Source: a virus. From it: a stretch of DNA of 64,000 nucleotides. A program made the position numbers and the translations under genes. The notes below the pieces were generated by a model, which was not told the DNA's origin, made no database searches, and was given only the letters and a program-made list of their open reading frames with translations. Positions 1-64,000 of the stretch are shown one piece after another (within the stretch, counting starts at the first letter, position 1; the number at the start of each line of letters is the position of its first letter). Where the stretch lies: positions 23,836-87,835 of the IMG/VR virus record IMGVR_UViG_3300033273_000513; one strand, given 5' to 3'.

Positions 1-146
1 AGAGTATGAAGAAGTGGCGTTGGACACTTGTAGAAGAGTGGAGAAATGGCGTCACCAAAACAGAACAACATTCTGGACAACAACCAATGTTGCGGGATGC
101 GATGGAAGATGTTGCGAACACCGTGGAGTATATCCTGAATAAATAA
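1..146 (+). CDS. 3' end of a gene, or a complete 46-aa small protein
   Basis: An open frame read from base 3 runs to TAA at 144-146. If translation starts at the ATG at base 6 the product is 46 residues, beginning MKKWRWTLVEEWRNG and ending VEYILNK. It is charged and tryptophan-rich, with no recognised domain. Because the frame is open to the window edge, the true gene may begin upstream. The stop codon overlaps the late promoter of the next gene. Function unknown. Confidence 0.55.
   Translation, partial: SMKKWRWTLVEEWRNGVTKTEQHSGQQPMLRDAMEDVANTVEYILNK
138..145 (+). promoter_or_regulatory. T4-type late promoter (AATAAATA)
   Basis: AATAAATA matches the T4 late promoter core TATAAATA, recognised by a gp55-like sigma factor. 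It lies 27 bp from its first base to the ATG at 165 and overlaps the preceding stop codon. Confidence 0.75.
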
Positions 147-164
147 CTAAAAAAGTGTAGCATA

Positions 165-2117
165 ATGGCTCTTACAAAGGTCACTGGACAAGTTGTAAAT
201 ACTAGCACTGACCTGACAGTTGGTGTTCTGACTGCGACAACTGCCACATTCACTGGGAATGTTTCGGTTGGTGGAACTTTAACATATGAGGATGTAACCA
301 ACGTAGACTCTGTTGGTTTGATTACTGCAAGAAATGGTATTAGTGTTACTGGTAGTAATATAAGTGTTGAGTCAAGTGAAGATAGACTTCTTTATCTGAA
401 GTCAACAGATGCAAACGCATATCTTACTTTTGAGGACACTGATAGTTCAAGTGGTTTCGCTAATAGAATTGGAAGCGTAAGTGATGGACTTTACTTCAGT
501 ACAGGTGGAGGTGGAGAAAGAGCTCGTATAGATTCGAGTGGTCGGTTGCTCCTTGGCACCACGACTGAAGGAAACTCTGGTGCTGATGATTTAACGATTG
601 CTACCAGTGGTAATACTGGGATAACAATTAGGAGTGGAACTTCAGATTATGGAAACATATATTATTCTGATGCAACTTCTGGTACTGGTGAATATGCTGG
701 ATATGTAAGTTATCAGCACTCTACGAATTCTCTACAGTTTGCAACCGCATCAACAGAAAGAGCTCGTATAGATTCAAGTGGTAATTTTGGCCTTGGAACG
801 ACAAGTGCTGGTGCGTTGTTACATATAGAAAGTAACAGTGCAGACGCAGCAAAACTACGTCTTGGTTTTGATTCCACAAGATACTACGATATTTTTCGAA
901 AAAGCTCTGACGGAAGCGGCGACCTATATTTTTATGGCTCTCAGTCAGGTTATAATGGATTTGTATTTGATACCGTAGATGGCGAGAGGATGCGAATCGA
1001 CAGCTCGGGCCGGTTGTTGGTGGGGACGACTAGCGCAACTAAAAACGCTGACAGATTATCTGGCAATGCTCTTGCACTCGTTGATGTTGGCGCTAGTAAC
1101 TATCCAAGCGTAGTTGTTACTGGATATGCAAATGCGAACGCAGATGCGGCGCCAATTATTGAAATGCAAAAAAGTCGTGGCGCTAGCGATGGCAGCATGA
1201 CTGTCGTTGCAAACAATGATCGACTAGGCAGTTTCAATTTTTTAGGATCAGACGGTACAAATTTCATCCGCGCTGCTGAAATTAAGGGGCAAGTAGACGG
1301 CACGCCTGGTACAAACGACATGCCAGGGCGGTTGGTGTTTGCCACCTCAGCGGACGGTTCTGCCAGCCCGACCGAGCGGATGAGGATCAATTCAAATGGT
1401 TTTACAAAATTTACAAATACTGGCTCTTATGTGCAAGGTGGAGAATTTTCTTACCATGAGTTTTTGCATAATATTAATGGTCTTGGCCTTGTTTTAACGT
1501 GCACAAATGCAAGTTATACTTCTGACGTTCTTTATGTGCAAGCCTCAAGAACTGGATCTAGCGCATACAATTTAGCTACTTTTAGATCAAATCTTGGTGC
1601 TGATATTGAATTCAAATTACGCGGTGATGGTAATGCCTATGCAGACGGTTCTTGGAACGGCGGTGGTGCTGACTACGCTGAATTCTTTGAATGGTCTGAT
1701 GGCAACGCAAACGCAGAAGATCGCCGTGGTATCAGTGTTGTTTTAGACGGCGACAAGATCCGCGAGGCTGTTACTGGTGAAGAACCCATCGGCGTTATTT
1801 CTGGTAATCCCAGTGTTGTCGGTGACGCAGATATTGACCGTTGGAAGGGCAAATATCTCCGTGATGACTACGGCACCTACATTCAAGAGGACTACGAGGT
1901 TGAGGATGATGATGGAAACACTATCGTTCAACAACGCCGCAAACTCAATCCTGACCACAACCCTGACCTTGAATACATTCCCCGCGAAAATCGCCCAGAA
2001 TGGGATTGTGTTGGTCTAATGGGTAAAATTCGCATCCGTAAAGGTCAGATCACTGGTTCACGTTGGATCAAGATGCGGGATGTCAGCGACACTGTTGAAG
2101 AGTGGTTGGTCCGCTAG
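165..2117 (+). CDS. Tail fibre-like adhesin with C-terminal Peptidase_G2-type autoprocessing domain
   Basis: A 650-residue fibrous virion protein. The N-terminus carries the module VGGTLTYEDVTNVDSVGLIT (about residues 36-60), shared with two other fibre genes here. The middle has repeats of the form ERARIDSSGRLLLGTTTEG and ERMRIDSSGRLLVGTTS, typical of trimeric beta-rich fibres. From about residue 495, the motif ADYAEFFEWSDGN followed by GEEPIGVISGNPSVVGDA and WKGKYLRDDYG is characteristic of Peptidase_G2, an intramolecular chaperone that trimerises the fibre and cleaves itself off. The leader has no clear Shine-Dalgarno sequence. The distal half looks more GC-rich than the start, which suggests a mosaic gene. 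The receptor is unknown. Confidence 0.85.
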   Translation: MALTKVTGQVVNTSTDLTVGVLTATTATFTGNVSVGGTLTYEDVTNVDSVGLITARNGISVTGSNISVESSEDRLLYLKSTDANAYLTFEDTDSSSGFANRIGSVSDGLYFSTGGGGERARIDSSGRLLLGTTTEGNSGADDLTIATSGNTGITIRSGTSDYGNIYYSDATSGTGEYAGYVSYQHSTNSLQFATASTERARIDSSGNFGLGTTSAGALLHIESNSADAAKLRLGFDSTRYYDIFRKSSDGSGDLYFYGSQSGYNGFVFDTVDGERMRIDSSGRLLVGTTSATKNADRLSGNALALVDVGASNYPSVVVTGYANANADAAPIIEMQKSRGASDGSMTVVANNDRLGSFNFLGSDGTNFIRAAEIKGQVDGTPGTNDMPGRLVFATSADGSASPTERMRINSNGFTKFTNTGSYVQGGEFSYHEFLHNINGLGLVLTCTNASYTSDVLYVQASRTGSSAYNLATFRSNLGADIEFKLRGDGNAYADGSWNGGGADYAEFFEWSDGNANAEDRRGISVVLDGDKIREAVTGEEPIGVISGNPSVVGDADIDRWKGKYLRDDYGTYIQEDYEVEDDDGNTIVQQRRKLNPDHNPDLEYIPRENRPEWDCVGLMGKIRIRKGQITGSRWIKMRDVSDTVEEWLVR

Positions 2118-2120
2118 GTT

Positions 2121-2128
2121 GATAAATA
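2121..2128 (+). promoter_or_regulatory. T4-type late promoter (GATAAATA)
   Basis: GATAAATA sits 27 bp ahead of the ATG at 2148, the same spacing as at the genes starting at 165 and 5694. The leader (AACTAAAAAACTGTAGTAAG) is nearly the same as theirs. Confidence 0.75.
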
Positions 2129-2147
2129 ACTAAAAAACTGTAGTAAG

Positions 2148-5100
2148 ATGCCATACATTGGACAGCCACCCGTATCAGGTGACACTACGAAGAGTTTTAG
2201 ATTACTTGATAATCTAGCCTCTTTCACTTTAACATTCGATGCTACGAGTAGTAGTGTTGTTGACACAACAGCGAACACTCTGACGTTTGCAAATCATAGA
2301 TTCGTAACTGCACAGAGAGTTACTTATACTGATGGAGGTGGAACTGCAATCGGTGGATTGACCGATGGAACGGCATATTTCGTTATCAAGGTTGATCAGA
2401 ACACGATTCAACTCGCTTCGAGTGCATCGAACGCAAACAATAGTACAGCTATCAGTCTGTCTTCTGGTGCAGCAGGTGGATCGCACACACTGAATCTTGC
2501 ATTTGACGGCACAAACACTAAGTTCAAAGCCACCTACGGAAACGGAACCAAAGCAAAGATCAGTCGTGCTGGTCAACTTCTGATTTCTATCAATGGTGTT
2601 CTTCAACAAGCACAAGAATCTTCTACACCAACGTTAGGTTTTGGTCTGGATTCTGACTCTACGATTGTATTCAGTCAAGCTCCTGTATCGACTGATGTTC
2701 TGTTTGGTCAGATTCTTGCTGACACCATTACAAACTTTGACACACAAGATAACACTCTTGATGTCTTCACAGGTGACGGTAGCACCACAACATTCAATCT
2801 TTCCAAGAAACCTGCAAGTAATAACGATATTCTGGTCACTCTGGACGGTGTTGTTCAGTATCCAACCACAACTTCTACGTCTAATGCATACAGTGTCACT
2901 GAAAGTACACTGACATTTACTGCTGCACCTGCTGATGGTGTAGCTATTCAAGTTCGTCATATTGGTTTTGCTGGTGCAACATCGAGTGCTGTCACTGGAC
3001 TGTATGGTAGAACTGGTAATGTAACTCTGAGTAGTTCTGATGATGATATTACAGTCGGTAATGTCACCGCAGGTATCATCACCGCAACTTCTTATGGTTC
3101 TATCAGTGGTACGACTGCATCATTCAGTGGTAACGTATCTATTGGTGGCACATTAACTTACGAAGATGTAACTAATATTGATTCGGTAGGTCTGATTACG
3201 GCAAGAAATGGAATCAAGGTTGATGATTTAGGTGTTCAGGTAGGAACTGGTGCGACTGTAGATAGTGCTGCTGCCAATACTCTAACTTTCTTGACGAATG
3301 GTAGTGAAAGACTTCGTATTGACGGATCAGGCAACTTTGGAATTGCAGAAAGCAGCCCATCGACCCATTCAGCTGGAAGTGGGATACCAACTCTTGTCTT
3401 AAAAGGCAACAATGCAAGCTTTACAGATAGAAGTGGCGCTGTTGCTTTTGTCAGTCAAGACGACGGAAGTACCTCAAGAACGTGGATGTACCACGACACG
3501 GATTTTAACATTCAAAGCACTACAGCAACAAATATCAAGGTTCACACAAACAATACCGAGCGTCTACGCATTGACAGTTCAGGTCGATTGCTCCTGGGCA
3601 CGACGACTGAAGGTCACACTAATGCGGACAACTTTACGCTTTCAGATAGCGGCAGTTGCGGATTGTCGATAAGAAGTGGCACGAGTAATTTTGGTAGAAT
3701 TTATTTCTCAGATGGTACTAGCGGAGACGATGAGTATCGAGGAATTATTCAATACGACCACAGCAATAATCGAATGCAGTTTGCGGCTAATGCCTCAACT
3801 ACAATGACTATTGACAGCTCAGGCCGTATAGGAATGGGCAACGACTCTCCTGGAAGTTACAGTGCCGTTGCTGATGATCTAGTTGTTGGTAATCATAGTG
3901 GTGCTCACGGAATTACTATTGCCGCTGAAAATAACAATACAGCATATTTGAGATTTGCTGACGGAACTGCTAACTCCGGCCAACAAGCAAATGGACAAAT
4001 TGCATATAGTCATGCAGATCTCTCGATGAGATTTAATGTCGATGCATCAGAACGGATGCGTATCGACAGCTCGGGCAATCTTGGCATTGGCGAATCGTCT
4101 CCAGACACAACTCTGCATATTGATAGTGGAAGCACACCAACCACACTCAAAATTTCTTCAAACACTGAATCTTCTATTGATTTTGAAGATAAGGGGGGCA
4201 GCGCAAATCGATACAAGATTGGCACAAACATAAGCAGCAATGACGGTCAGTTTGAGTTAAAAGATATGACCGCAAATGCTGAGCGGCTGCGTATCGACAG
4301 CTCTGGGAATGTTGGACTCGGAAGAAATAGTGCCTCTAGTCGGTTACATATAGCAACATCAGTTGCAAACGCTTCTTCACCAGTTGGGATGCAGATTGGC
4401 AATGATGGAAGCGGATCAGGAACAGGAGCCAGTATTAGTCTTGGTGCTGGCAACGCAGCAGCAAGCACTGCCGGGAATATAGCCGGGTTTTACGATGGCA
4501 CAGGAACGGCACTATCTTTTAACACTTCTAGTAGCTACGGGGTTAGTGTGTATTCCGAGCGGATGCGCATCGACAGCTCTGGCCGGTTGTTGGTTGGTCA
4601 TACTTCTGCCCGCACGAACTTTATTACAACAACGCTTCAATCACAAATTGCAGTTGAAGGCGGTTATACGCCGTATATTTCAGCAACCAAAAGTACAAAC
4701 GATCCGTATGAACCATACTTTCTTTTAGCTAAAACAAGAGGTTCGGTTGGCGGTAACACTATTGTCCAAAACAATGACGGTTTGGGCACTATCATGTTCC
4801 ACGGAGCTGACGGTTCAACCCTACGACAAGGTGCATATATTGCAGCGTATGTAGACGGCACCCCTGGCGCTGACGACATGCCGGGACGCTTAGTGTTCGC
4901 CACTACTGCCGACGGTTCGGGCGCTGCGACCGAGCGGATGCGCATTCAGAATGATGGTTTATGCAGAGCTTATTCAAACGGCGATGGCTTTATTGCGGCA
5001 TCAAATCAATCAGCTGGTACAGCATTTGCGACACTCGTTGGGCGTCATAGCGCAACATCCACAACAACTGGTACCAACAGCTTTCTTGTTTATACCAATG

Positions 5101-5456
5101 GCAACGTCGTAAATACCAACAACTCTTATGGCGCTATTTCCGACGCTAAGTTAAAAGAAAACATTGTTGATGCCACTTCTCAGTGGGATGACTTAAAGGC
5201 ATTTCGGATTCGTAAATACAATTTTATTGATGGAGAAACCCACACACAGCTTGGCGTTATTGCACAAGAGATTGAGACCGTATCGCCTGGTCTTGTCTAT
5301 GAGACGACTGACCGTGACAACGAGGGCAATGACCTTGGAACAGTTACCAAGAGCGTCAATTACTCCGTGCTTTATATGAAGGCTGTTAAAGCACTTCAGG
5401 AAGCACAAACTAGGATTGAATCACTTGAAGCAAGATTGGATGCGGGTGGTCTTTGA
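2148..5456 (+). CDS. Tail fibre-like adhesin with C-terminal Peptidase_S74 intramolecular chaperone
   Basis: A 1102-residue fibre protein. The N-terminus MPYIGQPPVSGDTTKSF is a virion-attachment type start also seen in the 225-aa protein at 16166. The VGGTLTYEDVTN module lies near residue 330, followed by several RIDSSGRLLLGTTTEG-type repeats and a DGTPGADDMPGRLVFATTADG module also present in the first fibre gene. The C-terminus SDAKLKENIVDATSQWDDL then LGVIAQEIE is a Peptidase_S74 domain. Serine 998 and lysine 1003 occupy the positions of the Ser/Lys dyad that cuts the chaperone off after trimer folding. It probably forms a trimeric host-recognition fibre. Confidence 0.87.
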   Translation: MPYIGQPPVSGDTTKSFRLLDNLASFTLTFDATSSSVVDTTANTLTFANHRFVTAQRVTYTDGGGTAIGGLTDGTAYFVIKVDQNTIQLASSASNANNSTAISLSSGAAGGSHTLNLAFDGTNTKFKATYGNGTKAKISRAGQLLISINGVLQQAQESSTPTLGFGLDSDSTIVFSQAPVSTDVLFGQILADTITNFDTQDNTLDVFTGDGSTTTFNLSKKPASNNDILVTLDGVVQYPTTTSTSNAYSVTESTLTFTAAPADGVAIQVRHIGFAGATSSAVTGLYGRTGNVTLSSSDDDITVGNVTAGIITATSYGSISGTTASFSGNVSIGGTLTYEDVTNIDSVGLITARNGIKVDDLGVQVGTGATVDSAAANTLTFLTNGSERLRIDGSGNFGIAESSPSTHSAGSGIPTLVLKGNNASFTDRSGAVAFVSQDDGSTSRTWMYHDTDFNIQSTTATNIKVHTNNTERLRIDSSGRLLLGTTTEGHTNADNFTLSDSGSCGLSIRSGTSNFGRIYFSDGTSGDDEYRGIIQYDHSNNRMQFAANASTTMTIDSSGRIGMGNDSPGSYSAVADDLVVGNHSGAHGITIAAENNNTAYLRFADGTANSGQQANGQIAYSHADLSMRFNVDASERMRIDSSGNLGIGESSPDTTLHIDSGSTPTTLKISSNTESSIDFEDKGGSANRYKIGTNISSNDGQFELKDMTANAERLRIDSSGNVGLGRNSASSRLHIATSVANASSPVGMQIGNDGSGSGTGASISLGAGNAAASTAGNIAGFYDGTGTALSFNTSSSYGVSVYSERMRIDSSGRLLVGHTSARTNFITTTLQSQIAVEGGYTPYISATKSTNDPYEPYFLLAKTRGSVGGNTIVQNNDGLGTIMFHGADGSTLRQGAYIAAYVDGTPGADDMPGRLVFATTADGSGAATERMRIQNDGLCRAYSNGDGFIAASNQSAGTAFATLVGRHSATSTTTGTNSFLVYTNGNVVNTNNSYGAISDAKLKENIVDATSQWDDLKAFRIRKYNFIDGETHTQLGVIAQEIETVSPGLVYETTDRDNEGNDLGTVTKSVNYSVLYMKAVKALQEAQTRIESLEARLDAGGL

Positions 5457-5462
5457 TAAATA
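5455..5462 (+). promoter_or_regulatory. T4-type late promoter (GATAAATA)
   Basis: GATAAATA overlaps the stop codon of the upstream fibre gene and lies 22 bp ahead of the ATG at 5477. The leader is short (AACTAAAAACCAGAC) with no Shine-Dalgarno. Confidence 0.7.
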
Positions 5463-5476
5463 ACTAAAAACCAGAC

Positions 5477-5671
5477 ATGGCTAACTATCATATCAAGAAG
5501 TCATCTGTTCTCTTAGTAGGCACAGATGTATATTATGTTGGGGGTAATAGATGGTCTGACGATTTTGCAGACAGAAAAATCTTTACCAGTGAAACCACCG
5601 CACAAAACACCATCTCTAACACGGATGGAACAAACGGAGGATTCTCTGGCGCAAGTGTAGTTAGCGAATAA
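5477..5671 (+). CDS. Small conserved cyanophage protein, possible virion component
   Basis: A 64-residue protein starting MANYHIKKSSVLLVG and ending GASVVSE. It has an own late promoter and lies between two very large fibre genes, so it is probably made late and may be a fibre or baseplate accessory. I recognise the general look of a small cyanophage structural-region protein but no named domain. Function unknown. Confidence 0.75.
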   Translation: MANYHIKKSSVLLVGTDVYYVGGNRWSDDFADRKIFTSETTAQNTISNTDGTNGGFSGASVVSE

Positions 5672-5674
5672 ATA
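5667..5674 (+). promoter_or_regulatory. T4-type late promoter (AATAAATA)
   Basis: AATAAATA overlaps the stop of the 64-aa gene and lies 27 bp ahead of the ATG at 5694. The end of the leader, AAAAAAGTGTAGCATA, is identical to that of the gene at 165. Confidence 0.75.
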
Positions 5675-5693
5675 ATCAAAAAAGTGTAGCATA

Positions 5694-8600
5694 ATGCCTC
5701 TCTCAAGACTAGAGAACTTTCTCAAGAATATTCAGGGCAATGTTATCTACGTTGATCCAAACGAATTGGATGCAACTGACAGCATTGAGAACCAGGGCAA
5801 TTCTCAGACCAGACCATTTAAGACGATCCAGAGAGCTCTTATTGAGGCTGCTAGATTTTCTTATGTTGCTGGACAGAGAAACGATAAGTTTGATCAAACG
5901 ACGATCATTCTTGCTGCTGGTACGCACGTAGTTGATAATAGACCTGGATATATCCCGTATGATTCAAGTAATCAGGCAAAATATTACACGAGATTTGGTC
6001 AAGCAAACCAGACTCTGAGTCCTTTTGGTCTTGGTAGTAATTTCGATCTGACATCACCAGACAACGAACTCTATAAACTTAATAGTGTTCGTGGTGGTGT
6101 TATCATCCCTAGAGGCACGTCTATCGTAGGCAAAGACCTACGTAAGACAAAGATTCGTCCAAAATATGTTCCAGATCCAGAAAATAATGCAATTGAAACG
6201 TCTGCAATCTTCAGACTGACAGGTGCATGTTATATTTCTCAGTTCACTATCTTTGATGGTGATCCATCTGGTAACGTTTATAAAGATTATACAAGTAACT
6301 TATATACTCCAAACTTCTCTCACCACAGACTGACCTGTTTTGAGTATGTTGATGGTGCGAATGCTGTTACGATTAATGACAGTTTCCTGAACATCAGTTC
6401 GACATCAACTGACCTTGATATGTATTATCAAAAGGTCGGTGATGTTTATGATGTTGGTACTGGTAGACCGATTGAACCAGATTTCCCATCAGGTTCTCTG
6501 GATTTCCAGACAAGAGTCGAAGAATATCGTATTGTTGGTTCCAAAGGTCAACAGGTCGGTATCTCCTCTATTAAAGCTGGAACGGGTGCAGTATCCTCAA
6601 CCACAATTACGGTTGATCTGGACGGTTCTCTGACTGATCTGTCTATCGATACACCAGTTCGTATCTCTGGTGTTGGAACTGCTGGATATAATGGTATTCA
6701 CGTTGTATCTGAAGTTGTATCTTCAACTCAGTTTAAGTACGTTGTACCATCTGCACCAAACAATCCTCTGCCTACACTGACGAGTGCAGACGTAAACATC
6801 GAGATTGATACAATCAACTCTGCGTCTCCTTATCTCTTCAACCTGTCGAAGAGATCTGTCTTTGGTATGAATGGTATTCACCTGGATGGTTCTAAGGTCA
6901 CTGGATTCAAGAGTGGTCTGTTAGCACAATTCACAGGTAACGCACTTCAGAAAGACGACAAAGCTTTTGTTCGTTATAACACAACCTCTGGACAATACGA
7001 GGACTACACTGCTGTAGATAACCTGCACCTGGATCCTGAGGCGATCTATCGTCCAGAATATAAGTCTTCGCACGTCAAAGTGTCGAATGACTCTATTATG
7101 CAGGCGGTGTCTGTCTTTGCAATCGGACACAACAACCAGTATGTTGCTGAAAGTGGTGGTGAACTGTCACTCGCCAACTGTAATGCAAACTTCGGTGAAA
7201 ATGCCCTGATGTCTGAGGGCTTCAAGAAGACTGCATTCGGTCCTGATAATGCCGCATACATCACTCACATCATTCCACCAAAAGAGATCACTGATGATGA
7301 GACTAACGTTGATTATCTGTCGATTGATGTAGATAAGACAATTGATGTCGGAACAAATACGAGACTTTACTTCGAAGGATATACTAATCAGGATGCACCA
7401 CCTCCACACATTCTGGATGGTTTCCGTGTTGGTTCTAATTTCAATGATAGACTGAGAGTACAACTGAACATCAATGGAAACGAAGGTGACTTTGTTTCTA
7501 AGATTGTAATGCCAACTGCAACTGGTATCACGACTGATACTGGTGCAAAATCTTATGTTGTTGGTAATGCAGTCGGTGTTAGCAGCATTAGTTCGAATCT
7601 TCTGACTCTGAAGTCCAATCATAAACTGATTGATGGTGAGTCGATTCGTATCACTGCGGACAATGGTTTCTTACCTGATGGTCTGGAAGAGAATCAAATT
7701 TATTATGCAATCGTCAGTAGTCTTGATGCTAACACAATCAAGGTTGCAAGAACTCTGAATGATGCTCTGGACGGAACAGCTCTGACCATCAACAACACTG
7801 GTGGAGAACTGAGTGTTGTCAGTAGAGTTTCTGATAAGAAGTCTGGTGATATTGGTCACCCAGTTCAGTTTGATACTACCAATAAGAATTGGTATATCAA
7901 TGTCTCTAATATCACTGTTGATAACGAAATCTATCCAACTCTTGTTGGTGTTGGAACAACAGCTTTAGGACCAAATACACCTAAGACATACTTCACAAGA
8001 AAAGGTAACTCCAGAAATCTTGATGATTCAATCTATCGTGTAAGATATGTCATCCCTGCAGGTATCACGACTGCAAGACCTCCCATTGAAGGTTATGTTC
8101 TGCAAGAAACCAGTGATACAACTGGTGCAAATGACAGTGAAATCACCACAACATCTCTGACTAATATTGATGACCAAAGAAACTTCCACTTCCTGAGCGA
8201 AGCTTCCTGGAGCAGCAATGTTGCGACAATAATGTCTGAAGAACCACACCATCTGACTGTTGGTTCTGTTGTAAATGTAAACAAGATTACATCATCCAAC
8301 AACACAACTGGTGTTGGTAATTCTGGTTTCAACGGCCGTTTTGCTGTTACAGGTATTACGAGTGATAGAGGTTTCCAATATGCACTGACCAGTAATCCTG
8401 GAACTTCAACACTGAGTAATCAAACTCGTACTGTTGATGACCTGCCAAACTTTGAGAAGAATGAATATTCCAAGTCCTTCTACATCTATAATGTAGAGGA
8501 AGTTAAAGAACACATCACGGGTGAACAGGATGGTGTTTATCACCTGACTTGTCTGCACTATGATGCATCTCCAACAGTAACACCATTTACTGGATTCAAG

Positions 8601-11600
8601 TTCTCTCAACCAGTCAAGGATCTGTATCCTCAGGTTGATAGAGATAACCCAGTATCTGACCCAATTGCTGCACTCAGCCATGCTGAATCTAAACCAATTG
8701 GTAAGGTTGTATCGAGTGATGTCAGAGACAGTATCACCAAAGACTTTGCGAATAAGTTCCTGTTAGAGAACGGTGTCAGTGTTGGTATCACTAGTATTGT
8801 ATCTGATAATGGTGCTGGACTTGCACACACTGCATACCTGACTGTTGAACACCAACTGAATTCGATTGTATCTGTTGGTATTGCATCTTCTGGTATCGGT
8901 TATGGATCTGGTTCTGCAACCACCTTATATGGTGCAAAACTGATTGGTGTTGGTATTGGTAGCACTTCAGGTGGTGGAGCACTTGCTAACATCACTGTTG
9001 ACGCAGTTGGTGGTATCACTGGAGTCACGATCATCAACGGTGGTGGTGCATATGGTATCGGTAATTCCCTGGAAGTTGTTGGTGTCACCACAGCTGCAGG
9101 ACACATTGTTGGTATGGTAACAGTCACTAATGTCTATAATGGCATTGGTGAAGTCATTCAGATTGCAGGTATTCGTTCGGACACAAACAGCAAACTGAAT
9201 GATACATTTAGAGTCACTGCAACACCTGATGCAAGAAGTGTTTCGTTTGCATCGACTGATGTTATTGACTTTGGTAGAAGTCTTGGTGGTGGTAGCAATA
9301 ACATTGTAGTTGGTTCTGCAATGTCCAATGCTACAATGTCGTTCATTGGGCCTTCGATTGGTGTCACTGCTATCAGTTATGATGTTACGACAGGTATTGC
9401 AACGGTTGGAACAGGTAACACCGCACACGGATTCCTCACTGGTTCTAAGATCAAACTGATTGGAGCTGGACAGACAACTTATAAGGGTACATTTACAGTT
9501 CAAGAGAATGTTGGACTGTCTACCTTTACAGTCAATCTGGGTGTATCAACAGTCACTGCTCCAACTCTGAGTGGTGAAGTCTTTGCATTACCTGGTGGTT
9601 ATTCATCTAACGATGGTGCAATCACCGAGGATGATGAGAAAGTTGGTAGCAGAATGAACAGCATGTATGCTGGCATCACTACCACAATGTCTGCTGGTAT
9701 TACATCTACATCCTCTTCGATCAGCATCACCAATGCAACTGCAAGTGGTCTGAACATCGGTGATTACATCATGGTCGGAAACGAGATGATGAGAATCAAG
9801 AATACATCCATCAACTCTGTATTCAGAGGTGTATTTGGTACAGAATCTATCAACCATCCATCTGGAACTGTTATTAAGAAAGTTCGTGTTGTTCCTGTTG
9901 AACTGAGAAGAGGTTCTCTGATTCGTGCTGCAAACCAGACATTTGAGTATGTTGGTTTCGGTCAAGGTAACTATTCAGTCTCTCTGCCAGAGAAACAAAC
10001 CAAGGTTCTGTCCACTGAAGATAGAAAGCTTGGACAGACTCAGAGGAGAAATGGTGGTCAGAACTACTACACTGGTCTGAATGATGTGGGTGAATACTTC
10101 GTTGGTAATAAAGTTATCAAGGGCACCACTGGTGAGGAAGAAGTCTTTGACGCACCAATTCCTACAGTCACTGGTGAAACCGCCGTTGATACAACTTATA
10201 TAGATAGTCTGAAAGTATCTGGTGGTACAGATGGTGATGCACTGTCTAAGTTTGATGGACCCACACTGTTCACCAATAAAGTTACATCAACATCTGAAGA
10301 GGGTATCGAAGCTAATTCGATTCAGTTACAGGGTGATGCTAAGTCTGCAAGAAAGATCACCGTTGGTATTTCCACTCCTGTCGTTGGTGGTTCTGCTGGT
10401 GACATTACATTTAGTGCCAAACCATCTCAAGGTGGTTATGCTGGTTGGGTTTACACATCCGATAATGTATGGAGAAGATTCGGTCTCGTATCTAATGATG
10501 TAAACTCTAATAACTATAGTGTTGATAAACTGGGTATTGGCACCACGAGTGCAAATACTGTCCTGGATGTTCTGGGTGATGTCAATGTATCTGGAACTCT
10601 GACTGCAACAACCTTCGGTAATATCAACACTGGTATCATCACCGCCACGAGTTTCGTTGGTGATGGTTCTCAAATCACTGGTGTAATTGGTATTGGTTCT
10701 GGATTCGTCATTCAGAACAATGGAACCACGTTGGGTATGGCTGCAACAGTCAACTTCAACTCCAATCTGACTGCTGAATACAGCACGGGTATTGCAACAA
10801 TCTCCAGTCCTGATACAAACTACTGGAGTAATACTAACGCAGGTATCAACACTACTGCGAGTGTTGGCATCGGCACCACCAATCCAACCACAGCTCTGAC
10901 AGTATCTGGTATTGTTTCTGCCACCACATTTGCAGGTAACATCACTGGTACTGGTGCTACGTTCACTACATCCACGATCACAACTGCAACGGTTGGTTCT
11001 GCTGTTACAATCACAGAATCTGGTATCAACGCTGCAGCTGGTGTTGTTACTGCTACGAGTTTCGTTGGTGATCTCACTGGTAATGCAGATACTGCAACCA
11101 CTGCAACCACCGCTGGTTATGCAAGCACAGCTGGTATCGCAACTGTTGCACAAGGATTGACAGGAACTCCTGCAATCGCAGTTGGTATTCTTACATCCAC
11201 CGAAGCTAGAATTGGTAGTGCAGTTACGATTAGTGAGTCTGGTATCAGTATTCACTCTGGTATTGTCACTGCTACAAGTTTCGTTGGTGATGGTTCTGCT
11301 CTGACTGGAATTGGTAACACTGCTGATGTCAGAACCAGCACATTGACTGTTATCGGTGTATCGACTATCGGTGCAGGTGCTACATTTACGATCGGTGCAG
11401 GTGCTGGAAACGGTATTGAATTCCTCAATGGTAGTAGTTCTAAGATCAGACTTTCGACTGATGACGGAGCTACATCACCAAGACTGTTCCTGGGTGCAGT
11501 ATCATCGAACACTGGTGCAAAACTTCAGGTAAATGCAAGTACTGGTGCTCTGAACATTGATGCTGATAACAACATCAACATCAGAACTGCAACAAACGAA

Positions 11601-12344
11601 GATGCAATCGTCGCAACCGCAAGTGGTTCAGTCGGACTGTACTTCGACGGTTCTGAGAAACTGACCACTGCAAATACTGGTGCGGTTGTCACTGGTATTC
11701 TGACAGCCACTACATTCAGTGGTAATCTGACAGGAACCGCAGTAACTGCAACGACTGCAATTGTTGGTTCCGCAGTAACAATCGGTGAGTCTGGAGTAAA
11801 TGTAACTGGTGTTGTCACTGCTACGAGTTTCGTTGGTGATGGTTCAGCACTGACTGGTATCTCTGGTGTATCAACCGCAGATGTTAGAACCAGCACACTG
11901 AATGTCGTCGGTGTTTCTACACTTGGTATTGCATCGATCTCTGCATCGGGTATCGTCACCACCACAGATTCCGTTGGTATTCTTACATATCACGGTGATG
12001 TTTCTAATGCTGCACATCAGAGATGGTATCTGGGTGCAAATGGATCTAGTGATTATACATTCGTTGGTAGTGGTATGACATTCACCAGACATGATCCAAC
12101 CTTGTTTGTTGCGAGAGGAAGTGTTGTTGAGTTCGTTAATAACATGGGCGCACATCCATTCCAGATTCAACTTGAGTATCAGAACACTGGTGGCACTGCA
12201 TACAATGATGGTGTTACAAACAATGGCGCGAGTGCTGGAACGGTCAGATTTGAAGTTCCACATGATGCACCAAACACTCTTTATTATCAGTGTACTTCAC
12301 ACTCTGGAATGGCTGGAACGATCACAGTTTACCCAACAGTTTGA
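5694..12344 (+). CDS. Very large tail-fibre/virion protein with beta-helix-like N-terminus and C-terminal cupredoxin-like domain
   Basis: A 2216-residue structural protein. The N-terminus (IYVDPNELDATDSIENQG, RPFKTIQRALIEAARF, TIILAAGTHVV) resembles proteins starting a right-handed parallel beta-helix. The middle has glycine-rich GIGYGSG-type repeats. The distal part has repeated VTATSFVGDGSALTG modules typical of cyanophage fibres. The last ~118 residues look like a cupredoxin: GAHPFQIQ supplies histidine 2154 and YYQCTSHSGMAGTI supplies cysteine 2200, histidine 2203 and methionine 2206, the complete type-1 copper ligand set with CX2HX2M spacing. Copper binding is inference. A late promoter precedes the gene, and another follows it. 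It probably belongs to the tail tip or fibres. Confidence 0.8.
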   Translation: MPLSRLENFLKNIQGNVIYVDPNELDATDSIENQGNSQTRPFKTIQRALIEAARFSYVAGQRNDKFDQTTIILAAGTHVVDNRPGYIPYDSSNQAKYYTRFGQANQTLSPFGLGSNFDLTSPDNELYKLNSVRGGVIIPRGTSIVGKDLRKTKIRPKYVPDPENNAIETSAIFRLTGACYISQFTIFDGDPSGNVYKDYTSNLYTPNFSHHRLTCFEYVDGANAVTINDSFLNISSTSTDLDMYYQKVGDVYDVGTGRPIEPDFPSGSLDFQTRVEEYRIVGSKGQQVGISSIKAGTGAVSSTTITVDLDGSLTDLSIDTPVRISGVGTAGYNGIHVVSEVVSSTQFKYVVPSAPNNPLPTLTSADVNIEIDTINSASPYLFNLSKRSVFGMNGIHLDGSKVTGFKSGLLAQFTGNALQKDDKAFVRYNTTSGQYEDYTAVDNLHLDPEAIYRPEYKSSHVKVSNDSIMQAVSVFAIGHNNQYVAESGGELSLANCNANFGENALMSEGFKKTAFGPDNAAYITHIIPPKEITDDETNVDYLSIDVDKTIDVGTNTRLYFEGYTNQDAPPPHILDGFRVGSNFNDRLRVQLNINGNEGDFVSKIVMPTATGITTDTGAKSYVVGNAVGVSSISSNLLTLKSNHKLIDGESIRITADNGFLPDGLEENQIYYAIVSSLDANTIKVARTLNDALDGTALTINNTGGELSVVSRVSDKKSGDIGHPVQFDTTNKNWYINVSNITVDNEIYPTLVGVGTTALGPNTPKTYFTRKGNSRNLDDSIYRVRYVIPAGITTARPPIEGYVLQETSDTTGANDSEITTTSLTNIDDQRNFHFLSEASWSSNVATIMSEEPHHLTVGSVVNVNKITSSNNTTGVGNSGFNGRFAVTGITSDRGFQYALTSNPGTSTLSNQTRTVDDLPNFEKNEYSKSFYIYNVEEVKEHITGEQDGVYHLTCLHYDASPTVTPFTGFKFSQPVKDLYPQVDRDNPVSDPIAALSHAESKPIGKVVSSDVRDSITKDFANKFLLENGVSVGITSIVSDNGAGLAHTAYLTVEHQLNSIVSVGIASSGIGYGSGSATTLYGAKLIGVGIGSTSGGGALANITVDAVGGITGVTIINGGGAYGIGNSLEVVGVTTAAGHIVGMVTVTNVYNGIGEVIQIAGIRSDTNSKLNDTFRVTATPDARSVSFASTDVIDFGRSLGGGSNNIVVGSAMSNATMSFIGPSIGVTAISYDVTTGIATVGTGNTAHGFLTGSKIKLIGAGQTTYKGTFTVQENVGLSTFTVNLGVSTVTAPTLSGEVFALPGGYSSNDGAITEDDEKVGSRMNSMYAGITTTMSAGITSTSSSISITNATASGLNIGDYIMVGNEMMRIKNTSINSVFRGVFGTESINHPSGTVIKKVRVVPVELRRGSLIRAANQTFEYVGFGQGNYSVSLPEKQTKVLSTEDRKLGQTQRRNGGQNYYTGLNDVGEYFVGNKVIKGTTGEEEVFDAPIPTVTGETAVDTTYIDSLKVSGGTDGDALSKFDGPTLFTNKVTSTSEEGIEANSIQLQGDAKSARKITVGISTPVVGGSAGDITFSAKPSQGGYAGWVYTSDNVWRRFGLVSNDVNSNNYSVDKLGIGTTSANTVLDVLGDVNVSGTLTATTFGNINTGIITATSFVGDGSQITGVIGIGSGFVIQNNGTTLGMAATVNFNSNLTAEYSTGIATISSPDTNYWSNTNAGINTTASVGIGTTNPTTALTVSGIVSATTFAGNITGTGATFTTSTITTATVGSAVTITESGINAAAGVVTATSFVGDLTGNADTATTATTAGYASTAGIATVAQGLTGTPAIAVGILTSTEARIGSAVTISESGISIHSGIVTATSFVGDGSALTGIGNTADVRTSTLTVIGVSTIGAGATFTIGAGAGNGIEFLNGSSSKIRLSTDDGATSPRLFLGAVSSNTGAKLQVNASTGALNIDADNNINIRTATNEDAIVATASGSVGLYFDGSEKLTTANTGAVVTGILTATTFSGNLTGTAVTATTAIVGSAVTIGESGVNVTGVVTATSFVGDGSALTGISGVSTADVRTSTLNVVGVSTLGIASISASGIVTTTDSVGILTYHGDVSNAAHQRWYLGANGSSDYTFVGSGMTFTRHDPTLFVARGSVVEFVNNMGAHPFQIQLEYQNTGGTAYNDGVTNNGASAGTVRFEVPHDAPNTLYYQCTSHSGMAGTITVYPTV

Positions 12345-12347
12345 TCT

Positions 12348-12355
12348 GATAAATA
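12348..12355 (+). promoter_or_regulatory. T4-type late promoter (GATAAATA)
   Basis: GATAAATA is 39 bp ahead of the ATG at 12387. The leader contains GGGTGGAGAGTGAAACCCG, a relative of the GGGGGATAGTGAACCCAA leader found before three other fibre-block genes. Confidence 0.75.
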
Positions 12356-12386
12356 ATAAAAAATAAAGGGTGGAGAGTGAAACCCG

Positions 12387-13625
12387 ATGGCAGTAAACAA
12401 GAACTTTGTTGTCAAAAACGGATTAGAGGTTGACACTAATACGCTTTTTGTTGATCCCGCGAATAACAGAGTTGCCATCGGGACGACAATCCCGACTGCA
12501 GCCTTAGATGTAAGAGGTAAAATCCTATCCGACAGTCAGGTTGAAAGTTGGGTAGGTAAATTCGTTGGTATCGTCACAGCAGGTGCTGTGGGTGTTACCA
12601 CGATGACTGCGACTGATGCAACAGTCACAGGATTCTCAACACTTGGACGTGCAAATGCTTCGTCTCTGAATGTCACCACTGGATTTTCTACAGTCCAATC
12701 ATTAACTGCAACTGACATCACTGTCGGTGCAGGTGTCACCATTAGTGGTGATATTAATGTCTCTGCGGCTGCAACGGTCGGTGGTGCATTAACAGTTACT
12801 GGTGCATCTAAATTTGCACTTGATGGAAGATTTGAAAAAGCATTAGAAATTGGTCAAGATCTAAATGTCGGTGCTGCTGCAACGATTACAGGCATCTCAA
12901 CATTTACAGGTGCCGCTAAGTTTGCAGAGTTTGTAAGATTTGAAAAGGACATCGCAGTCGGTTCTGCTGCAACAGTCGGTGTTCTGACCGTCACCAATAA
13001 CACTTACATTGGTGGTAATTTGAATGTTGGTGGTGACATCAACTTGGATGAATTGGTATCCCGTAACCTTGAAGTCACTGGTATTGCTACCATTGGTTTC
13101 CTAACTGCAACCAATTCGTTCACATCTGGTGTTGGTACGGTTGGATTTCTCACTGCAACAGACATCTTCGTATCTGGTGTAACGACAGTTACGCATTTGA
13201 ATTCCACTAACTCCACACTGAGTGGTATTACCACGATCAGTAATCTGAACGTGGATAATATGGAGTTAAGTGGCATTGGTACTGTCACTCAACTGAAAGC
13301 AACCACCGCAACAATCACTGGTATTATTACAACCAATAGTGGTGTTGAGGTTGGAACTGGTATTACTTTATCACCTGAAGGTAATATCTTCTCGACAGGT
13401 ATCACCACAACTTCGACCAAATTAAATGTTGGTCTTGGCGGCACTATGATGACTGTGGTTGCGGCTGGAAGTTCCGTGACTGCTGGTATCAACTCCACAA
13501 GTCCACAATATGTGTTAGATGTTCATGGCGACATAAATAGTTCTAGCGCAGTTAATGTCGCTGGCGTCAGCGTCCTGGTGACTGCATCCAACGATGCCAC
13601 CGCTCTTGCAATTGCTCTCGGATAA
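12387..13625 (+). CDS. Fibre-like virion structural protein
   Basis: A 412-residue protein made almost wholly of short Thr/Val/Gly-rich beta repeats (for example TGIATIGFLTATNSFTSGVG). It starts MAVNKNFVVKNGLEVDTNTLF, in which KNGLEV is common at cyanophage fibre N-termini. The HGDINSSSAVNVAGVSVL segment lies near the end. No chaperone or tip domain is visible, so it may be a fibre shaft or connector. The gene has its own late promoter and is followed after 6 bp by a small gene. Confidence 0.78.
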   Translation: MAVNKNFVVKNGLEVDTNTLFVDPANNRVAIGTTIPTAALDVRGKILSDSQVESWVGKFVGIVTAGAVGVTTMTATDATVTGFSTLGRANASSLNVTTGFSTVQSLTATDITVGAGVTISGDINVSAAATVGGALTVTGASKFALDGRFEKALEIGQDLNVGAAATITGISTFTGAAKFAEFVRFEKDIAVGSAATVGVLTVTNNTYIGGNLNVGGDINLDELVSRNLEVTGIATIGFLTATNSFTSGVGTVGFLTATDIFVSGVTTVTHLNSTNSTLSGITTISNLNVDNMELSGIGTVTQLKATTATITGIITTNSGVEVGTGITLSPEGNIFSTGITTTSTKLNVGLGGTMMTVVAAGSSVTAGINSTSPQYVLDVHGDINSSSAVNVAGVSVLVTASNDATALAIALG

Positions 13626-13631
13626 TAAACA

Positions 13632-13964
13632 ATGGCAAACACTTTTAAACTAAAGACTAAAGCAAACATCGGAGTTACCACGGTTGGCATCTACACCGTT
13701 CCTTCTTCGACTACCACTGTGGTTATTGGTATTACTCTCGCGAACACATCTGGTTCGGGAGTAAATGTTGGTGTTGGTGTCACGAGACTCTCTGCAAGTG
13801 GAGAAAATATTGATCTTCTAAAAAATGCCCCTCTTCCACAAGGTTCTGCTTTGGAATTCATGCAGGGTAACAAAGTTGTTCTGCAAGCAGGAGACTGTGT
13901 AAGAGTCAACAGTGACACTAATACTAGTGTTGACGCAGCTCTCACAATCATGGAGATTACCTGA
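13632..13964 (+). CDS. Conserved cyanophage structural-region protein
   Basis: A 110-residue protein starting MANTFKLKTKANIGVTTVG, containing VVIGITLANTSGSGVNVGVGV and ending AALTIMEIT. It appears all-beta, like small virion decoration or fibre-attachment proteins. It starts 6 bp after the previous stop and overlaps the next gene by one base (TGATG), so it is probably co-translated with both. I do not recognise a named domain. Confidence 0.78.
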   Translation: MANTFKLKTKANIGVTTVGIYTVPSSTTTVVIGITLANTSGSGVNVGVGVTRLSASGENIDLLKNAPLPQGSALEFMQGNKVVLQAGDCVRVNSDTNTSVDAALTIMEIT

Positions 13965-16129
13965 TGGCATTTACTAAAATTACGAACGCTGGTTTTGGTC
14001 TGACGACTGGAACCTTAGTTGGTGTAGCAGCGTCTTTTTCTAGTACTGTCTCGGTTGGTGGTACTCTGACCTATGAAGATGTAACGAACGTAGATTCGGT
14101 AGGTCTGATTACTGCGAGAAATGGTATTGAAGTTACAGATAAAGGTGTTCAGGTAGGAACTGGTGCGACTGTAGATAGTGCTGGCGATAATATTCTGACG
14201 TTCTTAACGAATGGTAGTGAGAGAGTTCGTGTAACTTCTGATGGTAGAGTTGGAATAAACACAGACATGGGTGGAGCTCCTGCATCACTCTACCCATTTT
14301 CCGTTTACAGATCAACTGGAACTGGTTATCTTTATACAGAAACTGCTCAATCTGGTGCGAGTGCTGGACTTAGAGCAAAAGCAGGAACAGCAGACTTTAC
14401 AATATTCACAACTCAAGGTACAGGTCAATTAGCAATATATGACAACACAAATACCGCAGAAAGACTTCGTATAGATTCAAGTGGTCGCTTGATGCTGGGC
14501 ACGACGACTGAGGGATATAGCAGCGGAGATGATTTAACGATTGCAACGTCAGGTCACACTGGAATAACGCTTCGTTCTGGAACAACAAGTGAAGGTGCTG
14601 TTTATTTCTCTGATGCGACAAGTGGTGGCGGTGAATATATAGGATCCTTGGTTTATAGCCACAACACAAATAATATGATCTTTACGGCCAATGGTGCCGA
14701 AAGGATGCGTATTGCCAGTGATGGTGATGTTGGTGTTGGTCTTGCAAGTCCTAACAGCAGGTTACACGTAAAAGGTGGGAGTGACTCAACTGATAATCTT
14801 CTTTTGACTTTACAGTCAAATGGAGTTGCAAATGATGGTTCTTTATCCACAGGACTTAGATTAATTAACTCTACTTCTGATTCTTCAATTCATGGTGGAG
14901 AAATTAGAGCAATTCGTAGTAGTGCCTCAGCAGCCGCTCTTACTTTTTCTACTTATAACGGAACATCAATTGCAGAAGCAGTTCGTATAGATTCAAGTGG
15001 TAATTTTGGCGTCGGAACAGCGAGCCCTGGGTACAAGATTGAGGTAACTCAAGGAAGTGGTAATAGTGTTGCCAGATTTACGGGTGCAAATTCTGCCAAC
15101 CTTGTTTTCAGAAACGCAACCAGCAATGTATTTGAATTAAATGCAGGCGGCAGCAATGACGAGCTTTCCTTTGGCACGGCTGGCAATAACGAACGGCTGC
15201 GCATTTCAGACACTGGAAAAGTTCAGGTTAGAGGCACTCGTGGTGGATCTTTGCAACCAAGTGACAACGATACGCTTGAGTTATATACATCAGCTAGTAA
15301 CGGCGCTGCCAATACAGGTTCTGGTCTGACTTTCTTTAACAACGACGGCAATGGTTATGAAATAGGCGGCACCATTCAAGTTGCCAAAGAGAATGGCTCA
15401 ATTAATAATACAGCTGGATATATGCGTTTCTCGACTAGAGCGAACGCCTCAGATCCAGCTGAGCGGATGCGGATTACGAGCGGTGGCGAAGTTTTAATAG
15501 CTCGGACAAGCGCAAGTATCAGCAATGTCGGTCATTATTTTCTTCCTGGAGGCGCTTTTAACCACACAAGAAGTGGCGATACTGTCGGGGTAATCAACAG
15601 ACTTGCAAGTGACGGCACATTGATCGGTTTTAGACAAGCCGATAGTCTTGAAGGCAGTATCAGTGTTTCTGGTTCTACTGTTTCTTACAACGGCGGTCAC
15701 TTAGCTCGTTGGTCGCAACTTCCCAGCGGTGCAGCACGCACCGAAATTTTGCGTGGCTCTGTACTAAGTAACCTTGACGAGATGTGTGAGTGGGGTGATG
15801 AGAATAATGAACAGTTGAACCGTATGAAGGTAAGTGATGTTGAAGGTGACATCAATGTATCAGGAGTATTCCAAGCTTGGGATGATGATGACGATACTTA
15901 CACTAATGACTTTTATTGCGCGATGACGGGTGACTTTGTGATCCGTATTGCTCAGGGAACAACAGTTGCACGAGGTGATTTACTGATGTCTGCTGGTGAT
16001 GGTACTGCTAAACCACAAGATGATGATATTGTAAGATCTAAAACTGTTGCTAAGGTGACTAGCACCACGGTTTCTGCTACTTACGTTGATGGAAGTTACT
16101 GTGTTCCTTGTGTACTGATGGCATGTTGA
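13964..16129 (+). CDS. Tail fibre-like adhesin with conserved C-terminal domain of unnamed type
   Basis: A 721-residue fibre protein with the VGGTLTYEDVTNVDSVGLIT module near residue 30 and several RIDSSGRLMLGTTTEG repeats shared with the fibre genes at 165 and 2148. The C-terminal ~150 residues (ADSLEGSISVSGSTVSYNG, RTEILRGSVLSNLDEMCEW, QPDDDIVRSKTVAKV in sense if not exactly, ending VPCVLMAC) differ from the S74 and G2 domains. From its place it may be a third kind of intramolecular chaperone or a tip; this is inference. The start codon overlaps the preceding stop codon by one base. Confidence 0.8.
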   Translation: MAFTKITNAGFGLTTGTLVGVAASFSSTVSVGGTLTYEDVTNVDSVGLITARNGIEVTDKGVQVGTGATVDSAGDNILTFLTNGSERVRVTSDGRVGINTDMGGAPASLYPFSVYRSTGTGYLYTETAQSGASAGLRAKAGTADFTIFTTQGTGQLAIYDNTNTAERLRIDSSGRLMLGTTTEGYSSGDDLTIATSGHTGITLRSGTTSEGAVYFSDATSGGGEYIGSLVYSHNTNNMIFTANGAERMRIASDGDVGVGLASPNSRLHVKGGSDSTDNLLLTLQSNGVANDGSLSTGLRLINSTSDSSIHGGEIRAIRSSASAAALTFSTYNGTSIAEAVRIDSSGNFGVGTASPGYKIEVTQGSGNSVARFTGANSANLVFRNATSNVFELNAGGSNDELSFGTAGNNERLRISDTGKVQVRGTRGGSLQPSDNDTLELYTSASNGAANTGSGLTFFNNDGNGYEIGGTIQVAKENGSINNTAGYMRFSTRANASDPAERMRITSGGEVLIARTSASISNVGHYFLPGGAFNHTRSGDTVGVINRLASDGTLIGFRQADSLEGSISVSGSTVSYNGGHLARWSQLPSGAARTEILRGSVLSNLDEMCEWGDENNEQLNRMKVSDVEGDINVSGVFQAWDDDDDTYTNDFYCAMTGDFVIRIAQGTTVARGDLLMSAGDGTAKPQDDDIVRSKTVAKVTSTTVSATYVDGSYCVPCVLMAC

Positions 16130-16135
16130 TAAATA
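16128..16135 (+). promoter_or_regulatory. T4-type late promoter (GATAAATA)
   Basis: GATAAATA overlaps the fibre stop codon and is 38 bp ahead of the ATG at 16166. The leader ends GGGGGATAGTGAACCCAA, identical to that before 18443. Confidence 0.75.
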
Positions 16136-16165
16136 ACTAGAAACATCGGGGGATAGTGAACCCAA

Positions 16166-16843
16166 ATGCCATACATCGGTCGCGACCTAACGCAAGGTAA
16201 TTATATCAAGATTGATGACTTACAGTCATCTTTTAATGGTACGACTAAGACATTCAATCTGACCACTGGTGGTAATGCATTTACACCAGGATCAGCGAAT
16301 GCTTTGTTAGTATCTTTGGGTGGTGTTATTCAAGAACCAATCGAATCGTATACGGTCACAAATGACCAGATTACGTTCTCAAATCCACCCACAGCTTCTA
16401 CTTCTATCTTTATCATTGCACTCGGTGCTGCAGTCAGTATCGGTACACCTGCTGAAGGAACAGTTACTGCAACCAAGTTAGCAGATCCTTTTGGCACATA
16501 TTCTGGTGTCGGTGGATTCACGATGACAGGTATCATCAGTGCTACCGAGATTCGTGGTGATGGTAGATTCCTGACTGGTGTATCTGCTGGTAAGTTTGTC
16601 ACAGAAACCGCAGGCATCGTCACAAATACTTCTGTAGGTATCAATACATCTACAGTTGATGACAACGACCTCACAGGGATTGGCAACTCCTTCCAGGGTC
16701 TTTATATCTCTAATGGCATGGTTATCCATGACAATAGATTGAATGGTGCTCATTACATTGGCACTGCTTTCAATGGTCTTATGGCTGGGCCAGTCACTAT
16801 CGGTGGAACATTGACCATCGATGGCAACTATGTTGTGGTCTAA
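16166..16843 (+). CDS. Fibre-like virion protein with MPYIG N-terminus
   Basis: A 225-residue protein. Its N-terminus MPYIGRDLTQGNYIKIDDL is related to that of the S74 fibre at 2148 and to other cyanophage fibre bases. It continues with NALLVSLGGVIQEPIESYTV, a small beta domain found near the base of marine phage fibres, and ends in a short repeat stretch (GPVTIGGTLTIDGNYVVV). It is short for a full fibre, so it may be an adaptor or a fibre base whose shaft is encoded by the next gene. Confidence 0.75.
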   Translation: MPYIGRDLTQGNYIKIDDLQSSFNGTTKTFNLTTGGNAFTPGSANALLVSLGGVIQEPIESYTVTNDQITFSNPPTASTSIFIIALGAAVSIGTPAEGTVTATKLADPFGTYSGVGGFTMTGIISATEIRGDGRFLTGVSAGKFVTETAGIVTNTSVGINTSTVDDNDLTGIGNSFQGLYISNGMVIHDNRLNGAHYIGTAFNGLMAGPVTIGGTLTIDGNYVVV

Positions 16844-16846
16844 ATA
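16839..16846 (+). promoter_or_regulatory. T4-type late promoter (TCTAAATA)
   Basis: TCTAAATA, the common cyanophage form of the late element, overlaps the upstream stop and is 37 bp ahead of the ATG at 16876. The leader ends GGGGGAGAGTGAACCCGAG. Confidence 0.7.
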
Positions 16847-16875
16847 TTTAAAACTAGGGGGAGAGTGAACCCGAG

Positions 16876-18051
16876 ATGACTATCATCAATCAGAAAAGTA
16901 TATCTGGTATTACAAGTATCACGTTTGCGTCAGCAGGCGATGACTTGTTAACGTTCCACAGTAATAATGGAACGGAAAGATTCCGTATTGATAATAGTGG
17001 CAACACTAAAATTACTGCTGGTATTGTTACAACACTGACTGTCACTGGCACTACCACATTAAATGGTAATTTAGACCTTCAAGATAATGATAAGATCTTG
17101 ATTGGTACAGGTGATGACTTAGAGATTTATCATGATGGTAGTCATTCATACATTGATGATTCTGGCACTGGAGATCTAAGAATTCGTTCAAATAACGTCA
17201 GATTTGATAAGTATACTGGTGAAACAATAGCACAGTTTATTGGAGATGGACGTGTTGAATTATATTATGACAACTCGAAGAAACTCGAAACCAAATCAGA
17301 CGGCGTAGACATCACTGGCGAGTTGCAATGCGACAGCTTGGATGTTGATGGTGCGGGAAATATTTCTGGAATTCTCAACCTAGGCAACAACCTGGATATG
17401 CCTGACAGTACCAAAGTTATCCTTGGCAATGGCGACGACCTGCAAATTTATCACGACGGCACGCACAGTTACATTAAAGACGGTGGAACAGGAAACTTAA
17501 AAGTTCTATCCTCAAGTATGGTAGTCAAAAATGCAGCTGATAGTGAAATCATGTTGCAGGCTACTCAAAATGGTTCTGTAGATCTTTATTACGATAACTC
17601 CAAGAAATTTGAAACATTAACCAATGGAGTCAGAGCACAAGGTGGTATCTTATTTGGGTCAGACACAGCTAATGCAAACGCTCTTGATGATTATGAAGAG
17701 GGCACTTGGACGCCTACTGTAACTTCTTCTGGTAGCGTTACAGGCGAAGACGCAAAATATACAAAGATTGGCAATTTAGTGCATGTTTACGGAAAACTAA
17801 GCAGTTTTACTAATAGATCATCTAGCAATACCATCGTGATAAGTGGCTTGCCTTATACAGCTTCAACTAATCAATCTGGTGGATCTATGTTCGCTCGATA
17901 CTCAGACAGAACTGCATACACAGTTTATGTTTACAGCAACAAGATAGAGTTTTATTCGATCGGCTCTGGTAATTTTACATCTTTGCAGCATTTACATCTT
18001 AATAATGATAACGCTGCAATATATTTCCAAGCCACTTATAACGTGGCTTAA
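16876..18051 (+). CDS. Tail fibre-like protein with GTWTPT-type C-terminal tip
   Basis: A 391-residue protein. Two copies of a module of the form GDDLEIYHDGSHSYIDDSG appear near residues 76 and 192, a repeat frequent in cyanophage fibres. The C-terminal ~115 residues begin EEGTWTPTVTSSGSVTG and continue YTKIGNLVHVYGKL, a domain found at the end of many phage fibres and likely to be the receptor-binding tip. It has an own late promoter. The lack of an S74 or G2 chaperone distinguishes it from the longer fibres in this block. Confidence 0.8.
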   Translation: MTIINQKSISGITSITFASAGDDLLTFHSNNGTERFRIDNSGNTKITAGIVTTLTVTGTTTLNGNLDLQDNDKILIGTGDDLEIYHDGSHSYIDDSGTGDLRIRSNNVRFDKYTGETIAQFIGDGRVELYYDNSKKLETKSDGVDITGELQCDSLDVDGAGNISGILNLGNNLDMPDSTKVILGNGDDLQIYHDGTHSYIKDGGTGNLKVLSSSMVVKNAADSEIMLQATQNGSVDLYYDNSKKFETLTNGVRAQGGILFGSDTANANALDDYEEGTWTPTVTSSGSVTGEDAKYTKIGNLVHVYGKLSSFTNRSSSNTIVISGLPYTASTNQSGGSMFARYSDRTAYTVYVYSNKIEFYSIGSGNFTSLQHLHLNNDNAAIYFQATYNVA

Positions 18052-18059
18052 GCCCGCAA

Positions 18060-18067
18060 CATAAATA
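18060..18067 (+). promoter_or_regulatory. T4-type late promoter (CATAAATA)
   Basis: CATAAATA lies 45 bp ahead of the ATG at 18105, whose leader has a strong Shine-Dalgarno GGAGGA, unlike most fibre-block leaders. Confidence 0.65.
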
Positions 18068-18104
18068 ATACGCCTAAACCTGTTTAATTCGGAGGATTAT
18101 CCTA

Positions 18105-18407
18105 ATGGCACTTACTGAAAGAAACGAAAACGACAAGATTGAAGTCGTTGGTCAATACAAAGCAGTCCAAGTTCGTAGAGCAACTGTCATCGAAAAAGAT
18201 GGTGTAGAACTCACCCGTTCATTCCATCGTCATGTTCTTCATCCTGGCACACTGGATGAGAATGATGCTCTGGTAGACACTGACCTATCTGGAGAGGATG
18301 CTGATGTTCAAGCAATCTGCAATGCTGCATGGACTGATGCAGTTAAAGAATCATGGCGTGTAAAACTTGTGAATGATATGGTGGATGCAGGTATCGCTAC
18401 TGCCTGA
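18105..18407 (+). CDS. Conserved cyanophage protein of unknown function
   Basis: A 100-residue acidic protein starting MALTERNENDKIEVVG, with VRRATVIEKDGVELTRSFHRHVL and a C-terminal tryptophan-containing helix. A strong GGAGGA ribosome site precedes the start. It lies between two fibre genes and has a late promoter, so a role in the virion or in fibre assembly is likely. No named domain recognised. Confidence 0.75.
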   Translation: MALTERNENDKIEVVGQYKAVQVRRATVIEKDGVELTRSFHRHVLHPGTLDENDALVDTDLSGEDADVQAICNAAWTDAVKESWRVKLVNDMVDAGIATA

Positions 18408-18413
18408 TAAATA
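18406..18413 (+). promoter_or_regulatory. T4-type late promoter (GATAAATA)
   Basis: GATAAATA overlaps the upstream stop codon and lies 37 bp ahead of the ATG at 18443. The leader ends GGGGGATAGTGAACCCAA, the same as before 16166. Confidence 0.75.
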
Positions 18414-18442
18414 ACTAAAACAAAGGGGGATAGTGAACCCAA

Positions 18443-19909
18443 ATGGCTTCAGAAATTAGAGTCAATAAAATAAACAGTCGCACTGGTGTGGGGACAATTA
18501 CACTGTCTCCCACTGGTGTAGATTTTACTGGTATTGCAACAGTTGCAACGTTAAAAGCAACTACAGGTATCGTTACAACACTGACAGCAACTACAGGTAT
18601 TGTCACGACATTAACAGTTGACACAACTAGAACCACCACTGGTATTGTTACGACACTGACAGCTGATACTTCTAGAATTACCACTGGTATTGTTACGACA
18701 CTGACAGCGGACACAGCTAAAGTTGGTGCTGCAGTTACCATCTCTGAATCAGGAATGGAGGTAACTGGTGTTACCACAGTCACAAGTTCTATTAACATTG
18801 GTTCAGCAACTACAATCAGTTCTAGTAGTCTTGAAGTAAATGGAGTTCAATATCCGACTGCTGGTGCGTTGAGTAATCGCAACCTGATTATCAATGGTGC
18901 GATGCAAGTGGCGCAGCGTGGAACGAGTCAGACTGGAGTTACTTCTACGACCTATGCCGGTCCAGATCGTTTTCAGCAAATACTTAGTTCGGCTGGAACT
19001 TGGACTATTAGCCAAAGTACAGAAGCGCCCGAAGGTTTTTCGACTTCGTTAAAACTAGACTGCACTACAGCCAAAGCCAGTTTGTCGGCCAGTAATTTGT
19101 ACCTTTTAGGACAAAAAATTGAAGGCTTTAATGTTCAACATTTAGATTACAATACTTCCAACGCAAAAACAACGACCCTTAGTTTTTGGGTCCGATCTAA
19201 CAAAACGGGGACGTATGTTCTCGAAGTCACCTCTAGCACCTCTACTCGCAAAATATCGCAAACTTATACTATTAACTCAGCCAATACCTGGGAAAAAAAG
19301 ACGCTTCAGATACCTGGAGATACGGGTGGCTCCCTTCCAAATACAAACGCTGCTGAGTTTAATGTGTATTGGTGGGTGGCCGCTGGCACTAATTACACAA
19401 GTGGAACGTTAAACACCAACTGGGGAACACCAGCAGACACTAATAGGGCAGTCGGTCAAACAGTAAATCTTGCCGACAGCACTAGCAATGATTTTTATCT
19501 AACTGGCGTCCAACTAGAAGTTGGCGAAAAGGCGACACCGTTTGAGCACAGAAATTATGGCGATGAGCTTGCTAGGTGTCAAAGATATTACTATCGAGTC
19601 AACTCCCAAACTTCCTACAATCCATACGGCTTTGGCTCGAATAGTACCACGAGTGCTGGTCAAGCGATTGTTCAACATCCAGTCGAAATGAGAGTGGTTC
19701 CAAGCTCTTTGGATTATTCTAATCTTGCTTCTACAGTTCTTGGTGTTAGTGACGTTTTAATTACGTCAGCTGCGCTTCTTGCCGTTGGAAACGGTAAACT
19801 TATGTCAACTATAAGTACTTCCTCAAGTGGTGCTTTTACAACAGGGTTTTTTACTTTAACGGCCAAACAAACAACTTCTTCATACATTGGCTTTAGTGCG
19901 GAGCTTTGA
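18443..19909 (+). CDS. Tail fibre-like protein with carbohydrate-binding-like C-terminal domain
   Basis: A 488-residue protein. The N-terminal third consists of TTGIVTTLTADT repeats, three of them nearly identical. From about residue 148 the sequence NRNLIINGAMQVAQRGTSQ starts a ~340-residue domain common to phage fibres, with TLSFWVRSNKTGTYVLEV and DFYLTGVQLEVGEKATPFEHR as further landmarks; related domains are usually regarded as carbohydrate-binding. The next gene, 2 bp downstream, is a small protein of the kind that commonly follows this type of fibre. Confidence 0.82.
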   Translation: MASEIRVNKINSRTGVGTITLSPTGVDFTGIATVATLKATTGIVTTLTATTGIVTTLTVDTTRTTTGIVTTLTADTSRITTGIVTTLTADTAKVGAAVTISESGMEVTGVTTVTSSINIGSATTISSSSLEVNGVQYPTAGALSNRNLIINGAMQVAQRGTSQTGVTSTTYAGPDRFQQILSSAGTWTISQSTEAPEGFSTSLKLDCTTAKASLSASNLYLLGQKIEGFNVQHLDYNTSNAKTTTLSFWVRSNKTGTYVLEVTSSTSTRKISQTYTINSANTWEKKTLQIPGDTGGSLPNTNAAEFNVYWWVAAGTNYTSGTLNTNWGTPADTNRAVGQTVNLADSTSNDFYLTGVQLEVGEKATPFEHRNYGDELARCQRYYYRVNSQTSYNPYGFGSNSTTSAGQAIVQHPVEMRVVPSSLDYSNLASTVLGVSDVLITSAALLAVGNGKLMSTISTSSSGAFTTGFFTLTAKQTTSSYIGFSAEL

Positions 19910-19911
19910 TC

Positions 19912-20079
19912 ATGTACCGAATTTTCACGACAATTTCCAACGGTGTTGAGCTGACCAGCATTATTAGGGACAACGGCAACAATCAGTACACTTCTTTCCC
20001 TGCGGACCCCGACAACCGCCACTACCAAGAATACCTTGAGTGGCTTGCTGAAGGTAACACACCTGATCCTGCTGAATAA
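19912..20079 (+). CDS. Small protein following a fibre gene
   Basis: A 55-residue protein starting MYRIFTTISNGVELTS and ending YLEWLAEGNTPDPAE. Proteins with the ADPDNRHYQEYLEWLAEGN type of ending commonly follow phage tail-fibre genes and may help fibre assembly; this is recognition from the family pattern and not proof. It begins 2 bp after the fibre stop and converges with the minus-strand gene, with no gap between the two. Confidence 0.72.
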   Translation: MYRIFTTISNGVELTSIIRDNGNNQYTSFPADPDNRHYQEYLEWLAEGNTPDPAE

Positions 20080-20235
20080 CTACGAGAAATCTACTCTTAA
20101 TGTAATTTCTTTGCATCCATTCCTACGAATGTGATGTTCCCAGTTCAATGCATCACGTTCATCATAAAAGGTTGCTACTTGTTGTGAGTAGTAACCTTTT
20201 TTCTTTGGTTTCATGTAACTGACTTTGAACTTCAT
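20080..20235 (-). CDS. Small conserved cyanophage protein, only minus-strand gene
   Basis: A 51-residue basic protein read from ATG at 20235 down to TAG at 20080. It starts MKFKVSYMKPKKKGYYSQQ and continues ATFYDERDALNWEHHIRRNG. Small proteins with the pattern MKPKKKGYYSQQ...A.FY...DA..WE are widespread in cyanophages; their function is unknown. Its stop codon directly abuts the stop of the fibre-associated gene. A minus-strand promoter (TTGACA, 17 bp, TAGGAT) lies 33 bp upstream of the start, which supports real expression from host-type sigma factor. Confidence 0.8.
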   Translation of the reverse strand: MKFKVSYMKPKKKGYYSQQVATFYDERDALNWEHHIRRNGCKEITLRVDFS

Positions 20236-20267
20236 AGAGCTGGTTTCTATCAACCGTAACAGAGTTG

Positions 20268-20296
20268 ATCCTACTCATGGAACAGAGTCCTGTCAA
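20268..20296 (-). promoter_or_regulatory. Sigma-70-type promoter driving the minus-strand gene
   Basis: On the minus strand TTGACA (20296-20291) is followed by a 17-bp spacer and TAGGAT (20273-20268). An inverted repeat ATCAAC/GTTGAT (20249-20254 and 20264-20269) covers the predicted start of transcription and could be an operator or a leader hairpin. Confidence 0.6.
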
Positions 20297-20412
20297 GCCC
20301 CTTGCCAAGAGTTGCCAGGGGTGATACCTTAGATGAAGTCGCGTTCCTTTATGACAGCGAAAGAAAAACTAGTCTTCGTTTCATCTTTTGTTTGGTTTCT
20401 TCACTGGGGCAC

Positions 20413-20826
20413 ATGTCTTACATCACTCATGATGGATACGGTTATTCTAAAAAACTCTGCGAGGATGCTACCTCTTGGTTTTTGAGAACGTATTTTCCAC
20501 GTCACAAGATTTCAGTCGAGATTGAACACAAGGGACTGAAACGTGAAAAGGTTGTAGGTTACTGTGATGTTGTGGGTGAATGTTATCGTCCCCGACACTT
20601 TCTGATCGAACTGCAAGCAAACATGGATCGAGAGTTGTATCTCATCACTCTATTTCATGAGTTGACACATGTTGCTCAGTGGATTCGTGGTGACTTGCGA
20701 CATCGTTATGGTAAGTTGTGTTATTCTCTAGAACCTGTGGAGAAGTATGAGTATGAGAATCAACCACACGAAGTTGAAGCTCACAAGATGGAAAGTGTAT
20801 TGTTTCGTGAATATGAACTACGGTGA
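20413..20826 (+). CDS. Putative zinc metallopeptidase-like protein (HExxH)
   Basis: A 137-residue protein taken from the ATG at 20413 (MSYITHDGYGYSKKLCEDA); an upstream GTG start at 20302 is possible but would pass through a hairpin-forming intergenic repeat. HELTHVAQW at residues 82-90 is an HExxH zinc-binding motif, and QPHEVEAHKME about 35 residues later offers a glutamate as third ligand, as in SprT-like or other gluzincin peptidases. The target is unknown. It is the first gene of a rightward group with 20828 and 21015. Confidence 0.72.
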   Translation: MSYITHDGYGYSKKLCEDATSWFLRTYFPRHKISVEIEHKGLKREKVVGYCDVVGECYRPRHFLIELQANMDRELYLITLFHELTHVAQWIRGDLRHRYGKLCYSLEPVEKYEYENQPHEVEAHKMESVLFREYELR

Positions 20827-20827
20827 G

Positions 20828-21076
20828 ATGAACCGATGGGATAGTATTTTAGATCCCAAACCTTGTACCAGACCTTATGTTACTAACAATGGAATGTGGG
20901 CTGCCATTCCTATCTCCAACTCCAAGAAGTTAGTCATCATACATAATGGACAACGCATCAAAGTTTCCAAAAACTACACGAGTGCAAGAAACTACATCGA
21001 CAAACAGGTGAAGAATGAAAAGAGTAGAAAGACATCGATACAAAGAAAAAAAAGTGTTCGAGACAAGAACTCTTGA
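20828..21076 (+). CDS. Hypothetical protein
   Basis: An 82-residue basic protein starting MNRWDSILDPKPCTRPYV, with the ATG one base after the stop of the metallopeptidase-like gene (TGAGATG), so translational coupling is likely. The C-terminus is lysine-rich (SIQRKKSVRDKNS). It overlaps the next gene by about 60 bp. No recognised domain. Confidence 0.62.
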   Translation: MNRWDSILDPKPCTRPYVTNNGMWAAIPISNSKKLVIIHNGQRIKVSKNYTSARNYIDKQVKNEKSRKTSIQRKKSVRDKNS

Positions 21077-21515
21077 GTTTGAACCATATCCAATGTCAGA
21101 GATTGACACGGTGATGAAACTTATCCGTGACAATCTCTCACCTGATTTGTTGGGTGGTCGTAAATCTTTGATGTATCCTAAAGACACACTCACCAACAAA
21201 TACTACGGTCATTGTTATCATTCATCACAAGCTTTGTTTTACTTGATGGACACTGATTGTTTAGTGCCTATGTCGGGTGAAGATTATCGTGGTGAGAAAC
21301 ACTGGTGGTTGCAAGATAATGAGACTGTATATGATTGTACAGGTGAACAATACTGGTCAGTAAATCAGAATCCTCCTTATGATGTGGGAAAGAAAACTGC
21401 ATGGTATGGCTGGAAAGGTAGACCACAACAAGTTTCATTAAATCTAATGATTCGTGTTCTGGGTGACAGATTGAAATCTGACACAGTTGCCAAACCAAAC
21501 GAGATGTGTGTATAA
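21015..21515 (+). CDS. Conserved cyanophage protein of unknown function
   Basis: A 166-residue protein starting MKRVERHRYKEKKVFETR; AGGTG just before the ATG supports this start, although it overlaps the preceding gene, and a start at the ATG at 21093 would avoid the overlap. Landmarks are YYGHCYHSSQALFYLM, EKHWWLQ and YDCTGEQYW. The conserved-looking Cys and His residues could form an enzyme active site, but I do not recognise the family. A sigma-70-type promoter for the next gene lies in its 3' end. Confidence 0.68.
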   Translation: MKRVERHRYKEKKVFETRTLEFEPYPMSEIDTVMKLIRDNLSPDLLGGRKSLMYPKDTLTNKYYGHCYHSSQALFYLMDTDCLVPMSGEDYRGEKHWWLQDNETVYDCTGEQYWSVNQNPPYDVGKKTAWYGWKGRPQQVSLNLMIRVLGDRLKSDTVAKPNEMCV

Positions 21516-21516
21516 T
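21487..21516 (+). promoter_or_regulatory. Sigma-70-type promoter (TTGCCA-18-TATAAT)
   Basis: TTGCCA (21487-21492), an 18-bp spacer and a consensus TATAAT (21511-21516) overlap the end of the previous gene. They would start transcription about 20 bp before the ATG at 21545. Confidence 0.6.
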
Positions 21517-21544
21517 GTGAGAGTTCTAAGGTTGCTGAACAATC

Positions 21545-22468
21545 ATGCATAATACAAACGATGTTCATGTGGACATTCTTGGATTCAATCCAATCACGGA
21601 TGAAATCCGAGTTTTCAGACATAATGTGACTCCAGATATGGCACGTCACATCCTTAATCATCTGAACAAAGACAACCGTAAGATGATTAAGTCTCAAGTC
21701 AACAAGATTGCTAAGAGCATTCGTGTTGACGGTTGGATGGAAGATGGCCAACCTCTTACCTTTAACAAAGAAGGTAACATCACCGAGGCACAACACCGTC
21801 TCGAAGCTATCATCATGGAAGATGTAACGGTTCCCATGGTGATTGTTCTTGGAGTTGACACTGGATGTTTCACAAAGTGTGCTCCTGCTAAACCACGTCG
21901 TGCCGAAGACGAGATTCAACGTAAAGATAAGAGTGCTACTCCTAGTGAAGTGAGCACCCTTCGTCAACTTCTTGTCCGTCGTCAAGGTGTCAAACTGAAT
22001 ATTCAGAATGCCATCGAACAGTGGAATCACTGGCGTTTGACTATTCGTGAGGGTCGTAAGTTGGTCGATGATTTCTTCGACAACGTTGATGATTACAACC
22101 CCTGGGAACGCACTTTTGCTGCCTGGGCTTCCCTGATGGTATCTGTAGGTCAGGAAGATATTGCTGAGACTTTTATGTCACTCCTTCAATCTGAAGTATT
22201 GGATGATGAAAGTGCCTGTCGTCTCACTAAAGACTTCCGTGAGTTCTTTGAGAAGCATTCTACTTACATGAGTAATGCTGGTCGCACTGAGTTTGTTTAC
22301 AAACTTCTCTGTTTATGTGCAGACCGTCTGATGAAGAAACCTAACGGAGATATTGAGTTAGATCTCACACTGGATAAACTGGACCATGATAAACTCAGCA
22401 AACGTGGGTTTTATCGTAAGTTCCTAGAGAATCCAGACAACCTCACCGAAGCGACACTGACAATCTAA
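21545..22468 (+). CDS. ParB/sulfiredoxin-fold protein
   Basis: A 307-residue protein. Residues about 40-105 contain NRKMIKSQVNKIAKSIRVDGWMEDG (quoted in part: KSIRVDGWMEDGQPLTF) and TEAQHRLEAI followed by VPMVIVLGVD. This is the layout of ParB/Srx-like domains in phages, where G(Q/E)HR is the nucleotide-binding signature. Here the usual DGQHRL is TEAQHRL. The C-terminal two-thirds are helical with no named domain. Such proteins may act as nucleases or DNA-binding regulators; the role here is unknown. It has an own promoter and a terminator. Confidence 0.75.
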   Translation: MHNTNDVHVDILGFNPITDEIRVFRHNVTPDMARHILNHLNKDNRKMIKSQVNKIAKSIRVDGWMEDGQPLTFNKEGNITEAQHRLEAIIMEDVTVPMVIVLGVDTGCFTKCAPAKPRRAEDEIQRKDKSATPSEVSTLRQLLVRRQGVKLNIQNAIEQWNHWRLTIREGRKLVDDFFDNVDDYNPWERTFAAWASLMVSVGQEDIAETFMSLLQSEVLDDESACRLTKDFREFFEKHSTYMSNAGRTEFVYKLLCLCADRLMKKPNGDIELDLTLDKLDHDKLSKRGFYRKFLENPDNLTEATLTI

Positions 22469-22478
22469 TAACTGTCAC

Positions 22479-22505
22479 AGGGGCTCGCCACGGGGGCCCT
22501 TTTTT
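22479..22505 (+). terminator. Intrinsic terminator after the ParB-like gene
   Basis: A GC-rich hairpin (AGGGGCTC paired with GGGGCCCT, one bulge) is followed by six T residues, 11 bp after the stop codon. Confidence 0.75.
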
Positions 22506-22535
22506 GTGCCATAATACCATTCACGGGGCAGTCTA

Positions 22536-22595
22536 TGCAGGGGTGTATTGACGTAAGTCCCCGATTATGGTATAATAAATAGTAATACCCCTGCA
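22536..22595 (+). promoter_or_regulatory. Leader hairpin with overlapping sigma-70 and late promoters before the GIY-YIG gene
   Basis: The left arm TGCAGGGGTGTATT (22536-22549) pairs with the right arm AATACCCCTGCA (22584-22595), which ends 8 bases before the ATG at 22604. The loop and left-arm end hold TTGACG (22548-22553), a 17-bp spacer and TATAAT (22571-22576), a near-consensus sigma-70 promoter. A late element AATAAATA lies at 22574-22581. Transcripts from either promoter would begin near the right arm and lack the left arm, whereas read-through RNA could fold and hide the start. This resembles the known regulation of T4 I-TevI, but here it is inference. Confidence 0.6.
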
Positions 22596-22603
22596 ATCTT
22601 ATA

Positions 22604-23122
22604 ATGGATTACTATATCTACGCATATCTTAGAGAAGACGGAACGCCTTACTATATTGGTAAAGGTAAGAACAACAGATTGCACGAATATCACACTAAGT
22701 ATGTTAAACTACCGCCTAGAGACAGAAGAATTGTCTTGAAGCAATTTGACACAGAACAAGAAGCATATAATCACGAGATTTATATGATTGATATACTTGG
22801 GCGCAAAGATATTGGCACAGGTATTTTAATCGATAGAACGCCTGGGGGAGACAACCCGCCTAAAAATAATGTAGCAGGTTGGAATAAAGGTCTTAAAATG
22901 AATTTTGGGCCAGAGAGAGGTAAGAAGATATCGAAGGCACTAAAAGGCAAACCAAAGAGTAAAGAACACTGCGCCGCTGTGAGTGAAGCAATGAAGGGTA
23001 AAACTCCCTGGAATAAGGGTAAGTCAAGGTTTAAGAGTGAAGAAGATAGGATACAACAGAAGAGAGAATATAATAGATTAAGAGCTAAAAGAATTAGAGA
23101 CAGTCGCAGAGACAGTCGCTGA
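22604..23122 (+). CDS. Free-standing GIY-YIG homing endonuclease with NUMOD3-like repeats
   Basis: A 172-residue protein. Residues 1-20 contain the GIY-YIG signature in the form YIYAYLREDGTPYYIGKGK, followed by a catalytic-type arginine/asparagine region (NNRLHEYHTKY). The middle has KISKALKGKPKSKEH and AMKGKTPWNKGKS, typical NUMOD3 DNA-binding motifs of homing endonucleases. The C-terminus is very basic. The gene sits alone between the ParB-like gene and the helicase and has its own regulated leader, so it is probably a mobile gene like the seg genes of T4. The cleavage site is unknown. Confidence 0.88.
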   Translation: MDYYIYAYLREDGTPYYIGKGKNNRLHEYHTKYVKLPPRDRRIVLKQFDTEQEAYNHEIYMIDILGRKDIGTGILIDRTPGGDNPPKNNVAGWNKGLKMNFGPERGKKISKALKGKPKSKEHCAAVSEAMKGKTPWNKGKSRFKSEEDRIQQKREYNRLRAKRIRDSRRDSR

Positions 23123-23127
23123 ACTGG

Positions 23128-23152
23128 CCCCTACCTATTGACCTAGGTGGGG
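23128..23152 (+). terminator. Strong hairpin between endonuclease and helicase genes
   Basis: CCCCTACCTA (23128-23137) pairs with TAGGTGGGG (23144-23152), with one bulged T and a six-base loop. It is followed by TCTTAT but no long T run, so termination is probable but not certain. The loop TTGACC plus TATTAT 17 bp on looks like a promoter whose -10 overlaps the helicase start codon. Confidence 0.5.
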
Positions 23153-23164
23153 TCTTATCATATT

Positions 23165-24370
23165 ATGGCCATATTGAAGGACGAACGCCACTTGACTATC
23201 ACTCTGCGCCCGCACCAAGAACGTATCCTGAAGCGTATGCAACAGTATACCAAAGGCCAGCTGCTAGTCCCTACTGGCGGCGGTAAAACTTTGACTATGA
23301 TTCTTGACACCCAACGGCGTCACGATTCTATCACTAATGGCACTACCACTGTTGTTGTCGCCCCAAGAATTCTTTTGAGCGAACAGCTTTGCAACGAATT
23401 TTTAGAAGTTATCGACACTTCTAACACGCATATTATGCACTGCCACTCGGGGGAAACTCACCACTACAGCAGCACCAAAGCAGACAAGATTCACCTGTTT
23501 GCTAACACTGCCCGCACGGCTGGTGAGAATGTTATCATCTTCACCTCTTACAACTCTCTTCAGCGTATTGTTGACGCAGATATTGAGGTCAACACGATCT
23601 ACTTTGACGAGGCACATAACAGTGTGAAGAAGAACTTCTTCCCTGCCACTGAGTTCTTCGCAGAGAAAGCAGATCGATGCTACTTCTACACTGCAACCCC
23701 TAAACATTCCCTCACGCCTAAAAAACCAGGCATGAATTGGTCTGTTTATGGTCAGGTCATTTGTAATGTTCCTGCAACCAAACTTGTTGACGAGGGTTAC
23801 ATTCTTCCTCCTAAAGTTGTCATCAAGGAGTTGCCTTCTGGTGATGCGAAACAGTCTGATTGCAAGAATCTGTTGGACACCATTGATGACAACTCTCTCA
23901 ACAAAATCCTGATTGCTGCACGTTCTACGAAACAGATCATCAATCTGATTCAGGAGTCTTTGTTCTGTGCAGAGTTGACCGAACGTGGTTATTCTTGGAT
24001 GGTGATTACATCCAAGACTGGTGCAATCATCAACGGTCATGAAGTCACCCGTGAACAGTTCTTCAACACTTTGAATGCTTGGGGACGTGATTCTTCTAAG
24101 AAGTTTGTGGTTATTCACCATTCTATTCTGTCTGAAGGTATGAACGTCAAGGGACTGGAAGCTGTGTTGTTCATGCGTAACATGGACTACATTGGCATCA
24201 GTCAGTCAATCGGTCGTGTGATCCGTCTGGGCGACCGCCAGAAGACGTTTGGGCTTGTCTGTGTCCCTGTTTATGATAAAGTGGGTATTGGCACTGCCAG
24301 GAGTGTCCAGGCAGTCGTTGATACCGTGTTCAACCAAGGTCAACCCGCAATCTCCACTGTTCGTCGATGA
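23165..24370 (+). CDS. DEAD/DEAH-box superfamily 2 helicase
   Basis: A 401-residue ATP-dependent helicase. LRPHQ near residue 18 is the Q-like motif, VPTGGGKTL near residue 37 is Walker A, FDEAH near residue 150 is Walker B, YTATP near residue 175 is motif III, and ISQSIGRVIRLGDR near residue 355 is motif VI. The layout fits the phage helicases used in replication or recombination. I chose the ATG at 23165; a GTG six codons upstream lies in the hairpin and is unlikely. UvsW-like function is possible but the gene is short for UvsW. Confidence 0.87.
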   Translation: MAILKDERHLTITLRPHQERILKRMQQYTKGQLLVPTGGGKTLTMILDTQRRHDSITNGTTTVVVAPRILLSEQLCNEFLEVIDTSNTHIMHCHSGETHHYSSTKADKIHLFANTARTAGENVIIFTSYNSLQRIVDADIEVNTIYFDEAHNSVKKNFFPATEFFAEKADRCYFYTATPKHSLTPKKPGMNWSVYGQVICNVPATKLVDEGYILPPKVVIKELPSGDAKQSDCKNLLDTIDDNSLNKILIAARSTKQIINLIQESLFCAELTERGYSWMVITSKTGAIINGHEVTREQFFNTLNAWGRDSSKKFVVIHHSILSEGMNVKGLEAVLFMRNMDYIGISQSIGRVIRLGDRQKTFGLVCVPVYDKVGIGTARSVQAVVDTVFNQGQPAISTVRR

Positions 24371-24372
24371 CA

Positions 24373-24380
24373 TTAAATAG
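24373..24380 (+). promoter_or_regulatory. Possible late promoter (ATTAAATA)
   Basis: ATTAAATA lies 3 bp after the helicase stop and 26 bp ahead of the ATG at 24399. It differs from the consensus at one position, so the call is moderate. Confidence 0.4.
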
Positions 24381-24398
24381 TATCAGTTGCTTTATCTC

Positions 24399-24596
24399 AT
24401 GAAAGATCAAAACACCATTCCTGACGGCGAAACTAAGAAGGATAAATGGAATCGAGGACTTGACATCTTCATTGAATCTGTCATCGAACCAGATCCTGCA
24501 CTGAGAACGTGTGCTCACAATCAAAAGTGTTATCATGAGCTTATGGATATTCGACAAGATGTTCTTGAATATCTTAAGACTAAGAGGTGGCACTAA
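24399..24596 (+). CDS. Small hypothetical protein
   Basis: A 65-residue protein starting MKDQNTIPDGETKKDKWNRG and ending DVLEYLKTKRWH, charged and probably helical, with two cysteines (CAHNQKC). I took the ATG at 24399; a TTG four codons upstream is in frame. Its stop overlaps the start of the next gene (TAATG), so the two are probably translated together. Confidence 0.68.
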   Translation: MKDQNTIPDGETKKDKWNRGLDIFIESVIEPDPALRTCAHNQKCYHELMDIRQDVLEYLKTKRWH

Positions 24597-24775
24597 TGTA
24601 TAAAGAACTAAATTGTTTTGAGGAGGCATTGAAACACTTCGGCACCCGTGTTGAAGTTATCACTGCTATGGAAATGTCAAGGAGAATCTCTCCTGAAGAC
24701 GCATATCAAATGATTAAAGAAGAACTTAAAGAGGTCAAAAAGTGTCGCAAGGAGTTCAAAAATGATAGATGTTAA
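24596..24775 (+). CDS. Small conserved cyanophage protein
   Basis: A 59-residue helical protein starting MYKELNCFEEALKHFG and containing MEMSRRISPEDAYQMIKEEL. This sequence pattern is common in cyanophages; function is unknown. It overlaps the preceding stop by one base and the next gene by 14 bp. Confidence 0.72.
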   Translation: MYKELNCFEEALKHFGTRVEVITAMEMSRRISPEDAYQMIKEELKEVKKCRKEFKNDRC

Positions 24776-24971
24776 TGAGATCGAGTGCTACATTGATGAG
24801 ACCAAAGTTGATCGAGAAGAGTGTATAAGAGATGTGACAGACTCTCCCAAAGATTGGGAAGACTTCTGGTATAATCCAGAAGCACAAGGCACATGGGGAT
24901 CTGATACTTTCGAGGAAGTATGGGAAACCATGGACAAAATTGAACCACTCACACCCCCAACAAACAAATGA
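24762..24971 (+). CDS. Small acidic hypothetical protein
   Basis: A 69-residue, strongly acidic protein starting MIDVNEIECYIDETKVD with WEDFWYNPEAQGTWGSD. The overlap with both neighbours indicates translational coupling in a four-gene operon (24399-25186). Acidic small phage proteins are sometimes DNA mimics or inhibitors of host proteins, but nothing here shows that. Confidence 0.68.
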   Translation: MIDVNEIECYIDETKVDREECIRDVTDSPKDWEDFWYNPEAQGTWGSDTFEEVWETMDKIEPLTPPTNK

Positions 24972-25186
24972 GTTTCGACCGCAAAAAACAGCTCTCTGAT
25001 AGAGAAATTGAGTCGATGAAGATTGCTGTCAATGAGACAGACATCAAAGCAATTCATCCTGACAAAATGGAAGACTTTGCAGAATATATGGTGCAAAGTT
25101 TGAGGAATGCTGAAATTGTGGACGATTATGCTAACAAACTCATGGATCCTCTCACACAGAGACGCGGCGGGAAACTGAGTGACTGA
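24968..25186 (+). CDS. Small hypothetical protein
   Basis: A 72-residue protein starting MSFDRKKQLSDREIESMK and ending LTQRRGGKLSD. The ATG overlaps the end of the previous gene by 4 bp. It is the last gene before a clear intrinsic terminator. No recognised domain. Confidence 0.66.
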   Translation: MSFDRKKQLSDREIESMKIAVNETDIKAIHPDKMEDFAEYMVQSLRNAEIVDDYANKLMDPLTQRRGGKLSD

Positions 25187-25205
25187 CCAGTTCGATTAGT
25201 GTCAC

Positions 25206-25230
25206 ACGGGGTCGCACTGACCCCGTTTTT
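25206..25230 (+). terminator. Intrinsic terminator
   Basis: ACGGGGTC (25206-25213) and GACCCCGT (25219-25226) form a perfect 8-bp stem with a 5-base loop, followed by a T run. The T run merges with the start of the next promoter-like element. Confidence 0.85.
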
Positions 25231-25248
25231 CGTGTATATTAGATGAGT
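25227..25248 (+). promoter_or_regulatory. Promoter-like element, variant of the repeated 27-bp element
   Basis: TTTTCGTGTATATTAGATG begins within the terminator T run. It matches the repeated element seen five times between 29363 and 32888, apart from small changes. It would serve the gene at 25390 with a long leader of about 140 bp, which contains only a 31-codon open frame (25243-25338) I do not accept. Confidence 0.5.
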
Positions 25249-25389
25249 GGAGGGGAACAGGACACCCGATCATCACTCCTAGCGAGTCAGTTGGCAACTC
25301 TACTGCTGATGATAAACTCCACAGCACACGAGAGGTAAATCAAATGTGTTCTCATCCGCAGAACCGCCTCTCACACATTTTCTCTCATC

Positions 25390-25803
25390 ATGGCAACTCG
25401 TTCACGCATCGGCATCGAACTTCAAAATGGATCTATTCTCTCTGTTTATCATCACTGGGATGGTTATCCTTCTTGGTTGGGTCGGATTCTTGAAACGCAC
25501 TACAATACAAAGGAGAAAGTTTCCGAACTGATTGATGGCGGTGACATGTCATCCTGCTGGAGTGATACTGTCTGGGGCAAAGATCGCACCGATGGTCAGA
25601 AATATGGCCCTGAGTATTACTCTGAACGCGGTGAAGATTGTCCTCCTCGTCTTGATGAAGACATGGAAGAGTTCTTTTCTGATAATGAAGAATACTCTTA
25701 CATCTTCCATGATGGTAACTGGTTTGCTTATGACATGCACCAGTGGGAAGCTAATGTAGCACCTGAACCTGTAGAGATTCCCTCTGGAGAACTTGTCTGC
25801 TGA
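25390..25803 (+). CDS. Conserved phage protein of unknown function
   Basis: A 137-residue acidic protein starting MATRSRIGIELQNGSILSVYHHWDGYPSWLG (quoted as landmarks MATRSRIGIELQ and YHHWDGYPSWLG). Further landmarks are SSCWSDTVWG, ERGEDCPPRLDED and FAYDMHQWE. Proteins of this pattern occur in many cyanophages and other phages without known function; the conserved His, Trp and Cys residues could be structural or catalytic. Its stop abuts the next start (TGATG). Confidence 0.75.
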   Translation: MATRSRIGIELQNGSILSVYHHWDGYPSWLGRILETHYNTKEKVSELIDGGDMSSCWSDTVWGKDRTDGQKYGPEYYSERGEDCPPRLDEDMEEFFSDNEEYSYIFHDGNWFAYDMHQWEANVAPEPVEIPSGELVC

Positions 25804-26093
25804 TGAATTTACCTGAAGATTTTCCACATCAACCACCTGAGAATTACACCTATGAGGTTACTCAATTCAAACGCAACACTCTTGCTATTTGGTGTTGCAA
25901 TCATTCTCAATTCAATTACAACGGTGGTGATGTTGCAAAAACTATCTGGGGATTCTATGACACCAAGAAACGACAATACCACGCACCAATCAACAGTAAA
26001 AAGGTAGGTGCTGTGGTTGACATCTCATCGACAAGATCCTATACTGCTATGGCCATCAATCTCAGTCCTTTGGAGCGTGCTTTCTATGATTGA
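25803..26093 (+). CDS. Hypothetical protein
   Basis: A 96-residue protein starting MNLPEDFPHQPPENYTYEV, with AIWCCNHSQFNYNGG and TIWGFYDTKKRQYHAPIN. The sequence suggests a small globular beta protein. It overlaps the previous stop by one base and the next gene by 8 bp, in a coupled series leading to the epimerase. Confidence 0.68.
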   Translation: MNLPEDFPHQPPENYTYEVTQFKRNTLAIWCCNHSQFNYNGGDVAKTIWGFYDTKKRQYHAPINSKKVGAVVDISSTRSYTAMAINLSPLERAFYD

Positions 26094-26277
26094 TAAAACT
26101 GAGATGCACTATCAGTGTATTGAACATGTTGAGAACTTCTATATGGAACGTATGGAAGAACTTGTAGACAAAGAACAATTTGATGATTCGCACGCTCTTT
26201 GGGAAGAGTTTGTGGTCGATACTGAAGAACCTGATGAATGGATCTTCGTTGAATATATTTCCGAAACTCTAAAATGA
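26086..26277 (+). CDS. Small acidic hypothetical protein
   Basis: A 63-residue acidic protein taken from the ATG at 26086 (MIDKTEMHYQCIEHVENFYM) because the open frame upstream is only a shadow of the previous gene. It ends WIFVEYISETLK. It overlaps the genes on both sides by 4-8 bp. No recognised domain. Confidence 0.66.
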   Translation: MIDKTEMHYQCIEHVENFYMERMEELVDKEQFDDSHALWEEFVVDTEEPDEWIFVEYISETLK

Positions 26278-27290
26278 AGACTGCTCTTATCACTGGAGGT
26301 GCTGGGTTTATTGCTCACCACCTCATTTCCCGTATTCTGAAAGAAACTGATTGGAATATCGTCACTCTTGATCGACTGGATTACAGTGGTAATCTGAATC
26401 GTCTGAATGACATTCTGTTGCACGATTGCACACCAGAACAACGTCAACGTGTCCGTGTAGTTTTCCATGATCTTAAAGCCGAACTGAACCCACTTGTCCG
26501 TCGTGAGATTGGTAAAGTGGATTATGTTCTGCACCTTGCTGCTGGATCTCATGTAGATCGCAGTATTGATTATCCCATGGAATTTGTCATGGATAATGTG
26601 GTCGGGACATGTAACATTCTTGACTTTGCACGATCTCAAGATAATCTTGAGAGATTCTTGTATTTCAGCACAGATGAAGTCTTCGGACCAGCACCTGATG
26701 GTATCAAGTATAAGGAGAACGATCGCTACAACTCCACCAATCCTTACAGTGCCACTAAAGCTGGAGGTGAAGAACTTGCGGTAGCATATCAGAACACTTA
26801 TGGTATGCCGATTTACATCACTCACACGATGAATGTTTTCGGGGAACGTCAACACCCCGAGAAGTATATTCCGATGTGTATTCGTCGCGTTCGTGATGGT
26901 GATTGTGTCACGATTCATAGTGACAACACCCGCACAATCCCTGGTTCTCGTCATTATATTCACGCTGATGATGTTGCGTCTGCTGTGTTGTTCCTCCTTG
27001 GAAAAGACATCATTGAACGTAACTATGGTGGTGCAAAGTGTCCTAAGTTCAATATCGTTGGCGCTGAAGAATTGAACAATCTGGAACTTGCTCAAATCAT
27101 CGCAGATGCACAAGGTCGTGAACTCAACTATGAATTGGTTGACTTCCACTCTTCTCGTCCTGGACATGATCTTCGCTATGCTCTTGATGGTGATAAGATG
27201 AAAACAATGGGATGGACTCCTGCTAAATCAGTGCGGGAACGAATTGCTGAAGTGACGGCGTGGACATTGAACAATGAGCGTTGGCTATAA
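26274..27290 (+). CDS. NAD-dependent epimerase/dehydratase, dTDP-glucose 4,6-dehydratase-like
   Basis: A 338-residue extended short-chain dehydrogenase (Rossmann fold). GGAGFIA at residues 8-14 binds NAD. LHLAAGSHVDRS, FSTDEVFG and the catalytic YSATK (Tyr-x3-Lys) follow in the normal order, and RHYIHADDVASA is in the substrate half. The closest match by motif is dTDP-glucose 4,6-dehydratase, which makes the 4-keto-6-deoxy sugar precursor of surface glycans. As an auxiliary metabolic gene it could alter host surface sugars or glycosylate a phage component; the exact substrate cannot be read. Full length with intact motifs. Confidence 0.85.
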   Translation: MKTALITGGAGFIAHHLISRILKETDWNIVTLDRLDYSGNLNRLNDILLHDCTPEQRQRVRVVFHDLKAELNPLVRREIGKVDYVLHLAAGSHVDRSIDYPMEFVMDNVVGTCNILDFARSQDNLERFLYFSTDEVFGPAPDGIKYKENDRYNSTNPYSATKAGGEELAVAYQNTYGMPIYITHTMNVFGERQHPEKYIPMCIRRVRDGDCVTIHSDNTRTIPGSRHYIHADDVASAVLFLLGKDIIERNYGGAKCPKFNIVGAEELNNLELAQIIADAQGRELNYELVDFHSSRPGHDLRYALDGDKMKTMGWTPAKSVRERIAEVTAWTLNNERWL

Positions 27291-27501
27291 TCCACAGGTA
27301 GATGATTACGTCATCTGGAAAGATTCCATCGGCATTGTGCTTGAGGGATGGGTCTATTTCGTCTGTGATAGGTACATCACGATTGAAATCAGTGTGAGAG
27401 ACAAACCCGATGACCTTGTAGATTTTCACAAAAAAGTTCACTGTTGTGTGCTTTGTTTCGCTGAAGATTGGCACAAATTGCGTTGCGTGGACAGTCGGTA
27501 G
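27274..27501 (+). CDS. Small hypothetical protein
   Basis: A 75-residue protein starting MSVGYNPQVDDYVIWKDS and containing GIVLEGWVYFVCDRYITIEI then HCCVLCF. It resembles a small SH3-like or KOW-like beta fold by its pattern, but this is a guess. It overlaps the epimerase end by 17 bp and is followed by a hairpin-rich gap. Confidence 0.62.
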   Translation: MSVGYNPQVDDYVIWKDSIGIVLEGWVYFVCDRYITIEISVRDKPDDLVDFHKKVHCCVLCFAEDWHKLRCVDSR

Positions 27502-27552
27502 GACAGTCCTAGAACTGTCTCAGACCCCTCGCCAAGGACTGCCAGAGGGTCT
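27502..27552 (+). terminator. Paired hairpins in the gap before 27582
   Basis: GACAGT/ACTGTC (27502-27507, 27514-27519) and AGACCC/GGGTCT (27522-27527, 27547-27552) form two successive stem-loops. The core CGCCAAGGACTGCCAGAGGG resembles the element at 20301-20321. Only a weak T-rich tail follows, so it may terminate or process RNA. Confidence 0.55.
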
Positions 27553-27581
27553 ATATTGTATTTGTTGAGAGGAACACCCCA

Positions 27582-27809
27582 ATGCAAGTCACTTCCAAGC
27601 GTCACTCCATGGTTGTCGAGTTCCGCCCTCATGCCATTCTGACTGACAAGTTCGTTTACACTCTGAAGTTCAAAGGTGAGACACAATCCATGCGGTTGAT
27701 GTCCCGTCGTGATATGATCGAAACTGTTAACGCCCGTCTGGATCTGCACGGTTACACTGTTACCGACTTCCTCACTGAGCCCCAACAATATATGCCCGCC
27801 GCCTGCTGA
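27582..27809 (+). CDS. Small hypothetical protein
   Basis: A 75-residue basic protein starting MQVTSKRHSMVVEFRP, with YTLKFKGETQSMRLMSRR and ending MPAAC. GAGAGGAAC before the start is a good ribosome site. First gene of a short operon after the paired hairpins. No recognised domain. Confidence 0.68.
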   Translation: MQVTSKRHSMVVEFRPHAILTDKFVYTLKFKGETQSMRLMSRRDMIETVNARLDLHGYTVTDFLTEPQQYMPAAC

Positions 27810-27811
27810 TT

Positions 27812-27952
27812 ATGTCTCTTATTAAACAATTTCTTTTTACAATGATGAACGACGAAACTATCAATCAATTTCTTGATGAATGTGAACCATCAGAAGATGA
27901 TGTTGATAACTATTGTCAAATGATCGAAGAGGTTCAACATGCTGAGAACTAA
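27812..27952 (+). CDS. Small acidic hypothetical protein
   Basis: A 46-residue protein starting MSLIKQFLFTMMNDETIN and ending EEVQHAEN; the C-terminal half is very acidic. It begins 2 bp after the previous stop and overlaps the next gene by 14 bp. No recognised domain. Confidence 0.6.
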   Translation: MSLIKQFLFTMMNDETINQFLDECEPSEDDVDNYCQMIEEVQHAEN

Positions 27953-28217
27953 TTTGTCAACGTCTCTGGGTGGCACAGTAGAGACAGATATTCCTGATGA
28001 TGTAGAATGGATCGATGATGCTTTTTACATCAAAAAGACACGATTCGGTCTTTTTACCAGTGTGTTGAAGAAACCCCTGGGTCAACACTTTCTGACTGGT
28101 GGTGATAGAGAGTCGGTGATTATCATGTCCCGTTGGCATCTCAAATGTCTACAGGATGGTACACTGGATGATTACACTCGCGTCGTTAATTCTGGAGTCG
28201 TTGCAGGTAAACTATGA
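27939..28217 (+). CDS. Hypothetical protein
   Basis: A 92-residue protein starting MLRTNLSTSLGGTVETD, with DDAFYIKKTRFGLF and IIMSRWHLKCLQDGTLDD. It overlaps its two neighbours by 14 bp and 4 bp, typical of this tightly packed small-gene region. No recognised domain. Confidence 0.66.
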   Translation: MLRTNLSTSLGGTVETDIPDDVEWIDDAFYIKKTRFGLFTSVLKKPLGQHFLTGGDRESVIIMSRWHLKCLQDGTLDDYTRVVNSGVVAGKL

Positions 28218-28411
28218 TTGATACTTGGAGAGAATATAGTAACAGATCTATCGCCAAAAATCTTCTGGACAGTGTAGCTGAATTGACCAATGGAACATTA
28301 CACACAGTCAAATGTGTCAACTCCCGAGGAGAATCCTCCACAAAATATGTCATCGAAGTCCCTGATGCCAGGAGTTCTGATGTTTCTGGGAGTGATACTA
28401 GCGACTCTTAG
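28214..28411 (+). CDS. Small hypothetical protein
   Basis: A 65-residue protein starting MIDTWREYSNRSIAKNLL and ending in a Ser/Asp-rich tail (SSDVSGSDTSDS). The reading frame overlaps a second, membrane-protein frame by 32 bp at its end. No recognised domain. Confidence 0.62.
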   Translation: MIDTWREYSNRSIAKNLLDSVAELTNGTLHTVKCVNSRGESSTKYVIEVPDARSSDVSGSDTSDS

Positions 28412-28487
28412 TGTGATCGTCGCTGGTTATTTCAAAGGTAATATGCACATCGAAGCAGTATGGCATTCTCTGCATAATTTCACATGA
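28380..28487 (+). CDS. Very small single-span membrane protein
   Basis: A 35-residue peptide starting MFLGVILATLSVIVAGYFKG and ending HSLHNFT. Its N-terminal half is one hydrophobic segment. AGGAG (28370-28374) is ideally placed for the ATG at 28380; earlier in-frame starts (28347, 28365) are possible. It overlaps the end of the 65-aa gene in another frame. Function unknown; a membrane-active peptide is plausible. Confidence 0.5.
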   Translation: MFLGVILATLSVIVAGYFKGNMHIEAVWHSLHNFT

Positions 28488-28509
28488 ACGTATTATTTGC
28501 GCTACGAGA

Positions 28510-28558
28510 TATAAATACTCTACTGAGACTTGACATAAAGTCTTTGAGAGAGTATCAT
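28510..28558 (+). promoter_or_regulatory. Tandem late and sigma-70-type promoters
   Basis: A perfect T4 late core TATAAATA (28510-28517) is followed by TTGACA (28530-28535), a 17-bp spacer and TATCAT (28553-28558). The inverted repeat AGACTT/AAGTCT (28526-28531, 28538-28543) overlaps the -35 box and could be an operator. Both would drive the gene at 28592. Confidence 0.68.
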
Positions 28559-28591
28559 ACTTAAGTTCACCAACCCCTACGAGATCTTACG

Positions 28592-28756
28592 ATGTACGCT
28601 CAAACAATCCCACAAAAATCAAAATTTCGTGTCACTCTTGAATTTGATGTTTTCGATGATTTCGATCCTTATAACATCAACTGGGACAAACTGTTTGACA
28701 TCGAAGGTCAAGAGAGTTTGAGCGTACATGTCGAAGATCTGACCGACGACTGGTAA
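28592..28756 (+). CDS. Small acidic conserved cyanophage protein
   Basis: A 54-residue acidic protein starting MYAQTIPQKSKFRVTLEFDV and ending VHVEDLTDDW. It has its own dual promoter and its own terminator, so it is a single-gene transcription unit, unlike its neighbours, which suggests strong or timed expression. No recognised domain. Confidence 0.68.
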   Translation: MYAQTIPQKSKFRVTLEFDVFDDFDPYNINWDKLFDIEGQESLSVHVEDLTDDW

Positions 28757-28775
28757 TATATTGAACACAGATCCG

Positions 28776-28841
28776 CGTTCGTGGTAGTGCTTGTGTGACA
28801 CTAATCTTAGTGTCCATAATTTCCGCCACGGACGTTTTTTT
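28776..28841 (+). terminator. Nested intrinsic terminator
   Basis: CGTTCGTGG (28776-28784) pairs with CCACGGACG (28826-28834), followed by seven T residues. A perfect inner hairpin GACACTAA/TTAGTGTC (28797-28804, 28807-28814) sits in the loop. Confidence 0.75.
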
Positions 28842-28873
28842 ATGATATTTTAAGAACAATCGAGGATTTCTTC

Positions 28874-28993
28874 ATGACTGAGCAACAAATTCAAGAAATG
28901 ATGAAAGATGAACTTTTGATGGAAATTATCGAGGAAGAAGCAGCAAAGTATGAAATCACAGTTGATTACTACATTCAAGAATTTGCACTGTGA
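28874..28993 (+). CDS. Small conserved cyanophage protein
   Basis: A 39-residue protein starting MTEQQIQEMMKDELLMEI and ending YYIQEFAL, acidic and helical. Small proteins of this pattern are widespread in cyanophages. GAGGA lies 10 bp ahead of the start. Its stop overlaps the GTG start of the next gene. Function unknown. Confidence 0.68.
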   Translation: MTEQQIQEMMKDELLMEIIEEEAAKYEITVDYYIQEFAL

Positions 28994-29148
28994 ACTTTAC
29001 ATCGGAAGAACTCAAGTATCTTGATCGTTTGTTAAGCTGTGCTTCGTCTTATACGATTGCTCGTGGCGAACAAATTGACCATCCTACAGTGAAACATAAG
29101 GAACTTCAACAAAAGATTAAAAACCAACTGCAAAGACTGCACCAATGA
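28990..29148 (+). CDS. Small hypothetical protein with GTG start
   Basis: A 52-residue basic protein whose GTG start overlaps the preceding stop (CTGTGA). It begins (M)NFTSEELKYLDRLLSCASS and ends NQLQRLHQ; probably helical. Overlap on both sides supports it being a real coupled gene. Confidence 0.6.
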   Translation: MNFTSEELKYLDRLLSCASSYTIARGEQIDHPTVKHKELQQKIKNQLQRLHQ

Positions 29149-29318
29149 GCAAGAAATTCTTCGGCGAAGTTTGGTTAGAATCACCAGAACATCCTCGCCA
29201 ACCTGATAGAGTGATCTGCCTGCCAGATAGTATCACAACTTCAGCAGAAGGCGAAGAATTGATGAAGCGAATGATGCCCCATGCTTTTCATGTTCGAGCG
29301 TTCGTGATGGACTGTTAG
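29145..29318 (+). CDS. Small hypothetical protein
   Basis: A 57-residue protein starting MSKKFFGEVWLESPEHP and ending AFHVRAFVMDC. The ATG overlaps the previous stop. The gene ends inside a hairpin (GGACTGT/ACAGTCC) that begins the next intergenic element. No recognised domain. Confidence 0.62.
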   Translation: MSKKFFGEVWLESPEHPRQPDRVICLPDSITTSAEGEELMKRMMPHAFHVRAFVMDC

Positions 29319-29350
29319 TGTGACAGTCCGCGAGCTGTCCACATTTTCCG

Positions 29351-29366
29351 CCACTGGGGTGGTTTT
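29351..29366 (+). terminator. Hairpin with T tail
   Basis: CCAC/GTGG with TTTT forms a weak terminator-like stem. A second hairpin GACAG/CTGTC lies just upstream, near 29321-29339. The T run begins the repeated 27-bp element. Confidence 0.45.
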
Positions 29367-29389
29367 CATGTATTCTATAAGAGTCAAAG
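29363..29389 (+). promoter_or_regulatory. Repeated 27-bp operon element, copy 1
   Basis: TTTTCATGTATTCTATAA followed by GAGTCAAAG. The TATTCT or TATAAG part could be a -10 box and AAAGAAA a weak ribosome site; no -35 box is clear. Fifteen bases from its end to the ATG at 29404. Confidence 0.55.
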
Positions 29390-29403
29390 AAATTCACCAC
29401 TAA

Positions 29404-29607
29404 ATGACACTGACCGAACGCAATCAAAAGTTGTACGAACTCCGCAAACAACTTGACAAAAAGCGTAACGAACTTGCATGGATTGAGACCGAGATGATGG
29501 CAGTTCGTTCAGAATATGATCGGGAAAGAGCTGATTTGTTTCAACAAATGTTTGAAGAGAGGAACACTCTGTGGGATCACCTTGATCGCGTGACTGTCAA
29601 CAACTGA
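29404..29607 (+). CDS. Small coiled-coil protein
   Basis: A 67-residue protein starting MTLTERNQKLYELRKQLDKK. The whole length is heptad-rich (ELRKQLDKKRNELAWIETEM), indicating an alpha-helical coiled coil. It is first in a three-gene operon (29404-30073) and its stop overlaps the next start (TGATGA). Function unknown. Confidence 0.7.
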   Translation: MTLTERNQKLYELRKQLDKKRNELAWIETEMMAVRSEYDRERADLFQQMFEERNTLWDHLDRVTVNN

Positions 29608-29780
29608 TGAAAAATCCTTACGTCGAAAATCTCATTGAAATGGGATATGATCGTGCTGACTGTGAAACAGTCGCAGTTGCTGGAGTTGATAAGACTTTCC
29701 CACTGAACATTCATGGGAGAGTGTATCAAACTCAAGAAGAATACGATCAAGCACTTCACGATTTTCTCAACGGACAATGA
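29607..29780 (+). CDS. Small hypothetical protein
   Basis: A 57-residue acidic protein starting MKNPYVENLIEMGYDRADCE and ending ALHDFLNGQ. The first 30 residues are reminiscent of a UBA-like three-helix pattern (LIEMGYDR), which is only a resemblance. Overlaps both neighbours by 1-4 bp. Confidence 0.63.
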   Translation: MKNPYVENLIEMGYDRADCETVAVAGVDKTFPLNIHGRVYQTQEEYDQALHDFLNGQ

Positions 29781-30073
29781 ACTACACTCTCAAACAACTG
29801 CAACAACGAGTCAACAAACTCATCGAAAAACAGGGTGAAGATGCATACTGTGGTGCATGGATTTACACTAAAGAGGATGTTTGTATCATAACAGATGAGG
29901 GAGATGAGTTATATCCTTGCGAGGATAATCCTGAACTGACTGAACGTATCTTCAATGATGTGGGCAACATTGATTACATCTACACTGTAATTCAAGACTG
30001 CGTTAATGAAGTTTCAGAGGAACAATTCATGCTTTACCAACAAGAATTAGACGAATCGCCGTTGGTTCAATGA
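29777..30073 (+). CDS. Acidic hypothetical protein
   Basis: A 98-residue acidic protein starting MNYTLKQLQQRVNKLIEKQG, with AYCGAWIYTKEDVCII and a helical C-terminus ending DESPLVQ. Third gene of the operon; a hairpin (30077-30103) follows 4 bp after the stop. No recognised domain. Confidence 0.7.
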   Translation: MNYTLKQLQQRVNKLIEKQGEDAYCGAWIYTKEDVCIITDEGDELYPCEDNPELTERIFNDVGNIDYIYTVIQDCVNEVSEEQFMLYQQELDESPLVQ

Positions 30074-30122
30074 TAACGTGTGACAGTCTTAGAGCTGTTC
30101 ACGATTGGTTGAAACGGGTTCG

Positions 30123-30149
30123 TTTTCGTGTATTATTAAAGAGTCAAAG
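30123..30149 (+). promoter_or_regulatory. Repeated 27-bp operon element, copy 2
   Basis: TTTTCGTGTATTATTAAA followed by GAGTCAAAG, 12 bp before the ATG at 30161. A hairpin (CGTG..ACAG with CTGTTCACG, 30077-30103) and a small stem GAAACG/CGTTTTC lie just upstream. Confidence 0.55.
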
Positions 30150-30160
30150 GGATTTCGCCG

Positions 30161-30349
30161 ATGCGCCACACCAAAGCACAAGTTCTTGAGCAGTTTCGTC
30201 TCAACTGGAAAGCACAAACTATTGCCAATCCTATACTGAAAGCTGATGTAGTTTGGAAGCGTGAAGCATGGAATAACTTCACCGATGATCTCTGCAAAGA
30301 GGGTTACATTACCAAGAATCAGCACAACAACTGGAACAATCCTTTCTGA
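30161..30349 (+). CDS. Small hypothetical protein
   Basis: A 62-residue protein starting MRHTKAQVLEQFRLNWKAQT and ending NQHNNWNNPF, helical, rich in Trp and Asn. First gene after element copy 2; its stop overlaps the start of the next gene (TGATGA). No recognised domain. Confidence 0.67.
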   Translation: MRHTKAQVLEQFRLNWKAQTIANPILKADVVWKREAWNNFTDDLCKEGYITKNQHNNWNNPF

Positions 30350-30549
30350 TGAACATTTTTCCCATTGATGACCAACTGATTATGTTAATCGATCGTTTGA
30401 ATAATGCGATCAATGTTTGTTATGAAGCACCTGAAATTGAGGATCAGGGTTATCCTTATGCTACAGGATATTCGCGGTCTGCGATGATAGAAGTCGCAGA
30501 TAGTTTAGGTGCTATTGTTAAACAAATGCGAGAGGGAGTGGACGGTTGA
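30349..30549 (+). CDS. Small hypothetical protein
   Basis: A 66-residue protein starting MNIFPIDDQLIMLIDRLNNA, with QGYPYATGYSRSAMIEVADS. Last gene of a two-gene operon; the hairpin of the next element starts 15 bp after its stop. No recognised domain. Confidence 0.65.
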   Translation: MNIFPIDDQLIMLIDRLNNAINVCYEAPEIEDQGYPYATGYSRSAMIEVADSLGAIVKQMREGVDG

Positions 30550-30582
30550 GCTAGTTGCACACAGCCCCTTGTGGGGTCGCCG

Positions 30583-30609
30583 TTTTCGTGTATTATTAGA
30601 GAGTCAAAG
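30583..30609 (+). promoter_or_regulatory. Repeated 27-bp operon element, copy 3
   Basis: TTTTCGTGTATTATTAGA followed by GAGTCAAAG, 10 bp before the ATG at 30619. A GCCCC/GGGGT hairpin (30564-30577) lies directly upstream. Confidence 0.55.
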
Positions 30610-30618
30610 GAACAGCAC

Positions 30619-30792
30619 ATGTCTGACCAACAATTTTCCGCAACAATCTACAAACAACTGTTCACAGGAGCTGAGTGGGATGCGATTGCTTTTGCTATGA
30701 AAGACTACGGTGATTTTCATGGCGGTGTTGATGAAGCCATTGCAAATCGAGTTCAAGAGAAGATCAACGCAATTTTCGACCTCACTAAGTGA
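30619..30792 (+). CDS. Small hypothetical protein
   Basis: A 57-residue protein taken from the ATG at 30619 (MSDQQFSATIYKQLFTGAEW), just after AAAGGAAC. It ends EKINAIFDLTK. A longer frame upstream would run back through the promoter element and is rejected. First gene of a four-gene operon. No recognised domain. Confidence 0.67.
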   Translation: MSDQQFSATIYKQLFTGAEWDAIAFAMKDYGDFHGGVDEAIANRVQEKINAIFDLTK

Positions 30793-30800
30793 ATCAAATC

Positions 30801-31145
30801 ATGACTCAAACATTGACACAAACCAAACCACAATTTCTGACCGAAGCACTCATCGAAGTGCTGAACAATGAGTGGAAAGTTAATTCCATTGAATCTGGTC
30901 GTGACCTTTATCATCAACTTGAGGTAGAAGAAGGTCGCAAGTATTTGAAAGTATGGGATCGTCTTTATCGTGCTGGTGATGCTGATGACTGCCGCAGTTG
31001 CTGGATGTTCGTTGATAAGAATACCGGCGAATGTTACAAACCAGCATCATACAAAGCACCTGCAAAAGGTGTTCGTTATCTGATTACTCAGTTGGCAGAT
31101 AATCCTCACATTTGTGATCCCTACGGTTCCTTTCTTTATCTCTGA
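30801..31145 (+). CDS. Conserved cyanophage protein of unknown function
   Basis: A 114-residue protein taken from the ATG at 30801 (MTQTLTQTKPQFLTEALI); a GTG at 30789, overlapping the previous stop, would add four residues. Landmarks are YLKVWDRLYRAGDADDCRSC and KPASYKAPAKGVRYLI. Function unknown. Confidence 0.72.
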   Translation: MTQTLTQTKPQFLTEALIEVLNNEWKVNSIESGRDLYHQLEVEEGRKYLKVWDRLYRAGDADDCRSCWMFVDKNTGECYKPASYKAPAKGVRYLITQLADNPHICDPYGSFLYL

Positions 31146-31147
31146 AA

Positions 31148-31351
31148 ATGCAATTCCAAGTTACTGAGATTGAGTTTGATTTTGATGATTCTGCTTCCTA
31201 TGATAAGGAACCAGGATATTTTCAAACAATTATTGATGACACAATCGGTACAATTTGGGATGCCGATGATGGAGATGATCTCATCGAAGAGATCACATCT
31301 GCCACAGGTTGGTGTGTCAAATCCATTGATTATCGTCACGTTCTCAAATGA
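31148..31351 (+). CDS. Small acidic conserved cyanophage protein
   Basis: A 67-residue, very acidic protein starting MQFQVTEIEFDFDDSASYD and ending VKSIDYRHVLK, with TIWDADDGDDLIEEIT. Begins 2 bp after the previous stop and overlaps the next gene by 4 bp. Function unknown. Confidence 0.7.
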   Translation: MQFQVTEIEFDFDDSASYDKEPGYFQTIIDDTIGTIWDADDGDDLIEEITSATGWCVKSIDYRHVLK

Positions 31352-31515
31352 TTACTTCCAAGCGTTACATGCTCAAAATCATGAAAGATTGTGAGTATGC
31401 TCATCCTCTCACAAGAGAACAAAAGTTTGAAGTCTTCTGCAAAGTGTGTGATAATATGCTCGAAGCGGGGAGACTTTCCAAAGCAAAACATAAACAATGG
31501 ACCGAGATCTGGTGA
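31348..31515 (+). CDS. Small basic hypothetical protein
   Basis: A 55-residue protein starting MITSKRYMLKIMKDCEYAHP and ending AKHKQWTEIW, with two cysteines (FCKVC) that may form a small metal site, although a full set of ligands is not visible. Overlaps the preceding gene by 4 bp. Last gene before hairpin 31530-31553. Confidence 0.63.
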   Translation: MITSKRYMLKIMKDCEYAHPLTREQKFEVFCKVCDNMLEAGRLSKAKHKQWTEIW

Positions 31516-31529
31516 CGAGTGGGCCCAGT

Positions 31530-31553
31530 GCGGGAAGTGTCCATATTTCCCGC
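31530..31553 (+). terminator. Hairpin before element copy 4
   Basis: GCGGGAA (31530-31536) pairs with TTCCCGC (31547-31553) around a 10-base loop. A T-rich stretch (CTTCTCATTT) follows, not a pure T run. Confidence 0.5.
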
Positions 31554-31564
31554 CACCGCTTCTC

Positions 31565-31591
31565 ATTTCATGTATTCTATAAGAGTCAAAG
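31565..31591 (+). promoter_or_regulatory. Repeated 27-bp operon element, copy 4
   Basis: ATTTCATGTATTCTATAA followed by GAGTCAAAG, 22 bp before the ATG at 31613, preceded by hairpin 31530-31553. Confidence 0.55.
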
Positions 31592-31612
31592 GAACACAAC
31601 TCACCCGACATC

Positions 31613-31960
31613 ATGCGTAAGATCGAAAAGCAAATGTGTGCCGCCATTCATTACAATCAGAACTGGCAATCTGCAAACACTTCTGTTCACTTTGATCCCG
31701 AAACTGGCATCTCTGTTGTTCGTCTTCACGGCAACAAAATTGCTGAGGTTAGTGACACTGAAGTGACAATCTTCGATGGCGATCATCAAACTAAAACCAC
31801 AAAATCACGTCTGAATGCTCTTTGCACTGAATTTTGTATTGCTGGCGAAGGTGTTTTCCAGAAAGATTTTGTCTGGTATGTTCGTAAGTTCGTCGGTGCA
31901 ATCAACGGACAAAATGTTTACAAGACTGAAGACTTCGTTTCTGGTTATGTCTTCGTCTGA
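31613..31960 (+). CDS. Conserved cyanophage protein of unknown function
   Basis: A 115-residue protein starting MRKIEKQMCAAIHYNQNWQ, with VHFDPETGISVVRLHGNKIAE and ending KTEDFVSGYVFV. Proteins of this pattern are frequent in cyanophages; function is unknown. It is the first gene after element copy 4. Confidence 0.76.
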   Translation: MRKIEKQMCAAIHYNQNWQSANTSVHFDPETGISVVRLHGNKIAEVSDTEVTIFDGDHQTKTTKSRLNALCTEFCIAGEGVFQKDFVWYVRKFVGAINGQNVYKTEDFVSGYVFV

Positions 31961-31980
31961 TACCCTTATCTAACATCATC

Positions 31981-32145
31981 ATGTCAGAGTCTAAGTTTCT
32001 TCTTTACGGTCAATTTCATCGTGCAAATGGTTGGATTATGGACGACTGTTTGAGTTACATCAAACTCACAAAAGAGGATGCGATTGCTACATGTAATCGA
32101 CTTAATCCTCACTTCGTTATTTCACATATTGAGGTTGAAGATTGA
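31981..32145 (+). CDS. Small hypothetical protein
   Basis: A 54-residue protein starting MSESKFLLYGQFHRANGW and ending VISHIEVED. A short alpha/beta fold is likely. Its stop overlaps a TTG that could start the next, membrane-like peptide. Confidence 0.66.
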   Translation: MSESKFLLYGQFHRANGWIMDDCLSYIKLTKEDAIATCNRLNPHFVISHIEVED

Positions 32146-32219
32146 CCAAAACTAAAAAAGAATGGGCTGGAACTTATGCCCGTTTTTATACCATCTTCGC
32201 TCTTCTTATTCTTCTCTAA
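32142..32219 (+). CDS. Possible tiny membrane peptide with TTG start
   Basis: A 25-residue frame from TTG at 32142, overlapping the previous stop, to TAA at 32219. It reads (M)TKTKKEWAGTYARFYTIF then ALLILL: a basic N-terminus and a hydrophobic C-terminus. The overlap fits the coupling pattern of this region, but the size and TTG start make it uncertain. Confidence 0.35.
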   Translation: MTKTKKEWAGTYARFYTIFALLILL

Positions 32220-32221
32220 TC

Positions 32222-32416
32222 ATGACTGAAACCAAAGACAACATTGTGGATCGTGATGCACTTCAAGAGGCATACATTGAGTCGATTATTGATGGCATGG
32301 ATCATAAAACAATGTACCAATATGTTTATGATAACCTGACAGATCATCTGGATAAGTATAGCGTTGATGAACTGATTACAGAGGTTGAAGATCACTATCC
32401 TGAACTGTTGGAATAG
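32222..32416 (+). CDS. Small acidic conserved cyanophage protein
   Basis: A 64-residue acidic protein taken from the ATG at 32222 (MTETKDNIVDRDALQEAY) and ending VEDHYPELLE. The pattern of MDHKTMYQYVYDNL then YSVDELITEVEDHYP is common in cyanophages. It is the last gene before the largest gene-free stretch in the window. Function unknown. Confidence 0.72.
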   Translation: MTETKDNIVDRDALQEAYIESIIDGMDHKTMYQYVYDNLTDHLDKYSVDELITEVEDHYPELLE

Positions 32417-32536
32417 TTGCTTTTATTCCAAAAATAGGGTAAAATGAGTGTAAATCAATTAAAAAAGGTTCAAAAAAATGTAAATCAGTGTTTTATCCTT
32501 ATTGAGAACTATTCTCTGGATACTACCCAATAGTAT
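32417..32536 (+). other. AT-rich gene-free leader of the 34-bp array
   Basis: No gene is visible. The stretch is A/T-rich with a repeated TGTAAATCA word (near 32450 and 32479), small hairpins GAGAA/TTCTC (32504-32516) and TACTA/TAGTA (32521-32535). Together with the array downstream it has the look of a regulatory or replication region. Confidence 0.5.
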
Positions 32537-32740
32537 GCTCAAATCTTATGAAATGTATGGCTGATGATGTGCTCAAACCTTATGAAATGTTCTCTCTAGT
32601 TCGTGTTAAAGTCTTATGAAATGTGCTGATGATTATGTGCTCAAATCTTATGAAATGTGCTGATGATTATGTGCTCAAATCTTATGAAATGTTCTCTCTA
32701 GTTCGTGTTAAAGTCTTATGAAATGTGCCAGAGTCTTGTT
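32537..32740 (+). repeat. Tandem array of six 34-bp units
   Basis: Six cores begin at 32537, 32571, 32605, 32639, 32673 and 32707, exactly 34 bp apart. The core is GCTCAAATCTTATGAAATGT (units 1, 2, 4, 5; one C change in unit 2) or GTTAAAGTCTTATGAAATGT (units 3 and 6). The 14-bp linkers are of two kinds: GCTGATGATTATGT (after units 3 and 4; a variant after unit 1) and TCTCTCTAGTTCGT (after units 2 and 5). Units 1-3 and 4-6 therefore form a 102-bp duplication. The period is not a multiple of three and every frame is broken by stops. Confidence 0.9.
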
Positions 32741-32804
32741 GTCTAAGCGCGCACGTTATCATGCCGCCGCCCAGTATAAACCACCCCGCCCAGATCTGTC
32801 AACC

Positions 32805-32821
32805 CTCAGAGCACCTCTGAG
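32805..32821 (+). terminator. Hairpin between array and element copy 5
   Basis: CTCAGAG (32805-32811) pairs perfectly with CTCTGAG (32815-32821) around CAC. No T run follows directly, so a function as terminator is uncertain. Confidence 0.45.
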
Positions 32822-32861
32822 ACACTTATAAGGCTGTCCACCATTCGTGCCAGAGCAGTCC

Positions 32862-32888
32862 TTTTCGTGTATTCTATAAGAGTCAAAG
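32862..32888 (+). promoter_or_regulatory. Repeated 27-bp operon element, copy 5
   Basis: TTTTCGTGTATTCTATAA followed by GAGTCAAAG, 13 bp before the ATG at 32901. Confidence 0.55.
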
Positions 32889-32900
32889 AAACGCAAAGCA

Positions 32901-33143
32901 ATGCAAACCGCCGCCGACAATCTGATTCAAATTGCCGCTGAGTTGAATGCTGCTGGAAAGCAGGTGAAAGTGACAGTGCTCAAACCACGCAAAGCACGTC
33001 GTTCTGAGTTGATTATGAGCAGCACAAAAGGAGTTCGCACCAACACTAATCGTCGCGGCCAAGCATACACTGGGCACGCCACTTATGCGACTCAGAGCAC
33101 TATTGAGGGTAATCGTTCTGCTTACTTCAAAACATCAGGTTGA
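32901..33143 (+). CDS. Small basic hypothetical protein
   Basis: An 80-residue basic protein starting MQTAADNLIQIAAELNAAG, with KVTVLKPRKARRSELIMSST and a Thr/Gly-rich C-terminus ending YFKTSG. The basic charge suggests nucleic-acid binding, but there is no recognised domain. It stands alone between element copy 5 and a structured noncoding stretch. Confidence 0.66.
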   Translation: MQTAADNLIQIAAELNAAGKQVKVTVLKPRKARRSELIMSSTKGVRTNTNRRGQAYTGHATYATQSTIEGNRSAYFKTSG

Positions 33144-33151
33144 GCGCTTAT

Positions 33152-33216
33152 GAGCACTCTACCATAAGCAGTTCGTGATGTCAAGGGGGGCGCAGTTGTC
33201 CCCCCTACGAGTGCTC
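33152..33216 (+). terminator. Nested inverted repeats, terminator-like or structured RNA
   Basis: The outer pair GAGCACTC (33152-33159) and GAGTGCTC (33209-33216) is perfect. It encloses the inner pair GGGGGG (33185-33190) and CCCCCC (33200-33205). A small GCGC-GAA-GCGC hairpin follows at 33251-33261. No T run follows, so a simple terminator is not certain. Confidence 0.5.
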
Positions 33217-33345
33217 GAATGAGCAGGGTTTTATGGGGGTGTTTATGTAAGCGCGAAGCGCGTATCAAAAAACGCTAACTTCCCTAACCTACAACGAACC
33301 AAAAACGCGCTCGTTATTTACTTTCATATAAAAATTTTTTGCCCC

Positions 33346-33489
33346 ATGAAAACTCTGGCCAACCTTTTACTAGGACTCTTTGCGTTCAACTATACTTCTG
33401 CGTCCCTCCGACCAAGAAACTCCAAGATTGGTCGAAGGTCAAACTATGACTCCTCTGAGTATAGGATACCGAACAATGGAGGGTTGTAG
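33346..33489 (+). CDS. Possible small exported peptide with signal-like N-terminus
   Basis: A 47-residue frame starting MKTLANLLLGLFAFNYTSAS: a lysine, a hydrophobic core and small residues resembling a signal peptide with a possible cut after TSA. The rest (LRPRNSKIGRRSNYDSSEY) is basic and polar. No good Shine-Dalgarno precedes it. It fills most of the gap before the late promoter at 33496. Real expression is uncertain. Confidence 0.45.
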   Translation: MKTLANLLLGLFAFNYTSASLRPRNSKIGRRSNYDSSEYRIPNNGGL

Positions 33490-33495
33490 ACAAAA

Positions 33496-33503
33496 ACTAA
33501 ATA
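33496..33503 (+). promoter_or_regulatory. T4-type late promoter (ACTAAATA)
   Basis: ACTAAATA lies 43 bp ahead of the ATG at 33539 and opens the virion assembly block. Confidence 0.65.
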
Positions 33504-33538
33504 TTGCAGTATGATGTTGAGGTAACCTTCACATAATT

Positions 33539-34303
33539 ATGGCTAAAGGATTCAAAGTTATTCCCAAAGAGACTGAACCAAAAGAAGAGTGGGATTACGA
33601 CGCGATCAAGGAACGAGTCAAAGGTAAGAGTATTGTATTCTGCCTACCTGGTCGTGGGTGTTCTTATATCTTTCTGAAAAATTTTGTACAACTTGCATTT
33701 GATCTTGTACAGAACGGCACACAGATTCAGATTTCCCAAGATTATAGTTCAATGGTTAACTTTGCACGATGCAAAGTACTCGGAGCGAATGTTCTGAGGG
33801 GACCGAAACAAATTCCTTGGGATGGTAAACTGAAGTATGACTATCAACTGTGGATTGATAGTGACATTGTGTTTGATACGAATAAGTTCTGGCAACTGAT
33901 TGATCTTGCGATTCCTGCAGAGGGAGAGGAGAAAGAGATTGTTGCTGGATGGTATGCAACTGAGGATGGCCACACAACATCTGTTGCACACTGGTTGGAT
34001 GAGGAAGACTTCGCAAAGAATGGTGGAGTCATGAATCATGAAACAGTGGAGAGTATCAGTCGAAAGAAGAAACCATTCATTGTAGACTACACAGGTTTTG
34101 GATGGGTACTGATCAAACACGGTGTCTTCGAACGATTGGAGTATCCATGGTTTGCACCGAAGATGCAGGTGTTCGAATCAGGGAATGTCCAAGACATGTG
34201 TGGTGAGGATGTCAGTTTCTGTCTCGATGCCAAGAAAGAAGGTATCGTGACGTGGTGCGATCCACGCATCAGAGTTGGTCACGAAAAGACGAGGGTAATC
34301 TGA
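33539..34303 (+). CDS. Glycosyltransferase-like protein (GT-A fold)
   Basis: A 254-residue protein starting MAKGFKVIPKETEPKEEWDY. KSIVFCLPGRGCSYIFLKNF begins a Rossmann-like nucleotide-sugar domain, and LWIDSDIVFD near residue 107 carries a DxD-type motif that binds metal and nucleotide sugar in GT-A glycosyltransferases. DYTGFGWVLIKHGVFERL and GEDVSFCLDAKKEG match the distal acceptor side of this family. Homologues near gp25 are common in cyanophages. The acceptor could be a virion protein or host surface glycan; not known. Confidence 0.75.
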   Translation: MAKGFKVIPKETEPKEEWDYDAIKERVKGKSIVFCLPGRGCSYIFLKNFVQLAFDLVQNGTQIQISQDYSSMVNFARCKVLGANVLRGPKQIPWDGKLKYDYQLWIDSDIVFDTNKFWQLIDLAIPAEGEEKEIVAGWYATEDGHTTSVAHWLDEEDFAKNGGVMNHETVESISRKKKPFIVDYTGFGWVLIKHGVFERLEYPWFAPKMQVFESGNVQDMCGEDVSFCLDAKKEGIVTWCDPRIRVGHEKTRVI

Positions 34304-34482
34304 TGTCTGAGAAACGTTTCAAGTTAGTGTATGAAGGGCGGGATCTCTCGACTCTTCTGAGTGAGGAAGGAAAGTTTGAAGCGATGCAAAAACTTTCGAT
34401 TTGGTTTGATGAGGGTCGTGAAGGTGCGATCGATCCTGATAAAGTAAAAGTCATTGATGTATTGGAGGAGAGTGAGTCCTGA
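34303..34482 (+). CDS. Small conserved hypothetical protein
   Basis: A 59-residue protein starting MSEKRFKLVYEGRDLSTLLS and ending VIDVLEESES. The ATG overlaps the preceding stop (CTGATG); an upstream in-frame start would lie inside the glycosyltransferase-like gene. Its stop also overlaps the next start. Function unknown. Confidence 0.7.
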   Translation: MSEKRFKLVYEGRDLSTLLSEEGKFEAMQKLSIWFDEGREGAIDPDKVKVIDVLEESES

Positions 34483-34628
34483 TGGCAAAGTCTAAAGTTG
34501 GTCTGAGTGGTGGAGTGTTTGTACAGTCTGAACCGAAAAAAACTCGACAAGGACAAGGAAAACACACATTGTATAGCGCAACCTCTCGCAATAAAGCGAA
34601 GAAACCCTATCGCGGTCAAGGCAAGTAA
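34482..34628 (+). CDS. Small basic conserved cyanophage protein
   Basis: A 48-residue very basic protein starting MAKSKVGLSGGVFVQSEPKK and ending KAKKPYRGQGK. Proteins of the pattern SEPKKTRQG.GKH...SRNKA are widespread in cyanophages next to this locus. The charge suggests binding of DNA or RNA or a place in the virion; function unknown. Confidence 0.75.
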   Translation: MAKSKVGLSGGVFVQSEPKKTRQGQGKHTLYSATSRNKAKKPYRGQGK

Positions 34629-34630
34629 TC

Positions 34631-34783
34631 ATGGATGCAGCAGTTGAAGCCTGGAACACCATGGGGTGGTTTGAGGGTGTTTTGTTTACTGGATGGATCG
34701 TTGGTTTGTATTGGGCGAAGTTGAAATTGGATCAACGTTTTTCTCGTCGAACCGTCTATCGAATTAAGATGGAAGATGATTAA
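34631..34783 (+). CDS. Small single-span membrane protein
   Basis: A 50-residue protein starting MDAAVEAWNTMGWFEGVLF. The segment FEGVLFTGWIVGLYWA is hydrophobic enough for one membrane span, followed by a basic tail ending KMEDD. It begins 2 bp after the previous stop and its stop overlaps a late-promoter-like ATTAAATA. Function unknown. Confidence 0.66.
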   Translation: MDAAVEAWNTMGWFEGVLFTGWIVGLYWAKLKLDQRFSRRTVYRIKMEDD

Positions 34784-34786
34784 ATA
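34779..34786 (+). promoter_or_regulatory. Possible late promoter (ATTAAATA)
   Basis: ATTAAATA overlaps the upstream stop and lies 29 bp ahead of the ATG at 34808. It differs from the consensus at one base. Confidence 0.45.
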
Positions 34787-34807
34787 GAAGAAGACATAAA
34801 ACTTTAT

Positions 34808-35485
34808 ATGGCTTGTTTGATTGCAAATCTTCCTTCACAGGAAGTCTGGGTTCGTAAAGAATATTTGACGGATCATCAAAGCGGTCATGGAGAGTTCGTC
34901 AAGGGCGTCTGGGTATCGGTCAAATCGATTCCTGGACGCGCTTTTTATTTTGAGACATACTTACCAGAGTATGCAGCAATGTACGATAAACTCCCCATCA
35001 GTGCGTTTGTGGCGGATCCTGAGACTCCTTCACCTGATATGAGTCTACCTAACCTACAATTCTGGAATTGTATGGATTACGGCGTCGTTTCAGTGGACAA
35101 GAAGTTCATCGGTAGTATGAACTTTGAGTGTTATACCAGAGATCATGGTAATGTCAAAGGCACATATATTTGTACGATAGATAATTATCATCATGATCCA
35201 GATTATGTGGATTGGGCTACGAGTGAAAATCCCGCAGAACACAAGTCACACAACCTGATTGAACTTGAGAATGGACAATACGCATTGTATCCAAACAATC
35301 GATTGCGTATCTATGATAACAGTTTGACACCTGAGACACCCAAGATGCCTGATTTCAAGGTATCGACTCAATATTATCAAGTTGAGAATGGATTTGATCG
35401 TCTCGGCATGGGTCGTGAGGATGAATATTTTTGGAAAACATCAAAAGAACGCCAAACGGAGGAAAAAAATGACACCGAACAATGA
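34808..35485 (+). CDS. Conserved cyanophage protein of unknown function
   Basis: A 225-residue protein starting MACLIANLPSQEVWVRKEYL, with KSIPGRAFYFETYLPEYAAMYDKLP (landmark GRAFYFETYLPEYAA), LQFWNCMDYGVVSVDK and YICTIDNYHHDPDYVDW. Its fixed place ahead of gp25 in cyanophages suggests a structural or assembly role, not demonstrated. The C-terminus (TSKERQTEEKNDTEQ) overlaps the next gene by 17 bp. Confidence 0.76.
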   Translation: MACLIANLPSQEVWVRKEYLTDHQSGHGEFVKGVWVSVKSIPGRAFYFETYLPEYAAMYDKLPISAFVADPETPSPDMSLPNLQFWNCMDYGVVSVDKKFIGSMNFECYTRDHGNVKGTYICTIDNYHHDPDYVDWATSENPAEHKSHNLIELENGQYALYPNNRLRIYDNSLTPETPKMPDFKVSTQYYQVENGFDRLGMGREDEYFWKTSKERQTEEKNDTEQ

Positions 35486-35642
35486 TTTTCTTGACAATTT
35501 AGCGAATGATCAGTATCAAAAACTGATTCAAGAAGTGTATAATGATGACATGTTGAAGAAAACGACAAAAAATAAGAACAATAACGAATTGATCGAACGA
35601 ATTGAAGAGGAAGATAGTTCGGAAGGTAAACAAGTGCTCTAA
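35469..35642 (+). CDS. Small hypothetical protein
   Basis: A 57-residue charged protein taken from the ATG at 35469 (MTPNNDFLDNLANDQYQKL), with GGAGGA just upstream as a strong ribosome site. It ends EEDSSEGKQVL. The overlap with the previous gene's end indicates coupling. Function unknown. Confidence 0.68.
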   Translation: MTPNNDFLDNLANDQYQKLIQEVYNDDMLKKTTKNKNNNELIERIEEEDSSEGKQVL

Positions 35643-35648
35643 TTTCTG

Positions 35649-35656
35649 TCTAAATA
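35649..35656 (+). promoter_or_regulatory. T4-type late promoter (TCTAAATA)
   Basis: TCTAAATA lies 35 bp ahead of the GTG start of gene 25, as expected for the start of a baseplate operon. Confidence 0.68.
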
Positions 35657-35683
35657 TAAAGAGGTTAGACCAGATTCGTATCC

Positions 35684-36082
35684 GTGGCAGGTATTTCAAG
35701 GACATTTAAAGACATTAGTTTGTCTTTTAAACGTCATCCAGTGACGAATGATATCATTTCGTTGAAAAATGAGGATGCAATTAAACGTTCAATACAGAAT
35801 ATCGTCCTGACAATGGTTGGTGAGAAAGCATTTGTGCCATATTTTGGTACAAATGTGAATGACTCTCTGTTCAACTTGAATACTTCTGTTGAAGCTGTGG
35901 GTTTGAAAGAACAAATTACCACAGCAATCAACAATTTTGAACCAAGAGTCAATAATCTGAACATTACTGTCACGGTTGATGCGGATAGTAACGACATGTA
36001 CGCAACAATTGAGTACGATATCATTGGTCTTCCTGTTCCTACTCAAGGAGTAGAGGTTCTTCTTTTCCCGGCTAGAGTATAA
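35684..36082 (+). CDS. g25: Baseplate wedge subunit gp25
   Basis: A 132-residue protein of the GPW/gp25 family with a GTG start (MAGISRTFKDISLSFKRHP). SLKNEDAIKRSIQNIVLT, GEKAFVPYFGTNV and EPRVNNLNITVTVD are standard landmarks of this baseplate wedge component, which contacts the sheath and gp6. The length is the same as T4 gp25 (132 aa). It is directly coupled to gp6 (the stop overlaps the ATG). Confidence 0.95.
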   Translation: MAGISRTFKDISLSFKRHPVTNDIISLKNEDAIKRSIQNIVLTMVGEKAFVPYFGTNVNDSLFNLNTSVEAVGLKEQITTAINNFEPRVNNLNITVTVDADSNDMYATIEYDIIGLPVPTQGVEVLLFPARV

Positions 36083-38112
36083 TGGCTTTCGGTCAATACG
36101 TAAATTTAGATTTTGATCAGATCAAAGAGTCTATTAGAGACTATTTGAGGTCGAACACGACTTTTACTGATTATGATTTTGAAGGGTCTAACCTTTCGGT
36201 GTTGATTGATGCGTTGGCATATAACACATACATCACCGCCTACAACACAAACATGGCGGCGAACGAAAGTTTTCTTGATTCTGCGACGTTAAGAGAGAAT
36301 GTTGTCTCTCTCGCACGTAATATTGGTTATGTTCCACGTTCTCGTCGTTCTGCAAGAGCGAGAATCTCATTTAGTTTGAGTGGATTGACCGAAACTGTCA
36401 CAGCCACGTTGAAAGCTGGTCTGGTTTGTAATGGTTCTGCAGCAAATACAAGTTATATTTTCTCTCTTCCCGAAGACATCACGGTAAATGTCGTCGATGG
36501 TGTCGCAAAATTCGAAAATATTGAAATTTATGAGGGATTATTCGTCACTCAGAACTTCACGACGGATTCTTCTCTCTATAATCAACGATATATTCTCAAT
36601 AATTCCTTTATTGACACTGAAACTCTTCAAGTTAAGGTCAAAACTGACGAAAATGCGAATGTCGCAGTCACTTATAAGGGTATTGACAACATTATTGGTA
36701 TCACTTCGACCTCTTCTTCGTACTTATTGCAAGAAATTGAAGATGAAAGGTACGAAGTTCTGTTTGGTGACGGAATTATCGGTAAAAAACTGTCAAATGG
36801 CAACTACGTTTCTGCAACTTACATCACGACATCAGGCCGTGAAGGAAATGGAGCGTCACAATTCAGTTTTATTGGTCGTTTGATTAATCAAGACGGTGGA
36901 AGTATTGATCCATCCGCAGTTTCTCTGGTTACGACGAACGAACCAGCACGCGATGGAGACGATATTGAGTCAATTTCGTCAATTAAGTATTACGCACCAA
37001 GAATTTACTCGTCTCAGTACCGAGCCGTGACCGCATCGGACTATGAAGGCATTCTGGCATACATTTATCCGAACATTGAGTCCGTTTCTGCGTATGGTGG
37101 AGAAGAATTAACACCTCCAAGGTTCGGAAAAGTGTTTATTTCTGCAAAACCCAGAAATGGCGACTTTTTGTCTGACTTCACCAAACGTGATTTAGTCCAA
37201 AAACTGAAAAGTTACGCTGTTGCGGGTATTGTACCCGAATTTATCGATCTGAAGTACCTTTATGTTGAACTGGACTCCTTTGTTTATTATAACACAAACT
37301 TCAGTAATGATCCAAACCAGTTGAAAACGCTTGTATCGAGCACTTTGACTCAATATTCGCGTTCCATCGATGTAAACAAGTTTGGTGGTCGATTTAAGTA
37401 TAGTAGAACACAAACTTTGATTGATGGTTCTGACGCATCTGTCACTTCCAACATCACCAGAGTCAAAATGAGAAGAAATCTCATTTCTGAACTCGGAAAA
37501 CAAGCTCAGTATGAACTTTGTTTTGGAAATCAATTCCACATTGCAGAATCTTCGTATAACATCGTTTCTACAGGATTCAAGATTGATGGAATCAATGATG
37601 TCGTCTATATGGCAGACGAAGTGATTGATAAGAAACGTGGTCGTCTGTTCTTCTTCACTTATACTGATGGTGGCACTCCAAATATCATCAAACGAAACGC
37701 CGGCACGGTCAAATATGACATCGGTGAAATTCTTATAGATACTGTAAATATTGTTTCTACAAACATTTCGAATAATGTTGTTGAAGTTCAAGCCATTCCA
37801 CATTCTAACGATGTAGTTGGTCTTAGAGACTTGTACATTAAGTTTGATATGACAAATACCAACATTACGATGGTACAAGACATTATTTCTTCTGGTGAAA
37901 ACACATCTGGTTCCAGATTCACAAGAGAGTCTAGTTATAATGTTCCAACATACGTTAGAAACTCCAAATCGCCAATTTCTAGTACTGCATTGACCACTGT
38001 GGCATCAAGTGCAACGTCAACCAGAGCGGTATCAAGTACAACCGCGTCATCTACGACATCAACGTCAACTTCAACATCAACTTCTAGCGGAACATCCAGT
38101 TCTTCCTACTAA
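36082..38112 (+). CDS. g6: Baseplate wedge subunit gp6
   Basis: A 676-residue baseplate wedge protein of the gp6/baseplate J family, starting MAFGQYVNLDFDQIKESI. Landmarks are SNLSVLIDALAYNTYITAYN, NESFLDSATLRENVVSLA, the residues VTASDYEGILAYIYPNIESV and LYVELDSFVYYN. The ring-forming gp6 dimers hold the wedges together. Unusual is a Ser/Thr-rich low-complexity tail of about 45 residues at the C-terminus (STTSTSTSTSTSSGTSSSSY). It is 16 bp ahead of the giant gp7-like gene. Confidence 0.93.
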   Translation: MAFGQYVNLDFDQIKESIRDYLRSNTTFTDYDFEGSNLSVLIDALAYNTYITAYNTNMAANESFLDSATLRENVVSLARNIGYVPRSRRSARARISFSLSGLTETVTATLKAGLVCNGSAANTSYIFSLPEDITVNVVDGVAKFENIEIYEGLFVTQNFTTDSSLYNQRYILNNSFIDTETLQVKVKTDENANVAVTYKGIDNIIGITSTSSSYLLQEIEDERYEVLFGDGIIGKKLSNGNYVSATYITTSGREGNGASQFSFIGRLINQDGGSIDPSAVSLVTTNEPARDGDDIESISSIKYYAPRIYSSQYRAVTASDYEGILAYIYPNIESVSAYGGEELTPPRFGKVFISAKPRNGDFLSDFTKRDLVQKLKSYAVAGIVPEFIDLKYLYVELDSFVYYNTNFSNDPNQLKTLVSSTLTQYSRSIDVNKFGGRFKYSRTQTLIDGSDASVTSNITRVKMRRNLISELGKQAQYELCFGNQFHIAESSYNIVSTGFKIDGINDVVYMADEVIDKKRGRLFFFTYTDGGTPNIIKRNAGTVKYDIGEILIDTVNIVSTNISNNVVEVQAIPHSNDVVGLRDLYIKFDMTNTNITMVQDIISSGENTSGSRFTRESSYNVPTYVRNSKSPISSTALTTVASSATSTRAVSSTTASSTTSTSTSTSTSSGTSSSSY

Positions 38113-38127
38113 TAGCGGAAAATATAA

Positions 38128-41100
38128 ATGATCGACACCTCTATCCAAAGAGTTAAAATTAGCCAGGTAATTGAAAATCAATTACCTGAATTTGTTCAGG
38201 CAGAAAATCCACTTTTTGTGGATTTCATGAAACAATATTATGTTTCACAAGAATTTCAGGGTGGAACAGTTGATCTTGGAGAAAATATTGATCGATATAC
38301 AAAATTACAAACCTTTGTTGGTTCCGCAACAACGGTATGCACTGGATTAAGCACAGATACTAAATCTTTTTCGTCAACTATTCATGTTGACACCACAGAT
38401 GGATATCCTGCAAAGTATGGTCTCTTAAAAATTGATGATGAGATCATTACATACACTGGACTGACCACAAACACCTTCACAGGGTGCGTCAGAGGGTTCA
38501 GTGGCGTCGATTCTCTGAAGAGATCTGATAGACCCGACCTGTTGTCATTTAAGAGCACGGTTGGTGCAGCTCACACTGGTGGAACGAAGGTATATAATCT
38601 TTCTAATCTCTTCCTTCAGAAGTTTTTTGATAAACTGAAGGATACGTTTGCGAATGGGTTCCAAAACAGAACACTTACTGGTGATCTAGACCAGGTTAAC
38701 TTTGTTCGTCAAGTCAAGGACTTCTATAAGACAAAAGGTACAGAAGAGTCTTATAAAATCCTGTTCAAAGTCTTATTTGGTGATGATGTCAATATCATCA
38801 AACCATCTGATTTTCTTTTAAGACCATCTGATGCAGATTATCGCATCACTAATGATCTATTGGTAAAAGTTATTACAGGTGATCCTCTTTCTTTGAAGGG
38901 TTCTACTCTTTTCCAAGATAAGGACGAAAAAGATAATCGTATTCAAGGAGCTTCGGGCGCAATCTCCGAAATATCTGATTTTGTCTACGGTGGAGACCAC
39001 TATTATCAGATTGGATTGTCTAGAGAATCGGTTGAGGGTTCTTTTGTCATTCCAGGTAGGACTAGGTTCACAGATAACGTTTCAGTGGGTGCCACGGTCC
39101 TTACAGTGGACACTACGGTGGGATTCCCTACCACTGGTGTATTAAACTGTATTGATAAGAACGGCACTATTGGTGTAGTTACTTACACTGACAAGAGTTC
39201 TACACAATTCATTGGTGTTGATCCAATGATCACCGATTATGCAATCGGCAATGAAGTCAGATACAATAATGTTGCGTATGGATATTCTGCAGCCAATGTC
39301 AATGACAAAATTGAAGTTGTCATCACTGGTGTTCTTGCCAACATGCAACTTCCACCAGATGGAATTTATTTTGAACAGGGAGACAAGATTAGAGTTGGCA
39401 CACCTGGTCTCTTAACGAGTCCAGAGGATCCAAACTTCAACTCCTGGATGCATAATGTCTCGATCAAACATAATCCAACTGTTTTTGAACAAACATCAAC
39501 AACTGGTGTTTATAATGTAGTAACCGCAGCAGCTCACGACTTCTTTGAGGAAGATTTTGTTGAAGTACTTGATGCTGATGAAAATTTACTTGGTGTAGGT
39601 AGAGTTAGTAGTGTTACTAGTAGTTCCACCTTTGTTCTGAGTGATCTACCAGGTCTGCAACCAAATATTGACCTTGTTGAATTCATCAGAAGAAGACTGC
39701 ATAGAGGTAACAGCACCGTTCACGATAACATTACCAAGTATACCACAGATATTCAAAACTCGTATGATCATGAGACTTTAAATCCTCTGGCGAAACCGCC
39801 ACACCCTCATGTATACGTAACATCTCCATCTATTCCAAGTTTGGGTGGTGAACCTATTACTGTCTCGGATCGTTCTATCACATGGACTGGTACGACTGGT
39901 GGAGACATCATTCAACTCATTCAAGTTACCGATGGTTCTAGAGACCATGGTTTCTACACAGGTGAAGTAATTACTTTCAATGTAATTCAGGGTGTTCTCG
40001 GAGAACTTGAGGACGGCAAGAATTATTTTGTAAAAAGAGAGAATTCTAACGAAATTCGACTTGCTGGATCTTTGTCCGACTTGGTAAACGAAGATTATGT
40101 CAGGGCTACTGGTCAGGGCACGTTTAAGATCTCCGTTCCTGAACTGGCTAACAAAAAACTTGAAAACCAAAAACTTCTGAAGAGAATCCCCATCAATCCT
40201 GTTTATGATGGATCGTTGCATGAAACCACTCCAGGACCAACTGGTATCTTGATGAATGGTACTGAAATTCAGAACTATAAGTCTGGTGATGTCATCCTGT
40301 TTGGTGGAATCAACAGTATTGACGTTCTGTTTGGTGGAAGTAACTATGATGTGATCAATCCACCTGATGTTGTGATTGAAAGCACTGTTGGAACTGGTGC
40401 AAGTGCAACGGCAAACGTAAAAGGTCAATTTGTAAGATTTGACATTATTGATCCAGGATTTGATTATACGGAAGAACCAGATATTGAAATCACTGGTGGT
40501 AATGGTAAAAATGCTGTAGCAAGAGCTGTCTTAAGACAAGTTGACCACTTTGTAGACTTTGATGCTTCTTCTACGGGTGGAAGAATCAATATTTCAGACA
40601 ATACTATTGGATTTGGTACGTATCATAAATTCAGAGATGGTGAAGCTGTAATCTATAAGACCTTTGAAGGCACTGGTGCAATTGGTATTGCAAGTGACTC
40701 TAGTGTTGTTGGTATTCAAACAAATCCAGACCAAAGACTGGTAAATGATGAAGTTTACTTTGTGTCTAAAGTTGATGCATCCACAATTAAACTTGCAAAC
40801 ACTCGTGATGATGCTATCAATAAAGTAAATCCACTTAACATCACTGGATTCGCAGATGGTGTCCAGAGATTTGAATCTTTTGGTAAGAAGAAAGTTCTCG
40901 GTCGTATTATTATCGATAATCCTGGTGAGGGTTATGAAAACAAGAGAAGACTTATACCTGTAACTGGTATTAATACATATTCAGATTACATTGAATATCA
41001 GGGACATGGATTCCAGGATGGAGAAGTTGTTAGATATACAAACGAAGGTGTAAGAATTGGTGGTCTTGATACCACACAAGATTACTATGTCTTGAAAGTA

Positions 41101-44100
41101 AATGAGGATAGATTCAGACTTGCAGCTGCAGGTATTGGTTCTACTCTTTCTGATGCAAATTACATCACAAGAGAGTATGTTGGATTTAACTCAGTGGGTG
41201 AAGGAGAACACGTTTTCAATTATCCACCTATTTCTGTAAAAGTCAAAGGCACTCTTGGTATTAATACCACTGGTGCAGAATCTCAGAATTATCACGCACA
41301 GGTTAATCCTGTTGTAAGAGGTTCTATTACTTCAATCAATATGGAGGAGTCTGGAATCGGTTATGGTTCTTCGACTATCTTCAACTTTGCAATTCCACCA
41401 ACAGTCAGAGTTTCTTCAGGATCTTCTTCAGAATACAAAGCTATCGTTCAAGATGGTAGGATTGATTCTGTAATCATCACTAATAAAGGAGAAGGATATA
41501 TTTCACCCCCAGATCTCACTATTTTTGGAGATGGTGTAGGTGCTAAAGTTATTGCTTCGATTAGTGAAGGTAGAGTTGATAAAGTAACCGTTGCAAGTGG
41601 TGGTGTTGGATATTCAACATCCCAAGTCGTTGTAAGTGAACAAGTTCCTGGAACTGGAGTTAAGTTCCTCACTAAAGTCAAGAGTTGGAACATCAACAAC
41701 GTTCAAAGATACGTTGATGTGTTCACTCAAGACGATGGATTCCTGACTAGGGGAAACAATGACATTGGAATGAAATTCACTTCGTTGTATGTTCCCAGAT
41801 CTTTAAGAAAAGTTCTGAAACAGAAGAATAGTGATAATACGTACAATTACGCACAAAATGATTTGTCTCTTGTCAATAATGCAGAGGCAAGTGCATCTAA
41901 CCACTCTCCTATTATTGGATGGGCTTATGATGGCCATCCAATCTATGGTCCTTATGGATATGACAGAAAGGATGGTGGTGTTGCAAGAGTAATGCGTTCT
42001 GGATATTCTCTGAAAACGTCTAGAACAGATGGACCTCCTATCGACCTCTATCCTCTGGGATTCTTTATTGAAGATTATGAATTCCTTGGAAAAGGCGACC
42101 TTGATAAGAACAATGGTAGATTCTGTGTCACACCAGATTATCCTGATGGAACATATGCATATTTTGCAACGATTAATCCAGATGAGAATGATACCAGTGG
42201 TACGTTCAAGAACTTCAGATCACCAGTATTCCCATATCTGATTGGTGAAAATTATAGAGCAAAACCAGATAATTTTAACTTTGTTGAAGTTAACGACCAA
42301 AGACTTGATTTTAGTGCGATTGGACTGAGAAGAAACTCTTATCCATACAAACCAACATCAGCCAATACAGATTATGACGGATATTACAGCAGTAGAGATA
42401 AGGTAACACAGGAAATTGAAGTCAACTTTGCTGCCAAAGGTGATATTAGAGACTATGAAGTTGAAAATAGAGGCACTGGATATAAAGTAAAAGATAAACT
42501 GAGACTTAGAACTGTTGATGCTGGTACAGGGTTTGAAGCTCAGGTTTCCAGAGTTGTTGGAAAGAAAATTGTTTCTGTTGCTTCTACCACAGTAACTGTT
42601 GATAATGTTGTATTTGATTACAACAACAGAACTGGTGCGGTTGTAGGATTTTCGACACAACCACATGGATTAGCCATTGGAGACTATATCACAGTATCTG
42701 GTATATCAACAGATTCTCTCAAACAACTGACTGGAACTCATCGAGTTGGTTTTAATACTTCCTTCCTGATTCTTAACACTGGCATTGGCACCACAGGAAC
42801 TACTGGTATTGTAACCGACTTAAGTGTTAGTGGTAACTTAAATCGACTGAACATCGAACCAGATGATGTTGTTGGTATCGGTACAACGACAGAACAAATG
42901 TTGATTCTGAACGTTGATGCACTGAATAATTCAATTCGAGTCAAGAGAGAACATAACAATGTTGTTGGTTCTTCTTATACAGGCACCTCTTTGATCACTG
43001 CATTGAACAGAGTTATTCAGTTCAATGTCGGACTCAACACTGATTTTATTACCAACAGAAACACAAGAACTTATTTTGATCCATCAGAAACATTATCTTT
43101 AGGATCCACTGCAGGTGTCGGTATTGGTTCTACCATAAGATACACACTCGGTGTTGTTGGTGGAGGATCTACTGATAAATTTGTCCTTACACAACAAGCT
43201 CTGATTCCAGGACATGGATTTAGAACTGGACAAAAACTTCTCTATAATAATGGTGAAGGAACTTCTATTCAAGTCTATAATGGAATTTCTACTTTCAATC
43301 TCGCAAATAATTCAATAGTTTATGTTATCAATGATGGCAGAGATCTGATTGGTCTCTCTACAAATCCAGTAAGTATTGGTAATACTGGTCAGGTTGTTGG
43401 TGTTGGTTCTACAGCTTACAGATTATTCTTCACTGGACATGGATCTGGAAGAGTTCATAGTCTTCTTGAACAAGATATTGAAGTTACTGGTCGTGTAGAG
43501 AAAAACGTAGGCACAGTTGTTTGTCAGGAAAATCATGGACTTTTACAAAATGACATTGTTTCTCTTTCTGTTACTCCTGGTATTTCTACCACATATTATG
43601 TGAAGTATAATGATACTTCAAAGAGAGTTATCATCAACCCAAGAAACTTTGGTGGTGCGGAAATTAACACCACCACAGATACCATAAACATCCCAGATCA
43701 TGGTTATGAAACTGGTGACAAGATTTTATATACTTCCTCAAACGTTGCAACACCACTTACAACGGATACTGTTTATTTTGTTGTTAGGAATGATTCTAAC
43801 TCCTTTAAGTTAGCTTCGACTTATTATCAAGCAACTAAAGCTGTACCAACCATCATTGGTTTGACTGGAACAGGTTCTGGTCATGAAGTTGGATTGATTA
43901 ATCCATCCATAACAGTTGCTCGTGGATATAACGTGGGATTTGCACTGTCAGATCCATCACTTGTTCAAACTGTTAATGGTAAAAAGAGACAGATATTTGA
44001 ATTTAATTTGTATGAGGATAAAAACTTCATCAAACCATACTATTCTAATCCAGGTGAACCTTTCCAGGTAGTTGGTGTTGGCACGGTCGGTGTTTCTACT

Positions 44101-47100
44101 GATGCAAGAGTTAATATTTCTATCACAGATTCTACTCCAAGAGAACTTTTCTATAAGTTAGATAATGTTAATCTTGATATTGTTGATGCGTCCAAGAAAG
44201 ATCCAATCACTGACATGGACGTTGTTGGATTTTCCAGAATACAGTGTGATTTTAGTGATTACAACAGTGTGTTCAATGTTACTGGAATTGGAAGCACAAC
44301 GTTCAATTTTAACATCCCATTCAAACCAGAGAAGGGATCTTACACACCAGAGGAAGCCACAACTCTTGAGTATTCAACAACTGCTACTCAAGTTGATGGT
44401 CCAATCGACTCTGTTCAAATTATTTCTAGAGGAAAAAATTATACAGAGATTCCTGTTGTAGCTTCTATTGCATCCACTAGTGGTGTTGGTGGTGCTATCA
44501 GACTGGTAAGTAAAAATATTGGTGTTCCTAAGACATTCACTATTAAGAATGTTGGTTTTGACTATTCTGCAGACAAAACTTTAGAACCATCTGTTCTTTT
44601 CCCACAGATCTTAAAACTGGATAGACTTTCTAAAGTTTCCAATATTGGCATTACATCTGGTGGTAAGAATTATCTAACTCCACCAACACTTATCTTTATT
44701 GACAGAATCACTGGTGAAGTCAATACTGATATTGTAACCCGTACAGAACTTCAGGGTACATCTGTCAATGGAGTCGAACTTCTGAGAAATACCAATAGAC
44801 TCTTTGACTCCTCTCCTCTAGTTGTTGCAACTAACAACTCTAATGGATTCAAGGTATCTGATGTTTCATATCAGACTTCCACTAGAACTGTAACTTTGAC
44901 TCTTGAGAGTGGAACTGTAGGATTCTCTACATCAACATATCCATTCACAATTGGTGAAAAGATCTTTGTTGAACAGATTGGTATTGGCTCCACTGGTAGT
45001 GGATATAATTCCACAGATTATGGATATAAAAATTTCACTGTAACTGGAGTAACAACCAATTTTGGTGGTGGTGGTGCTAACGTTTCGTATCAATTAGATC
45101 CAGAGGTAACAAATCCAGGCATCTATAGTGATGTTGGTTCTTCTGCAAGAGTTGTTCGTTCTGCAGACTTACCAATCTTTACCGTTGATGTTGAACCACT
45201 TAATTTTGCTGAGGGTGAGATTGTAACAACTGGTAATAAAATTGGTGAAGTCACAATCTGGAATGAAAACAATCAATATTTGAAAGTCATCTCTGACGAC
45301 TTTTTCACAGTTGGTGAAACTCTCAATGGACAATCTTCGAAGACTGTTGGTATTATCCAGGAAGTTAACAGTTCTACTGCTAAATTTGATATCGATGCAA
45401 CTTCTGAAATTAGAAGTGGCTGGCAAAGAGACACTGGTAAGTTAAGTGAGGAACTTCAAAAGACCTCAGATAATGATTATTATCAAACATTCTCCTATTC
45501 TTTAGGTTCTACAATTGAATATGATAAGTGGAGAGATCCTGTCAATGCTCTTGGACACGTTGTTGGATTCAAGAACTTCTCTGATCATAATATTATCTCT
45601 ATTGCATCCACTGATGCCAAAAATAGAAGAACTGCTAATGTTGGTGTTGCATCCGACGTTGTATCTTTCTTGGTTGATATTGTCAGTGACACCACTTCCA
45701 TTCACGAAAAATACAACTTTGACCTTGCATCAGAAAATTCATTGTTCATTGGAAATGATTTAGCCTCTGATGAAATCAAATTTGATAACATAATCCTTTC
45801 TGATTACAGTGAATCTAGAACTAACAGAGCTATTTCCATTGATGGTATAAGTGATCAGTTCAATGATCTGCCTCGTGCCACGGCTTTCTCTGATATTGCA
45901 GACTTCAATCTTGAAAAAATCCGTGGTGGTAAGTTTTATATCATGGCATTTGATACCAGATTCTCTGGTGAAAAACAAATTCTTCAAATGAACCTTCTCC
46001 ATGATGATAATCTTGGATATCTGGTTCCCTTTGGTAGAGTAGAAACAACCATCGATTTAGGAGAGTTTGATTTTACAGTTTCTGGTAGTACAGGCACAAT
46101 TCGATTTGTGCCCGCAAAATTCAGAAATAACAACTATGCGTTGAGAATATTCTCTCAACAAATGTTTATTGACACCGATACCACAGTAGGATTTGCTTCT
46201 ACTAGTGTTGGTACTGGATATAAAATTATCTCTTCTGCAGCTGGTATCGGTTCAACAGATCCAGAATCTGTTTGTGAAGTTGTTGCATTCAGTACAACCA
46301 CAACAACCACATCCAAACTTCTTGTTCTCACGGAAGAACTTGGTGGTCAAGAAAGAAGTCAACTGAATGAACTAGTTATTCACCAAGATGGATCTGAAGC
46401 ATATGTTCTTGAATATGGACAATTGTTGAATGATAATGTTTCATCCACAAATGCTCCAAGTGTCGGATTAGGAACCTTTGGTGCAGATGTAAGATCTGGT
46501 ATCGCTAGTGTTTACTTCACTCCAGTTGCGGGTGTTGGTGTAACGATGAGAGTTCATCAAACAGCAATTGATTCTTCTGCAACTGGAATTGGTAGCACAT
46601 CAGTTTCTTTGAATCAGATTCTGACCACTACTACTAATATTGCATCTACTGGAACTCCTCAAGCCACTAGAATTAGTGGATTTGGATCTGGATCATATCA
46701 AGCTGCAGATTGTCTCATTGAAATCAATGACACAACAAATAACAGGAGTGCAGTCACACAAGTAACCTTACTTCATGACGGATCTAATATCTACTTTAGT
46801 GAGTTTGGTGCATTCGACACTTTCAATGGTTCTGGTATTGGAACAGTTGGTGTTGGGTATTCTTCTGTTTCAGGTGGTGATTTAGAACTCAGATTGACTC
46901 CACCTGCAAACACCGCAATCACCACAAAAGTATTCCAGTATAACTTCACTGAAACTGGAACAGGTGGTGTTGGTTTTGTTACCTTTACTAATTCAGAGAT
47001 ACGTTCTCAAGACGGAACGTACACTGGAACTGATAACGATGTTAAGTTCTCATTCCCACTGAAGCATAATGGAGACTCGGTATTCCATAAAGTATTTGAT

Positions 47101-50100
47101 GCTTCGGATGCTGGTGCGGTTGATGTCACTGCAAATACATTGATCATCAATAATCACTTCTTCACAACTGGTGAAGAACTTACTTACACTCCAACTGGCA
47201 CTGGTACAACAATGAGTATCGGTATCAACACCACATCTATTGTTGGTTTTGGAACTACAGATAAGTTACCATCTACTGTCTACGCAGTTAAGATTGCAGA
47301 GAACAAGTTTAGGGTAGCTGCAAGTGCAACAGACGCACTCTTGACTGTACCAAATACTCTTGACATCACTGCGGTTGGTGTTGGTACAACTCATGCGTTC
47401 ACATCTAAGAATCTTAACTCCAAGATGTTGGTGACTCTGGACAATAACATCCAAAGTCCAATGATTGAGTCTCCAATCAATTATGCACTTTCTTTTGATG
47501 TTGGGACAACCTCAGACTTTGTAACTATCTCTGGTATATCTTCTATATTCTCTGGAGATATTTTGAAGATTAATGATGAATTTATGAAGGTTGATACCGT
47601 TGGTATTGGTTCAACAAATCAACTCTTGATGAAGAGAGCTCAATTAAATTCTGCACTTGCAAACCATACTGCTGGTGCAACCGTTACTAAGTTTATTGGT
47701 AACTACAGAATTGTGGAAGATACAATCAACTTTACTGATGCACCTAAGGGTGAAAAGGGTCCAACTGGTTTGACGACCACTTCTACATTCGCTGCAAGAG
47801 CATTCACAAGAACAGGAACTAAGAACGGAACTCAAGATACTTATGCAAACAACTATGTGTTTGACAGTATTGAGAATCAGTTCACTGGTGTTGCGACTGC
47901 ATTTATTCTCAAGTCTGGTGGACAAGATGTCACTGGAATTGCAACAAATAACGGTGTCATTCTGATCAATGAAATCTTCCAAAATCCTGCAGCCCCTGAT
48001 GATTACATCATTACCGAAACTGCAGGTATTACTTCGATTAGATTTACTGGTGCAGGTACATCAGTAACTTATGATGTCAACTCTTCTTCTATTCCCAGAG
48101 GTGGCGTTATCGTTTCTGTTGGCGAAACATCCTCCTTTGGTTATCAACCTCTGGTAGCTGCTGGTGGTACTGCAATTGTTTCTGCTGCAGGAACAGTTGA
48201 GTCTGTTTCCATTGGTAATAGTGGTTCTGGATATCGAGTCGGAGTTCAAACAAATATTCTGGTCAGAGCTATCAGTTCCTCTGGAATTACAACCATCGGT
48301 CGTGCAAATGTCACCGCAGGTCTTGTTACTTCTGTTACCATCACTAATGGTGGTTCTGGATTTAGTTCTGCAACTCCACCAACCCTTGAATTTGAACAAC
48401 CACTCAATTATGAAAATATGAGACTGGTTGGAAGTTCAACTGGTATCGGTGCATCTGTATCGGTTCGTGTTGGATCTGCAACTAGTGTAATCAGTTTCAC
48501 TATTACAAATTATGGATACAACTATAAGATTGGTGATACTTTAAGACTTGCTACTGACAACCAAGCGGGTATTCCAACAGACGCTTCTGCTGGATCTGCA
48601 TTCAAGACATTTAGACTGACTGTTCAGGATGTCTTTAGAGATAGTTTCGGTGGTTGGTCGTTTGGTGAACTCGAAAAACTGAATACCTTCGAAGATGAAT
48701 TTGATGGTGTTAAGAGAGCGTTCGGTCTGACAAAGACTATCGGTGCAGCAGAAACACCAATCACTCTGAGATCTGGTAAAGGTTCTCCAATCAGGATCGA
48801 AGATAACGTTCTTATTTTCCTGAATGACATTCTTCAAGTTCCATCAGAAAGTTACAAGTTTGTAGGTGGTTCTAGAGTTGTATTCTCCGAAGCTCCTAAG
48901 TTTGGAGATAAGATAAGAATCTACTACTATCGTGGATCTGATAATGATGTGGTTGATGTTGATATTCTGGAAAATGTTAAGGTTGGAGATTCTCTGACAC
49001 TTAATGAATATCCAGAACTTGGAATTAAGGATGGTTTCCAACAGAATCCAAGAGTTGTTACTGGTATCACCACCACTGATAGTGTTTCTACCAATACATA
49101 TATTGAAGTTGGTATCACCACCAATGCCACTATATCGAGACCTGTCACCTGGAGAAAACAAACTTCGGATGTAGTTGTTGATGGTTTTGAAATTGGTAAG
49201 GACAGAGCTCTTCTTGAAGCAGGTATTAGACCAAACTCACGCATCATCAATAACGTTTCTGCGGCTGCAACTGAGGTGTTTGTTGATACTGCAGTTCCAT
49301 TGTTTGGTGAAATTGATGATCTTGGTGAAACCTTACAGAGTGTTCTTATCTTAGATCCTACAGAAAAAACAGGTGCAGCAGCCACTGCAATTGTCTCTGC
49401 CGCTGGAACTATTACCAGTTTCGTAATCTCTGATGGTGGTTCTGGATATACATCTGCACCTGTTGTTTCTATTGGTGTAACGGCTGGTATTGGAACAATC
49501 TTCGCTGGTATTGGAATCACAGTCAACACTAATGCAACCGCAGTTGCAGGTCTGTCTGGTGTAGGAACTGTTAACTCCTTGACCGTCACAAACGCTGGTG
49601 CTGGATATACAAATACAAATCCACCAGTTGTATTGATTGAACCAGAAGCTTTCGGTAATGATCAACTCACAAGTGTTAAATATGAAGGTGATTTCGGAAT
49701 TATCAGTGGTGTTGGCACAACCTCTGTTGTTGGTGTTGCAACCACAGGATTGACATTTGATCTATTCATTCCTCTTGATTCTCCATTGAGATCCTCTTCA
49801 ACAATGTCCACTCCTATCACATCTAGTGGTATTAAGACTGGTTATTACTTTGTTGTAACAGATTCTAATACTGGTGCGGGGGTAACTAGTGTATCAGGTA
49901 ATACCACTGTTGGTATTGGAACATCATTTATTGATAACATCTATAAAGTCGCTGCTGTTGAAAACATCACAGGTAATGCATATGGATTCGGAACAACCAC
50001 TTTGACAAGAGTCACAGTGAGTGTGATGTCTACTGAGGGTGTTGGTCTTGGAAATAGTGAGTTCTTCGGTAGATATTCCTGGGGTCGTTTGCACGACTTT

Positions 50101-50211
50101 GTTAAAGAAGGCACAACTGCATTCAATGTTATCAATACTGACGGTGTGGTTGGAATTCAAACTGGTCCAATCATCGTTAGAACCAGAGATTTGAAAGAGG
50201 CCTACATTTAA
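38128..50211 (+). CDS. g7: Giant gp7-like baseplate wedge protein with YHYH-like domain
   Basis: A 4027-residue protein. The N-terminus (MIDTSIQRVKISQVIENQL) and residues 198-223, including TKGTEESYKILFKVLF, match the conserved region I know from T4 gp7, where it lies towards the C-terminus of a ~1030-residue protein. The rest is long beta-rich expansion with many GYTEEPDIEI-type glycine repeats. Around residues 1250-1375 WAYDGHPIYGPYGY, FLGKGDLDKNNGRF and PDGTYAYF resemble a YHYH domain, with YAYF in place of YHYH. The place between gp6 and gp8 fits gp7. A conserved-gene name is probable but not certain. Confidence 0.72.
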   Translation: MIDTSIQRVKISQVIENQLPEFVQAENPLFVDFMKQYYVSQEFQGGTVDLGENIDRYTKLQTFVGSATTVCTGLSTDTKSFSSTIHVDTTDGYPAKYGLLKIDDEIITYTGLTTNTFTGCVRGFSGVDSLKRSDRPDLLSFKSTVGAAHTGGTKVYNLSNLFLQKFFDKLKDTFANGFQNRTLTGDLDQVNFVRQVKDFYKTKGTEESYKILFKVLFGDDVNIIKPSDFLLRPSDADYRITNDLLVKVITGDPLSLKGSTLFQDKDEKDNRIQGASGAISEISDFVYGGDHYYQIGLSRESVEGSFVIPGRTRFTDNVSVGATVLTVDTTVGFPTTGVLNCIDKNGTIGVVTYTDKSSTQFIGVDPMITDYAIGNEVRYNNVAYGYSAANVNDKIEVVITGVLANMQLPPDGIYFEQGDKIRVGTPGLLTSPEDPNFNSWMHNVSIKHNPTVFEQTSTTGVYNVVTAAAHDFFEEDFVEVLDADENLLGVGRVSSVTSSSTFVLSDLPGLQPNIDLVEFIRRRLHRGNSTVHDNITKYTTDIQNSYDHETLNPLAKPPHPHVYVTSPSIPSLGGEPITVSDRSITWTGTTGGDIIQLIQVTDGSRDHGFYTGEVITFNVIQGVLGELEDGKNYFVKRENSNEIRLAGSLSDLVNEDYVRATGQGTFKISVPELANKKLENQKLLKRIPINPVYDGSLHETTPGPTGILMNGTEIQNYKSGDVILFGGINSIDVLFGGSNYDVINPPDVVIESTVGTGASATANVKGQFVRFDIIDPGFDYTEEPDIEITGGNGKNAVARAVLRQVDHFVDFDASSTGGRINISDNTIGFGTYHKFRDGEAVIYKTFEGTGAIGIASDSSVVGIQTNPDQRLVNDEVYFVSKVDASTIKLANTRDDAINKVNPLNITGFADGVQRFESFGKKKVLGRIIIDNPGEGYENKRRLIPVTGINTYSDYIEYQGHGFQDGEVVRYTNEGVRIGGLDTTQDYYVLKVNEDRFRLAAAGIGSTLSDANYITREYVGFNSVGEGEHVFNYPPISVKVKGTLGINTTGAESQNYHAQVNPVVRGSITSINMEESGIGYGSSTIFNFAIPPTVRVSSGSSSEYKAIVQDGRIDSVIITNKGEGYISPPDLTIFGDGVGAKVIASISEGRVDKVTVASGGVGYSTSQVVVSEQVPGTGVKFLTKVKSWNINNVQRYVDVFTQDDGFLTRGNNDIGMKFTSLYVPRSLRKVLKQKNSDNTYNYAQNDLSLVNNAEASASNHSPIIGWAYDGHPIYGPYGYDRKDGGVARVMRSGYSLKTSRTDGPPIDLYPLGFFIEDYEFLGKGDLDKNNGRFCVTPDYPDGTYAYFATINPDENDTSGTFKNFRSPVFPYLIGENYRAKPDNFNFVEVNDQRLDFSAIGLRRNSYPYKPTSANTDYDGYYSSRDKVTQEIEVNFAAKGDIRDYEVENRGTGYKVKDKLRLRTVDAGTGFEAQVSRVVGKKIVSVASTTVTVDNVVFDYNNRTGAVVGFSTQPHGLAIGDYITVSGISTDSLKQLTGTHRVGFNTSFLILNTGIGTTGTTGIVTDLSVSGNLNRLNIEPDDVVGIGTTTEQMLILNVDALNNSIRVKREHNNVVGSSYTGTSLITALNRVIQFNVGLNTDFITNRNTRTYFDPSETLSLGSTAGVGIGSTIRYTLGVVGGGSTDKFVLTQQALIPGHGFRTGQKLLYNNGEGTSIQVYNGISTFNLANNSIVYVINDGRDLIGLSTNPVSIGNTGQVVGVGSTAYRLFFTGHGSGRVHSLLEQDIEVTGRVEKNVGTVVCQENHGLLQNDIVSLSVTPGISTTYYVKYNDTSKRVIINPRNFGGAEINTTTDTINIPDHGYETGDKILYTSSNVATPLTTDTVYFVVRNDSNSFKLASTYYQATKAVPTIIGLTGTGSGHEVGLINPSITVARGYNVGFALSDPSLVQTVNGKKRQIFEFNLYEDKNFIKPYYSNPGEPFQVVGVGTVGVSTDARVNISITDSTPRELFYKLDNVNLDIVDASKKDPITDMDVVGFSRIQCDFSDYNSVFNVTGIGSTTFNFNIPFKPEKGSYTPEEATTLEYSTTATQVDGPIDSVQIISRGKNYTEIPVVASIASTSGVGGAIRLVSKNIGVPKTFTIKNVGFDYSADKTLEPSVLFPQILKLDRLSKVSNIGITSGGKNYLTPPTLIFIDRITGEVNTDIVTRTELQGTSVNGVELLRNTNRLFDSSPLVVATNNSNGFKVSDVSYQTSTRTVTLTLESGTVGFSTSTYPFTIGEKIFVEQIGIGSTGSGYNSTDYGYKNFTVTGVTTNFGGGGANVSYQLDPEVTNPGIYSDVGSSARVVRSADLPIFTVDVEPLNFAEGEIVTTGNKIGEVTIWNENNQYLKVISDDFFTVGETLNGQSSKTVGIIQEVNSSTAKFDIDATSEIRSGWQRDTGKLSEELQKTSDNDYYQTFSYSLGSTIEYDKWRDPVNALGHVVGFKNFSDHNIISIASTDAKNRRTANVGVASDVVSFLVDIVSDTTSIHEKYNFDLASENSLFIGNDLASDEIKFDNIILSDYSESRTNRAISIDGISDQFNDLPRATAFSDIADFNLEKIRGGKFYIMAFDTRFSGEKQILQMNLLHDDNLGYLVPFGRVETTIDLGEFDFTVSGSTGTIRFVPAKFRNNNYALRIFSQQMFIDTDTTVGFASTSVGTGYKIISSAAGIGSTDPESVCEVVAFSTTTTTTSKLLVLTEELGGQERSQLNELVIHQDGSEAYVLEYGQLLNDNVSSTNAPSVGLGTFGADVRSGIASVYFTPVAGVGVTMRVHQTAIDSSATGIGSTSVSLNQILTTTTNIASTGTPQATRISGFGSGSYQAADCLIEINDTTNNRSAVTQVTLLHDGSNIYFSEFGAFDTFNGSGIGTVGVGYSSVSGGDLELRLTPPANTAITTKVFQYNFTETGTGGVGFVTFTNSEIRSQDGTYTGTDNDVKFSFPLKHNGDSVFHKVFDASDAGAVDVTANTLIINNHFFTTGEELTYTPTGTGTTMSIGINTTSIVGFGTTDKLPSTVYAVKIAENKFRVAASATDALLTVPNTLDITAVGVGTTHAFTSKNLNSKMLVTLDNNIQSPMIESPINYALSFDVGTTSDFVTISGISSIFSGDILKINDEFMKVDTVGIGSTNQLLMKRAQLNSALANHTAGATVTKFIGNYRIVEDTINFTDAPKGEKGPTGLTTTSTFAARAFTRTGTKNGTQDTYANNYVFDSIENQFTGVATAFILKSGGQDVTGIATNNGVILINEIFQNPAAPDDYIITETAGITSIRFTGAGTSVTYDVNSSSIPRGGVIVSVGETSSFGYQPLVAAGGTAIVSAAGTVESVSIGNSGSGYRVGVQTNILVRAISSSGITTIGRANVTAGLVTSVTITNGGSGFSSATPPTLEFEQPLNYENMRLVGSSTGIGASVSVRVGSATSVISFTITNYGYNYKIGDTLRLATDNQAGIPTDASAGSAFKTFRLTVQDVFRDSFGGWSFGELEKLNTFEDEFDGVKRAFGLTKTIGAAETPITLRSGKGSPIRIEDNVLIFLNDILQVPSESYKFVGGSRVVFSEAPKFGDKIRIYYYRGSDNDVVDVDILENVKVGDSLTLNEYPELGIKDGFQQNPRVVTGITTTDSVSTNTYIEVGITTNATISRPVTWRKQTSDVVVDGFEIGKDRALLEAGIRPNSRIINNVSAAATEVFVDTAVPLFGEIDDLGETLQSVLILDPTEKTGAAATAIVSAAGTITSFVISDGGSGYTSAPVVSIGVTAGIGTIFAGIGITVNTNATAVAGLSGVGTVNSLTVTNAGAGYTNTNPPVVLIEPEAFGNDQLTSVKYEGDFGIISGVGTTSVVGVATTGLTFDLFIPLDSPLRSSSTMSTPITSSGIKTGYYFVVTDSNTGAGVTSVSGNTTVGIGTSFIDNIYKVAAVENITGNAYGFGTTTLTRVTVSVMSTEGVGLGNSEFFGRYSWGRLHDFVKEGTTAFNVINTDGVVGIQTGPIIVRTRDLKEAYI

Positions 50212-50212
50212 C

Positions 50213-50220
50213 TATAAATA
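50213..50220 (+). promoter_or_regulatory. T4-type late promoter (TATAAATA, perfect)
   Basis: TATAAATA begins 1 bp after the gp7-like stop codon and lies 33 bp ahead of the ATG at 50246. Confidence 0.78.
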
Positions 50221-50245
50221 AACAAAAAGCGTAAAGTTTTTAAAA

Positions 50246-51817
50246 ATGTCAGCTATTATAACTGATCAACTTCGTATTGTAAATTCTGGTAATTTTGTAG
50301 CTGGGGTTGCGTCCACTTCCAACAGTTATTATGTTTGGATCGGTTTGCCAAACGCAACCGAATTTGATGAAGATTGGAATGAGACTCCCCCAGCTCCAAA
50401 AGATTCTTTTAGTGAGGAGACTGATTATTGGGATACAATGATCGGATTGAAAAGAATCAATGCGGCAGATGTAACAAGAGTTGTAAGAAAACTAGATTGG
50501 ACTTCTGGTACGACCTATGAAATGTATCGAAATGATTATTCAAGGTCAAATGTTTCACCAGTAACAAGTTCTACTAACTTGTATGATGCCAATTATTATG
50601 TGATGAACTCTGATTATAGAGTTTATATTTGTCTGCAAAATGGTACAGACCCAGAAAACCCAGATGGAAGACCATCTCTTGACCAACCACTTTTCACGGA
50701 TTTAGAACCTCGTTCTGCTGGTGGTTCTGGTGACGGATATATTTGGAAATACCTCTTTACAATCAAACCAAGTGAACTGATTAAATTTGATTCTACAAGT
50801 TTTATCCCTGTACCTAACAACTGGGAAACTTTGACTGATGTTGCGGCAGTAAGAAATAATGCAGCCACTAGTGGACAATTAAAAATTGTCACCATTAAAA
50901 ATAGAGGTGTTGGATACGGTACTGCGACTACATATAACAATGTGCCAATCAAGGGTGATGGTGAGGGTGCAACTTGTTCCGTTGTTGTGAACGCTGCAGG
51001 TAAAATTAACTCTGTAGAAGTTACCAATGGTGGTTCTGATTACTCCTTTGGTAGTGTTGACCTAAATGCGGTTGGATTAACCAATCCATCTGGTTCGACC
51101 GACGCAGCTTTCAACGTGATTATTCCACCACAAGGTGGACATGGAGCAGATATCTACAGAGAACTGGGTGCAAATAGAGTTTTGATTTACTCTAGACTTG
51201 AAAATGATATTACAAACCCAGACTTTATCACTGGTAACCAGTTTGCAAGAATTGGTATTGTAAAGAACCCAGATGCTTATGGTTCTAGTAACAGATTGAC
51301 TCTTGCTAGAGCTAGTGCAACTTATGCATTGAAACTGACTGGTGCTGGTTCAACACAAACTACTTTCGGTGCAGACGACCAGTTTACTCAAACAATTGGT
51401 ATTGGTTCTACTGCTGTGGGTAGAACGATTAGTTGGAATTCTACAACTGGTGTGTTGAAATATTGGCAAGATAGAAGACTTGCAGGATTCAACACAGACG
51501 GAACGGTGAATACCAATCCAGAATATGGATTTAAATTATTCAGATTTAGTGCTGATCCAACCACTGGTGCAGGAACAACTGTTTTTGGTGGTACTAACAA
51601 TCTTAATATTGACACTAATTTTGGTACATCTGTTGCACCAGGTTTATCTACGTCAATAAATAATAGGACATACAACCTAGGTATGAGTTTCGTTAAGGGT
51701 ATTGCAAACCCCGAAGTTCAAAAGTACAGCGGTGAAATTATCTACGTGGATAATAGAGCATCTGTGACTCGCAGCTCGCAACAAAAAGAAGACATTAAAA
51801 TCGTACTGGAATTCTAA
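50246..51817 (+). CDS. g8: Baseplate wedge subunit gp8
   Basis: A 523-residue protein starting MSAIITDQLRIVNSGNFV. DTMIGLKRINAADVTRVVRK and GGSGDGYIWKYLFTIKPSEL match T4 gp8, as does the end YSGEIIYVDNRASVTRSSQQ followed by EDIKIVLEF. It is longer than T4 gp8 (334 aa), in part through a glycine-rich insert around GVGYGTATTYNNVPIKGDGE and SVEVTNGGSDY near residues 215-270. It helps form the outer baseplate wedge. The gene has a perfect late promoter. Confidence 0.9.
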   Translation: MSAIITDQLRIVNSGNFVAGVASTSNSYYVWIGLPNATEFDEDWNETPPAPKDSFSEETDYWDTMIGLKRINAADVTRVVRKLDWTSGTTYEMYRNDYSRSNVSPVTSSTNLYDANYYVMNSDYRVYICLQNGTDPENPDGRPSLDQPLFTDLEPRSAGGSGDGYIWKYLFTIKPSELIKFDSTSFIPVPNNWETLTDVAAVRNNAATSGQLKIVTIKNRGVGYGTATTYNNVPIKGDGEGATCSVVVNAAGKINSVEVTNGGSDYSFGSVDLNAVGLTNPSGSTDAAFNVIIPPQGGHGADIYRELGANRVLIYSRLENDITNPDFITGNQFARIGIVKNPDAYGSSNRLTLARASATYALKLTGAGSTQTTFGADDQFTQTIGIGSTAVGRTISWNSTTGVLKYWQDRRLAGFNTDGTVNTNPEYGFKLFRFSADPTTGAGTTVFGGTNNLNIDTNFGTSVAPGLSTSINNRTYNLGMSFVKGIANPEVQKYSGEIIYVDNRASVTRSSQQKEDIKIVLEF

Positions 51818-51822
51818 AGACT

Positions 51823-54800
51823 ATGCCACAGGAAACTAATCTTAACGTAAGTCCTTATTTTGACGATTTTGATAAGGACAAGAACTTTAAAAAAGTTCTA
51901 TTCAAACCAGGCACTCCAGTACAGGCTAGAGAACTTTCTACCTTGCAGTCGATTCTGCAAGATCAGATTGAACAATTCGGTGTTCACTTTTTTAAAGAGG
52001 GTTCTAAGGTAATTCCAGGTAACCTTACGTATAATCCAGATTATCAGTGTATTCAAATTGAATCAACATATTTGTCTGTTCCAGTTTCTTTGTATCTGGA
52101 ACAACTTGTTGGTAAAAGAATTACTGGCGAGAGATCTGGTGTAACTGCTCAAGTTGTTTCTGTTCTTACAGAAGAAGAATCTGAAAGAGGAATCATTACT
52201 CTTTATCTCAACTATGAGAGTTCTTCTACACTTGATAATGAAACGGAAACTTTCTTGAGTGGAGAGAGTCTTATTACACTTTCCAATATTACATATGGAT
52301 TAAGTGTAATTTCTGCAAACGAACCTTTTGCAAACACGATTGCGTCTGGAGCTAACCAAACAGGCACTGCTATGTCTGTTGGTGAAGGTGTTTATTTTGC
52401 CAGAGGTACGTTTGTTCAAGTTCCTAATGAAACTCTGATTCTTGATCAATATTCTCAAACTCCAACGTACAGAATTGGTTTCCAAGTATCGGAAGAAATT
52501 ATTACTTCTAATGAAGATGAGTCACTGAATGACAATGCGGCAGGATTTACAAACTTTGCAGCTCCTGGTGCGGATAGATTCAAAATTTCTTTAACACTTG
52601 CAAAGAAAGATATTGATGATATTGTCGATCCAGACTTTATCGAAATTGCTAGAGTCGTACAAGGCTCGATGCAAACTTTTGTGAAAGAGACTAATTATAA
52701 TTTAATTCGTGATGCGATGGCCAAACGGACTTATGATGAGTCTGGAGACTATTGTGTTGATCCTTTTGAAGTCTTCATGAAAGAGTCCCTGAATGATCAG
52801 GTAGGTAATAAAGGACTTTTCACAGACATTCAAACAACTCCCGATGGTAATGTTCCATCAGAAGATTTGATGATTGCTCAGGTAAGTCCTGGTAAAGCGT
52901 ATATCAAGGGATATGATATTGAGACTATTGCACCAACTCTCATTGATGTATCAAAAGCGAGAACAACCAAGTCGGTAAAACAAGAACCTATTACATATGT
53001 AACTGGTAATCCAATCTTCGTAAATAACGTATTTGGTTCTCCTGCAATCGGTATTGGAACTACAGCTACCGTATCTCTTATCAGTAGTAGAAGAAAAGGT
53101 GAGACCAATCTTGGTATCGATTCTTATGGTGAAGAAGTTGGTCTTGCCAGACTTTATGATTTTAAAGCACAGTCTGCAAGTTATGTAAACTCCTCTACAA
53201 TTTTTGAAAGTAGATTGTTTGACGTTAAGCTTTTCACTAAGCTTCAAGTAGGAACTGCAATCACTTCTATCACAGCATCTGATTATATTGAGGGTGCTAG
53301 AAGTGGTGCAGGTGGATTTGTCCGCACGGCTGGAACAAACGTAACGGAACTTACTCTATCTGATGTAAACGGACAATTCCTGAATGACGAAAACATTATC
53401 ATCAACGGAAATGCTGATGGTCGAACTATTACAAAAATTACAGACTTTAACATTGATGATGTAAAGTCCATGCGTAGTTACGTTGGTGTTTCTACGTTTG
53501 AAGCTGACTTGATTCTTGATGAAATCTCAAGACTCGATAATGTTACTACAGGTTCGTTTGAATACACTAAAACTAGTAGCACCACTGGTATCATCACTGC
53601 GACTGGAGGAAACTTTGCGGGTATTCTGACCACAGGTAACATTTTAAGTTATAGTCTTGGTTCAAGCAGGGTTCCACAATTCAACAGAGTTACTGGTGTC
53701 AGCACCACAGGTGATGAAGTATCGATTGCAGCTATTCCAAGTATTCCTAATGTTAATAATGGTTCTGTATCGAGTTCTAATAAAGTAACCATCACAGACC
53801 TGAGACGTAGAGATACAACTTTTGCTATTACGGAAAATACGTTGACAACACCTGTCAATAAACCAAACGTTGAAAGTCTTGATGTAACAACTACGAATAT
53901 TCAACTTAGAAAACAATATTCTGATATTACGGTTACAAATTCTGGATTTACTTCACCAGCTGCAGGTAAAGACTTGTTCTTCCAACCTTTTGATGAAGAG
54001 AGATATCTTATTTCATATGATGATGGAAGTATTGAACCACTGACTCCAAGTCAATTCACCAAAGCAGACGATTCGAAGACAGTTACTTTCACAGCTCTTT
54101 CCAAATCTAGCGGAAAGGCTAATCTGTTTGCAACTGTTCTTAAGTCCAATGTTAGAAACAAGTCGAAACTTCTGAATGAAGCAAATGTCTTGGTCATCAA
54201 TAGATCTAAATTAGCATCTTCTGGCATTGGCACAAACACTCTCAACGATGGTCTCACCAATAGTAGAGTTTATGGAACTAGAGTTCAAGACAGACAAATT
54301 TCACTGAACGTTCCTGAAGCTATTGAGCTTCTTGGCGTTTTTGAATCGAATGATGCTTCGGATCCCGATCTTCCAGGTATCACTCTTGGTGCATATTCTG
54401 GACCAAGTGGAAACAACAGTGACATGAGAATTGGTGAAAAACTGATTGGAATTGATAGTGATGCTGTTGCAGTAATTACAGAAAAACCAAATACCACCAC
54501 TGTCGGTGCTGTTTTTCTTAACGAAAACACATTCTCAATTGGTGAAAGGGTAAGAACCTCGACTACTAATATCACTGCGATTGTTGCTGGTACAACACCT
54601 GGAGACCGAAATGTAACCAATCAATATTTTATGGTTACAAACGATAAGGACACGTATTATGACTATTCATATCTTGAAAGAGATAAGAATGCTCCAGAAC
54701 CATCCAATAGACTGAAGATTGTATTTAAGAATTTGTTTGTAGAAGCTAGTGATGAGGGAGACTTTTACACAGCTTCTAGTTATCCTTCAAATCTTCCTAG

Positions 54801-57800
54801 AGAAATTATTCCAATCAATGGATTCTATGACAGAATTACTAGTGACCTGATTGATATCAGACCTAGAGTCAGTAATTACGATACTTCTTCATCAGTATCC
54901 CCATTTGATTTCGCTTCTAGATCATTTGCATCTACTGGAAGTAGTATCAATGATCCCATGGTTTCTGATGAACAAATCATCGTTGACTATGAGTATTATC
55001 AGGGTAGAAGAGATAGACTGTTCCTTGATAAGGATGGAAAGTTCCTTTATGTAACTGGATTCCCTTCAGATGATCCAACTGAACCAGAACCAGTAAAAGA
55101 TGCTATTGAAGTATGTAAGGTTGAAGTTCCTCCTTACGTCTACAATGTAAAAGACGTTACTGTTCGAACAACAGAACACAAACGTTACACCATGAAAGAT
55201 ATTGGTGGTCTTGAACAAAGAATTGAAAATATTGAATTCTATACACAACTGTCTCTCTTAGAAACGGAGACATCTAACCTCCAAATCGTTGATGCAAATG
55301 GACTTAACAGATTTAAATCTGGTTTCTTTGTAGACAACTTTAAATCTCACGATTCTCATCATATTGCACACGTTGATTTTTCTGCAAGTATTGACAGAAA
55401 AGAAGGTATTTTACGTCCAGGCCACTATACCACTGCTATTGACCTTATTCCTGGATCAGCGTCTTTAGTTGGAATCGGAACTAGTTCTAACCAAAACGTA
55501 GACCTTAATTTTGTTGATGATATTGATGGTCTTAATATTAGAAAGACTGGTAGTCTAATTACTCTTAATTATGAAGAAGTTGAATATTTTAAACAACCAT
55601 ATGCATCTAGGGTTGAAAACTGCACGCCATTCTTGGTTATCTTCTATGAGGGTGATCTTGAACTTACACCAAACTCTGACACTTGGGTTGCTACAAGAAG
55701 AGTTAATGCACAAACAGTCAACCAAACAGCTGCATTTGATGCTGCGACTGCTATTTTGGGTGTCAATGCTCAGACTGGACTTAGTGAAGTTGATTGGGGT
55801 GCATGGGAGACTACCTGGACTGGTGAAAGAGTCATTCGCAGAAGAGTTGAATCGACAACAACCAGAGGTGCAGCACAGACCAACGTAACTGGTGTTAACT
55901 TTACATCTAATACACAGAACACGGGTAGAGCAAATGTTGGAGCTCGTTCAGCTTCTGGTCGTAGTAGAGTTAACATTGGTCTTCAGAACTCTAGAACAAA
56001 CCTTGCAACTAGAACTACAACCACGACAACTAGAGACACTTTCCGTCTTGAAAGGACGATGGCAGACATCGAAACCACTACAAGACAGTCTAGAAATGGT
56101 ATTCAGTTCCAGATTACTCCCACAACCAATAGACAAAGCATTGGTGACAGAATTCTAAGTAGGGATATTGTTCCATTCATGAGATCTCGTAGTATTCAGT
56201 TTAGTGCTACGAAGATGAAACCGTTGACTCGTATCTATGGTTTCTTCGATGGTGTGAATGTAACCAGATATATGACACCAAAACTTCTGGAGATTTCCAT
56301 GACATCTGGAAGATTCAGAATTGGTGAAACTGTATTTGGATATACGACAAATGCCAGAAGAAGAGGCAGAACCCCAGATTTTATCTTTAGAATTTGTGCT
56401 CCAAACCATAAAGATGGACCATTTAATAGTCCTACTAATAGATATGGAAGAAATCCATATGCAAACGCAGGTAACATTCCAGCGAATTATTCCACTTCTT
56501 CTACTATTCTGAACGTTGATACATTCAGTCTTGCATCTCAAGCCCAGGGACAATTCCGTGGACAAGTCAGTCCTAACATGATTCTTGAAGGCCGAAGCAG
56601 TGGAGCTCAGGCCAGAGTGACTGATATTAGATTTATTACTGATAGTATCGGTAAATTACAAGGCACATTCCAAGTTCCTGATCCAGATAGACAGGCTAAT
56701 CCAAGATGGGAAACTGGTACAAAGACTCTTAAGTTCACTACTAGTAACACCAACAGTCTAATTGTTGGTACTGTTACAAGTTCTGCAGAATCTAACTTCT
56801 ATGCACAGGGTGAATTACAGACAGTTAGAGAAACTGTTTTGAGTACAAGAATTCCTCAAATTAGAAGAATTGATCATACAGAACAAAGAGTTCAAAACGG
56901 TAGAATTACAAGACAAGAAGGTCCTGATAGACTTACTGTAAACACGGAGGTTCTCGATCGAAACACACAGACTCAAACTGCTGCAATTGATACTCAACGA
57001 GTTAACAATATTAATCTCGATGTAACTGAACAAACTTTTGTTGATAGAAGACAATTTATCACACAAAATATTGACAGAAGACAGTTTATTACAAATAGGA
57101 TCACCAACGTTACACAAAATATTGACAGAAGACAGTTTATTACAATTAATAGGAGGAGAAGAAGAAGAGACCCTCTTGCTCAAACGTTCACTGTGGGTGA
57201 AACAACTGGTATGTTCATCACTGGTATTGATGTATTCTTCCAATCTAAGGATGAAACATTACCAGTAATCTTAGAAATGAGAACTGTTGAAACTGGTCTC
57301 CCAACTCAAAAGGTTCTTCCTTTTGGTACGGTTGAAAAAGAACCAGATGATGTAAATATCTCCGACGATGGATCTGTACCCACAAGATTTACTTTTAGTT
57401 CTCCAGTTTACTTGAACGGTGAAACCGAATATGCTGTTGTTTTGTTGAGTGATGTTACCACGTATAACGCATGGATTGCTAGAATGGGTGAGGTAGATAT
57501 CGCTACTAGAAATCTGCCAGATGCTCAACAAACAATCATCACTCAACAGCCATATCTTGGTTCACTGTTTAAATCTCAGAACGGTGGAACATGGGATCCA
57601 AGTCAATATGAAGACTTGAAGATGACTCTCTATTCAGCTAAATTCGATAATTCGACTGGTATTGCTAGATTCTACAATCCAAAACTTGATGAGGGTAACA
57701 AACAAATTATTACTCTTCCAGAAAATCCGATCAGGATTCTCTCTAAAAAGGCTACCGTTGGACTTGGAACAACCTTTGCTTCACCAGCTGGATTCATCCC

Positions 57801-59625
57801 TGGTGTGACAATTACACAAGAAGGTAATCTCACAGCGTCTGCAAAACTAATTAACACTGCAGGTATCGCTAGTGTTGGTACTCAGACCTTTAGTATTACA
57901 AATCCTGGTATTGGATATACACCTTCTTCTGGATCTTTGGTTTATTCCAATGTTCCTATGGTTGCTTTGACTGGTTCTGGTTCGGGAATGGTAGCTAACG
58001 TTACGGTAAACAACGGACAAATTTCTGCGGTTGACGTAACAAACGGTGGTCAAAACTTTGCAGTTGGTGATACTGTTGGTGTTAGCACTCTTGGACTTGG
58101 AAATGGATCTAGTGCGGTTCTTTCTGTTGGAGTCGTGACTTCTACCAACACACTGATTTTAGATAATATTCAAGGCACTTTCAATACAGGTGTTGGCACA
58201 ATCACCTTTGATAATGGAAGCAGTATTGTTCAACTTGGTGCGGGAGTAACCATTACTTCGTTTGATGTTGATTCTACAAATGATGGTTTACACATGAGAG
58301 TGAGCCATAGAGCTCATGCGATGCACGCCTTTAACAATAGAGTTAAAATTAGTGGTGTTGAATCTGATGTTCCAGTAACTACATTGAGTGCAGATTACAA
58401 CAGTGACTCTACTGGTGATATCTCTGTTGTTTCTTCTGCAAACTTTGACACCTTTGAAGGTGTTGGTGTTGGAACTACTAACCATGGATATCTGAAGATC
58501 GGTAATGAAATCATCGCATACACTGGAACCGCTTCTGGTTCTATCACTGGTATCTCGACCAGAGGTGTTGATGACACTGGTTCTTTCACATATGAATCTG
58601 GCACTGAAGTCAGAAAATATGAATTTGGTGGTGTTTCATTGAGAAGAATCAACAAGACTCATGATATGAATAATCCAAATGTGACTGTTCCAGATGAAAA
58701 AGATCTGGATCATTATCACATTAAACTTGATATGAGTTCTAATGGAACAGATAGAAGTGGTGCTAGTTTGCCAGACAGATTCTTCACCTCCACTAAACAG
58801 TCTGGTGGTGATAACATTACGGCTACTCAAAATATTCAGTTTGAAACTATTACACCTAACGTTCAAATTCTCACTCCTCCTGGAACCTCTGTATCTGGAA
58901 GAGTTAGAACAGTTTCTGCGACTAGTATAGATGGTTCTGAAGAATCATTCATTGATCAGGGATTTGAATCAATTGATCTTGGTGGCCAAAACCATTTTGA
59001 CACTCCAAGAATGATTGCCTCTGAAATCAATGAAATAGAACAATTGGATACACTCCCTGCGAACAAGTCGTTCACACTGGAGAACATTATGATCACAACT
59101 GATCCAAATGTATCTCCTGTTATCGACCTTGATAGAGTCAACGTTTGTCTAACAACCAATAGAATTAATAGTCCTGTAAGTAACTTTGCAACTGATCCAA
59201 ACGTAAGAATCACAGGACAAGATCCTTGTGCTTCTACATACGTTTCCAAACTGGTCGTTCTGGAGAATCCAGCTAGTGAGATCAAAGTCAACTTTGCTGC
59301 ATACAGAAGAAATTCTTCTGATATCAGAGTATTCTTCAAGACTTTAAGTGAGGGTTCAACCGAGAACACAATGAATATTAACTTCACACCTTTCCCAGGT
59401 ACAGGAAACTTCACTCAAGGTGGAACTGTTCGTAATTCCTCTGCAAGCAATGGTCTTCCAGATGCTTTGACAACAGCAAGCACAGACTTTGGTTACAAGG
59501 ATTATGAATTTACTACAGGTAGTATTCCTAGATTCACTAAGTTCCAAATCAAGATTGACATGGTTGGAACGAATCAGGCAGAACCACCATACATCAAAGA
59601 CCTTCGCGCTATTGCACTTGCATAA
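51823..59625 (+). CDS. Large DUF4815 baseplate/tail protein (gp10-like position)
   Basis: A 2600-residue protein. The N-terminal ~500 residues (NLNVSPYFDDFDKDKNFKKV, VQARELSTLQSILQDQIEQF, FKEGSKVIPG) match DUF4815, a domain of large marine phage tail proteins. Residues about 1740-1780 contain three copies of IDRRQFIT joined by QN or NRITNVTQN, then six arginines and the motif DPLAQTF common in such proteins. A glycine-rich repeat block lies near residue 2020. The position after gp8 suggests a gp9/gp10-like wedge or fibre-attachment role; this is inference. Coupled to the next gene by overlap (TAATG). Confidence 0.75.
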   Translation: MPQETNLNVSPYFDDFDKDKNFKKVLFKPGTPVQARELSTLQSILQDQIEQFGVHFFKEGSKVIPGNLTYNPDYQCIQIESTYLSVPVSLYLEQLVGKRITGERSGVTAQVVSVLTEEESERGIITLYLNYESSSTLDNETETFLSGESLITLSNITYGLSVISANEPFANTIASGANQTGTAMSVGEGVYFARGTFVQVPNETLILDQYSQTPTYRIGFQVSEEIITSNEDESLNDNAAGFTNFAAPGADRFKISLTLAKKDIDDIVDPDFIEIARVVQGSMQTFVKETNYNLIRDAMAKRTYDESGDYCVDPFEVFMKESLNDQVGNKGLFTDIQTTPDGNVPSEDLMIAQVSPGKAYIKGYDIETIAPTLIDVSKARTTKSVKQEPITYVTGNPIFVNNVFGSPAIGIGTTATVSLISSRRKGETNLGIDSYGEEVGLARLYDFKAQSASYVNSSTIFESRLFDVKLFTKLQVGTAITSITASDYIEGARSGAGGFVRTAGTNVTELTLSDVNGQFLNDENIIINGNADGRTITKITDFNIDDVKSMRSYVGVSTFEADLILDEISRLDNVTTGSFEYTKTSSTTGIITATGGNFAGILTTGNILSYSLGSSRVPQFNRVTGVSTTGDEVSIAAIPSIPNVNNGSVSSSNKVTITDLRRRDTTFAITENTLTTPVNKPNVESLDVTTTNIQLRKQYSDITVTNSGFTSPAAGKDLFFQPFDEERYLISYDDGSIEPLTPSQFTKADDSKTVTFTALSKSSGKANLFATVLKSNVRNKSKLLNEANVLVINRSKLASSGIGTNTLNDGLTNSRVYGTRVQDRQISLNVPEAIELLGVFESNDASDPDLPGITLGAYSGPSGNNSDMRIGEKLIGIDSDAVAVITEKPNTTTVGAVFLNENTFSIGERVRTSTTNITAIVAGTTPGDRNVTNQYFMVTNDKDTYYDYSYLERDKNAPEPSNRLKIVFKNLFVEASDEGDFYTASSYPSNLPREIIPINGFYDRITSDLIDIRPRVSNYDTSSSVSPFDFASRSFASTGSSINDPMVSDEQIIVDYEYYQGRRDRLFLDKDGKFLYVTGFPSDDPTEPEPVKDAIEVCKVEVPPYVYNVKDVTVRTTEHKRYTMKDIGGLEQRIENIEFYTQLSLLETETSNLQIVDANGLNRFKSGFFVDNFKSHDSHHIAHVDFSASIDRKEGILRPGHYTTAIDLIPGSASLVGIGTSSNQNVDLNFVDDIDGLNIRKTGSLITLNYEEVEYFKQPYASRVENCTPFLVIFYEGDLELTPNSDTWVATRRVNAQTVNQTAAFDAATAILGVNAQTGLSEVDWGAWETTWTGERVIRRRVESTTTRGAAQTNVTGVNFTSNTQNTGRANVGARSASGRSRVNIGLQNSRTNLATRTTTTTTRDTFRLERTMADIETTTRQSRNGIQFQITPTTNRQSIGDRILSRDIVPFMRSRSIQFSATKMKPLTRIYGFFDGVNVTRYMTPKLLEISMTSGRFRIGETVFGYTTNARRRGRTPDFIFRICAPNHKDGPFNSPTNRYGRNPYANAGNIPANYSTSSTILNVDTFSLASQAQGQFRGQVSPNMILEGRSSGAQARVTDIRFITDSIGKLQGTFQVPDPDRQANPRWETGTKTLKFTTSNTNSLIVGTVTSSAESNFYAQGELQTVRETVLSTRIPQIRRIDHTEQRVQNGRITRQEGPDRLTVNTEVLDRNTQTQTAAIDTQRVNNINLDVTEQTFVDRRQFITQNIDRRQFITNRITNVTQNIDRRQFITINRRRRRRDPLAQTFTVGETTGMFITGIDVFFQSKDETLPVILEMRTVETGLPTQKVLPFGTVEKEPDDVNISDDGSVPTRFTFSSPVYLNGETEYAVVLLSDVTTYNAWIARMGEVDIATRNLPDAQQTIITQQPYLGSLFKSQNGGTWDPSQYEDLKMTLYSAKFDNSTGIARFYNPKLDEGNKQIITLPENPIRILSKKATVGLGTTFASPAGFIPGVTITQEGNLTASAKLINTAGIASVGTQTFSITNPGIGYTPSSGSLVYSNVPMVALTGSGSGMVANVTVNNGQISAVDVTNGGQNFAVGDTVGVSTLGLGNGSSAVLSVGVVTSTNTLILDNIQGTFNTGVGTITFDNGSSIVQLGAGVTITSFDVDSTNDGLHMRVSHRAHAMHAFNNRVKISGVESDVPVTTLSADYNSDSTGDISVVSSANFDTFEGVGVGTTNHGYLKIGNEIIAYTGTASGSITGISTRGVDDTGSFTYESGTEVRKYEFGGVSLRRINKTHDMNNPNVTVPDEKDLDHYHIKLDMSSNGTDRSGASLPDRFFTSTKQSGGDNITATQNIQFETITPNVQILTPPGTSVSGRVRTVSATSIDGSEESFIDQGFESIDLGGQNHFDTPRMIASEINEIEQLDTLPANKSFTLENIMITTDPNVSPVIDLDRVNVCLTTNRINSPVSNFATDPNVRITGQDPCASTYVSKLVVLENPASEIKVNFAAYRRNSSDIRVFFKTLSEGSTENTMNINFTPFPGTGNFTQGGTVRNSSASNGLPDALTTASTDFGYKDYEFTTGSIPRFTKFQIKIDMVGTNQAEPPYIKDLRAIALA

Positions 59626-59858
59626 TGTCTGAATATCTTAAAGTAGAGGGTCATTCGGAGTTAGTCCGAGACCCCAACACTCACGCGATCATCAACAAAG
59701 ATAGATCTGCTTATGAAAATTATATGGCTAGAAAGAAAGCCTTGGAAAAGAAAAATTCCGAATTTGAATCAATGAAGAATGAACTTGATAATGTAAAGAG
59801 TGATATTGGAGACATCAAAGATATGTTGTCTTCTATTGTACAGAAACTAAATAGTTAG
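59625..59858 (+). CDS. Small coiled-coil structural-block protein
   Basis: A 77-residue protein starting MSEYLKVEGHSELVRDPNTH and ending DMLSSIVQKLNS. VEGHSELVRD followed by AIIN is a pattern common at this place in cyanophages. The C-terminal 45 residues are a coiled coil (FESMKNELDNVKSDIGDIKD). Its start overlaps the preceding stop. Probably a virion or assembly protein; exact role unknown. Confidence 0.75.
   Translation: MSEYLKVEGHSELVRDPNTHAIINKDRSAYENYMARKKALEKKNSEFESMKNELDNVKSDIGDIKDMLSSIVQKLNS
59846..59853 (+). promoter_or_regulatory. T4-type late promoter (ACTAAATA)
   Basis: ACTAAATA overlaps the last codons of the coiled-coil gene and lies 18 bp ahead of the ATG at 59864, a rather short distance. 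Confidence 0.55.
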
Positions 59859-59863
59859 AAAAA

Positions 59864-60226
59864 ATGGCACAGAAGGTAATTACATTTGACCCAGAAGTTG
59901 CCGTTCCCTTTGGCTCTAATCTGACCATTTTCTCTGGTGCAGATTTTGATGCAGTCTTTACGGTAAAGACCTCTGCAGGTTCCAGTATTAACTTCACTGG
60001 TTATACAGGAACCAGTAACATGAAGAAGTCTGTGATTGGAACAGCAAACACTTTTACTGTAGGACTGGGAAGTGATAACGGTAGAATCACCCTTTCAATG
60101 GGTTCTACTGAAACCAGAAGTTTGGAAGAGGGTAGATACCTCTACGATGTAAACGTGAGTTCTGGTTCTACCTTCTTCAAAGTGATTGAAGGTAACATCA
60201 TCGTTAGAGCAGGAATTTCGACTTAA
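59864..60226 (+). CDS. Conserved virion structural protein
   Basis: A 120-residue beta-rich protein starting MAQKVITFDPEVAVPFGSN, with FSGADFDAVFTV, LEEGRYLYDVNVSSGSTF and ending IIVRAGIST. The pattern SLEEGRYLYDV resembles small beta-sandwich proteins that attach to phage baseplates (BppU-like N-terminal domains). It has a position just ahead of gp13. Structural role likely, exact place unknown. Confidence 0.75.
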   Translation: MAQKVITFDPEVAVPFGSNLTIFSGADFDAVFTVKTSAGSSINFTGYTGTSNMKKSVIGTANTFTVGLGSDNGRITLSMGSTETRSLEEGRYLYDVNVSSGSTFFKVIEGNIIVRAGIST

Positions 60227-60237
60227 GAGGTAGATGA

Positions 60238-61080
60238 ATGGCTCAACCAAGTTCAAGGCAAGGTTTAATTGATTATGCCAAAAGACAATTAGGTTATCCT
60301 GTTCTAGAAATCAACGTAGCAGACGAACAGTTTCAAGACCTGTTAGATGATGCTGTTCAGATGTATCAAGAACGTCACTATGACGGTATTGAGAGAATGT
60401 ACCTCAAGTACAAGATTACTGAGGATGATATCAATAGAGGACGTGCTAGGGGTAATAGTAGTGTGGCGGGTATCACTACCACAAGTGCTACTTCAACCAT
60501 CGTAGGCACCGCTGTAACGTTCTCTCTGGAGGAGAATAGTAACTATATCGCAATCCCACCATCTGTCATTGGTGTCAACTCGATTCTTAAAGTTCGATCT
60601 GACACTGTATATGATGGACTCTTCAATATTAGATATCAATTGTTCCTGAATGATATCTATAATTTCCAATCTATCGACTTACTTCAGTATTCGATGGTTC
60701 AGACTTATCTTGAAGACATCACACATTTGTTGAATCCAGAAGTAAGATATCGTTTCAATATTCGTCAAGATAGACTTTATGTTGATGTTGACTGGGCACA
60801 GTTGACCGCAGGGGATTACTTAGTGATTGACTGTTTCAGAATCCTTGATCCGAATAATTTCACTCGTGTATATAATGCACCATTCTTGAAGAAATACTTC
60901 ACTGCATTGTGTAAGAAACAGTGGGGTATGAACTTGATCAAGTTCCAGGGCGTTCAACTTCCTGGTGGTGTTCAACTGAATGGAAGACAAATTTATGATG
61001 ATGGTGTAAGAGAGTTGGAAACAATTGAAGCCAAGATGCCATCTACATATGAAATGCCTCCCCTTGATATGATCGGGTAA
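60238..61080 (+). CDS. g13: Neck protein gp13
   Basis: A 280-residue protein starting MAQPSSRQGLIDYAKRQLGY. VLEINVADEQFQDLLDDAVQ and MYQERHYDGIERMYLKYKIT are typical of gp13, which with gp14 completes the head neck and joins it to the tail. LKKYFTALCKKQWGMNLIKF is a further landmark. A good ribosome site AGAGG precedes it. The stop overlaps the gp14 start by one base. Confidence 0.95.
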   Translation: MAQPSSRQGLIDYAKRQLGYPVLEINVADEQFQDLLDDAVQMYQERHYDGIERMYLKYKITEDDINRGRARGNSSVAGITTTSATSTIVGTAVTFSLEENSNYIAIPPSVIGVNSILKVRSDTVYDGLFNIRYQLFLNDIYNFQSIDLLQYSMVQTYLEDITHLLNPEVRYRFNIRQDRLYVDVDWAQLTAGDYLVIDCFRILDPNNFTRVYNAPFLKKYFTALCKKQWGMNLIKFQGVQLPGGVQLNGRQIYDDGVRELETIEAKMPSTYEMPPLDMIG

Positions 61081-62459
61081 TGTTAAATCCTTTTTTCCTA
61101 CAGGGTTCCCAAGGGGAACAGGGTCTAGTTCAAGACCTGATCAATGAACAGTTGAGAATGTATGGCATTGAGTGTCATTACATTCCTAGAAAGTTGATGA
61201 CATCTAGAACAATCATGAAAGAAGTGATTGAATCTAGATTTGACCAGGCTTTCCCATTGGAAGCTTACTTGATGAACATTGATGGATATGCAGGTCAAGG
61301 AGAACTTTTAACTAAGTTTGGTATCCGCAATGTTGATGAAGCAAATTTCGTCATCTCTAAAGAGAGATTTGAAGAAGCTATCGCACCATTCTTGGCAGAA
61401 CAAGATGAGTATGAATTGACTCGTCCCAAAGAAGGGGATTTGATTTTCTTTCCCCTTGGCAAAAGACTGTTTGAGATCAAGTTTGTAGAACATGAAAAAC
61501 CTTTCTATCAACTGAACCAGACATACGTCTATCAACTCAATTGTGAACTCTTTGAGTATGAGGATGAGGTCATTGATACTGATGTATCTGCAATTGATCA
61601 GGTAGTTCAAACTGAAGGGTACTTTGCAAGACTTATCCTTTCACAAGTCGGTAGTGATGCAACAGCCAGTACTGGAGTTGTATTTGGTGCAGTCAACCAG
61701 ATCTTCCTAGAAGATGATGGATATGGTTATGTAACTGCTCCTACTGTATCCATCAGCACATCTCCTGGAACTGATGCGACTGCGGTGGCTATCATGACCG
61801 AGAGGTCTGGTATTGCTACTGGTCAATCTATTGATAGGATTCTGATCTTGAATCCTGGTAGTGGATACACTGGTATTCCGACTGTTAGTGTCAATGGTTC
61901 TGGTATCGCCACTGCAGGTATCACGACTTTGGGTGCAGTTGGTGTTGTCACAATCACAAGTGGTGGTTCTGGTTATACAACCACACCTACAGTCACATTC
62001 TCTGCACCAACGTCTGGCACCACTGCAACTGGTGAAGCTGTCATGGTTGGAGGCACGATCAGTGCAGTCAGACTATCTAATGCTGGTGCGGGATATACCG
62101 CTGGTCAAAATGTCACCGTCACGATCGGTGCTGCAACAACCATCGGCACTGGTAACTACGTCTTTAATGAAACTGTATCTGTTGGTGATGTTACTGCAAG
62201 AGTCAAAGTTTGGGACGCAAGTTCTAACACTCTAGACATCAACATGTTGAGTGCGATGGAATTCCCAGTCGGTGGTAAAATTGTTGGACAAGAATCTGGT
62301 GCAACGTACATCATCAAGTCTGTCAGTTATGATACACCAACAGACTTCCCGAATGATGATCTGTATCAGGCAAATCAGTACAATGATAATGCAAAGTTTG
62401 AGAGTGAGGCTGATAACTTATTAGACTTCTCAGAGAGGAACCCGTTCGGTACTTTCTAA
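61080..62459 (+). CDS. g14: Neck protein gp14 with glycine-repeat insertion
   Basis: A 459-residue protein. LINEQLRMYGIECHYIPRKL, EGDLIFFPLGKRLFEIKFV and KPFYQLNQTYVYQLN match T4 gp14, the second neck component. T4 gp14 is ~256 residues; the extra length lies at about residues 200-365, where four GSGYTxxPxV-type repeats (NPGSGYTGIPTVSV, SGGSGYTTTPTVTF, NAGAGYTAGQNVTV) are inserted. The last part (SATYIIKSVSYDT in sense, ending ERNPFGTF) returns to the gp14 type. Coupled to gp13. Confidence 0.93.
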   Translation: MLNPFFLQGSQGEQGLVQDLINEQLRMYGIECHYIPRKLMTSRTIMKEVIESRFDQAFPLEAYLMNIDGYAGQGELLTKFGIRNVDEANFVISKERFEEAIAPFLAEQDEYELTRPKEGDLIFFPLGKRLFEIKFVEHEKPFYQLNQTYVYQLNCELFEYEDEVIDTDVSAIDQVVQTEGYFARLILSQVGSDATASTGVVFGAVNQIFLEDDGYGYVTAPTVSISTSPGTDATAVAIMTERSGIATGQSIDRILILNPGSGYTGIPTVSVNGSGIATAGITTLGAVGVVTITSGGSGYTTTPTVTFSAPTSGTTATGEAVMVGGTISAVRLSNAGAGYTAGQNVTVTIGAATTIGTGNYVFNETVSVGDVTARVKVWDASSNTLDINMLSAMEFPVGGKIVGQESGATYIIKSVSYDTPTDFPNDDLYQANQYNDNAKFESEADNLLDFSERNPFGTF

Positions 62460-62462
62460 ATA
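62455..62462 (+). promoter_or_regulatory. T4-type late promoter (TCTAAATA)
   Basis: TCTAAATA overlaps the gp14 stop and lies 25 bp ahead of the ATG at 62480. Confidence 0.65.
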
Positions 62463-62479
62463 GTTAGAAAATACTTGAA

Positions 62480-63496
62480 ATGTTAGGCACTTACTTCTAT
62501 CATGAGATATTAAGAAAGACAGTTATCGGTTTCGGTACTCTCTTTAATGATATCAATATTCGACACCGCGATGCGAGTGGGACAAGTTTTAGTAACTTGA
62601 AAGTTCCACTCGCGTATGGTCCTATTCAGAAGTTTCTGGCAAGAATTCAACAACAACCAGATCTGAATAGAGAAGTTGCACTAACATTACCTCGACTCTC
62701 TTTTGAGATGACAGGTCTTCAATATGATCCATCTAGAAAGACTGGTGTCACACAAACATTCCTGGCAAGTCAGAGTGGGAATGTAAAAAAAGTTTATATG
62801 CCTGTCCCATATAATGTGACTTTTGAATTGAACATCATCTCTAAACTGAATGATGATTCTCTTCAAATCATTGAACAGATTCTGCCATATTTCCAACCAT
62901 CTCTCAACATCACAATCAATCTCATCAGTGCGATCGGTGAGAAGAAGGACGTACCAATCGTGATGGAGAGTATCACACAAAACGACCAGTATGAGGGTGG
63001 TTTTGATAGTCGTCGATTAATTATTCACACACTCAGATTTACTGCAAAAACATACTTGTTTGGACCTGTTGCAGAGAGCACCGATGGTCTTATCAAGAGA
63101 GTGGATGTGGACTACTACACCAATACAAATGTCAGGACTGCAAAGAGAGTACAAAGATATACCGCAACACCAAAAGCTCTGCAAGATTACAACGACGACA
63201 ATGCAACCGTCGTCGATGGTGCGATCTCCACGAAAGTCACAAAAATCAAAGTCAGTGCATCTACAGATCTCACAGTCGGTGGTCGTATCATCATCGGTGG
63301 TGAGATTATGTATGTTGAAAAAATCAACGGACAAGATGTTAATGTCATCAGAGGATATGATAACACCGCAATCGCAGAACATGAACACGGTGCAACCGTC
63401 AATGTTCTCAATGCTGCGGATGATGCACTCATTGAGTTTGGTGATGACTTTGGATTTAATGAAACGTCCTCCTTCTTCACCGATGGAGGTGCGTGA
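62480..63496 (+). CDS. g15: Tail sheath stabilizer and completion protein gp15
   Basis: A 338-residue protein starting MLGTYFYHEILRKTVIGFG. LQIIEQILPYFQPSLNITIN is the hallmark of gp15, which caps the tail and joins it to the neck. DRESRRLI-type and TLRFTAKTYLFGPV segments agree. It is longer than T4 gp15 (272 aa) owing to a C-terminal beta extension (RIIIGGEIMYVEKINGQDVN) similar to small modules in the gp7-like and DUF4815 proteins. The end overlaps the gp16 start by 4 bp. Confidence 0.94.
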   Translation: MLGTYFYHEILRKTVIGFGTLFNDINIRHRDASGTSFSNLKVPLAYGPIQKFLARIQQQPDLNREVALTLPRLSFEMTGLQYDPSRKTGVTQTFLASQSGNVKKVYMPVPYNVTFELNIISKLNDDSLQIIEQILPYFQPSLNITINLISAIGEKKDVPIVMESITQNDQYEGGFDSRRLIIHTLRFTAKTYLFGPVAESTDGLIKRVDVDYYTNTNVRTAKRVQRYTATPKALQDYNDDNATVVDGAISTKVTKIKVSASTDLTVGGRIIIGGEIMYVEKINGQDVNVIRGYDNTAIAEHEHGATVNVLNAADDALIEFGDDFGFNETSSFFTDGGA

Positions 63497-63909
63497 TGAA
63501 AAACTTCGATGCGATCAATGATGCTCTTGATGTAGAAGCTTCGATTGTGCCTGTGGAGGAAACTCCAAAACCAGTTCAGAAACCCAAAGAAAAGGATGAC
63601 ATCAATAAAGATTATGAATACTCTAGAGGTAATCTATATTCTTTGATTGAGAAGGGTCAGGAAGCTGTCAATGGTATTCTTGAACTTGCACAGGAATCTG
63701 ATTCTGCAAGAGCATATGAAGTTGCAGGTCAGTTGATCAAGAGTGTTGCAGACACCACAGATAAACTAATTGATCTTCAGAAAAAGATGAAAGATATTGA
63801 TGAAGAACCAAACAGAGGTCCTACCAATGTAACAAACGCTCTGTTTGTTGGTTCTACTGCAGAACTTCAAAAACTACTCAAGCAACAGAAAAATAAGGAT
63901 GTTAAATGA
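63493..63909 (+). CDS. g16: Terminase small subunit gp16
   Basis: A 138-residue protein starting MKNFDAINDALDVEASIVP. DYEYSRGNLYSLIEKGQEAV, ESDSARAYEVAGQLIKSVAD and TNALFVGSTAELQKLL match T4 gp16, the small terminase that recognises DNA and starts packaging. Its overlap with gp15 and with the next gene (TGA/ATG) shows coupled translation. Confidence 0.93.
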   Translation: MMKNFDAINDALDVEASIVPVEETPKPVQKPKEKDDINKDYEYSRGNLYSLIEKGQEAVNGILELAQESDSARAYEVAGQLIKSVADTTDKLIDLQKKMKDIDEEPNRGPTNVTNALFVGSTAELQKLLKQQKNKDVK

Positions 63910-64000
63910 AGTCTCAAGAACTGTCGGAATTTTTTAGTCTAATTGGTCAGGCTAAAAAAGAAAAAGAAGAAGAATTTGATAACCTACTCAAGGAAGCCAA
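63906..64000 (+). CDS. Start of the next gene (cut by the window end), unidentified
   Basis: The first 31 codons begin MKSQELSEFFSLIGQAKKEK and continue with EEEFDNLLKEA, a charged helical start. The ATG overlaps the gp16 stop. The T4 gene order would put the large terminase gp17 here, but this start does not look like gp17; it resembles the helical N-terminus of a large cyanophage structural protein that can lie in this place. Too little is visible to decide. Confidence 0.6.
   Translation, partial: MKSQELSEFFSLIGQAKKEKEEEFDNLLKEA

Follow-up and report, generated by a model that had tools for sequence, protein, structure and literature searches.

A conserved, single-copy repeat and promoter element upstream of gp25/gp6 in T4-like cyanophages is a candidate replication origin

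Anatomy of the locus

The DNA analyzed here, referred to as the window, is a 64-kb portion of an 87.8-kb virus record. Within it, the gap between a DUF7326 gene, which ends at 32416, and an 80-aa ORF at 32901 holds a tandem array, with gp6 located 3.3 kb to the right. The following features were assigned in and beside this gap.

32412–32511 (no strand): AT-rich, low-stability stretch with TGTAAATCA words, the least stable 100 bp of the element and a candidate unwinding element
32499–32536 (no strand): slot TTATTGAGAACTATTCTCTGGATACTACCCAATAGTAT, with the inverted repeats GAGAA-CTA-TTCTC and ATACTA-CCCAA-TAGTAT; DnaA boxes are found here in other phages
32537–32740 (no strand): six 34-bp units in two 102-bp halves; two units in the nearest relatives
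32716–32771 (minus strand): conserved box comprising the last array unit, the predicted initially transcribed region and a -10-like part (profile E = 2e-7)
32773–32802 (minus strand): sigma70-type promoter TTGACA-N18-TATACT with 11/12 consensus matches, kept in contigs L256 and L259
33152–33188 (minus strand): second promoter-like site TTGACA-N17-TAGAGT, with weak similarity to the box in its promoter half (profile E = 0.045)

The array is the top-scoring tandem array of the window (TRF score 344) and consists of six units, each with a 20-bp core and a 14-bp linker, at an exact period of 34 bp. The cores start at 32537, 32571, 32605, 32639, 32673 and 32707, exactly where the original prediction had placed them. 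Of the two core forms it described, cores 1, 4 and 5 (GCTCAAATCTTATGAAATGT) and cores 3 and 6 (GTTAAAGTC...) agree, but core 2 (GCTCAAACC...) is one mismatch off. The 14-bp linker is GCTGATGATTATGT in units 3 and 4 and TCTCTCTAGTTCGT in units 2 and 5; unit 1 carries the variant ATGGCTGATGATGT, and the last linker, GCCAGAGTCTTGTT, merges with the flank. Between the two halves of the proposed higher-order duplication, 87 of 102 positions are identical. Stops in all six frames rule out protein coding; the earlier conclusion that the array is non-coding is therefore correct, but the argument from its period is not, because the 102-bp repeat length is divisible by three. A CRISPR array, which would have identical repeats with unique spacers of similar length, was also rejected, since linkers are reused between units and the 102-bp block occurs twice. 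Elsewhere in the window, a 45-bp tandem repeat at 18596–18719, also a multiple of three, is probably a protein repeat.

The A/T-rich stretch that had been noted just upstream of the array ranks among the window's three least stable places at a length of 100 bp. To the right of the array, the promoter at 32773–32802 is one of only three minus-strand TTGACA-N16-18-TAnnnT sites in 64 kb. It is directed leftward through the units toward the AT-rich stretch and opposite to all neighboring genes. The second site, at 33152–33188, is perhaps the original promoter, with the insertion of a small gene having moved it away from the array. On the plus strand, the word TGTATTCTATAAGAGTCAAAG occurs at 29369, 30129, 30589, 31571 and 32868, mostly just before small genes (five copies against 0.02 expected), and looks like a shared early promoter.

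Occurrence and conservation among cyanophages

Searching viral contigs with the exact core of the window resulted in no match because the six-unit form is private to the window; it was the flanking sequence that led to the element in other phages. A BLAST match to bajarodmic virus 558, a small unrelated record, was discarded as a short chance match. Loci were gathered via a neighboring 254-aa protein and a right-flank pattern, which resulted in 64 non-redundant examples whose kinship inflates simple statistics. From left to right, the element comprises an AT-rich stretch, a swappable slot, one to six units of ~33–34 bp, and a minus-strand sigma70 promoter box. It is ~300 bp in size, present in single copy, and located a few kb upstream of gp25/gp6, although in several relatives the distance to gp6 is greater than in the window, at about 4–15 kb.

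Of 21 complete cyanophage genomes, 11 each gave one strong match to the box profile, with two further weak matches in S-CAM9 and one weak match in Syn9, and the element is also present in more than 60 environmental contigs. Carriers among sequenced cyanophages include Bellamy, S-SM2, S-SKS1 and S-SCSM1, whereas the original prediction knew of no such element in T4-like cyanophages. In a comparison of syntenic gaps, Bellamy, S-T4 and S-SM2 share the slot or flanks with the window. The profile search of the 21 complete cyanophages did not find the element in about half, including S-PM2, P-HM2, P-SSM2 and P-SSM4, where replication must therefore start elsewhere, and the T4 genome gave no match to the box profile. 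When the window's own row was left out of the profile, the window was still matched at 32771–32718 (E = 2e-7; best value in the reversed-window control, 0.18), and the R1 match to its conserved box lies at 32789–32718.

Alignment of the 64 examples gave the minus-strand consensus TTGACA-N17-TAGACT followed by GCTCGC-TAAGATCACAAGACC, with TGA preceding the -10 to form an extended -10. Conservation of the box is inflated because the loci were partly collected with a box-based pattern; the -35 lies outside that pattern, yet is near-universal (TTGACA in 51/64 non-redundant loci and TTGACT in 9/64). In a few loci the -10 is a full TATAAT displaced by about two bases, and its distance to the -35 is again 17 or 18 bp. 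In S-SM2 and Bellamy, the element's site is the only minus-strand TTGACA-N17-TAnAnT in each genome, compared with 13 on the plus strand. A GCGAG...CTCGC hairpin in the box is found in some loci but missing in many and was not taken as conserved. An AT-rich stretch is located at the equivalent place in relatives, where it is among the two or three least stable places in S-SM2, Bellamy and Sf-CH5 (60 bp) and in SynMITS9220M01 as well as the window (100 bp); its stability is unexceptional in S-8S55, S-CAM9, S-SCSM1 and S-T4, four of the nine genomes compared.

The array is, by these comparisons, the variable middle of the element and its least conserved part. L256 and L259 are 94–95% identical to the window over 1.7 kb and contain two units each; the window is longer by exactly 136 bp (4 × 34), so four of its six units are a recent expansion. 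Judged from these alignments, the six-copy state is recent and the element itself is not. A conserved copy number, set beforehand as a test, was thus not observed (two units vs six), and relatives in general carry between one and six. The period is ~33–34 bp in many relatives, in partial agreement with the expectation of a conserved period, but 31, 35, 20–22 or 12 bp in others. Such differences would be expected if the array were neutral, with slippage or unequal recombination having multiplied a piece of leader between the slot and the promoter, and if only the flanking modules mattered. We regard this as unlikely given that unit and period recur across divergent phages: in 59 of 64 loci a first unit is anchored 15–16 bp left of the box, and 17 loci have a second one 33–34 bp beyond it (49–50 bp left of the box). 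A neutral array would in any case be compatible with an origin function of the whole element. Other repeats were observed near some loci. In L032, L046, L061 and L062 (around 1960–2713), 69–72 bp tandem repeats (AAAGTCATTCGTGATTAGATAAGATTCGTATAG...) lie upstream of the 254-aa gene. Arrays of the words TCTCGACTAGATT / TCTAGTCTAGAT occur in L007 (2680–2900), L095 (3330–3490), L251 (3100–3400) and L066 (739–801), representing S-T4, S-SRM01, S-BM3 and one contig, either apart from the element or just to its right.

DnaA boxes and their replacement in the slot

The slot of the window is of the TTGAGAA type, and no DnaA box is present in the window's gap. Its sequence is near-conserved in Bellamy and S-T4, and exact copies of the portion CTCTGGATACTACCCAATA are present in 15 viral stretches, adjoining the element wherever the flanking sequence suffices. 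In other relatives, a cluster of boxes of the kind found in DnaA-dependent origins takes its place. The region left of the promoter in 56 loci contains 63 DnaA boxes of the form TTWTYCACA (TTTTCCACA), compared with 1.9 ± 1.5 in shuffled sequence (maximum of 6 in 200 shuffles). Boxes are present in 29 of the 56 loci, 24 of which have two or more. Same-strand boxes are phased, with 20 of 23 spacings being either 20–22 bp (12 cases) or 41–42 bp (8 cases), which correspond to two and four helical turns. Although the motif was picked after being seen, it equals the published consensus of the cyanobacterial DnaA box (PMC4674748, PMC3480399) and tops an unbiased word count, in which TGTGGAAA/TTTCCACA was most enriched (57 occurrences vs 0.9 expected).

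Loci without DnaA boxes often carry TTGAGAA-type boxes, and none has both (hypergeometric 5e-6, uncorrected for kinship). When the slot class was mapped onto a tree of the neighboring 254-aa protein, at least 12 changes were counted; many branches of this tree are weak, and the starred ones require 3 to 6 changes in each class. The slot therefore appears to have been swapped as a cassette between close relatives. Phased DnaA boxes in about half of the loci might instead serve as a decoy, holding host DnaA to restrain replication of the host chromosome or to sense the state of the host, with no phage replication starting at the site. We consider this very unlikely, as there are just a few boxes per genome, many close relatives have the unrelated TTGAGAA boxes in the slot with the rest kept, and the promoter and AT-rich stretch would be left unexplained.

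A candidate origin and its relation to known systems

T4-like cyanophages are among the most abundant marine viruses, yet, to our knowledge, next to nothing of their origins has been mapped. What exists for Syn9 is the prediction of a single theta origin (PMC2984593). We see about an even chance that the element is a replication origin at which host RNA polymerase transcribes into melting DNA, helped by DnaA or another slot-binding protein. At the right end of the element, host RNA polymerase would initiate at the conserved minus-strand sigma70 promoter, and leftward transcription, against the surrounding genes, would cross the ~34-bp units and the slot into the AT-rich stretch. A protein bound to the slot would help open this DNA: host DnaA in many relatives and, in the window, another putative protein at the TTGAGAA/GGATACTACC sites. 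The RNA would then give the phage replisome entry, via an R-loop or transcription-driven melting, with the units serving as extra binding sites or as a spacer whose number can change freely. More tentatively, the element may be a single-copy hybrid of oriC and oriE in which a host-type promoter reads into an unwinding element and host DnaA, or an alternative that can take its place at the slot, acts as initiator, the slot having been swapped repeatedly between close relatives. The layout of an origin or regulator-binding array that the original prediction saw in the repeats fits this larger element, with its conserved order, phased DnaA boxes in relatives, outward promoter and oriE-like position, but not the array as an isolated, conserved structure.

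An origin reading is weakened by several results. Neither GC skew nor AT skew has a consistent extremum at the element in the nine complete genomes, at odds with the predicted change in GC skew and with the switch characteristic of a DnaA-dependent origin. Absence from half of the phages and the unremarkable AT-rich stretch in four of nine genomes also count against it, as do the missing DnaA box in the window's gap and the failure to identify an initiator gene among the ORFs neighboring the element. In the main rival reading, the element would provide promoter and leader for a small RNA, antisense or regulatory, that controls the neighboring early genes, with slot and array as operators or RNA-level repeats and not origin parts. 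This would account for a conserved promoter that opposes all neighboring genes, and CfrI of cyanophage S-PM2 is a known example of an antisense RNA (PMC2984593). We judge it somewhat unlikely, because the structure of the presumed RNA is unremarkable (mean z of −1.45 vs −1.75 for the opposite strand, and 0.14 in the window) and because the DnaA boxes are found beside low-stability DNA and on the downstream side of the promoter, where operators would not usually be expected. A structured RNA was rejected on these z values, which are not strand-specific, and a known RNA family on the lack of any Rfam match.

If the element is an origin, it would share features with several known systems. T4 oriE contains iterons and requires an early promoter (PMC3016281); it is annotated 1.7 kb left of gene 6, with a primer RNA on the minus strand that is complementary to the transcript of gene 5. 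The element is similar in its short direct repeats (six tandem 34-bp units in the window) and in its position within a few kb to the left of gene 6 (3.3 kb in the window vs 1.7 kb in T4). Its conserved minus-strand sigma70 promoter is, by sequence, a candidate for an early-type promoter whose RNA would oppose the late baseplate genes. The T4 repeats, however, are 12 nt and lie within the gene 5 coding sequence, whereas those of the element are ~34 bp and non-coding. In addition, repEA and repEB were not found beside the element, where comparison of the neighboring ORFs with PHROGs and Pfam gave no RepEA/RepEB family match, and DnaA boxes occur in many of its relatives with none reported at oriE. 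With the R-loop origins oriF and oriG of T4, the element shares, at the level of sequence, a promoter that reads into AT-rich, low-stability DNA. The T4 promoters are MotA middle promoters, whereas that of the element is a plain sigma70 -35/-10 (cyanomyoviruses lack motA; PMC2984593), and the element has an array and a box-bearing slot between the promoter and the AT-rich DNA.

About half of the loci have the same 9-bp boxes as bacterial oriC of the cyanobacterial type, helically phased and beside AT-rich DNA. In contrast to oriC, the element has no dnaA or dnaN neighbor, fewer boxes and no skew switch, and it belongs to a lytic phage with its own T4-type replisome and, in the window, with the boxes replaced. 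Iteron plasmid origins also have tandem direct-repeat units adjoining AT-rich DNA, but no adjacent Rep gene was found here, and the number and period of the units vary freely. We know of no T4 origin that uses host DnaA boxes. These boxes and the swappable slot are what is new relative to the known T4 origins, to which the element is otherwise related. A literature search for DnaA boxes or origins in cyanophages, with most subscription journals outside its coverage, found nothing relevant, and the element is likely unreported so far. As a defined 300-bp candidate in the cultured phages Bellamy, S-SM2, S-SKS1 and S-SCSM1, it makes the origin question directly testable. If the origin reading is true, the presence of host DnaA boxes would couple replication of the phage to the cell-cycle initiator of the host, unlike in T4, and repeated swapping of the slot would suggest selection on the choice of initiator.

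Other sequences recur outside the element. The word CCCTAACCTACAA occurs at 33281 (plus strand) in the window, with a second, weaker copy at 35046; in Bellamy, S-SM2 and SynMITS9220M01 it is present as a single copy, 480–730 bp to the right of the box, and in Syn9, P-SSM2, S-SSM7 and S-B05 it lies left of gp25. Most of the nine complete cyanophages have a second recurrent minus-strand promoter, GCTTGACAAG...GAGTAGAAT, about 50–60 kb to the right of the element, and a similar site is present in the window at 20296 (minus strand).
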